IMG/VR virus record: IMGVR_UViG_3300021957_000159
Coordinates: 1 to 32,951 of that record
DNA from: a virus
Length of the DNA: 32,951 bases
Strand: one strand, 5' to 3'
Below, in pieces: positions 1-32,951 of the stretch (position 1 is the stretch's first letter; every line of letters starts with the position of its first letter). The notes beneath the pieces were generated by a model. The model saw only the letters and a program-made list of their open reading frames with translations, searched no databases and was not told the DNA's origin. A program made the translations under genes and the position numbers.

Positions 1-273
1 TTGATCGAATGGATCATCTGGTAGTTCACAAACTCTGATGCCTGCTTCTTTGTATTTTTTACTTGCTTTAGTATCGGTTTGATTAATAAAGATACAATTG
101 TTTAGTACATATCCAACGAAATGTAAAAGACGTTCTAAAGCAATGTTCTGTTCTGTAATGTCTTCTGTCTCTACTAACATAGAAAGAGTCATAAGGTATT
201 CATTAAGTATAAAAGTATCTGAAAAATGTATTGCAGTAGCAAAGCCTAAATCTCTTTCGATTCTGGTGCTCAT
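1..273 (-). CDS. Hypothetical protein, 3' end cut by window edge
   Basis: An open frame of 91 codons runs from ATG at 273 to the window edge without a stop. The product begins MSTRIERDLGFATAIHFSD and is mostly helical, with a hydrophobic middle and one cysteine pair far apart. It starts one base after the TAG stop of the 79-residue gene (TAGTATG), so translation is probably coupled. It is the last visible gene of a late operon that starts with the virion protein at 525-1844. I do not recognise the family and the C terminus is missing, so no function is offered. Reading frame and codon use agree with its neighbours. Confidence 0.7.
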   Translation of the reverse strand, partial: MSTRIERDLGFATAIHFSDTFILNEYLMTLSMLVETEDITEQNIALERLLHFVGYVLNNCIFINQTDTKASKKYKEAGIRVCELPDDPFDQ

Positions 274-274
274 A

Positions 275-514
275 CTATTTCCTATCTACATGTATACTGT
301 CGCCGATGTCTTTTTCAGCAAACAATTTATCTAGTTTTTTCTTTTGTTCGTCTTTGTAACTATTCATAATCATGTCTAGTTGATGAATCATAGGTTGATT
401 CTGTGTGCGGTGTGCAAACGTAATTTTTTGAGTAAGATCAGATATTGCTTCTTGTAAATCTTCGATACTCTTGTCTGAAAGATCACTTATAAATGGATGA
501 TGCATGCCTGACAT
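275..514 (-). CDS. Small coiled-coil protein, unknown function
   Basis: A 79-residue, highly charged protein beginning MSGMHHPFISDLSDKSIEDL. Residues 10-70 are predicted by eye to form one long amphipathic helix or coiled coil; the end is lysine-rich. The start at 514 has a good Shine-Dalgarno sequence (AGAGG, 6 bases upstream) and lies 10 bases after the stop of the 439-residue virion gene, so the two share a transcript. From memory, short proteins with this N terminus recur in T4-like marine phages without a known role. No catalytic motif, signal peptide or membrane segment is visible. Scaffold, chaperone or structural accessory roles are all possible. Confidence 0.75.
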   Translation of the reverse strand: MSGMHHPFISDLSDKSIEDLQEAISDLTQKITFAHRTQNQPMIHQLDMIMNSYKDEQKKKLDKLFAEKDIGDSIHVDRK

Positions 515-524
515 AGCCTACCTC

Positions 525-1844
525 TTAAAATGAATCTAGTTTGACTCTTTTCCAGATATCATGTCCTTGAGTATAGATAGTTGCTAATGTTGCAGTATAA
601 GTACTGCTCGTTGTTAATGTTACATTAGCATCTGCTACACCGTTTGTACGTGATCGACTAACTGATATCTTCGTGTTTGCACCACTGGTATCAATAGTAC
701 CAACATAGTAAGTAGTATTTGCTTCAAGTCCACCTGCAGATAATTCTGACTCGTTACCAGTAAATACAATAGGTTGATTTAACCCATATGATGCGATGTT
801 AGGTACTGTTGCTGTGAACTCAATTTGATCTGCTGTAGTAGTAGTTGCTTGTACGTTAGCAGTAGTTGCTGTACTGTCATACGTTCCAGTAGCATGATAG
901 ATATATTGTACTGGAGATACTTGCATTGTGCTTGTCACATCTGTTAAAGTAACATTGGCACCACCTAGTGTTGCACTGACTGAAAAATTAGTATCAAGTG
1001 TTACAGATGTTACGAAATAATCTGTACCCGAAGATACTCCACCAAAGACTGTATTACCATTTTGACTTGTAAACTCAACAGGCATACCAATATAGAATCC
1101 TGTTGTATTATCTGTGATCATCAAATCACCTGTTGCTTGTGTTTCTGTAACAGTTTGTGGTTCAATAACTTTAGCAACTGCGATATCACCGTTTCTGTCA
1201 CCTACATAACCTGTAGGAGTAATTGCATCTCTAACTTCGACTTGTGATATTTGATAACTTCTGTTAACTGGTTCTACTAAGATTGTATTACCACAATCAA
1301 CTGTAGAAAAATCGTAGACTAAATTAGTTACATCATGCGGAGCCTTAGCAATTGCTAAGTTGCCACCGACAGTTGTGTTGTTTTCTAAAATGTCTCCACT
1401 TTCAACAACTTCTGATGGGAAGATTAAAAATGCTTCTGTATTTGCAACTGTTAAGTCTAAAGTAATTGTATGTTTCGTATTAGTTGGTGACCAACCTGCA
1501 AATTGAAATGTAGTGTTGCCTGTAATAGTAGCAAACTGTACGTCACCTAATGTACAATCAACAACGACTGTACCTGATACGTTATTACCTAAATTATATG
1601 TAGTATTACGAAACGTTCTAATAGCGGCATTACTAATTAAAGTATTAGCCATGTTATTATCTAATGTAATATTGTTTAGAGCCTGTTTAAGTACAGCCTT
1701 ATCCTGCAGTTCTGTAATCTCAGTACCGGCAGTATTTAAATTGGTTTTGATAGATGTAAAATTATCTCTGAACCCTTGAGAACTGTTATTCTGTCCCGGG
1801 GTAGGATAATTTCCGTCTATTCCGTTTGTATTAATTGTACTCAT
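525..1844 (-). CDS. Beta-rich virion structural protein, probably tail fibre or adhesin associated
   Basis: A 439-residue protein. Residues 1-55 (NGIDGNYPTPGQ, then GFRDNFTSIKTNL) resemble the N-terminal attachment segment seen in virion proteins of marine T4-like phages, a helical stretch that probably anchors the protein. The rest is threonine-, asparagine- and valine-rich beta structure. Residues about 238-305 and 347-415 are two copies of a module (a P[VI].FT core, then GG, T.YYV or T.YFV, then S..SVS) that also occurs in the proteins at 1885, 28689 and 30187. The C terminus (GHDIWKRVKLDSF) is charged. A late promoter at 1869-1876 precedes it. Family membership is from memory and the attachment role is inferred. 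Confidence 0.75.
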   Translation of the reverse strand: MSTINTNGIDGNYPTPGQNNSSQGFRDNFTSIKTNLNTAGTEITELQDKAVLKQALNNITLDNNMANTLISNAAIRTFRNTTYNLGNNVSGTVVVDCTLGDVQFATITGNTTFQFAGWSPTNTKHTITLDLTVANTEAFLIFPSEVVESGDILENNTTVGGNLAIAKAPHDVTNLVYDFSTVDCGNTILVEPVNRSYQISQVEVRDAITPTGYVGDRNGDIAVAKVIEPQTVTETQATGDLMITDNTTGFYIGMPVEFTSQNGNTVFGGVSSGTDYFVTSVTLDTNFSVSATLGGANVTLTDVTSTMQVSPVQYIYHATGTYDSTATTANVQATTTTADQIEFTATVPNIASYGLNQPIVFTGNESELSAGGLEANTTYYVGTIDTSGANTKISVSRSRTNGVADANVTLTTSSTYTATLATIYTQGHDIWKRVKLDSF

Positions 1845-1868
1845 AATTTATTTAATCTCTCAATATAC

Positions 1869-1876
1869 TATTTATC
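1869..1876 (-). promoter_or_regulatory. T4-like late promoter (GATAAATA)
   Basis: GATAAATA on the minus strand, 24 bases before the ATG at 1844, inside the 40-base gap after the Ig-like gene. It should start transcription of the 439-79-91 residue gene group. Only a weak GAGAG lies between it and the start codon. Confidence 0.7.
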
Positions 1877-1884
1877 AACTCAAA

Positions 1885-4509
1885 TTACCCAGATACATTT
1901 CCTTCGTCTGGTAAGATAGTACGTCTAGGAAATAAGACATGAAAATCTTTAGAATCGATAGGATTAGGTTCTGGACTTGCACTAGGTAGTCCTGTCCATG
2001 CAGGAGGAGTAGTGTTATTATCAAAGTCAAATGTAATTGATTTATCTACTGTAATTCTATCTAACTGGAAGTTAATTGTGTTTAGTGTATATGGTCTTCC
2101 TAAAGGATCTACCCATAATGTTTCAATATTGTTTTTAATTGTATCAGCAGTTCCTGGCTTACAGTATGCAATGACCCAAGCAGGAGTATATCCTAATGTT
2201 GAACCGTTTGCTTGTTGACTAGTCATCCAATCTGGTAACAATCTAAAGTCAAACTCTTGGCCTAAGTTTTCGCCTGTTCTGTTTCTCATATTTGGCAATG
2301 AGTTAGGGAACAAGTTTCTTGCATACCCAGGTGTTAAACTTGTATAGTATGTAGGTTGACTTGTTTCTGTTAATAAGTTTAATCCATCTTCTGATATCAC
2401 TAATTGATCTTCAAACGTCTCTTGTGTTTGGATCTGTTGCCCCTCAGGGGTAGTATTGATGTAACTTGCATAGATATCAGTAACACTTGTGTACCAAGGT
2501 CCTTTATTCAATGGTATATTTCTTGGCCATATTATTTCTTCACTGATACTTTTTCCTTTAGGATTAAGTAGATTGTCTTGTACTTCAGAATAAACGACTT
2601 CATATACAATTTCACCTTTATTGTTCTTTGCAACTGCTGTTTTTAATTCACCTAATGTAATATATCTCCAATAGTGATTTTTGTCAATAGCCGCAACATA
2701 TTCTTCAAAGTCACTTGCATATATACCATATGCGTGTTCATATGTAATGTTACTTGCTTTACCAAAGTTAACATCTTCAGGTCTATATAAATCTGCTGTG
2801 GGGATAAGTGTTGTGTTTGTAAGTAATCCTTGTATAACATTTCTATCTGCAACACTAGGCACACATTTAATATATAATGTATCAGTAGGTTGATTAAACT
2901 CTTGTACAATAGTCAATGAGAATGTTCTACTAGCCTGTATTACAGGATAAAGTTCTGAGTATGCTTCAATTGTAAATGTAAAGTCAGTTTCAGAATCTGG
3001 GTTTGTAAACGTATCATTAGGTTGATATGCAACTGTGCCTGATATTTCACCGTTATCTAATACCTGCAAGTTAGGAGGTAGTGTTCCAGATGTAACTCTG
3101 TAACTTAATTCAACATCACTAGTTGCACTAACTGCTAAGATAGATGTTTCACTGTTGTTCATTTTGCCTAGATCACTAGGTGTTACCCATGTAACTGTTC
3201 CTAATATGTCATTTGCTACTGTCAATTTAAATCTAAATACAGAACTTTGTATAGATGTAAAACTTGCTTTTCTTACGTTAACACTAAACGTATAGTTTGA
3301 AATGCTGTCAGCGGCGATTGTAGGCGTTCCTGTGATCCATCCTGTTACTGAATCCCCTACTAGTCCTAAGGGTAAATCAGTATATTGATACTCTAATGCA
3401 TTTCCGTCAAAGTCTTTACCTAACATTCTCCATGAAAAGTATTCTCCACTTTTAAATGTACCGATGTTTGCTTCTGCACTAGGAAGATATGTAGTATTTG
3501 GATCATCATTAGGGAATGTATAATAACCATAGTTAGTTGGATCATTTGCCGCAACATCGAATGTTGCAGGTCTTGTGTTTAAAATACTAGGTATTCTGCT
3601 ATTGCCCGGGAAGCCAGGGCCACCTGCACTGATCGGTGCATTCTGATTAGCAATAACAATGTTATATGATTCTAATGCATTTCCTAATGGTGATGATAAT
3701 TCTAAAGTAAATGAGTATGTTTGTACAGTAGGTTCACCTGTTTGAATTTGTGGTAATGATGCTCCGAATGTTCCAGCACCATCGACTAAAATTTCTTGTG
3801 TACCACCACGTGCGCCTGATATTGTAAACGTTGTTGCATCTATAATATCTTTGATAAAATATGTTCTGTTTGCTACGAGTCCACCATAGAGTGCACCAGT
3901 AAAGATAATAGGTCTTTCTTTAACAAACCCTGTTGTACTCAACACTGTCAAAACACTAGATGATATAGCAAGTGCTGATGTGTTTACAGCAACATAATTA
4001 ATACTAATGACAGGTGCTTCTGGATAACCTCTAATTAATCCTAATTCATTAATTTCTAGTCCAGGTGGCAATTGCCCTTGTACTCGTCTAATCGTTATTG
4101 GATTAGTAGGTACTGGATTTGTGTATGTTATTTGTAGTTCTCGCCATACACTATCATTTGAATTTAAAATTGTTCCTGTTGGGGTAGTAAAAGTAGGAGT
4201 AGCAACACCACTTATAATCGTACTAAACGTTCTGTCTGCTATCTGTTGAGCATCACCTGTAAAATCATCTGTTGCTCTTATAGCAAAATTGTATGTAGTA
4301 TCTTCACCAACAACTCCCGGTGTACCTGATAAGATACCTGTTTCACTATTTAAAGATAATCCAGTTGGTATTGTGCCACTTAATACTGAATAAGCAATTG
4401 AAGTTGCAGGTAGTTCTGGAGTTGCTTCAAATGTAAAAGACATCGGAACTTGTGACGGGAATGCGCCTATACTTCCGGCTGGAGTAACCCAATTAGGATG
4501 ATTGCTCAT
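1885..4509 (-). CDS. Virion protein with Ig-like (He_PIG-type) domains
   Basis: An 874-residue protein with about four Ig-like repeats of the He_PIG type. Their hallmark, a proline-glycine-leucine turn followed by a glycine and G.P, is visible as GTIPTGLSLN then GILSGTP near residues 45-65, QLPPGLEIN near 145, LPLGLVGD then WITGTP near 380, and GTLPPNLQV near 480. Residues about 185-245 hold one copy of the beta module shared with three other virion proteins. The C-terminal 330 residues are unlike the repeats and rich in aromatics (HYWRYITLGELK, YEVVYSEV), perhaps a receptor-binding or trimer region. The start overlaps the M15 peptidase stop by ATGA, so translation is coupled. Such domains in phages usually sit on the virion surface and bind carbohydrate; binding is inferred. 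Confidence 0.8.
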   Translation of the reverse strand: MSNHPNWVTPAGSIGAFPSQVPMSFTFEATPELPATSIAYSVLSGTIPTGLSLNSETGILSGTPGVVGEDTTYNFAIRATDDFTGDAQQIADRTFSTIISGVATPTFTTPTGTILNSNDSVWRELQITYTNPVPTNPITIRRVQGQLPPGLEINELGLIRGYPEAPVISINYVAVNTSALAISSSVLTVLSTTGFVKERPIIFTGALYGGLVANRTYFIKDIIDATTFTISGARGGTQEILVDGAGTFGASLPQIQTGEPTVQTYSFTLELSSPLGNALESYNIVIANQNAPISAGGPGFPGNSRIPSILNTRPATFDVAANDPTNYGYYTFPNDDPNTTYLPSAEANIGTFKSGEYFSWRMLGKDFDGNALEYQYTDLPLGLVGDSVTGWITGTPTIAADSISNYTFSVNVRKASFTSIQSSVFRFKLTVANDILGTVTWVTPSDLGKMNNSETSILAVSATSDVELSYRVTSGTLPPNLQVLDNGEISGTVAYQPNDTFTNPDSETDFTFTIEAYSELYPVIQASRTFSLTIVQEFNQPTDTLYIKCVPSVADRNVIQGLLTNTTLIPTADLYRPEDVNFGKASNITYEHAYGIYASDFEEYVAAIDKNHYWRYITLGELKTAVAKNNKGEIVYEVVYSEVQDNLLNPKGKSISEEIIWPRNIPLNKGPWYTSVTDIYASYINTTPEGQQIQTQETFEDQLVISEDGLNLLTETSQPTYYTSLTPGYARNLFPNSLPNMRNRTGENLGQEFDFRLLPDWMTSQQANGSTLGYTPAWVIAYCKPGTADTIKNNIETLWVDPLGRPYTLNTINFQLDRITVDKSITFDFDNNTTPPAWTGLPSASPEPNPIDSKDFHVLFPRRTILPDEGNVSG

Positions 4510-4967
4510 TTGATAAGACCTAGTGAGTAATGAGTTCTGCCATCAACTTTACTAGCAGTTAATGATTTGCCTCTATTGCCGGCTATGTTGTAAGTTACAT
4601 GTACCCAACCTGAGTCTGGTATACCCGGTGTATAGAATTCTAAGATTACTTGATCAAAATCAGTATTCTTTTCAATCCATTTAGCAAGATCAAAATTAGA
4701 CACGCCATGTATTTCTATATCTGCGGCTTGTCCTTTACAATGTTGTGACTTAGCACTTCCACCTACTGCTGAATTAAGAGCGGACCCACGATATCCACTA
4801 TTAATAATGACAGGTCCAAAGTGATCTCTGACTTTTTGTAATACGTTTTCACATAATGCTTTTGCATTTTCTAAATGCTCTTCGGGCATAGAGTTGTCTA
4901 AGCCTTGACGTATTGCAGTTTGACTTTTTTCAAACTCTGTTAATGTAAAATTCTTTGATAACTTCAT
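4506..4967 (-). CDS. M15-family D-Ala-D-Ala-type peptidase, probable endolysin or virion lysin
   Basis: A zinc peptidase of the M15 (M15_3) type that cuts peptide cross-links of peptidoglycan. With start ATG 4967 the product is 153 residues, beginning MKLSKNFTLTEFEKS, the usual first strand and helix of the family. The metal ligands are visible: H76 and D83 in SQHCKGQAAD and H123 in GWVHVTY, with arginine 60 in NSGYRGSALN. I prefer 4967 because AAGGA lies ten bases upstream; the longer frame from ATG 5000 overlaps the fibre stop as TAATG but has no ribosome site and adds 11 residues outside the family. It sits between fibre and Ig-like genes in one operon, so it could be a virion-borne enzyme rather than the free endolysin. 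No signal peptide is seen. Confidence 0.88.
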   Translation of the reverse strand: MKLSKNFTLTEFEKSQTAIRQGLDNSMPEEHLENAKALCENVLQKVRDHFGPVIINSGYRGSALNSAVGGSAKSQHCKGQAADIEIHGVSNFDLAKWIEKNTDFDQVILEFYTPGIPDSGWVHVTYNIAGNRGKSLTASKVDGRTHYSLGLIK

Positions 4968-4999
4968 CTGTTTCTTATCCTTCTTAAAGAGGCAAAACA

Positions 5000-7900
5000 T
5001 TATGCATATGTTGCGCCAACACTATACCATTGTGATGAACTATGTGCTACGAATTGAATTTGTCCACCGGGACCGATATCCATTGCACCGTTAACCCCAT
5101 TGCCATCGATGACATCACTTGCTGATGGATACACTTTTAATGTATCTGTTGGATCTAAGTTTTTAACATATATACATAATCCTGCAACTGCTGACATTAG
5201 TTTAACACCGTTATTATTACTAGGTGTTGTTACTGAGAATATGTCTGCACCACTTAATTGTGTTGCACCACCTTGATCAGAACCGCCTGCTGTTGCTGTT
5301 GTTACGTCTTTAATAATGTGAGTCTGGTTAGTTATATTACCAGACACTGTTAAGTTAGTTAATGTACCAACTGCTGTTATGTTTGGTTGTGTTGCACCTG
5401 TAATATCTAATGCTAGTGCTGAACTACCTGCTGATGTTGCATATGTTGCATTTGCTACAGTACCTGAAATGTTGGCTGCCGCAACATTTGATAATCCACC
5501 ACCGTCTCCATTAAATAACCCTGTATTTGCTGTAAATGATTGTGCTGTTACAATGCCGTTTACACCTAACACTGTTAATGTGCCTACTGATGTAATGTTT
5601 GGTTGTGCTGAAGTAGTGACAGTTCCTGATGTAGTTGCTGAAGTGGCTGATGTTGCTAAAGCAACTGTTCCACTTACATTCGCACCTGCTACTGAGTTTG
5701 CTACTTGAGCAAAATCAACTTCACCTGTAACTTGTTGTCCAGGAACAGATGTTAAGTTTGCTCCGTCTCCAGTTACATATGTAAAGACACCACCTGTGCC
5801 TGATACATTCCCTGCAGACACATTACCAGTAACTGATAATGATGACAACGTACCGACACTAGTGATGTTTGGTTGTGCGGCTGTTGATACAGTACCGGCA
5901 ACACTTGCCGTTGATACTGATCCACTTACATTTGCACCATCAACTGAGTTAGCAGTTGCCGCAAAGTCTACTTCACCAGATACATTAGCACCTGCTACAG
6001 CATTTGCTGTTGTTGCGAATGATACTGCACCTGAGACGTTAGCACCTGCGACTGCGTTAGCAGTAGTGGCAGTAGTTGCTAATGTTGCTAAAGGAACTTC
6101 ACTAACATTTGCTCCAGGGATATTAGTTAATCCAGCACCAGAACCTTTAAATGATCCTGTTCCTGCTGATATTTCAATATTACCTGCGTTAGTAATAAGG
6201 TCTGAATTAGTGTTTAAAGTTCCACTTAAAATTAGTGATGATAATGTACCAACACTAGTAATGTTTGGTTGTGCGTTAGTTACTAAACTTCCGCCTATTG
6301 TTGTGCCAGATACTTTTCCACCTGACGATATGTTGCCAGGTACATCTAAATTACCTGTTGTCTTATTGAATACAAATCCAGTGTTACCAGCATATGTAGT
6401 TCCACCGTCATTGAATATAACTTGTGTATCTGTACCTTGTGCTGGTACTAGAGTTCCAGTGTTCCATGATAATACACCTGCGCCATCTGTTTGTAAAAAT
6501 GCTCCGCTAACACCACCAGTAACTGTTACATTACTTACTGGTCCTAAGTTAGAAGTACTATTGAAATCGATGTTATTATCGAATCCACCTGATACAGACA
6601 TTGTGCCTGTTACTTCTACAGATGTTCCTGTATTCTTAACTGATAGTATGTTTGCTGTTCCACCAGACGATACTCTGAAGGGTCCGTTAGTATCTACTGT
6701 TGCATTACTTGTGCCGTTTACAATAGAAGAACCTGCTGATACAGATATATTTGTTAATCCACTACCATCACCAGTAAATATACCAGTTGTTGTTACGTTA
6801 CCAGCATCAACGTTGCCTGAAACATTTAATGAAGTTAATGTACCTGTTGAAGTAATGTTTGGTTGTGCGGCAGTTTCTACTGTACCTGATGTATCTGCGT
6901 ATGTTGCGTTTGCTACAGTACCACTTACGTTAGCACCTGCTACAGCATTTGCTGTTGCGGCAAATGTTACTTCTCCGCTTACATTAGCACCAGCAACAGA
7001 GTTTGCAACTCCTGCAAATCCTACTTGACCTGAAACGTTTGCTCCAGCAACTGAGTTAGCAACTGCTGAGAATCCGACTTCTCCTGAAACATTAGCACCT
7101 GCTACAGCATTTGCTGAGTCTGATGATGTTGCATGTGTAGCATTTGCTACAACACCTGATACGTTGCTTCCTGCAACACTATTGGCTGTGCCTGCAAAAC
7201 TAACTTGACCAGTTACGTTTGCACCTGCAACTGCATTTGCTACTTGTGCAAATGGTACTTCTCCACTTACATTAGCGCCTGCTACTGCATTAGCAGTAGT
7301 TGCAAAACTTACTGCGCCTGAGACGTTAGCGCCAGCAACACTATTTGCTGTTGCGGCATTTGTGACTTCACCTGAGACATTTGCTCCGGCTACTGCGTTA
7401 GCGGTTGTTGCGAATGATACTGCACCACTTACATTACTACCTGCGACTGCATTAGCAGTAGCGGCGTTTGTAACTTCTCCAGAGACATTAGCACCGGCAA
7501 CTGCGTTTGCTGTTGCAGAGTTAGTAACTTCACCAGTTACATTTGCGCCTACGACATTTGATAATCCACCACCATCACCAGAGAATAAACCTGTGTTTGC
7601 GGTGAATGCTACAGCAGTTACTGTTGATGCTACATTTAATCCTGTTAATGTTCCTACTGATGTAATGTTTGGTTGTGTTCCTGTTGTTAAAGGTCCAGAT
7701 AATGTTTGACCTTGAACAATTCCTGTGTTAGCATAGATAGCAGTTGTTGCTTCTATAGTTCCTACTGATATAGTACCTGATGTTAAATCTAAGTTTCCAC
7801 CTGTAATGTTACCTGTTGCTGATAGTCCACCAGTCAATGATACGTTATTACCTATAATGTTACCATTACCAGATGTTGTATTTGCTAATACGTATCCGAA

Positions 7901-8305
7901 GTCTCCGGATAGATTACCGATGACTGCATTACCTTGTACACTATTTGATACTACGACATCAGTAACATTGGCTATTGTGTTTGGTAAATCAACATATAAT
8001 GTTTGAGTTGAATCAGTGATCGTTGCAGATCCTGGTCCTGTTCCTGGGGAACGTCCTAATGATAATGTTGTTGATGAAAATTGAACACAAGCAATGTTAG
8101 CACCTAGTACAACGTTTCCAACTGGGGAACCGTTAACAGAGAAGATACCCGGTCCCGGTGTTTTGTTAACTGAGACTACTGCTTGATCGCCTAGTCCTGC
8201 AAATACTTCTGTAAAATTTAACTGAACTTTCTCAAATGCCGATCGTATTGCATCTGCATCTGGATCGTCAGGGAATGCTCCGAAGTCAATATTTCTTTGT
8301 GCCAT
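5000..8305 (-). CDS. Large repeat-rich tail fibre
   Basis: An 1101-residue fibre-type protein. Residues 1-40 (DFGAFPDDPDADAIRSAFEK then FTEVFAGL) form a helical N-terminal attachment segment. Residues about 249-462 carry eleven copies of a short repeat, AN[AS]VAG[AS]NVSG.V, spaced by FATT or FAAT linkers, with four more copies nearer the C terminus. A second repeat, QPNITSVGTL followed by a strand ending in VSGN, occurs six times. This is the elongated beta shaft seen in marine phage fibres. The last 100 residues are unique and hydrophobic (KLMSAVAGLCIYVKNLDPTD) and probably form the tip. The start has TAGGAAAG upstream and a late promoter at 8328-8335. The stop overlaps the lysin frame. Receptor specificity cannot be read. 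Confidence 0.85.
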   Translation of the reverse strand: MAQRNIDFGAFPDDPDADAIRSAFEKVQLNFTEVFAGLGDQAVVSVNKTPGPGIFSVNGSPVGNVVLGANIACVQFSSTTLSLGRSPGTGPGSATITDSTQTLYVDLPNTIANVTDVVVSNSVQGNAVIGNLSGDFGYVLANTTSGNGNIIGNNVSLTGGLSATGNITGGNLDLTSGTISVGTIEATTAIYANTGIVQGQTLSGPLTTGTQPNITSVGTLTGLNVASTVTAVAFTANTGLFSGDGGGLSNVVGANVTGEVTNSATANAVAGANVSGEVTNAATANAVAGSNVSGAVSFATTANAVAGANVSGEVTNAATANSVAGANVSGAVSFATTANAVAGANVSGEVPFAQVANAVAGANVTGQVSFAGTANSVAGSNVSGVVANATHATSSDSANAVAGANVSGEVGFSAVANSVAGANVSGQVGFAGVANSVAGANVSGEVTFAATANAVAGANVSGTVANATYADTSGTVETAAQPNITSTGTLTSLNVSGNVDAGNVTTTGIFTGDGSGLTNISVSAGSSIVNGTSNATVDTNGPFRVSSGGTANILSVKNTGTSVEVTGTMSVSGGFDNNIDFNSTSNLGPVSNVTVTGGVSGAFLQTDGAGVLSWNTGTLVPAQGTDTQVIFNDGGTTYAGNTGFVFNKTTGNLDVPGNISSGGKVSGTTIGGSLVTNAQPNITSVGTLSSLILSGTLNTNSDLITNAGNIEISAGTGSFKGSGAGLTNIPGANVSEVPLATLATTATTANAVAGANVSGAVSFATTANAVAGANVSGEVDFAATANSVDGANVSGSVSTASVAGTVSTAAQPNITSVGTLSSLSVTGNVSAGNVSGTGGVFTYVTGDGANLTSVPGQQVTGEVDFAQVANSVAGANVSGTVALATSATSATTSGTVTTSAQPNITSVGTLTVLGVNGIVTAQSFTANTGLFNGDGGGLSNVAAANISGTVANATYATSAGSSALALDITGATQPNITAVGTLTNLTVSGNITNQTHIIKDVTTATAGGSDQGGATQLSGADIFSVTTPSNNNGVKLMSAVAGLCIYVKNLDPTDTLKVYPSASDVIDGNGVNGAMDIGPGGQIQFVAHSSSQWYSVGATYA
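5680..5800 (-). repeat. Fibre segment duplicated at 30795-30915
   Basis: About 100 bases here align to the other fibre gene (30795-30915) with roughly a dozen mismatches, coding GDGANLTSVPGQQ followed by EVDFAQVANSVAGANVSG in both. The two copies are 25 kb apart, on the same strand and in the same frame. Confidence 0.8.
6920..7565 (-). repeat. Coding tandem repeat block of the fibre shaft
   Basis: Eleven tandem copies of a unit of about 16-18 residues with core ANAVAGANVSGEV. The DNA copies differ at many third positions, so this is an old, selected protein repeat rather than a recent slippage array. A shorter block lies at about 5940-6075. Confidence 0.85.
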
Positions 8306-8327
8306 AGCAATTCTTTCCTAATATTAG

Positions 8328-8335
8328 TATTTATC
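8328..8335 (-). promoter_or_regulatory. T4-like late promoter (GATAAATA)
   Basis: GATAAATA on the minus strand, 22 bases before ATG 8305, with a Shine-Dalgarno AGGAAAG between. It lies 28 bases beyond the terminator hairpin of the previous unit and drives the fibre-lysin-Ig operon. Confidence 0.75.
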
Positions 8336-8363
8336 AATCTTCTTTGTTAATGTGTAGATAAAA

Positions 8364-8388
8364 AAATACCCGACTAAGCCGGGTATTT
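8364..8388 (-). terminator. Intrinsic terminator after the 1306-residue gene
   Basis: A perfect nine-base stem (AAATACCCG / CGGGTATTT) with a seven-base loop, followed on the minus strand by seven T. It ends the transcript that carries the gene at 8415-12335, 27 bases past its stop. Confidence 0.9.
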
Positions 8389-8414
8389 AAACGGGGTACA
8401 ACGTTTTGTTTTAA

Positions 8415-11400
8415 TTATTTAAGACTATCTAATTTAGTCATTAAGCCTGCTAGACCATCATGTGACATTACAGAACCTTCTTTAACTACGTCAGCACCAT
8501 TATATCCCATACGATCATTTTGACCTGCTATAACTGGGATAGTAGTTTGACCTGTTGATTTCTGCTTGTTAAGTCCACCAGAGATTACTTTAGTCATAAA
8601 GTCGATGTCTTGTTCAAATGAAGTTTCAGTGCCGATTTTACCTGCATCGTTAGCCCATTCGTCAAGTTTTTCTTCTTTCATATCTCCACATGCTTCATCA
8701 ACATCTTTCTCAGAATCGTCTTTCTTACCTTTCTTTTTATCTTGGTATGCTTTAAGACCTGCGGGTATTTTACCTTCTTCTAAGTCATCATCTTCTGCTA
8801 CTGTAAACTCTCTTTGATCATCAGTTTGTGTTTCAGTGATTTCTTCGTTCTCACCGTCGTTTACTGAGTCCTTAGGAGCATCCTCTGCGCCTTCTTTAGT
8901 TAATAGTCTCTCATCATCATGTTGTGTTAACGGCTGAGTAGGGACTTCTGAAGTTTCTGCGCCTACTTCTGCTAGTAAGTCTAAAGTTCTAAGATTTTCT
9001 TCTAAAGAATGAGGTTTGTTGCCGTCTTCTTTATCTCTCTTACCGAACTTGCCACGTGAATCATCACGGCGATCTTTCATTGATTGTTTCTTATCAGATT
9101 CTTTGCCGTCTTTCATACCGAGTTGTTCGTCTTCTTTGTCATCATAGCCTTGCTTTTCATCTAACTGAGCAAGTTCATCTAACTGTGAAAGAGTTTCTTC
9201 TAATGATTTTTCTCTATGCTCTGAATCTCTCTTACCAAATTTACCATAAGAGTCATCTCTACGTGCTTTGTCTGATTGTTTGTGATCTGATTCTTTTCCA
9301 GTTCTCATGCCTAATGACTCATCTTCTTTGTCATCATAGCCTTGTCCTTCTTTAGAGATTTCTCTGTGTTCTTCGTCACGTTTGCCGAACTTGCCATATG
9401 AATCATCTCTACGGTCTTTCATAGATTGATGCTTACCTGACTCTTTACCAGTTCTCATGCCTAATGACTCATCTTCTTTGTCATCATAGCCTTGATCTTC
9501 TTCCATGTGATGCTTATCTTTGTAGTCATCATATTCTAAATCTTTAGTGACATCTTCTCCATCTCTGCCTGAATGTCTACGACCGTCATAATGTGCATCA
9601 TGTGCAACTTCTTTACCTGCTCTTTCAGCATGGTCGTCCATTTCTGCATCTGATTCTTCTTTCATAGAATCTCCACAACCTTCTTCCATGTTGTGTTGGT
9701 CGCCACATGATTCACATGCCGCATCATCTACTTGTACATCAATGTCAGTACCAGGTGCTTCTACTTCATCTTCATAGTCACCGTCTACGTCTACAATACC
9801 CATTAACTTGAGCATGTCATCGTGTGAACCATTAGGCTCAACTTCTACTTCAGGACTACCATAGAATGATACGTCTCCTACTTCAGGTTGTTCTATATCT
9901 ACAACTTCTGCATCTCCGTACTGCCCTAAGCCTACGTCTTTAACAAACTTGATTAACTTGTCTGCTTCTGCATCTGTTGCATTAACACTAACTCTGTCTG
10001 GTTGATTTTCTTCACCTGATGTAATAGACATTGTATAGCCTTCATCAAGTTTTTCTTTAGTTGACTCTTTACCTTCAACTAAATGTGATTGTAATGCTTT
10101 ATCAAAAGACTCAAATGTCCATGCATCTTCTTCTAATTCTGCGGCTTCTGATGTCTTTGTATATTCTTTATCAGAGCCGGGTACTGAGAACTTGTCTCCT
10201 TTACCTACTTTTGCCATAGCGCCTGAGAATGCGTTGCCTTCGTCCATTTCATCTTCATCGATGCCTTTCTTAGCAACTGTTTCTGCGTCCCAATCATACT
10301 TGTCATATGTACCGTCGTCTCCTGCTTCTTCAATGGATTCATTATTATCTGCGGCTTGTTGTGCTTTATGACCTAGATATGCTCCTGATACAGTACCTGC
10401 TATGCTAGGTAAAAAGCCTGCTTTTGCACCTAATACTCCACCTGCTAATGCTCCGGCTACGCCTTCTTCGACTTCGGCTTCGTCCATTGCACCGTATGAT
10501 GCCATAGTATCTACAACTTCATCTGCTGGTTCTTCAAAGATGCCGTCGCCTGTCATTTTATCACCTGCGATTCCACCTAATGCCGCACCTGCTGCCTTAC
10601 CTATAGTTGCTCCTGGGACACCACCGATTGAACCACCGATTGCTGTGCCTGCCATGCCGCCTAATTTAGATCCTGCAATTGCACCACCGACTCCACCTAA
10701 TACGCCTTCTTCCATACCTGCGATTGGTTCATTTTTGATTCCCATGCCACATGCTTCGTCAAGGCCATGTTTGTAACCTTCGTGGTATGCTCTCGCACCT
10801 TCAGAACCTGCATCATGTGGACATGCATAAGATCCTTTACATAAACCATGAGATTTACCCATGTGCTTCGCGGCTTTCAGAATGTGTTCTGCGCCTTCTT
10901 TTAAGTTTGTTTTAGTATTTTTAATCATAATAGTAAGTTCTTCTTTGTTGCACTTAGGGTGCAGTTGTTGTATTTGTGATGTAGACAAACCTTCGTTACA
11001 CATAGATTTCACTTTTGAAATACTAGGTAGTTTACTAGATTTGCTTACTTTACCTTTTGGTTTTTCTGTTACAAGTTGAGATGTATCAGCATCATTGGCT
11101 GCCAAAGCGGCGTTCGCCGCGGCATTACCTTTCTCATCATTTGATGAGTTGTGTGATCCGTCATCTGGCCCGTATTGAGCGGCCATGTTTGCGCCTTCTT
11201 TCATCTTTGATGAACGTTGTGTATCATATGAAAGTGGAGATTGTCCACCGTATGAACCTGACCCATCACTTTCTCTCATGTTACCACCTGATATAGGTGA
11301 TGTTAAATCTAAAGATGATTCTGGTGGAGTATCAGTTTCATCAAACTTACCTAATGTTTTGGCTAAGTTTGCTTGTTTTTCTGTTTTTGCTGGAAAGTCG

Positions 11401-12335
11401 TCTTTGTTTGCTAATACTTTTTTTGCGAATGCTTTAGTAGTCATTCCATGACTTTTTGCTTTTTTAGTAAATGCACCTTTATTTTTAGTTGCACCAGCAA
11501 TCCAATCTTTTGCTTCTTTGATTGTTTCTTCCTTGTCATCATCCATTACTTTGTCTAAGACTTTTTTTCCACCATATAGTAATGCTACTGCGGCTAATAT
11601 AGGAAGACCATATTGTGATGCTGTTCTTTTAACTGTATCGAATGCGGCGTCACCAATTGCATTTCTAATCATGCCACCGGCATTATCGCCTAATTGTGCA
11701 ATTTTTGCAGACCCTGCATCAAACATATGCTTACCTGAGTCAATCATAGCATTGGCTGCACCAAATGTTGCGTTAACTCCGTCAACTGCGGCTACTGCGC
11801 CATCTTTAACATTGCCTGCGAATTCTCTACCTTGTTCTGTACCTGCTAGTCCGGCGCCTGCAGTAGTTTTGATTGGATTCCTACCAGCATATCTACCCAT
11901 TGCACTCATCATTTGAGCACCGCGTCTTGCTAACCAAGGTGCAGCCACTCTAGCACCAGTCATAAGTGCTGGGCCTAATAGGGCTAAAGGAGCAAGTTCG
12001 TCAAGTTGCTCGTCTTCTTGCATTTCTTGACCGATAGTTAATTCGCCCTTGTCAATTGCTTGTGACATTTGATTAGCAAGTCCTGAATTAGATACAGAAC
12101 CGATTGGTTCGCCATCTTTATGAATTTCTTGTGCACCAGGCTTTGCTGGTTCTAATGATAGTTCTTCAAAGACATTCTTTAATGAGGGAAGTTTTAATTC
12201 ATTTGAGACTGGCTCAACAATTTCAGTCGATTCAGTCAACATGTTTGCTGGTCTTTTAATTTCTTTTTCGACAACAGGTTTCTTTTCATCACCTTTCATG
12301 TTGTCAAGTTGTGTTAAAATGTCTTTAAAATCCAT
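8415..12335 (-). CDS. 1306-residue glycine-zipper, acidic-repeat virion protein (putative prohead-internal protein)
   Basis: Start ATG 12335 (MDFKDILTQLDNMKG) is chosen because AAGGA lies seven bases upstream; the longer frame from 12389 runs back into the previous gene. Order of parts: hydrophobic stretches at residues about 111-135 and 241-255; a lysine-rich DWIAGATKNKGAF segment near 275; a helix-turn-helix-like stretch near 441-475; a Cys-His stretch (LCKGSYACPHD) near 497-532; two glycine zippers with GxxxG spacing at 542-599 and 623-662; a Cys-rich bit (CESCGD); three acidic repeats at 948-1101; an acidic, lysine-rich tail. Glycine zippers are known to pack membrane helices. Several (L/I)xE-A/G/S/V sites match the T4 prohead protease rule. 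I do not recognise the family; an internal or ejected head protein is an inference. Confidence 0.75.
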   Translation of the reverse strand: MDFKDILTQLDNMKGDEKKPVVEKEIKRPANMLTESTEIVEPVSNELKLPSLKNVFEELSLEPAKPGAQEIHKDGEPIGSVSNSGLANQMSQAIDKGELTIGQEMQEDEQLDELAPLALLGPALMTGARVAAPWLARRGAQMMSAMGRYAGRNPIKTTAGAGLAGTEQGREFAGNVKDGAVAAVDGVNATFGAANAMIDSGKHMFDAGSAKIAQLGDNAGGMIRNAIGDAAFDTVKRTASQYGLPILAAVALLYGGKKVLDKVMDDDKEETIKEAKDWIAGATKNKGAFTKKAKSHGMTTKAFAKKVLANKDDFPAKTEKQANLAKTLGKFDETDTPPESSLDLTSPISGGNMRESDGSGSYGGQSPLSYDTQRSSKMKEGANMAAQYGPDDGSHNSSNDEKGNAAANAALAANDADTSQLVTEKPKGKVSKSSKLPSISKVKSMCNEGLSTSQIQQLHPKCNKEELTIMIKNTKTNLKEGAEHILKAAKHMGKSHGLCKGSYACPHDAGSEGARAYHEGYKHGLDEACGMGIKNEPIAGMEEGVLGGVGGAIAGSKLGGMAGTAIGGSIGGVPGATIGKAAGAALGGIAGDKMTGDGIFEEPADEVVDTMASYGAMDEAEVEEGVAGALAGGVLGAKAGFLPSIAGTVSGAYLGHKAQQAADNNESIEEAGDDGTYDKYDWDAETVAKKGIDEDEMDEGNAFSGAMAKVGKGDKFSVPGSDKEYTKTSEAAELEEDAWTFESFDKALQSHLVEGKESTKEKLDEGYTMSITSGEENQPDRVSVNATDAEADKLIKFVKDVGLGQYGDAEVVDIEQPEVGDVSFYGSPEVEVEPNGSHDDMLKLMGIVDVDGDYEDEVEAPGTDIDVQVDDAACESCGDQHNMEEGCGDSMKEESDAEMDDHAERAGKEVAHDAHYDGRRHSGRDGEDVTKDLEYDDYKDKHHMEEDQGYDDKEDESLGMRTGKESGKHQSMKDRRDDSYGKFGKRDEEHREISKEGQGYDDKEDESLGMRTGKESDHKQSDKARRDDSYGKFGKRDSEHREKSLEETLSQLDELAQLDEKQGYDDKEDEQLGMKDGKESDKKQSMKDRRDDSRGKFGKRDKEDGNKPHSLEENLRTLDLLAEVGAETSEVPTQPLTQHDDERLLTKEGAEDAPKDSVNDGENEEITETQTDDQREFTVAEDDDLEEGKIPAGLKAYQDKKKGKKDDSEKDVDEACGDMKEEKLDEWANDAGKIGTETSFEQDIDFMTKVISGGLNKQKSTGQTTIPVIAGQNDRMGYNGADVVKEGSVMSHDGLAGLMTKLDSLK
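9033..9494 (-). repeat. Three tandem acidic coding repeats
   Basis: Three copies starting at 9494, 9344 and 9152 (periods of 50 and 64 residues). Each reads QGYDDKEDE, then LGM, then GKES, then a variable KQS-like step, then RRDDS and GKFGKRD. The third copy is the most diverged. The second carries an extra 14-residue helix before the third. Confidence 0.9.
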
Positions 12336-12345
12336 TATGTAATCC

Positions 12346-12972
12346 TTAGTACCCTGCTGATGTTTCAGGTTTAGGTCCTCTTTTAACATTAGTCATTGGA
12401 CTCTTATCACCTTTAATAGTATCATCTGTCCATGGCTTCCAAGGATCAAATGAATCTTTAGTATTCTTTTGGTCAGCAGGTAAACCTACTTTACCTACGT
12501 TCTTGTGTTCTGCGTGGTCATGAATACTCTTTAAATACTTATCACCGTATGCTTCACTGGCTTCTTTTCCATTGTCATTCATTTCTTCATGTTGCAATAA
12601 AGGAGTATCTTCCATTTCATTTTCATAACCAACCATTTCGTTATCTATACTGTCATCGAATGCTGTGTTAACCATTCTTACATAGTTAATGTTATGACCT
12701 AGCAATTGTGCTAGTTGTTGAATCATTGGTTCTGTTACGGGATATGCAAACTGACACTTGAATATGTGTACTTGTTCATTTGAAAGATTAGGGAAACCAT
12801 ATGGTGATTTCATAATCGGTGTAGTTGTTGGGCCCTTGATTTCTTTAGGCTCAAACTTGTTTAAGTTATGTTTAAATAACTCTAAGAAATTTTTGTCGCA
12901 GTCACCAGCAATTTTGATTGTGCAATCATAAGTATGGACTGATTCTGCAATGTAATGTTTTAAACTTTTCAT
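12346..12972 (-). CDS. Putative internal head protein with capsid-targeting N terminus
   Basis: A 208-residue protein from ATG 12972. The start is set by the late promoter at 12995-13002; a longer frame from 13044 would begin upstream of that promoter and inside gp16. The N terminus MKSLKHYIAES matches in spacing the T4 internal protein targeting peptide MKTYQEFIAEA, with the prohead protease cut expected after E10. The middle (residues 15-105) looks like a folded alpha/beta domain with DCTIKIAGDC and a QLAQLLGHNINYVRM helix; the end is charged, with WKPWTDD and a basic tail. It precedes the 1306-residue gene by 10 bases, so both are probably made together and packed together. The Shine-Dalgarno is weak (GGGAAC). 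Family unknown. Confidence 0.7.
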   Translation of the reverse strand: MKSLKHYIAESVHTYDCTIKIAGDCDKNFLELFKHNLNKFEPKEIKGPTTTPIMKSPYGFPNLSNEQVHIFKCQFAYPVTEPMIQQLAQLLGHNINYVRMVNTAFDDSIDNEMVGYENEMEDTPLLQHEEMNDNGKEASEAYGDKYLKSIHDHAEHKNVGKVGLPADQKNTKDSFDPWKPWTDDTIKGDKSPMTNVKRGPKPETSAGY

Positions 12973-12994
12973 ATTGTATAGTTCCCGTATAATA

Positions 12995-13002
12995 TATTTA
13001 TC
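12995..13002 (-). promoter_or_regulatory. T4-like late promoter overlapping the gp16 stop codon
   Basis: GATAAATA on the minus strand, 22 bases before ATG 12972. Its first two bases are the last two of the TGA stop of the small terminase gene (TGATAAATA). Confidence 0.75.
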
Positions 13003-13483
13003 ATTCCTCTGAGTTTTTTGCAGATAAAACTCGCAGTAATTCATTGCGATCTAAGTTTTGTCCTTCGCCTAGAGGAATATTATCGATCTTTTCATCAGCC
13101 TTTGCTTGACGTTGATCTAGTGTTGCTTTCTTTAATTGTAAGTCGATCATTTTTAATTTTTTATTTAACTTTGCAGTCTTGGCTGTGATCGCATGATTTA
13201 ACATGTTACTAGCAACACTAAAAATATCTCCACTAAAACGTGAATCAACTTGCATACCTAAGTCCATTAAGTCTTGGAAACTAGTTTCTGCTTTCTTACT
13301 TAGTTCATCCATTTCTCTATCAGATGCTTCTAATCCTCTAACTGTAGGTAAAGCAGTTTCAATCTTTTCTAAGTTAGTTAATGCTTCTTTAGTAACTTCT
13401 TGTGCTACGCCTGGAATAGGTTCATTCAGTTCATTTTCATCACTGGATGCTAAGTCAAATAATTCTTCAAGTTTCTTTGTCAT
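13001..13483 (-). CDS. gp16: Small terminase subunit (T4 gp16-like)
   Basis: A 160-residue, almost fully helical protein, close to the 164 residues of T4 gp16. Acidic, flexible N terminus (LEELFDLASSDENE), a central helical pair (residues about 55-125, SFQDLMDLGMQVDSRFSG then LNHAITAKTAKLNKKLKM) that would form the ring-building coiled coil, and a short C-terminal tail that in the family contacts the large subunit. It selects phage DNA and stimulates the packaging motor. Assignment rests on size, helical pattern and position next to head gene 4, not on a sharp motif, so it is moderately sure. The start codon is preceded by ACTAAATA exactly five bases upstream and no ribosome site, suggesting a leaderless late mRNA. 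Confidence 0.65.
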   Translation of the reverse strand: MTKKLEELFDLASSDENELNEPIPGVAQEVTKEALTNLEKIETALPTVRGLEASDREMDELSKKAETSFQDLMDLGMQVDSRFSGDIFSVASNMLNHAITAKTAKLNKKLKMIDLQLKKATLDQRQAKADEKIDNIPLGEGQNLDRNELLRVLSAKNSEE

Positions 13484-13488
13484 ACATC

Positions 13489-13496
13489 TATTTAGT
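13489..13496 (-). promoter_or_regulatory. Late promoter (ACTAAATA) five bases before gp16 ATG
   Basis: ACTAAATA on the minus strand, whose first base is the last base of the gp4 TAA stop. The spacer to ATG 13483 is GATGT. By T4 geometry transcription would start at the A of the ATG. Confidence 0.6.
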
Positions 13497-13942
13497 TACT
13501 TTCCACGTCCATTGTAGAAAAGGTCATCTTCTGTAACTACTCTAAATTTAATACCCTGTGCTTTACAGAATGCTTTTGCTGAATGCCACTTAGCATGATT
13601 GATAGCAATAACTGCTTGTTGTCTTGCATTTTTTACTTTTTCTGTTATAATACTTTCTGCTTTAGGTTTTATTTCTATTAACTCTGCGTTTGTTCTTCCG
13701 TATTTGTCTTGGTATACGATGAAAAAGTCTGGTATATAATTAGTACGTTTGCCTTTAAAAGGATGCATATAAGGAATAACGATTGACTCACTTGCCCATT
13801 TAATTATTTTGTCATTAGTATCACAAAAGATCATAAATGTAAGTTCCCAACCAGATCGATATGTTGGCTTACCTTTGCCTACATACTTGTGTTGATTTTT
13901 TACAGTATAGATACCCTGTGCGTATTTTCTTCTACGAGGCAT
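13496..13942 (-). CDS. gp4: Head completion protein (T4 gp4-like) with nuclease-type fold
   Basis: 148 residues against 150 in T4 gp4. Basic N terminus (MPRRRKYAQGIYTVKN), then RSGWELTFMIFCD, then YIPDFFIVY and ELIEIKPK. E33, P71-D72, E90 and K92 line up as a PD-(D/E)XK nuclease signature of the TnsA-like type. In T4, gp4 (also called gene 50/65) closes the head after DNA filling so that the tail can join; the role of the nuclease motif is not settled. Shine-Dalgarno AAGGG lies six bases before ATG 13942. The gene follows the 125-residue gene by 9 bases and ends next to the gp16 late promoter. Confidence 0.85.
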   Translation of the reverse strand: MPRRRKYAQGIYTVKNQHKYVGKGKPTYRSGWELTFMIFCDTNDKIIKWASESIVIPYMHPFKGKRTNYIPDFFIVYQDKYGRTNAELIEIKPKAESIITEKVKNARQQAVIAINHAKWHSAKAFCKAQGIKFRVVTEDDLFYNGRGK

Positions 13943-13951
13943 TAGTTACCC

Positions 13952-14329
13952 TTATGGTAATATGTTGCGTTGTACTGCTTGATTAGGAGTAGGAACATTT
14001 GATACTCCATACAATGCTGTTTTTGACTTTAATAAATTGAGATAAAAAGCCATTTCTGTGTTTACTTGTACTGTTGTTTCTACATTAGTTTTAAAGTAAT
14101 CCATAAAGATTTGAATGTTTGTTCCTGTTTCTTGTGCAATTCTAAACAGTGTTGTTGCAAATTGAGATGCAGTTTGTTTAGTTCTTTCATTCTCAGGATT
14201 TCCTTTTAGTACTCCTAAGAAATAAGAATACACTGAGTCCCAATCACCTGCACTGACTTTCAATGGTACACTATAAAATGTATCAAAGATTTCTAATGTG
14301 TTCTCTCTTTCTGTTATTTGTAATGCCAT
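13952..14329 (-). CDS. Small helical protein between baseplate and gp4 genes, function unknown
   Basis: 125 residues, mostly helical: LEIFDTFYSVPLKVSAGDW, then FATTLFRIAQETGTNI, then EMAFYLNLLKSKTALYGV and a proline-containing end (TPNQAVQRNILP). From memory, small proteins with an FRIA-type helix and a YLN...LYGV end recur in T4-like marine phages beside virion genes. It begins one base after the stop of the 404-residue gene (TAATATG) with AGGA seven bases upstream, so it is made with a baseplate protein. It could be a minor virion component or assembly factor. No catalytic residues are visible. Confidence 0.75.
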   Translation of the reverse strand: MALQITERENTLEIFDTFYSVPLKVSAGDWDSVYSYFLGVLKGNPENERTKQTASQFATTLFRIAQETGTNIQIFMDYFKTNVETTVQVNTEMAFYLNLLKSKTALYGVSNVPTPNQAVQRNILP

Positions 14330-14330
14330 A

Positions 14331-15545
14331 TTAGAATCCTAATGCTGATCTAAATGCATCTGCCGCTCTGTCTGCGGCACCTGAAACGCCAGTCTGCGAA
14401 CCTGCATTAGGCGGAGCACCTGCCGGTATTGGATTAGCCTGAGTACCAGTAGGAGCACCTTGGTTAGAAATATTTACCATTGCCGGAGATGAAGCATTAG
14501 TAGGGGTATTAGTATCCCCGCCTAATCCAAGTGCGGCTAATGCGGCATCTTTGATTCCCTCTCCAACTGCTTTCTTTGCACTGTCAACAACACTATCTAA
14601 ACCACCGTCGTATAGTTGTCCCACAGTTCTTGCTTTTTCTAACAATGAATCATCTCCACCGAGACTGCTCACCCTCCCAAAGATATCACTAGGACTACTT
14701 CCACCTTGTAACAGTGGGCTTTCTCTGCGATCATAACTATCTGGTCCAGCAAAGCCTGCTACTTCTTCTGACCCTTCACTATCGGGACCTATATCACCTA
14801 TTTCACCTGAATTGTATATTACAGTTTCATAATTAATAGTCATTCTATTTTGCATAGTGCCACCACCGTCTGCATAATCATATGTGTCGTGGTCCATTGT
14901 AGTAATTATAGGATTGATTAATGTGTATGCTATATATTGGCCCGCCCACATACCGTATATTGTAATGTTATTAAAGAAAGGGACTTTTTCTCCACCGTCT
15001 GCTCTAGTTCCACCTTGACCACGTGCATCACCCCTATAACCATACTCAGTATCACCGGTTATTGTTGGATCATATATGTTACGTCTGTTATAATCTTTTT
15101 CTTGTGTTGCATTTGCAAACGGTGCAACAATAGGATTCCACGCATCTGCAAAGTTATATCTATAGTATGCGTCCCACAATGCAGTAACTTGTGATGCATT
15201 GTCATCATGGAATGTAATATCGATAGGTTGATATTTAATTTTTGATTGAATCAAACGTTTTCTATTGTATTGATTTAACTCTTGCACTTCCATATTGAAA
15301 GTAGGTAGTTTGACTGATTTTACTAACAGTCCTATGTTTGATCCTGTTGGTGGAGAGTATGCTGTTGGATTAATTTGAAACCAAGTATGAAAAGTAAATT
15401 TGACTTTACCAGCATTACCCATGTTACCGGGTAAGAAGTTCTTAGCCGCATGAGTATAGTCACGTAGATATACTCGACCGGTTAACTGGTCAAGAATATT
15501 ATTCTTTACATCATCTACGATATCTCCAACAAAACCTGAACCCAT
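14331..15545 (-). CDS. Tail-tube-like baseplate protein (T4 gp48/gp54 candidate)
   Basis: 404 residues. Residues about 45-255 look like a tail-tube fold: FTFHTWFQINP strand, LLVKSVKLPTFNMEVQEL, then IDITFHDDNASQVTALWDAY and YGMWAGQYIAYTLINPIITT, the same order of strands and central helix as the tube protein next door. Tube-fold proteins of this size in T4 are gp54 (320) and gp48 (364), which start the tube on the baseplate. The last 150 residues are low-complexity, with one amphipathic helix (SAKKAVGEGIKDAALAALGL) and a Pro-Gly-Asn linker. A late promoter and AGGAG precede it. Which of gp48 or gp54 it represents cannot be decided here. Confidence 0.7.
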   Translation of the reverse strand: MGSGFVGDIVDDVKNNILDQLTGRVYLRDYTHAAKNFLPGNMGNAGKVKFTFHTWFQINPTAYSPPTGSNIGLLVKSVKLPTFNMEVQELNQYNRKRLIQSKIKYQPIDITFHDDNASQVTALWDAYYRYNFADAWNPIVAPFANATQEKDYNRRNIYDPTITGDTEYGYRGDARGQGGTRADGGEKVPFFNNITIYGMWAGQYIAYTLINPIITTMDHDTYDYADGGGTMQNRMTINYETVIYNSGEIGDIGPDSEGSEEVAGFAGPDSYDRRESPLLQGGSSPSDIFGRVSSLGGDDSLLEKARTVGQLYDGGLDSVVDSAKKAVGEGIKDAALAALGLGGDTNTPTNASSPAMVNISNQGAPTGTQANPIPAGAPPNAGSQTGVSGAADRAADAFRSALGF

Positions 15546-15566
15546 ATTATCTTTCTCCTATAAGAG

Positions 15567-15574
15567 TATTTATC
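15567..15574 (-). promoter_or_regulatory. T4-like late promoter (GATAAATA)
   Basis: Minus strand, 21 bases before ATG 15545, with TAGGAGAAAG between. It lies 19 bases past the terminator at 15594-15615 and drives the 404-125-gp4 operon. Confidence 0.8.
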
Positions 15575-15593
15575 TAACCTATAAACCCATAAA

Positions 15594-15615
15594 AAAACTG
15601 GCCGAAACCAGTTTT
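15594..15615 (-). terminator. Intrinsic terminator after gp19
   Basis: Eight-base stem AAAACTGG / CCAGTTTT with a six-base loop, followed on the minus strand by a run of seven T. It ends the tail-tube transcript 23 bases past the stop. Confidence 0.9.
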
Positions 15616-15638
15616 CTTATATAAACTAATTCTGTTAC

Positions 15639-16286
15639 TTACGTAGCAGTACCAACTGCACTTGGGAAAGTCTGTAGACCAGACTGTCCAACACCTGCAC
15701 CCGGAACGCCGTTGATATCTCCGCCAGCATTTGTCTGGACTGCGTTATCATAACGTAGAGTCATAGCAATAGTCACTGCATCAGATGTACCATAGTTTAG
15801 AGTCTGATAGTTTGCTTGTTGTAAGAAACAACCTGCTAATGACCAGTTTTCTAACACTGTTGGTGTATTGATACCGTTACCACCGTCTAAGATTTGAATT
15901 TCTGTTTCAAATTTATAATCTCCACCTGCTGCCGCTGAAGACTGCTCATAGAAATCTAATTGACGTTGTAACTGTGCACCAACTGCTTTTGATACGTTAC
16001 CAGAAGCATCATCTCTGACGTTGATAGCAAGTGTTTGCCATGTGTGTTTACCAGCAAGATAGACACGTGAGTTGTACACGTTCATTGTGATTTCGTCAAA
16101 CTGAACTTGTGGTCTCGCACAGTCTACTACTTGTCTAGTAAGAATAAGTGAAGAATCATCGTCAAAACCAAAATTAATAAAGTTCACACGGAATCTATAT
16201 TGAAGTTTTGGCATCAACAAGTTTTGGTTAGCACCGCCCTCTGGTTGAACCGAAAGTTTTGCTAATGTATCTGAGGCTGTTGCCAT
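15639..16286 (-). CDS. gp19: Tail tube protein (T4 gp19-like)
   Basis: 215 residues (T4 gp19 has 163). Recognisable elements: LQYRFRVNFINFG first strand, LTRQVVDCARPQVQFDEITM, VYLAGKHTWQTLAINVRDD, a helix QLQRQLDFYEQ, and ENWSLAGCFLQQANYQTLNY. Tube subunits stack as hexamer rings inside the sheath and carry the DNA. The extra length is a glycine-rich C-terminal tail and an N-terminal arm. AGGAG lies seven bases before ATG 16286. The gene has its own late promoter and its own terminator, so it is a single-gene unit, as expected for a protein needed in very many copies. Confidence 0.9.
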   Translation of the reverse strand: MATASDTLAKLSVQPEGGANQNLLMPKLQYRFRVNFINFGFDDDSSLILTRQVVDCARPQVQFDEITMNVYNSRVYLAGKHTWQTLAINVRDDASGNVSKAVGAQLQRQLDFYEQSSAAAGGDYKFETEIQILDGGNGINTPTVLENWSLAGCFLQQANYQTLNYGTSDAVTIAMTLRYDNAVQTNAGGDINGVPGAGVGQSGLQTFPSAVGTAT

Positions 16287-16318
16287 TGTTAATCTCCTAT
16301 TTTAATATATCTAATATA

Positions 16319-16326
16319 TATTTATC
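16319..16326 (-). promoter_or_regulatory. T4-like late promoter (GATAAATA)
   Basis: Minus strand, 32 bases before ATG 16286, nine bases past the UUCG hairpin that follows the sheath gene. Drives gp19. Confidence 0.75.
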
Positions 16327-16335
16327 TTTTTAATT

Positions 16336-16357
16336 CAAAGAGGCCGAAGCCTCTTTG
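16336..16357 (-). terminator. C(UUCG)G tetraloop hairpin after gp18
   Basis: Perfect nine-base stem CAAAGAGGC / GCCTCTTTG closing on a UUCG loop when read on the minus strand. It stands ten bases past the sheath stop. There is no T run behind it on this strand (AATTAAAAAG), so it may protect the 3' end or act as a weak terminator. UUCG hairpins between genes are known from T4. Confidence 0.7.
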
Positions 16358-16367
16358 TATATCTTTT

Positions 16368-19300
16368 TTACGATCCTGATAACTCACCAGTGTTGAATAT
16401 TCTGACCGGAACATAGATGAACTCAGCGGCTTTCACGGGCTCTACTGCTATGTCAATCCAAAGTTCATTACGATCAATTCTTGCTGGAGTGTTGTTAGAA
16501 TCATCACAAACTACTGAGTAGTCATATAATCCTCGTTTTGAAACTAGATCCTGGAACAATGTTTCTACTACTGCTTTAATAGACTTTCTTGTTTGAGGGT
16601 CATTAGGTTCAAAGACAAATGGTCTCGCGGCTAATATTAATTGTCTACGTATGTAAGCAACTAATCTTGCTACGTTCACTCTATCTAACGCAGATGATGA
16701 ATTGTATGAAGTTTTGTTACCATAGTTCAATAATCCGTTACCTGTGAAGAATACCATTGGGTTAATAAAGTTAGTGTATAACACATCTCTAATACCAATA
16801 CGTGTTCTGATTGAGTTGAATTCGCCTTCTGCATCAATGTAACCAATGCTTGTAGCATTATCGATTATACCACGTCTAGTACCTGCTGGTGCTAACCAAG
16901 GATAAGCAATATTGTCATTACGCAACATAGTTCTTGTCATCATGTGTGATGATGGGACAGCAACTAAGTTACCTGATAGATCACTAGTGATACCTGATGG
17001 ATAGAATAGACCCATGTAAGTATTTCTAGTTACAAGTCCATCTTCACCTGTTGTTACTGCACCTGCCGCGTTAGTAGCCCAGTCCTGAATTTCAGTTGCA
17101 TCATCTTTCAGTCTCATTGGTGTATCACCAACGATGTAAGAAGTTTCACCTCTATCAGAGTTCAATGCTACCATGTTAGGCTGTAGTTCAGGATAACCTG
17201 GAGTTGCTTGTAAGTTGAAGAAGTTATCTTCATCTCTAATTGCAACGTTAGTGTCAACCGCTGAACGTAATGCTTTAGTTACCATTGCTCTTTGTGCTTT
17301 ACGACCTGCAAACATTGCTCCGTTTGACTGATCTCCTGAAGCAGATACCCACGCATCTTTCTGTGTTGGTAAAGAAGCAGACGGGAATCTATCACTGTTG
17401 AAGTAGTTTATACGATACTGTTTAACATTGTATGAAGAACGTCTTGTATTCCAAATCAACATACCTTGTGGGTAATTTGCTGATAAAGGAGCATCTACAT
17501 CTAAGTAATCACTTGCTAATAATGACTTGATTGTTGGAATCGGGTCATTTGCTGGGTTAGTTGTGCCGTTAGTTGCCCAACGTGCATCTTTAAATAAGAT
17601 ACCTTGTGGTGAAGTTTGATCTGTGTTGTCGATTAAGACCCACTTATCAGTAGCACTTCCGCCACCTACTGCTGGAACTGACTGCCATCTGTATAGTAAT
17701 GGATAGTTCTCTAAGTCTGAAGTATCTAACCAAAGATCACCGTATTCTAATGCTGTACCATCACTTTGAATTGTTGGCTCACTAGCAGACACTAAAGGTC
17801 CTGCTGGATCAGTTGCATTTACGACTGACGGGCTAGGTAATCCGTTAGAATCATAACCTTGTGATTTATAACCTTTCCAACCACCGTCATAGTTGATCAT
17901 AATGTCTACTTGATCAGTTGAAGAATAGTACCAGTTAGTAAAGTTAGTTGGTATTGCTGTCGGTGCACCTTCATTTGCTGTCAATGAATCTGCGCCTGTT
18001 GTTGTTAATGAGAACTCTCTCCAGTTTGATAACTGAGTAGTGAATGCATTAGCACCTTGTCCACCTGCTAATGTGTAAGATGTAACAACACCTACTGTCA
18101 CACTAGTAACAACTACTGTTAAGTCATTTGCTGGTGAAGCACCACCTAAATCTGTACCTAAGAAAGTAACTACGTCACCTACTGCATGTCCACTACCACC
18201 GTTTACTACTGCATCAGGGTCAAAGTCATAATAACCATAGTCATTAGTTACTGAAATTTGTAACGCAGTACCTGATCCTGTTGTTGAAGATTGAGTTGGC
18301 TGAAGATTAGAACTAGTATTGAATGGTCCGTTCTTACAACCTACTGTTGATGTTGTAAATCCTGCTTCTGAGAATAAACCAGAAGAAACACCTGTTGTAT
18401 TACTGTAGTCATTTAATACGATAACTCCACCTGATGTGTGTTGTAATTGTATTGAACCATCATCGTTAACACTTGCTTGAGTGTAAGGAATGTTGGATGC
18501 TGACCAAGCAGTCACAAAGTCAGATGCATCTGTCGCATCTGCTAAGTTAAGAACATATGATGAACTTAATGTTTGTGATCCTGGTGTTGAGATTTGAACG
18601 AATGCTACATATGGGCCTGAAGTAAAGTCTGGTGCAGTATTTGTACCATTGACTACTGTTGCGCCTGTTGCTACTCTATAGTAGTAATAGACTGGAGCCG
18701 CATCATATTCACCATTGTATGAATACTGTGCATACACAGTACCAGCTGGGATTGCTTGTCCACCTGTTGAATCTGCTGAATAGATTTGTGCCCAATCAGA
18801 AGTTGCAAAAGTTGGTGTTTTAGCAGTATAAGATGCTGATGTTGAATCATATTCAGAAACTACTGGCTGTAAGCCTGTTCCGTCAACCTTAACCCATACA
18901 GAGCCAGTCGGTGCTGGTTGATTCTGACCTTGTTGCCATAATGGCTGTTGAGCAGATGTTCCGTAAAATGTTCTTGGTTGAAATCCTGTAGTTTGTGTTC
19001 CTGTGAAACCTAAGTCTGTGAAGATTGTACCTGTACCATTATTCAATCTAATAAAGAATGGTGTTTCAGGTGATCCTTGATCTCCGCCTGTTTGATTTGA
19101 ATAAATTTCTAATTTGTTATCAACTACACCTGCTGAGATATAATCCCAACCTAATGCGTTAATGTCTGCCGCTAACTGACCGATAGTGTTATTCGGTGCT
19201 GCCGATACTGTTAAAGTAACTAGGTTAGTACTATTGACAATTAAGTCTATAGTGTCACCTTGTGTTAACGTAGGATTAGATGTAGGTGCTGTAATAGTTG

Positions 19301-19976
19301 GCCATGATTTCATCCAATCTACAGTTTCTAGACCAACCCATTGGTTAGAACGATTCTTGTACCAGTATGTTGGTGCCTGAGAATTGTTAGGATCTCTGTA
19401 ATTAGGTATTGCAACTACTGCATAGTCACCGATGCTTCCTACTGATTGTAGAGGAGTACCGATTGATACTAATGTAGAATCAGAGATAACGATTGGCGCT
19501 TGAGTTGTGAATGCACCTGTTGTTCTATTAAACTCATTGATTCCCCATGTAGAAGAAGTTGTGTTTAACCAGAAAGAACCGTTTGTTGGTGCTCCAGTTG
19601 GACGACCTGTTGATCCTACTAAACTTGCTAAGTCAACGTCTGCTCTTAATACAAATACTTGATTTGAGATACCAAGTGCTGAATAAGCCGCTAATAATCC
19701 ATATTCGTTTAATTCATAGCCTTGTAACGGAGTACCGTTTGATGCTGTATAAAAGAATGGGTTACCGTATAAAGTAACAAGATCACGTTGAGATGTGACT
19801 CTGTATAATTTACCTGCATTTGCAGAAGTCGTTGCCGCCGCTGTTGCAGTTGATGTTGGGTCCGCTTTGTCTTGTGCTGTTGCTAACAAGAAGAAGGGGA
19901 TTGATGCTGTTGCGCCTGGTAAGTATTGGCTTTCGTCAATAATGCTTACTTCTACGCCTGGTGATGTTAGTGCCAT
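16368..19976 (-). CDS. gp18: Tail sheath protein (T4 gp18-like), greatly enlarged
   Basis: 1202 residues against 659 in T4. The N terminus (MALTSPGVEVSIIDESQYL) and the last 380 residues (KAQRAMVTKALRSAVDTN, PWLAPAGTRRGIIDNATS, NPMVFFTGNGLLNYGNKT, EPVKAAEFIYVPVRIFN) are the conserved sheath core, including the subunit-joining arms. Between them are about 700 residues of inserted beta domains: three W-L/V-type modules (GSFWLNTTS, GSVWVKVDG, GDLWLDTSD) and two hook-like modules (TIGQLAADINALGWDYIS near residue 270). These would project from the sheath surface. AAGGA lies eight bases before ATG 19976; a late promoter is 58 bases upstream. The core assignment is sure; the role of the insertions is open. 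Confidence 0.95.
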   Translation of the reverse strand: MALTSPGVEVSIIDESQYLPGATASIPFFLLATAQDKADPTSTATAAATTSANAGKLYRVTSQRDLVTLYGNPFFYTASNGTPLQGYELNEYGLLAAYSALGISNQVFVLRADVDLASLVGSTGRPTGAPTNGSFWLNTTSSTWGINEFNRTTGAFTTQAPIVISDSTLVSIGTPLQSVGSIGDYAVVAIPNYRDPNNSQAPTYWYKNRSNQWVGLETVDWMKSWPTITAPTSNPTLTQGDTIDLIVNSTNLVTLTVSAAPNNTIGQLAADINALGWDYISAGVVDNKLEIYSNQTGGDQGSPETPFFIRLNNGTGTIFTDLGFTGTQTTGFQPRTFYGTSAQQPLWQQGQNQPAPTGSVWVKVDGTGLQPVVSEYDSTSASYTAKTPTFATSDWAQIYSADSTGGQAIPAGTVYAQYSYNGEYDAAPVYYYYRVATGATVVNGTNTAPDFTSGPYVAFVQISTPGSQTLSSSYVLNLADATDASDFVTAWSASNIPYTQASVNDDGSIQLQHTSGGVIVLNDYSNTTGVSSGLFSEAGFTTSTVGCKNGPFNTSSNLQPTQSSTTGSGTALQISVTNDYGYYDFDPDAVVNGGSGHAVGDVVTFLGTDLGGASPANDLTVVVTSVTVGVVTSYTLAGGQGANAFTTQLSNWREFSLTTTGADSLTANEGAPTAIPTNFTNWYYSSTDQVDIMINYDGGWKGYKSQGYDSNGLPSPSVVNATDPAGPLVSASEPTIQSDGTALEYGDLWLDTSDLENYPLLYRWQSVPAVGGGSATDKWVLIDNTDQTSPQGILFKDARWATNGTTNPANDPIPTIKSLLASDYLDVDAPLSANYPQGMLIWNTRRSSYNVKQYRINYFNSDRFPSASLPTQKDAWVSASGDQSNGAMFAGRKAQRAMVTKALRSAVDTNVAIRDEDNFFNLQATPGYPELQPNMVALNSDRGETSYIVGDTPMRLKDDATEIQDWATNAAGAVTTGEDGLVTRNTYMGLFYPSGITSDLSGNLVAVPSSHMMTRTMLRNDNIAYPWLAPAGTRRGIIDNATSIGYIDAEGEFNSIRTRIGIRDVLYTNFINPMVFFTGNGLLNYGNKTSYNSSSALDRVNVARLVAYIRRQLILAARPFVFEPNDPQTRKSIKAVVETLFQDLVSKRGLYDYSVVCDDSNNTPARIDRNELWIDIAVEPVKAAEFIYVPVRIFNTGELSGS

Positions 19977-20002
19977 AATAATATTCCTTTTGTATGATTT
20001 TG

Positions 20003-20015
20003 AGGGTTACACCCT
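20003..20015 (-). other. Small hairpin in the gp18 leader
   Basis: AGGGT-TAC-ACCCT, a five-base stem with a three-base loop, in the 58-base region between the late promoter and the sheath start. It lies about 13 bases upstream of the Shine-Dalgarno and could shield the 5' end. Confidence 0.4.
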
Positions 20016-20034
20016 GATTGTTTTTTCATAGTAT

Positions 20035-20042
20035 TATTTATC
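20035..20042 (-). promoter_or_regulatory. T4-like late promoter (GATAAATA) for gp18
   Basis: Minus strand, 58 bases before ATG 19976, the second longest spacing in the window after that of 28689-30050. It is arranged back to back with the plus-strand late promoter at 20089-20096. Confidence 0.7.
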
Positions 20043-20069
20043 ATGTATTACAAAAAATGCTGGATTAAG

Positions 20070-20085
20070 ATACCTTCGAAGGTAT
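20070..20085 (+). other. Perfect 16-base palindrome beside a late promoter
   Basis: ATACCTTCGAAGGTAT reads the same on both strands. On the plus strand it can fold as AUACC/GGUAU and is followed by TTTTTAT, the shape of a short intrinsic terminator; three bases later the late promoter of the zinc-finger gene begins. It could instead be a protein-binding site. Confidence 0.5.
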
Positions 20086-20088
20086 TTT

Positions 20089-20096
20089 TATAAATA
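20089..20096 (+). promoter_or_regulatory. T4-like late promoter (TATAAATA), five bases before ATG
   Basis: An exact match to the T4 consensus TATAAATA. The spacer TAGTT leads straight to ATG 20102 with no Shine-Dalgarno. Confidence 0.75.
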
Positions 20097-20101
20097 TAGT
20101 T

Positions 20102-20452
20102 ATGAGTTTACCTAGACCAATTTGTAAAATTTGCAACAGAAAAGTGTGTGCCGTGAACTATATTAAGAATGGCAAACGACATTATAGAAGTATGTGCAAT
20201 CAATGCGGCAAGACAAACAAGACAAGAAAGCCTATATATCTATGGCAACGAGCAGGATATGAAAAAGATAAGGTATGTTTTTTGTGTGGATTTAAAAGTT
20301 TATATCCTACACAAATGGTTGTGTATCATATAGATGGACGACCTCAAAACGTAGACTTTCAAAATCTAAGAACGATTTGTCTGAATTGTATTGAGGTCGT
20401 AAAGAAAAAAGAAATTGTTTGGGTTAGGGGCGATTTAACCGTCGACTACTAA
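20102..20452 (+). CDS. Cys-rich zinc-binding protein with a degenerate HNH motif
   Basis: 116 residues. Pairs of cysteines at C8/C11, C32/C35, C59/C62 and C93/C96 can build two zinc sites. YHIDG (H76) followed by N88-L and ICLNC resembles the second half of an HNH nuclease, but the usual double histidine is a single one and the last histidine is missing, so nuclease activity is doubtful. From memory, a similar small protein occurs near the sheath gene in marine T4-like phages. It is the only plus-strand gene between 1 and 23980 and its last 29 bases overlap the end of the dNMP kinase gene, tail to tail. A DNA-binding or regulatory role is possible. Confidence 0.75.
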   Translation: MSLPRPICKICNRKVCAVNYIKNGKRHYRSMCNQCGKTNKTRKPIYLWQRAGYEKDKVCFLCGFKSLYPTQMVVYHIDGRPQNVDFQNLRTICLNCIEVVKKKEIVWVRGDLTVDY

Positions 20453-21062
20453 CAATGATTTCCATATGCTTATGCAATTCATCGATTGTATTATTATTGT
20501 CTACAATAAAATCATACTCTAATCCAACACTACTGTATTCACTTGCATGAACACCGCAATCTACTAAATTTGCTATTGCTTGTGGATTCTTAGTTCTATT
20601 ATAATCCATTGCATGTTCTATCCATTTAGGATCATCACCTCTGCAAACTCTTAAAGTTGTACCACCTGCATTTTTAATTGCATCAACTTCATTTTCAAAT
20701 CTACAATCAGTAATAACCACATCATCTTGTATCTTACGCAATTGATTTTCAACTGCTGATACCCAGATATCATTATGAAATGAACGTCTACCTACTTCAG
20801 TTCCCCAATACTGTAAGACCCAACGAGGAGTTAGATGAGGCATGTTCAATCGTTTTGCCCACCACTCGTCAACTTCTTCTCGCCACTCTCTACTAGATTG
20901 AGTTGTACCTTCTAGCATTTCTCTGTCCCAGCCAAAGATAGCAGATACACAGTCCTTTAAAGGACCCGCATAACTTAGTTTCCTAAAGCCGTGAAATCGA
21001 ATTAAATAATCAGCCGCAGTATCTTTACCGCTGCCTATAAGCCCTGTAATGCCTATAATCAT
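20424..21062 (-). CDS. gp1: Deoxynucleoside monophosphate kinase (T4 gp1-like)
   Basis: 213 residues from ATG 21062; T4 gp1 has 241. It phosphorylates dNMPs to dNDPs for phage DNA synthesis. The N terminus is MIIGITGLIGSGKDTAADYL, a strand and P-loop (G7-x4-G12-K13). Then comes FRKLSYAGPLKDCVSAIFG, the substrate-binding region, and VVITDCRFENEVDAI, a strand with the Walker-B-like aspartate, as in the family. I reject the longer frame from 21173: its extra 37 residues lie over the promoter, and GAGGA stands nine bases before 21062. A sigma-70 promoter directly upstream indicates early expression, separate from the late gp13 before it. The 3' end overlaps the zinc-finger gene. Confidence 0.9.
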   Translation of the reverse strand: MIIGITGLIGSGKDTAADYLIRFHGFRKLSYAGPLKDCVSAIFGWDREMLEGTTQSSREWREEVDEWWAKRLNMPHLTPRWVLQYWGTEVGRRSFHNDIWVSAVENQLRKIQDDVVITDCRFENEVDAIKNAGGTTLRVCRGDDPKWIEHAMDYNRTKNPQAIANLVDCGVHASEYSSVGLEYDFIVDNNNTIDELHKHMEIIVSSRRLNRP

Positions 21063-21092
21063 ATGGAATAGTCCTCTAGTCAAGTAGTCACT

Positions 21093-21121
21093 AGTATAAA
21101 CTATATGAGAAAGAATGTCAA
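21093..21121 (-). promoter_or_regulatory. Sigma-70 (early) promoter for dNMP kinase
   Basis: TTGACA (21116-21121) and TATACT (21093-21098) separated by 17 bases on the minus strand. The start point would be near 21086, giving a leader of about 24 bases with a Shine-Dalgarno. It lies in the gap after gp13. Confidence 0.85.
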
Positions 21122-21135
21122 GTGTTTTTGGGTAA

Positions 21136-21921
21136 TTAGCCCTGAATCCATGTAAGAGGTTGTGAGTAGTCAACGTAGTCTCTTAAGTCTTTGAGACATG
21201 CTTCTTGTGCCGCGGCTCCTTCTGCTTTCATAGCCGCACCATTAAGAGCAGTACCACCAGACCGACCAGCAATAGTTGAGAATTTCTCACGTGCTTGACC
21301 AAGAGTGATCATACATGTTGCTAATGTATAATTTTCTATCCAAGGAGCAATGCCCGGATCTTGTAAGAGAGTTGTTTCTGGACGTAAAATGTCAGCCCAA
21401 ATAAGAATCTGTTCACCTGATCCTTTGAAGTCTCTTACAAATCTAATTGTTTTAGTTACTGGATCAAATGTGTAGATAACAAAACCACCAAACATTCTAG
21501 CGGCTAGTTCTACGTACCCTGCATAGAAGTCATATGTTGCTAGACCACCTGCATAGTTATAGTTTAACAAGTAAGTGTTTAAGATAGCAGATGAGAATGG
21601 ATCAAATGATGATGCACCTGGGCCTGTTTCAAGTCCGATTGTGCGTCTGAAACATTGTCTGACATTAATGAACTCTGTTGGTAGTGTATAAGTATCTGTG
21701 TTCCTTTCTACCGTTAATAAAGTATAAGTTTCTTGTACTGAATTTTCTGCACGTTGTCTATATACTTTGATTGCGAGGTTATATGCGGCTTCGTAATGTT
21801 CTGGATCTAATTCCAAATCAATGATTCCGTCACCTAGCCTATAACGGACCTGATCGAACAAATTCTCTTTAAGTTGCTCGAGGTTCTCGTTATTTGGGAC
21901 TGCTAGTTCTTCTGATGCCAT
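21136..21921 (-). CDS. gp13: Neck protein (T4 gp13-like)
   Basis: 261 residues (T4 gp13 has 309). Recognisable order: a helical start (LFDQVRYRLGDGIIDLELDP then YNLAIKVYRQRAENSV), a TYTLPTEFINVRQCFRRTIG strand pair, GGLATYDFY then MFGGFVIYTFDPVTKTIRF, ILIWADILRPETTLLQDP and TLNGAAMKAEG near the end. In T4 gp13 and gp14 form the neck that closes the head and joins the tail. Late promoter at 21944-21951 and AGGAA before ATG 21921. Its partners gp14 and gp15 are on the other strand 2 kb away, an unusual arrangement. The choice of gp13 over other neck proteins is from memory of marine homologues. Confidence 0.82.
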   Translation of the reverse strand: MASEELAVPNNENLEQLKENLFDQVRYRLGDGIIDLELDPEHYEAAYNLAIKVYRQRAENSVQETYTLLTVERNTDTYTLPTEFINVRQCFRRTIGLETGPGASSFDPFSSAILNTYLLNYNYAGGLATYDFYAGYVELAARMFGGFVIYTFDPVTKTIRFVRDFKGSGEQILIWADILRPETTLLQDPGIAPWIENYTLATCMITLGQAREKFSTIAGRSGGTALNGAAMKAEGAAAQEACLKDLRDYVDYSQPLTWIQG

Positions 21922-21943
21922 ACTAATAAATTCCTGTTTCTAG

Positions 21944-21951
21944 TATTTATC
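21944..21951 (-). promoter_or_regulatory. T4-like late promoter (GATAAATA) for gp13
   Basis: Minus strand, 22 bases before ATG 21921, in the 33-base gap after the SGNH-like gene. It switches the unit from the early genes upstream to late gp13. Confidence 0.75.
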
Positions 21952-21954
21952 AGA

Positions 21955-22713
21955 CTAAATGTTTTTCTGTTTTATATAATTGGCTAAATCTTGTGCCCTA
22001 GACATATGTGCATCTGCACCATGATGTCCGTACTTAGCATTTGGATTAATCATTCCTGCTTGTTTGTACTTTTCGTAAAATCCATGATCATTGTTTCTAT
22101 ACATGTAATATCTTTTTGCATCTATCTTTGCTAGATAAGGTTTTAACCATTTCATATTTCTATCGTTAAAAGCAATACCAGAATTAGTCATTAAATATCT
22201 GATATTTTCTGCTTTAAAAAAGTATTGCAATGATAAGGCATCTTTAGCAGTCATGCATTCAGTATAAATCTCTGAATACACTAAAAATCTTTGTGCTGTT
22301 AAGAACTGTTCTTTTTCTTGTGGTGCAACATGATGTGGATCAGTCATTGCATTTACTTGCACTGAATCTAAAAATGTTGGATCAGCCCAATCAGCACATG
22401 TATCTTGGTTAATTCCTACTTTGTGTGGTACGGGTGCTTCTATTCTACAACTTTCTGCCCAGTTAACTAAAACAAAAAGGTTGTTGTTTTTGTTAGACAC
22501 TAAATCTTGGTTAAGTGTAAACCAATTTAGTACACTACGATGTATTGCGCCGTTAGACGAACCATTTCTCGCAATGTTAATCGGTTTGTGATCTATTAGT
22601 TTTGCTAATTGATTGCCAAAACTTGCTTTTCTATTTTCTGGACTTGATAGGTTACCATCAATCTCCGACCCTGCGGCGTGAGAACACCCCGCAATCAACA
22701 TATAATTTGCCAT
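21955..22713 (-). CDS. SGNH/GDSL-like hydrolase-fold protein
   Basis: 252 residues. GCSHAAGSE (S11) at the N terminus matches the nucleophile block of SGNH hydrolases, NIARNGSSNGAIHRSV contains the asparagine block, and HHGADAHMSRAQDL near the C terminus supplies D234 and H236 in the position of the catalytic pair, though spaced D-x-H rather than D-x-x-H. A long insert with many aromatic residues lies between. Such proteins are frequent in marine T4-like phages; substrates are unknown, perhaps an ester or glycan of the host or of the virion. It starts three bases after the 380-residue gene and so should be early. No signal peptide. Fold assignment fairly sure, activity inferred. Confidence 0.7.
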   Translation of the reverse strand: MANYMLIAGCSHAAGSEIDGNLSSPENRKASFGNQLAKLIDHKPINIARNGSSNGAIHRSVLNWFTLNQDLVSNKNNNLFVLVNWAESCRIEAPVPHKVGINQDTCADWADPTFLDSVQVNAMTDPHHVAPQEKEQFLTAQRFLVYSEIYTECMTAKDALSLQYFFKAENIRYLMTNSGIAFNDRNMKWLKPYLAKIDAKRYYMYRNNDHGFYEKYKQAGMINPNAKYGHHGADAHMSRAQDLANYIKQKNI

Positions 22714-22716
22714 GTA

Positions 22717-23859
22717 TTAAAATGCCTTAAGAATAATCATTTGATCGTTGAAACGACCTTTTGGTTGAACACCTACTGCTTTGATGTCATCAAAGAATTT
22801 GCGTGCCGCGGGCTTACTGCCCATAATTTCTTTTATTTGTTCTTTGGGTTTACGTAATGTTTTAATTGCACTCTTAGACTTGTCAAATCCATACAATGTA
22901 TTACCCTTAACAAACATTTCCCCACTCATATCATCTGCAATATAGTGATGAAGTTTTCTTTTAGCAGTATCATAGCACCATGCTTCTTTAGATAGGTGTA
23001 ATTCTGCTGGTCTAATGCTTTCTAATTTAAGTTTAGTTGTATCACACTCAAAAGCCTTTTGATACTTCAACTTCTGTGTTGCTTTCTCAGGAGTGATAGG
23101 CTTAGTCTTACGTCTTGCTCTATTTTTAATCTTAAGAGCCTGATATGAATTTAACACACCGATCATTGTATCATATCCAGCAATAATACCTTTGATTTTT
23201 CTTTTAGAAAAATGACTGTATGCTTCAACTAACTGTTCGTCTTTACCTTCAATAACTTCTTTAAATTCTTTTTGTTCTTTTGTGTAAAACTCAACTAGTT
23301 GAGGGATATGATTGGGTAAAGGATTGTATGAATTGAGAATACGCATGATGTTAGTATTAAATTTAGCATCAATTTTTATTTCATCTTCAAAGAACTGATC
23401 CATAACACCATCAATCTCTCCACCTGCTTCTAATAATTTACCTAGCATGATATCTTGTATAGAAGGACGATTGGGTTTGTCTTTTGCTTTTTCTTCTTTG
23501 ACTTGAGCAATCTTCTCGCCCTTTTCTAGCCATTCTTCTTTGAGTTTTGCAATATGATCAATATGAGGTTGAGGCATATAACCCACTTTATCCAAGAACC
23601 AAACTGAAGTAGATGTTCCATTAAAGTTCCAATCAGGGTTTCTTAAAATAATTTCTATTTCTTCATCAGTGTAACCCGCTTCTTTTTTGATCCACGTTTT
23701 GCAACGCATCAATCTTTTCTTGTCCCCAATCTCAGTTCGGATAAAGTACTGAGCATCTTGGAATGCCTTTTCCTGTCCTGGCCCGTCAGTGATACCTTTG
23801 TACTGTTCCCATTTAGGTTCAGGTGTGAGATAAACTGTTTTTACTTTCCGTCTAGCCAT
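22717..23859 (-). CDS. Unknown early protein, 380 residues
   Basis: A basic, largely helical protein starting MARRKVKTVYLTPEPKWEQY. Residues 1-120 are rich in lysine and tryptophan (WNFNGTSTSVWFLDKVGYMP); a charged coiled-coil region follows near 105-135; the last 130 residues form a separate beta-containing domain (CDTTKLKLESIRPAELHLS, CYDTAKRKLHHYIADDMSG, FDDIKAVGVQPKGRFNDQ). I do not recognise the family and see no enzyme motif; the positive charge suits nucleic acid binding. It is preceded by a near-consensus sigma-70 promoter and AGGGG before ATG 23859, so it is expected early after infection, in front of the SGNH-like gene. Confidence 0.75.
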   Translation of the reverse strand: MARRKVKTVYLTPEPKWEQYKGITDGPGQEKAFQDAQYFIRTEIGDKKRLMRCKTWIKKEAGYTDEEIEIILRNPDWNFNGTSTSVWFLDKVGYMPQPHIDHIAKLKEEWLEKGEKIAQVKEEKAKDKPNRPSIQDIMLGKLLEAGGEIDGVMDQFFEDEIKIDAKFNTNIMRILNSYNPLPNHIPQLVEFYTKEQKEFKEVIEGKDEQLVEAYSHFSKRKIKGIIAGYDTMIGVLNSYQALKIKNRARRKTKPITPEKATQKLKYQKAFECDTTKLKLESIRPAELHLSKEAWCYDTAKRKLHHYIADDMSGEMFVKGNTLYGFDKSKSAIKTLRKPKEQIKEIMGSKPAARKFFDDIKAVGVQPKGRFNDQMIILKAF

Positions 23860-23900
23860 TTGACCCCTTATAACTTTTATTGTTCATACTTAGTGTGAGC

Positions 23901-23929
23901 ATTATACATTAAATAATTTTTAACTTCAA
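23901..23929 (-). promoter_or_regulatory. Sigma-70 (early) promoter for the 380-residue gene
   Basis: TATAAT (23901-23906) is perfect; TTGAAG (23924-23929) matches four of six; the spacer is 17 bases. Start near 23894, leader about 35 bases. It is back to back with the late promoter of gp14. Confidence 0.8.
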
Positions 23930-23967
23930 CCTTCTATTTACCCAAATTCTCGCAGAACTTAAGATTA

Positions 23968-23975
23968 GATAAATA
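23968..23975 (+). promoter_or_regulatory. T4-like late promoter (GATAAATA), five bases before gp14 ATG
   Basis: GATAAATA followed by TATAT and ATG 23981. No Shine-Dalgarno lies between. It drives gp14-gp15. Confidence 0.75.
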
Positions 23976-23980
23976 TATAT

Positions 23981-25738
23981 ATGCCAAGACTAAGTTTATA
24001 CCGGGAACAGAAACAAAACGACTATCGTTTCTTAGACAGAAATATATCTGAGCAATTGACTGTGGGTGGTACTGATTTATACATTCACAAATATGCTGGG
24101 CCGTTGGATCAAGGTCCTTCTGCTGATTTTACACAGCCTCAGTATAGTCAGATGGATCCTACAAACATACAAGATTTGCTGTTCTTAGAGAACAGAGACA
24201 GAAAATATGAAAAGGATATTTATCGATTACGTGGTCATTACTCTGTACAAAACTTAGACTTTGATCTTAGTCAGTTCGGCTTATTCTTAAGTAATGATAC
24301 TATTTTCATTAATGTTCATTATAATGACATGATCGATATCATGGGTAGAAAACTTATGGTCGGTGATGTTATTGAGTTACCTCACTTACTAGACTACAAT
24401 CCTTTAAATGATGATGCAACATTATTTCCAACTGCACTTAAGAGATTTTATCAAGTTACAGATGCTAACTATGGTAGTGAAGGGTTTTCACAAACTTGGT
24501 TCCCTCATCTATGGAGAATCAAATGTGAGAAACTAGTAGATAGCCAAGAGTTTCAGGATATCTTACGTAATCCAGTTGACATGGACAACTACTTGGGAGA
24601 CTGGGATAAAAACAAAACATACCCTGCAGGGTATACAATGACATTTGGTGACAAAAACTATATTGCATTACAAGAAGTACCCGCAGGAACTAAACCCGGT
24701 TCAACTGATCCAGATCCTTATTGGGAACTAGATACAGGTCAGACACTAAAAGATGTCTTAGGTCGTTACAACGAAAATATTAGAATCAATGATGCTAACT
24801 TAAAAGAAGCGGCACGTATTGTACCCAAAGCAGGTTACGATACATCAAACTTATATGTTGTGCCCGGATATGGTATCTATGAAGCAAACAATGTATTTTC
24901 AAACAAAGAAAATCAACCCGCTCCACCTGTCGATGTTAGATCATGGATGCCTGGCAATAGTCCGTTAAGTGCTACTGGTGAAGTCATCACAATGAAAAGT
25001 GACAAATACAAATACGAGTCATCAGGTATCAGAATACCTAAAGAAGTTATTGATGTAATGCAAGCCAAACACGGAGAGCAGGGTATAGACTTAGAAGCAA
25101 TGATAGAAAAGTTTGTACAAGCAAACTTATCAATTGCAGTTGAAGCACCAGAGATGTCTTCAACAGGCTCAGGACAATTAGAAGGAACAAAACTTCTTAC
25201 AGTTAATATTTCAGGACCTGTTACGGGTCCATATGGTACTGCTGATAACACTTATGCAACAGCAGACCAAGATCCTACAGCGGCAGGGTTCACAGGTACG
25301 GAACCTTATGGTCCGAATACAATGGACTATCGTGCTGACTGTGATCCTCGTTTTCAATTCATAGCAAGATATACTCCACGTGACTTTGGTTACACTTCAG
25401 GTTACTTGTCTGGCGATGGTACTCCACCAAATGGTTTACCCGCAGGTGCAGGAATTTCATTCCCATCAAGTCCTCAAGTAGGAGATTATTTCTTAAGAAT
25501 AGATTACACACCTAACGTGTTATATCGTTGGTCAGGAACTCTTTGGTTAAGAGTGAGTGAAGATGTAAGAACAACAACTGGTTATACTGCATCAGATACT
25601 TCGCAACTTTCAGGCTTCATAAATAACGATGCGAATATATATAACAACAATGACGGTGCAAACATTTCGTCTGCACAAGGATTAAGTTCTATATTAGATT
25701 TAGAACCAGATGACAACCCACCAAGTGATGGAACATAA
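23981..25738 (+). CDS. gp14: Neck protein (T4 gp14-like), enlarged
   Basis: 585 residues against 256 in T4. The first 190 residues carry the gp14 pattern: MPRLSLYREQKQND, NIQDLLFLENRDRKYEKDIY, LSQFGLFLSNDTIFINVHY and GRKLMVGDVIELPHLL, then RFYQVTDANY and a WFPHLWRIKCEKL strand. Residues about 203-250 form a carbohydrate-binding-like module (GDWDKNKTYPAG, then NYIALQEVPAGTKPG and a final tryptophan). Near residue 500 there is a YFLR..Y..NVLYRWSG.LW module like those in the sheath. With gp13 it builds the neck. The ATG follows a late promoter by five bases with no ribosome site. The stop overlaps gp15 as TAATG. Confidence 0.85.
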   Translation: MPRLSLYREQKQNDYRFLDRNISEQLTVGGTDLYIHKYAGPLDQGPSADFTQPQYSQMDPTNIQDLLFLENRDRKYEKDIYRLRGHYSVQNLDFDLSQFGLFLSNDTIFINVHYNDMIDIMGRKLMVGDVIELPHLLDYNPLNDDATLFPTALKRFYQVTDANYGSEGFSQTWFPHLWRIKCEKLVDSQEFQDILRNPVDMDNYLGDWDKNKTYPAGYTMTFGDKNYIALQEVPAGTKPGSTDPDPYWELDTGQTLKDVLGRYNENIRINDANLKEAARIVPKAGYDTSNLYVVPGYGIYEANNVFSNKENQPAPPVDVRSWMPGNSPLSATGEVITMKSDKYKYESSGIRIPKEVIDVMQAKHGEQGIDLEAMIEKFVQANLSIAVEAPEMSSTGSGQLEGTKLLTVNISGPVTGPYGTADNTYATADQDPTAAGFTGTEPYGPNTMDYRADCDPRFQFIARYTPRDFGYTSGYLSGDGTPPNGLPAGAGISFPSSPQVGDYFLRIDYTPNVLYRWSGTLWLRVSEDVRTTTGYTASDTSQLSGFINNDANIYNNNDGANISSAQGLSSILDLEPDDNPPSDGT

Positions 25739-27333
25739 TGGCACAATATTTTTACGACAACCAGATAAGAAGATTTTTATTACAGTTTGCTAAGATTTTT
25801 AGTAATTGGTACGTGACACAAGGCAATGATCCAAACGGTAATCCTATTTTAGTTAGAGTGCCAATTCAATACGGTGATTCAAGTAGACAAGCATCAACTA
25901 TTATTGCTAACAACTCTGCTTCTAATCTTCCCTCTGCGCCTTTAATAACTTACTACATCAGCGGGCTAGAATATGATCAAAGACGAACACAAGAGCCTTA
26001 CTTTGTAGAGAAGCAGAATGTACGTCAGAGAGAATACGATCAGTCTACAGCACAATATGGTGAGACACAAGGTCAAGCATTTACAGTTGAAAAGTTAATG
26101 CCAGTTCCATATACACTTAGATTACAAGTAGACTTTTGGACAACTAACTATCAACAAAAATTAGAATTGATTGAACAATTAGGAACACTATTCAATCCGT
26201 CATTAGAAATTCAAAACACTGATAACTTTATAGACTGGACATCGTTAACAGTTGTCTATCAGGATGGACTAACATTTTCATCACGTTCTATACCACAAGG
26301 TACAGGTAATCCAATTGATATTATGTCATGGAAGTTTTACTTACCCATGTGGTTGACAACATCATCTAAACTCAAAAAGTATGGTGTTATTAACAAAATC
26401 ATTACTTCAATCTTTGATGGTAAAACACAAGAAGATATGCAAGACGATGATTTGTTATTAGGTACAAGACAAAAGATATCTCCATATGGATATCAAGTAT
26501 TGTTTATTGGTAACTCATTACAACTGTTACCTCAGAATGAAGTAGATAATCCATCAAACTTTGATTTAACTAAACCAGTCAATCCAGATACTGATTTATA
26601 TTGGACATCAATCTTAAATATGTACGGTGCTTATCGTGCAGGTATCTCTCAGATATGGCTAGAAAATCCGTATATGGATACAGAGATTGTAGGTACTATA
26701 GTTGTTGATCCACTTGATGATCGTTATCTAATCTTTAATGTTGATGAAGATACATTACCACAGAACACATTAGATCCAGTGACATCAGTTATTAATCCTC
26801 AAATATCAGGACCTAACTCAGGCTTACCGGGACCTGTTCCTAATGTCAGATACTTATTAGTTAGTGATATTGGTTCTGATACTTCATCTTGGGGAACAAT
26901 CATAGGCAGTCAGACAGGTCAATCAACAGCACCTGAAACACAACAAGCAACTACATTAATACCCGGAGTAAAGTATCAAATTGCTACTATTGGCACAACA
27001 GATTTCAGAAACTACGGAGCACCTGCAAACACAATTGGTACTCAGTTTACAATGAACAATGTACAACCAGAAGGCACTGGTACAGTATTCACTGTAGTAG
27101 AAGCCCAAGCAAATGATATTCTACAATTCAATGCAGATATTATGACTTGGTTCATTGCATTCGATTCAAGTGTTTATCCAGATGGTCTTGAGTATGTTAC
27201 TAACTTAACTACAGAGATTCAATATCGATGGGCGGCTACCCCTGCTGATTCAGTTCAGCCCGGTCTTCCTGCTCAATGGATGAAGTCTTATGAGGGTTAT
27301 TACAACGAAGGTGATTACAGTATAGTTATTTAA
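25738..27333 (+). CDS. gp15: Tail completion / sheath stabiliser (T4 gp15-like), enlarged
   Basis: 531 residues against 272 in T4. The first 250 residues follow gp15: MAQYFYDNQIRRFLLQFAKI, then VPIQYGDSSRQA, VEKLMPVPYTLRLQVDFW, QQKLELIEQLGTLFNPSLEI and IDIMSWKFYLPMWL. In T4 gp15 caps the finished tail as a hexamer and meets the neck. The C-terminal part is extra: a connecting region and, at residues about 408-452, a small module (YQIATIGTTDF then GAPANTIGT and GTGTVF) that recurs in the virion protein at 28689. It is translationally coupled to gp14 by TAATG. No terminator is seen before the Nudix gene. Confidence 0.9.
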   Translation: MAQYFYDNQIRRFLLQFAKIFSNWYVTQGNDPNGNPILVRVPIQYGDSSRQASTIIANNSASNLPSAPLITYYISGLEYDQRRTQEPYFVEKQNVRQREYDQSTAQYGETQGQAFTVEKLMPVPYTLRLQVDFWTTNYQQKLELIEQLGTLFNPSLEIQNTDNFIDWTSLTVVYQDGLTFSSRSIPQGTGNPIDIMSWKFYLPMWLTTSSKLKKYGVINKIITSIFDGKTQEDMQDDDLLLGTRQKISPYGYQVLFIGNSLQLLPQNEVDNPSNFDLTKPVNPDTDLYWTSILNMYGAYRAGISQIWLENPYMDTEIVGTIVVDPLDDRYLIFNVDEDTLPQNTLDPVTSVINPQISGPNSGLPGPVPNVRYLLVSDIGSDTSSWGTIIGSQTGQSTAPETQQATTLIPGVKYQIATIGTTDFRNYGAPANTIGTQFTMNNVQPEGTGTVFTVVEAQANDILQFNADIMTWFIAFDSSVYPDGLEYVTNLTTEIQYRWAATPADSVQPGLPAQWMKSYEGYYNEGDYSIVI

Positions 27334-27350
27334 GGGCTACCCAGTCACTC

Positions 27351-27358
27351 ACTAAATA
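27351..27358 (+). promoter_or_regulatory. Late promoter (ACTAAATA) five bases before the Nudix ATG
   Basis: ACTAAATA, spacer ACTGT, then ATG 27364, with no Shine-Dalgarno. The same eight bases precede gp16. The match to GATAAATA is six of eight, so it is weaker than the others. Confidence 0.55.
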
Positions 27359-27363
27359 ACTGT

Positions 27364-27780
27364 ATGGCGATCATTATTAATCAATCTGCTGGTATATTCT
27401 TTTATAGTAAATCTACTAGACGTTCTCTTTATCTATTAAGAAATGAAAGTAAAAATCCTACATGGTCTATTCCAGGTGGTAAGATAGAAAAGAATGAAAC
27501 ATTACTAGCCGGACTAAAAAGAGAATGCCAAGAAGAAATTGCATATTGGGACGATGATTTTAAATTGGTACCAATACAAAAGTTTGTTAATAATACATTT
27601 GCATATCATACATTCTTCTGTGAAGTAGAAGAAGAATTTCCCCCAATTCTTAATGACGAACATTGCGGATATGCTTGGGTAGGAGATGACAAGTATCCTA
27701 AACCCTTACACCCCGGATTGTTCTCTACAATCAACATTGATAATGTCGTAGAAAAATTAGCAAGTCTTAAAAATTTATGA
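27364..27780 (+). CDS. Nudix hydrolase
   Basis: 138 residues. The Nudix box G-x5-E-x7-R-E-x-x-E-E is complete at residues 39-58 (GKIEKNE, then RECQEE); the usual glycine two places later is alanine. Nudix enzymes cleave nucleoside diphosphate derivatives; T4 has NudE for ADP-ribose-like compounds, and phages may use such enzymes to clear toxic nucleotides or remove RNA caps. The substrate cannot be read here. It follows gp15 by 30 bases and its last four bases overlap the next gene (ATGA). A metabolic gene in a late unit is notable. Confidence 0.9.
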   Translation: MAIIINQSAGIFFYSKSTRRSLYLLRNESKNPTWSIPGGKIEKNETLLAGLKRECQEEIAYWDDDFKLVPIQKFVNNTFAYHTFFCEVEEEFPPILNDEHCGYAWVGDDKYPKPLHPGLFSTINIDNVVEKLASLKNL

Positions 27781-28295
27781 TTACTGTCATTGCTGTTGAC
27801 GGAGCATTGGGAGAAATCATAGTAGACATCTTAAATGCAAACGGTGTCAATGCAACTTATGCTTCATCACCTGCAGTTCACATCACTGATAAAATTGTTT
27901 TTGTTACGTATGGCTTTGAAGGCTTCCCATTTGTTATGACGAAAAGATGGCTTAATTATAACGATGAAGACTTTGAAGACTGGACTCAACATTGGCTGGG
28001 CAGAATAGAAATCAACGATAGATCAGATGTTACCCCTGAAGAATGGAAACATCATGTGTCCAAAAGTTTGGAACATGTCGGTGTTTATTACCCATATAAT
28101 GGAATCTTGTCTACTCTATTGGATGAGAACTCAGCACATGATCTAAACTACTGCGAAATAGAGTTAGATGCTATATTAGACCGCCGTAGAGACGTTTTAA
28201 GCGCCTTGAGTGAGTTTACTAATGAAGATATTACCTATGATTTATTCGATGATGTCGTTGGATCTGTGCAGTCTGAGGTTATGCCCTGGATTTGA
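27777..28295 (+). CDS. Hypothetical acidic protein coupled to the Nudix gene
   Basis: 172 residues, acidic, starting MITVIAVDGALGEIIVDILN. The first 60 residues look like a Rossmann-like strand-helix-strand (VIAVDGALGEI, then DKIVFVTYGFEG), followed by a tryptophan-rich WTQHWLGRIE and a helical C-terminal half (LDAILDRRRDVLSALSEF). The N terminus faintly recalls nucleotide-binding or deaminase-like small proteins, but no catalytic motif can be named. It overlaps the Nudix gene by ATGA, so the two are made together and may act in one pathway. A hairpin follows its stop. Confidence 0.7.
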   Translation: MITVIAVDGALGEIIVDILNANGVNATYASSPAVHITDKIVFVTYGFEGFPFVMTKRWLNYNDEDFEDWTQHWLGRIEINDRSDVTPEEWKHHVSKSLEHVGVYYPYNGILSTLLDENSAHDLNYCEIELDAILDRRRDVLSALSEFTNEDITYDLFDDVVGSVQSEVMPWI

Positions 28296-28301
28296 CCCAA
28301 A

Positions 28302-28328
28302 AAGAAAGGGTGACTAGCACCCCTTCTT
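28302..28328. terminator. Shared terminator between converging genes
   Basis: An 11-pair stem with one A-C mismatch and loop ACTAG, between the plus-strand stop at 28295 and the minus-strand stop at 28342. On the minus strand it leads into TTTCTTTTT, a good tail; on the plus strand only into TTCTTAATC. It probably stops both units. Confidence 0.8.
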
Positions 28329-28341
28329 AATCTAAATGAAT

Positions 28342-28671
28342 TTAGTGTGACATCCAAAATTCTATTAATGAATATCCTACTGAACCTAATACTAAACCTG
28401 CACCCATAAGCATCCATCTCCAACGTTCTAATGCTGTGATCTTAACAGCCATCAAATCATGTGATTCCTGATTAGACTTGTTAAAATCATTCAGCATCTT
28501 ATGAGTTGACGCATTGCCTTCTTTTATTAATTCAGAATTAGTTTTAATATCTGCTTTAACATCTTCGAGGGCAGTATCGAACTTTTGATCAAGGTTTTTA
28601 AACTCAACTTTAAGTACAGCAATGTCAGTATCGTACTGTTGCAATTGCTTTTGTGCGTTACTTTGTGCCAT
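28342..28671 (-). CDS. Coiled-coil protein with C-terminal membrane anchor (XhlA-like, holin candidate)
   Basis: 109 residues: a charged coiled coil at about 1-80 (DTDIAVLKVEFKNLDQKFD) and one membrane segment at 86-106 (WMLMGAGLVLGSVGYSLIEF) with tryptophan and arginine on its inner edge and a five-residue tail. This layout matches the XhlA family, which aids phage lysis at the membrane. No signal peptide or second membrane segment is present, so it differs from classic T4 holin. AGGTG lies six bases before ATG 28671; the gene is 17 bases downstream of the 453-residue virion gene and ends at the shared terminator. Alternatives are a spanin-like or an exclusion protein. Topology is clear, function inferred. 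Confidence 0.7.
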   Translation of the reverse strand: MAQSNAQKQLQQYDTDIAVLKVEFKNLDQKFDTALEDVKADIKTNSELIKEGNASTHKMLNDFNKSNQESHDLMAVKITALERWRWMLMGAGLVLGSVGYSLIEFWMSH

Positions 28672-28688
28672 TTAAATCACCTACTCTA

Positions 28689-30050
28689 TTATGCTGAAGG
28701 AAGTGTGATAACTGGTTTTGTTGAACCGGCTAGTGGGCTACCAACGATTGTTTCAAACGTTGCCTGCATTCCAGACTGATCATCCTGAGTATAGTCTGAT
28801 CCACTATCGTTAGTGAATGCTAAACCATTAACATCAGATACAGATTCAATAAAAGTAGTTGCCGCATTGTCATATGTACCTTCAATGCTCATTTCACCTG
28901 CAAGTAAATCTGCTTGTGCTTTTTTGACCATTGTGCAGATACCTGTTTTGGTTCCTGCCGCATTGCTTACTAAGTACTTTCTTTTGCCTTTTTGACGTTT
29001 GATGTAAACTGCTTCGTCTTCAGAACCAAGTACTGAAATTTCACTCTTTGTAAATGTTGCTGAAGCACTTAAGTCTAATTTTTCAATGTTTGCAGTTGAT
29101 ACAACAGTTGTTGTTGTCAATTGTAATGCTGGTCCACCTAATGTTGCTGAAACACTAAAAGTTGTTCCACTATCAATTGTTTTAACAAAGTAAGTAGTAC
29201 CTGCTGTTAGTCCACCGATGTCTGCACCAAAGTAAATTGGAGCATCTAAATCAAATGCACCTGTTGCAGTTACTGTGATTAAGTCAGTTGTTGCATCTGA
29301 ACTTGCTGTTGGTGTTGATACTACTGCTAATGCAGAGACTGTACCTAATGGTACGTTAGCACCGTTTGATGCATATGATACTGTACCAGTACCTGCACCT
29401 GCGCCAGTTGCTACGAATACTTCACCTAAGTTAGCACCTGTTGCTCCCATTGAGATCCATTGTGCCGCAGATGTACCAAGTGTATTGTCGATTACATAAG
29501 TAACGCCAGTAACTAAAGCACCTACTGTAAATGGTATGTTGTCGCCTGTGAATGAAAGTTGCTCACCTACTACTATGTTAGTAGTAAAGTCTGCATCTTT
29601 GTCACCGTATACGTCAGTTGTAGAACTATCGAACCAGAACTTGCCAGGTTGTGCTGTAGCAATTGCACCAAATGCAGTTAACTGTTTGCCTTCCTGTCCT
29701 GTGTCTCCACCGACTACACCCATATCTTGTGGTGTGTCTGCTGGATATCCAGTATCAACTTGGTTAACACTGAGTTTAACACTTCCGCCAGTTGTAGTTG
29801 TTAATGTTGGTGAGACTTGAGGTTGTACTGAAGGGGAAGTATTTAATGCAGTAAAAGTAGTTGCTGAAAGCACTTCATTTACAAAATAAGTTGTTCCGCC
29901 AGTTAATCCACCTACTGTTGAAGCAGGTACAAATCTGTCACCTTGTGTCATTCCAGTAGTAGAATCTACTGTAATCACGTTTGTAGTTGCAGTCGTATCG
30001 GATAGTACCGGTAAGGCTGCGACCTTTGCTATTTTTAATTTATTCGCCAT
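28689..30050 (-). CDS. Modular beta-rich virion protein
   Basis: 453 residues. At least two copies of the shared module appear at about 24-74 and 259-318 (GGLTAGTTYFVKTI then TTFSVSATLGG), and at about 180-227 the second small module also found in gp15 (QWISMGATGANLGEVFVATG then GTGTV). The C terminus (residues 345-453) is different: KRQKGKRKYLVSNAAGTKTG and MVKKAQADLLAGEMSI, a compact strand-rich domain typical of small marine phage virion proteins, from memory. AGGAG lies seven bases before ATG 30050. The late promoter is 107 bases upstream, so the mRNA has the longest leader in the window. Structural role inferred from composition and setting. Confidence 0.75.
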   Translation of the reverse strand: MANKLKIAKVAALPVLSDTTATTNVITVDSTTGMTQGDRFVPASTVGGLTGGTTYFVNEVLSATTFTALNTSPSVQPQVSPTLTTTTGGSVKLSVNQVDTGYPADTPQDMGVVGGDTGQEGKQLTAFGAIATAQPGKFWFDSSTTDVYGDKDADFTTNIVVGEQLSFTGDNIPFTVGALVTGVTYVIDNTLGTSAAQWISMGATGANLGEVFVATGAGAGTGTVSYASNGANVPLGTVSALAVVSTPTASSDATTDLITVTATGAFDLDAPIYFGADIGGLTAGTTYFVKTIDSGTTFSVSATLGGPALQLTTTTVVSTANIEKLDLSASATFTKSEISVLGSEDEAVYIKRQKGKRKYLVSNAAGTKTGICTMVKKAQADLLAGEMSIEGTYDNAATTFIESVSDVNGLAFTNDSGSDYTQDDQSGMQATFETIVGSPLAGSTKPVITLPSA

Positions 30051-30157
30051 GTTATTTCTCCTAATATATAGTTGACGTTCTAGGTCACACGTTCGGTGGG
30101 AATAAGCACCGCATGAGATTGTTTAAAGAGTTTTCGATAAACGAGAACAATCATATG
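30051..30157 (-). promoter_or_regulatory. Long, folded 5' leader of the 453-residue gene
   Basis: Two inverted repeats stand out: GATTGTT/AACAATC (30117-30123 with 30146-30152, with small TCG/CGA pairs inside) and CGGTG/CACCG (30094-30098 with 30107-30111). ACGTTC also occurs twice in direct order (30075 and 30089). No known riboswitch is recognised. Confidence 0.45.
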
Positions 30158-30165
30158 TATTTATG
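30158..30165 (-). promoter_or_regulatory. T4-like late promoter (CATAAATA)
   Basis: Minus strand, seven of eight bases match GATAAATA; 22 bases past the stop of the fibre gene at 30187. It is the only visible late promoter for the 453-109 residue pair. Confidence 0.6.
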
Positions 30166-30186
30166 ATTAGATGAAATTTTTGTGGT

Positions 30187-32799
30187 TTATAGACGACCGA
30201 CTGCTACTTCAATTACAGTCATTTCTCTATCGTCTTTATCTTCGATAGCCTTACCTATTGTCATTCCAGGATGCATAATAGTAGCAACATGATACCAAGC
30301 AGTTGCACCACCTAGACCATCACTTACCATGATATCACCTTTCTGACATGTGCCTGTAACTTTACATGGTACTCGACCTTGCAATGCTATAGCAAGTGGT
30401 ATACCCTGTGTATTTGAATTCATAATGTATGCTGGATTAGTTGATACTACCCCTGCTACTCGTCTGCTACCTTTCTCACTAGAGACATGAATTTCTTTAC
30501 TGCCACCAAAGCATACTACAGTACCTGCTTCATAGGCTTCTTCACTGTCATAATACTCAGCCAAGTCAGCATATGTTGATTCTAGTCTGGATCCTGTTGT
30601 TAGTGTCCAGTTACCTGTAATTGAACCTGCTGTTGTGTTTGCACCAGTTGTAAGAGTAGGTGTTTGTACTGATCCTGCATCTACTAATCCAGATACGGTC
30701 AATGATGTTAAAGTGCCTGTGCTTGTAATGTTTGGTTGCGCCGCAGTATATACTGTACCTGCAACTAATGCATTTGCTGATTGACCCGATACATTTGCAC
30801 CTGCTACTGAATTTGCTACTTGTGCAAAATCAACTTCACCTGTAATTTGTTGTCCGGGAACTGATGTTAAGTTTGCGCCATCGCCTGATACATATGTAAA
30901 CACACCACCTGTTGCATTGACATTTCCTGCTCCAGCATTTCCAGATACAGTTAACGATGATAGTGTACCAAGACTAGTAATATTTGCTTGTGCGGCTCCT
31001 GAAACAGTACTGGCTACTGATGCTAATGCTACAGTACCCGATACATTTGCGCCAGCAACTGTGTTAGCAGTAGCGGCAAAGTTAACTTGACCTGCAACAT
31101 TTGCGCCTTGTACATTTGAAATGTTACCTGCATCTCCTGACAAGATACCTACAACGTTACCTATGAATTGATCTGCGGCTACTTTGTTAGTAAATGTTGT
31201 GTGAGTTGCGTTTGATGTTATATCTTGGAAGCCTAATGTGATAGACGATCCTGAAAGATATAAATCTCTGAATCTGTTTGTGTTGTTACCTAAATCATAT
31301 GCAACGTTAGCATCTGGAGTAATGTCTCCTGATACTTCTAAACTTGTAAGTGTACCAAGACTTGTTACGTTTGGTTGTGCGGCTGTTGCTAAAGTACCTG
31401 TGAATGTTGATGCGGCTACATCGTAAGTTGCTTCAACATTACCTGACACAAATTTTGCATTAGCAGTATCAAAAGTATAAGCACCACTTACATTTAATGC
31501 TTTGTTACCTGTACTTGATGTACCTACTAAAGCAGGGAAATAGTTTCCTGTAGTAAGATTTCCCACTACACTGTTGTCTGCTACATTAGCATAATCAACA
31601 TTTAAATTTGCTACACGTGTTGTAGAATCTACAACAATAGGTGTTGTGCCTGTTGCTATATTTGAAATTAGTCTGGATGATGTAACTGATGCTGTTGCAT
31701 TTAAGTTACCAACATTTGCGTTCCCATTAACTGTTAGAGTTTTGTTTGAACTAAAGTCCCAAACAAAATCTCCGTCGCCATCAATAACACCTGAGTTGTT
31801 ATACTGAATGCTTGTGTTACTACCTTGAGCCGCTGATCCACCTGATCCGCCACCTACTGATGCAACTGCTCTACCACCTACACCATATACATTTGCTGTT
31901 GTTATACCTGTGACATTGTTTAATGCTACTGTGTTTCCTGCAACACCGTTTGCAAGTAATTCATCTGATACTGTTATAGTACCTGGTGCCGCTGAACTTG
32001 GTATTGTTTTAACATAATACGTATCATTAGTGTTTAGTGTAGTCGATGATGAACTACCATTAGATAGTGTACCTGTAAATCTAATAGGATCGTTTAATGA
32101 AAAGACTTGTGAATCACCAAGAGTTACTTGGTTTGTTGATTGTGCTAAGTCTGTTACAGACGAAAATGCATAATCAGTAAATGCAGAAGTATCGACTGGA
32201 GTCGATAATGCTGTATCAGAATATAATGAGAAGGTATTTGCAGTTAAAACGTTAGCATAATATGTGCCACCGTTTAATTGAGTCATACCAACTGCACCAG
32301 TGATTGTAACTTCTTGTCCTGATGTTAAAAAGTTTTCTGATGATGAAGTGACAACGCCTGGGTTTGCTTGTGATACATCTTCGATGTATGCTGTAATTGT
32401 TCCTTTAGGTGTCCAAGATAGATTACCTAGACCATCTGTTTCAATTGTATAACCAACTGAACCACCGTCTATTTGAACATTACTGATCTCACCTAAGTCA
32501 ACTAATCCACCGGCGTCTCCACCTTTGTTGACCCAGTTACTACCATCATATGCTAATACTTGTCCATTAGCAACAGTAGTGTTTGATATATTTAAATTTC
32601 CAACTGCGCCATCGATTTGGCTAAATGTGATATCAGAGTATGAAGTCAATACTTCAATGTTTTCTAATCCACTAGTTGTTTTTCCGATAAAGACTCGTTT
32701 CGCATCACTGGCAAAACCGATTTCTGCTTCGTCTAATTGTGGTAAGTCAACTAAGTTACCAGCCCTTTGTTGAATTTTAGAGATTTGTATAATGCTCAT
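30187..32799 (-). CDS. Repeat-rich tail fibre with conserved C-terminal domain
   Basis: 870 residues. The N terminus (MSIIQISKIQQRAGNL then LDEAEIGFASDAKRVFIGKT) resembles the attachment domain of Mtd-like fibres. Residues about 154-300 carry two copies of the shared beta module. The shaft holds the same repeats as the fibre at 5000: QP..TS.GTL followed by VSG three times, and ANSVAGANVSG. The last 127 residues (YADLAEYYDSEEAY, GTVVCFGGSKEIHV, RVAGVVSTNPAYIMN, GRVPCKVTGTCQKGDIMV) form a compact domain frequent at the end of marine T4-like fibres, possibly for trimer formation. Late promoter at 32828; AAGGA is 13 bases before ATG 32799. Fibre identity good; receptor unknown. Confidence 0.82.
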   Translation of the reverse strand: MSIIQISKIQQRAGNLVDLPQLDEAEIGFASDAKRVFIGKTTSGLENIEVLTSYSDITFSQIDGAVGNLNISNTTVANGQVLAYDGSNWVNKGGDAGGLVDLGEISNVQIDGGSVGYTIETDGLGNLSWTPKGTITAYIEDVSQANPGVVTSSSENFLTSGQEVTITGAVGMTQLNGGTYYANVLTANTFSLYSDTALSTPVDTSAFTDYAFSSVTDLAQSTNQVTLGDSQVFSLNDPIRFTGTLSNGSSSSTTLNTNDTYYVKTIPSSAAPGTITVSDELLANGVAGNTVALNNVTGITTANVYGVGGRAVASVGGGSGGSAAQGSNTSIQYNNSGVIDGDGDFVWDFSSNKTLTVNGNANVGNLNATASVTSSRLISNIATGTTPIVVDSTTRVANLNVDYANVADNSVVGNLTTGNYFPALVGTSSTGNKALNVSGAYTFDTANAKFVSGNVEATYDVAASTFTGTLATAAQPNVTSLGTLTSLEVSGDITPDANVAYDLGNNTNRFRDLYLSGSSITLGFQDITSNATHTTFTNKVAADQFIGNVVGILSGDAGNISNVQGANVAGQVNFAATANTVAGANVSGTVALASVASTVSGAAQANITSLGTLSSLTVSGNAGAGNVNATGGVFTYVSGDGANLTSVPGQQITGEVDFAQVANSVAGANVSGQSANALVAGTVYTAAQPNITSTGTLTSLTVSGLVDAGSVQTPTLTTGANTTAGSITGNWTLTTGSRLESTYADLAEYYDSEEAYEAGTVVCFGGSKEIHVSSEKGSRRVAGVVSTNPAYIMNSNTQGIPLAIALQGRVPCKVTGTCQKGDIMVSDGLGGATAWYHVATIMHPGMTIGKAIEDKDDREMTVIEVAVGRL
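30795..30915 (-). repeat. Fibre segment duplicated at 5680-5800
   Basis: Partner of the 5680-5800 segment, with about a dozen mismatches in 100 bases, mostly silent or conservative (V/I in GQQ[VI]TGEV, T/S in YV[TS]GDG). Confidence 0.8.
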
Positions 32800-32827
32800 A
32801 AGTCTAATCTTTTCCTTTGATTATACT

Positions 32828-32835
32828 TATTTATC
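32828..32835 (-). promoter_or_regulatory. T4-like late promoter (GATAAATA) for the 870-residue fibre
   Basis: Minus strand, 28 bases before ATG 32799. Its first base is also the edge of a 19-base inverted repeat. Confidence 0.75.
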
Positions 32836-32853
32836 ATTGATTTTAAATCAATG
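32835..32853 (-). other. Inverted repeat abutting a late promoter
   Basis: CATTGATTT-T-AAATCAATG, nine bases mirrored around one. It lies between the stop of the edge gene and the late promoter. It lacks a T run on either strand, so it is not a standard terminator; an RNA end-protecting hairpin or protein site are options. Confidence 0.5.
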
Positions 32854-32863
32854 TAGCCTTTTA

Positions 32864-32951
32864 CTAGATGTACTTAGTGTAGTATTCCTCTAACTTCTTA
32901 AGCCACTGTTGATGATACTTGTCGAACTCGTTGCCTTCGACAACAAACTCT
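32864..32951 (-). CDS. C-terminal end of an unknown gene, cut by window edge
   Basis: Twenty-eight codons in frame before TAG at 32864-32866. The end reads EFDKYHQQWLKKLEEYYTKY, a charged, tyrosine-rich helix. The start lies outside the window, so family and function cannot be given. It is on the same strand as the fibre gene, 64 bases upstream of its ATG, with an inverted repeat and a late promoter between. Confidence 0.6.
   Translation of the reverse strand, partial: EFVVEGNEFDKYHQQWLKKLEEYYTKYI

What the first reader, a model, noticed from the sequence alone, without database searches (positions are those of the whole stretch)
12346..12972. T4-style capsid-targeting peptide on an unknown protein
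MKSLKHYIAES has the same length and pattern as the T4 internal protein leader MKTYQEFIAEA, with the cut expected after E10. The upstream late promoter fixes this start. T4 internal proteins are packed in the head and injected to counter host defences, so this 208-residue protein is a candidate injected effector made together with the giant protein.
Basis: partly seen in the sequence, partly recalled or inferred. Interest (0 to 1): 0.65.

Follow-up and report, generated by a model that had tools for sequence, protein, structure and literature searches.

The report
Jumbo-phage head protein with trimmed leader
The gene encodes a widely conserved virion structural protein of marine jumbo phages that begins with a short tag very like the one T4 uses to load proteins into its growing head and then cut off, so it is probably an ordinary head component rather than an injected anti-defence effector.

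Summary
In detail: a 208-aa ORF on the minus strand (12972 to 12346) starts MKSLKHYIAES, 5/11 identical to the T4 IPII/IPIII leader MKTYQEFIAEA. A late-promoter-like GATAAATA lies 23-30 nt upstream. Leader and start are invariant in the 20 homologues aligned (of 46 found in IMG/VR). Chance rate of the pattern is about 1 per 1000 Met positions. The protein is not unknown: it is a distant, syntenic member of a virion structural protein family (PHROG_14802) of PA5oct-, RaK2-, GAP32/CBB- and Atu_ph07-type jumbo phages, whose relatives are found in virions by mass spectrometry (PA5oct gp282; CBB_210, 13 peptides, 60.5% coverage). The leader's hydrophobic positions are conserved family-wide; the cleavable [ILV]xE is kept in some lineages and lost in others (RaK2, XaC1, Munch, PA5oct). 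The predicted cut site (YIAE|S) is spelled like the major capsid protein junction of PA5oct-like phages ([LI]xE in 80/80 contigs); PA5oct and Atu_ph07 encode a T4-gp21-type protease. Prohead targeting and cleavage after E10 are plausible but unproven. The injected-effector reading has no support: the protein is conserved, syntenic, acidic and structural. New member of a known kind.

The parts
12346..12972 (-). CDS of 208 aa, distant member of the PHROG_14802-type virion structural protein family (PA5oct gp282 / CBB_210 / GAP32_204 / Atu_ph07 gp113)
12943..12972 (-). leader MKSLKHYIAE (residues 1-10), T4-CTS-like; predicted cut after E10 leaving SVHTYD...
   Evidence: sequence; invariance at L4 K5 I8 A9 E10 S11 in 20 aligned homologues; chance rate; cleavage itself inferred
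12667..12930 (-). residues 15-102: predicted beta-alpha-beta-beta-alpha-beta (ferredoxin-like / ribosomal-S6-like) domain
   Evidence: AlphaFold2, moderate confidence for this part; Foldseek to S6
12349..12666 (-). residues 103-208: low-confidence, partly helical or disordered tail with conserved FDPWKPW...KSPMTDIKR
12995..13002 (-). GATAAATA late-promoter-like site, 23-30 nt upstream of the start; GATAAATATATTA conserved in the printed homologues
8415..12335 (-). giant low-complexity protein (about 1306 aa from M at 12335, MDFKDILTQLDNM), positional counterpart of PA5oct gp281, probably same transcription unit
   Evidence: homologous start MDFKNIL in the 92-kb relative
13001..13483 (-). upstream gene, PHROG_16202, homologue of PA5oct gp283
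13496..13942 (-). head closure protein (T4 gp4-like, TnsA-N domain), conserved synteny

Best explanation
A late-expressed virion structural protein, probably of the head (inner head or near the portal), of a marine jumbo myovirus. Its N-terminal ten residues act like a T4 capsid-targeting sequence: hydrophobic positions 4, 7 and 8 dock the protein to the prohead core or inner shell during assembly. A T4-gp21-type (S77) protease then probably cuts after Glu10 at the same [LI]-x-E|S motif used to mature the major capsid protein, leaving a 198-residue protein with a ferredoxin-like domain and an acidic tail in the virion. Shown: gene, leader, conservation, synteny, late-promoter-like site, virion presence of relatives, matching capsid-protein junctions and the protease in named relatives. 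Inferred: docking, cleavage, and location in the head.
For: Family: PA5oct gp282 matches colinearly from residue 1 at the exact syntenic position in 11 phage records (E 0.06); reciprocal phmmer finds all four marine orthologues at 1.8e-8 to 3.5e-6 in a small search space; profile chain to Atu_ph07 and five large contigs 1e-15 to 4e-27, to RaK2 3e-19, and to GAP32, Vibrio 2.275 and Phosso; PHROG_14802 'virion structural protein'. Virion presence: PA5oct gp282 annotated ESI-MS/MS; CBB_210, 13 unique peptides and 60.5% coverage (PMC5259590; gene identity). Leader. Cut-site match: 80/80 PA5oct-like capsid proteins carry [LI]xE at the junction homologous to T4 gp23, 77/80 with Ser next, mostly RYLAE|S and also RYIAE|S. 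S77 protease in PA5oct and Atu_ph07. T4 rule that positions 4 and 7 target while 8 and 10 allow processing: PMC9026906. Late promoter.
Against: Glu10 is not conserved in the wider family: D in RaK2/K64-1, A in XaC1, S in Munch, absent in PA5oct, Phosso and one large contig, so cleavage cannot be a general property. The protease and capsid protein of the window's own phage were not found (fragment). The gene sits among tail-tube, head-closure and (in PA5oct) terminase genes, so a neck or tail role is possible. No mature N terminus has been measured. P0001 alone hits no PHROG or Pfam family; family membership rests on chained comparisons.
Confidence: 0.6

Rival explanations
1. The leader is a docking helix that places the protein on the core or inner shell but is not removed; the E10 match to the protease site is inherited or incidental.
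For: Positions 4, 7 and 8 stay hydrophobic across most of the family while position 10 is E, D, A or S even among close RaK2-type relatives. T4 IPIII with D10 is targeted but not processed (PMC9026906), which is exactly the RaK2/K64-1 state.
Against: In the marine clade E10 and S11 are invariant and the site is spelled like the capsid-protein junction.
Confidence: 0.22
2. Injected internal protein / anti-defence effector in the sense of T4 IPI.
For: Leader resemblance only; ejection of some head proteins is common in giant phages (PMC5694885).
Against: Deep conservation and fixed synteny in the lineages examined, acidic rather than basic, no match of the family profile anywhere in T4, and leader-bearing shell proteins exist (T4 gp24).
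Confidence: 0.05
3. Neck or tail-proximal structural protein whose N-terminal helix resembles a targeting sequence by chance.
For: Genomic neighbours are tail tube, head closure, an uncharacterised protein and (in PA5oct) terminase.
Against: Pattern rarity and its recurrence in lineages that share only about 20-25% identity.
Confidence: 0.13

Closest known systems
PHROG_14802 / PA5oct gp282 / CBB_210 / GAP32_204 / RaK2 ORF047 / 121Q gp557 virion structural protein
   Same: Colinear homologue from residue 1, same gene order (sheath, tubes, head closure, PHROG_16202, this gene), leader with hydrophobic positions 4, 7 and 8
   Different: Only about 25% identical to PA5oct; the marine clade keeps I-A-E-S, has its own conserved C-terminal tail FDPWKPW...KSPMTDIKR, and is followed by a much larger protein
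T4 internal proteins IPII and IPIII (capsid targeting sequence)
   Same: Leader length and pattern MK....[FY]IAE[AS]
   Different: No sequence relationship of the body (no match of the family profile in T4); acidic, not basic; conserved, not variable
T4 gp24 capsid vertex protein leader (MAKINELLRES)
   Same: Ten-residue leader ending [LI]xE|S on a structural head protein that stays in the virion
   Different: gp24 is an HK97-fold shell protein; this one is predicted ferredoxin-like
N-terminal propeptide junction of PA5oct-like major capsid proteins (T4 gp23-like)
   Same: Junction RYIAE|S / RYLAE|S is the same motif as HYIAE|S here
   Different: Propeptide of roughly 40-50 residues on a different protein; cleavage there is also inferred, by homology to T4 gp23

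Membership tests
PHROG_14802-type virion structural protein | sequence homology along the N-terminal domain | tested here: met
   PA5oct gp282 vs marine orthologues 1.8e-8 to 3.5e-6; PA5oct gp282, Atu gp113 and GAP32_204 hit PHROG_14802; P0001 alone does not, so membership is by chained comparison
PHROG_14802-type virion structural protein | position after head closure and PHROG_16202 gene | tested here: met
   window; PA5oct, GAP32, RaK2, CBB, 121Q
PHROG_14802-type virion structural protein | present in purified virions | not testable with these tools
   met for relatives: PA5oct, CBB_210 (PMC5259590); no virion data for this phage
T4 internal proteins (IPI, IPII, IPIII) | homologous body | tested here: not met
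   family profile finds nothing in T4 at E<=1
T4 internal proteins (IPI, IPII, IPIII) | basic protein | tested here: not met
   pI 5.6, mature 5.3, against 8.9-9.5 for whole T4 IPs
T4 internal proteins (IPI, IPII, IPIII) | injected into the host | not testable with these tools
   no experiment available
Proteins with a T4-type capsid targeting sequence | short N-terminal leader with hydrophobic positions 4, 7, 8 and Glu10 | tested here: met
Proteins with a T4-type capsid targeting sequence | leader suffices for incorporation into the prohead | not testable with these tools
   needs a genetic fusion or deletion
Proteins with a T4-type capsid targeting sequence | cleaved by an S77 prohead protease | tested here: inconclusive
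   protease present in PA5oct and Atu_ph07, motif equals capsid-protein junction, but the window phage's protease was not found and Glu10 is lost in several lineages

The most novel reading that the evidence does not exclude
Across jumbo phages one head-protein family keeps the targeting half of a T4-type capsid targeting sequence while repeatedly losing or keeping the cleavage half, a natural series that separates targeting from processing.
Probability: 0.3. Interest if true: 0.5.

Novelty: new member of a known kind. Interest (0 to 1): 0.36.

Why it matters
It links an orphan marine protein to a conserved but functionally unassigned virion protein of the large RaK2/PA5oct/Atu_ph07 jumbo-phage assemblage, gives a specific prediction (leader docking, cut after E10 at the same motif as the capsid protein), and shows that a T4-like leader alone should not be read as evidence for an injected effector. 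Existing virion mass spectra of CBB, 121Q and PA5oct could test it at once.

Tried and rejected
Pfam, PHROG and PDB sequence searches with P0001 or the family gave no function. The AlphaFold2 model has low overall confidence (pLDDT 55) and matches only the generic ferredoxin/S6 fold; the viral library gives uncharacterised phage proteins, with a T-even 'Ip7' at rank 23 (E 0.018), too weak to use. Looked for other leaders in the available marine contigs: no full match; shorter [IL]TE leaders (MRAKEFITEQ, MKFDDVITEA, MLSNDIITEA) occur on other proteins, but loose patterns are common by chance (7% of internal Met positions) and were not counted as evidence. Searched the 92-kb relative and two others for the protease: none found. 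Capsid-protein contigs could not be tied to the window's own clade by composition. The RaK2 paper's main text does not name this ORF as MS-detected (its tables are in supplements that were not available).

Full report
Observation. The ORF lies on the minus strand, 12972 to 12346, and encodes 208 residues starting MKSLKHYIAESVHTYD. The mechanical ORF list places the start 24 codons upstream, but that start lies before a late-promoter-like GATAAATA (12995-13002) and inside the preceding gene, and all 21 homologues printed and the 20 aligned are conserved from the M at 12972. From the T4 record, IPII and IPIII begin MKTYQEFIAEA: five of eleven residues are identical and three more are conservative. 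The full pattern is rare: one in 1117 internal Met positions, and that one is this gene's own start in a related contig.

Promoter. GATAAATA occurs ten times in the window against 2.3 expected, 0 of 100 shuffles reaching ten, in nine cases just upstream of a gene start on the same strand. It resembles the T4 late promoter TATAAATA. The site and its extension GATAAATATATTA are conserved in the homologues printed, the last base apart in some. The giant downstream gene starts ten bases after this one, best at M 12335 (MDFKDIL; its 92-kb relative starts MDFKNIL), without a promoter-like site between, so joint transcription is likely.

Identity. The window is part of a jumbo myovirus related to PA5oct, Atu_ph07 and RaK2. 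46 close homologues exist in IMG/VR. Among named phages the only matches of the N-terminal half worth following are eleven PA5oct-group records (E 0.06), colinear from residue 1 and at exactly the syntenic gene, PA5oct gp282, annotated as a structural protein seen by ESI-MS/MS. The reverse search finds the four marine orthologues at 1.8e-8 to 3.5e-6 in a small set. Profiles extend the family to Atu_ph07, whose annotated start is too far downstream (true start probably MKTLQDYLTESKK), to five large contigs, RaK2, GAP32, Vibrio 2.275 and Phosso. PA5oct gp282, Atu gp113 and GAP32_204 belong to PHROG_14802, 'virion structural protein'; the GAP32 protein alone finds 43 phage records. The CBB homologue CBB_210 (FDG95_gp210) was found in virions with 13 unique peptides and 60.5% coverage (PMC5259590). 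So this is a conserved virion structural protein, not an unknown one.

Leader. In T4 IPIII, targeting depends mainly on residues 4 and 7 and processing on residues 8 and 10; an aspartate at 10 blocks processing but not targeting (PMC9026906). In this family positions 4, 7 and 8 (or their shifted equivalents) are nearly always hydrophobic or aromatic, while position 10 is E in the window clade, Atu_ph07, Vibrio 2.275, GAP32/CBB, 121Q and four large contigs (two of the variants with V at P3 and an N-terminal extension), D in RaK2/K64-1, A in XaC1, S in Munch, and absent in PA5oct, Phosso, Hallingskeid and one contig. PA5oct and Atu_ph07 encode an S77 (T4 gp21-type) protease. In 80 of 80 PA5oct-like capsid-protein contigs the junction homologous to the T4 gp23 cut is [LI]-x-E, with Ser following in 77, most often RYLAE|S and also RYIAE|S. 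The window's HYIAE|S is therefore spelled like the maturation site of that phage group. This supports, but does not show, cleavage after E10.

Structure. The model (mean pLDDT 55, better for 15-102) is a beta-alpha-beta-beta-alpha-beta domain with a flexible leader helix and a low-confidence tail; the nearest solved folds are ribosomal protein S6, a generic ferredoxin-like match. The mature protein is acidic (pI 5.3), unlike the basic T4 internal proteins.

Mechanism. [quoted passage not shown] Docking, trimming and location are inferred. The effector reading is unlikely: leaders of this kind also occur on T4 shell protein gp24, and this protein is conserved, syntenic and structural, with no detectable relation to the T4 internal proteins.

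Status. The finding is a new, divergent member of a known family with a well-supported but untested leader.

Noticed in passing
L052 (PA5oct gp330, C-terminus EELRRLAGIK), L065, L080, L082, L122, L141, L113, L071 just upstream of the capsid gene; N-termini of the gene after the gp282-like gene (PA5oct gp281 MFNINDILRLAGV, L146 MQELKRLQELAGV, L150 ...LLKLAGV): The putative scaffold protein ends in an LAG[IL] motif (seven of eight loci plus PA5oct; one has AAGI), and in PA5oct and two contigs the protein following the gp282-like gene begins with a similar L..LAGV stretch, suggesting a shared docking peptide.
   Followed up: partly
NC_042013.1 gp113 (L145): The annotated start of Atu_ph07 gp113 appears about 29 residues too far downstream; homology supports an upstream start MKTLQDYLTESKKCYTYHVKF.
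   Followed up: yes
window GATAAATA sites (1869, 8328, 12995, 15567, 16319, 20035, 21944, 32828 minus; 23968 plus): GATAAATA is strongly over-represented upstream of structural genes and looks like this clade's late promoter core, one base off the T4 consensus.
   Followed up: partly
8415-12335 minus: The giant protein is repetitive, with [IL]xE 20 times against 12.6 expected by shuffling (43 of 2000 shuffles reach it), a weak hint of multiple protease sites.
   Followed up: partly
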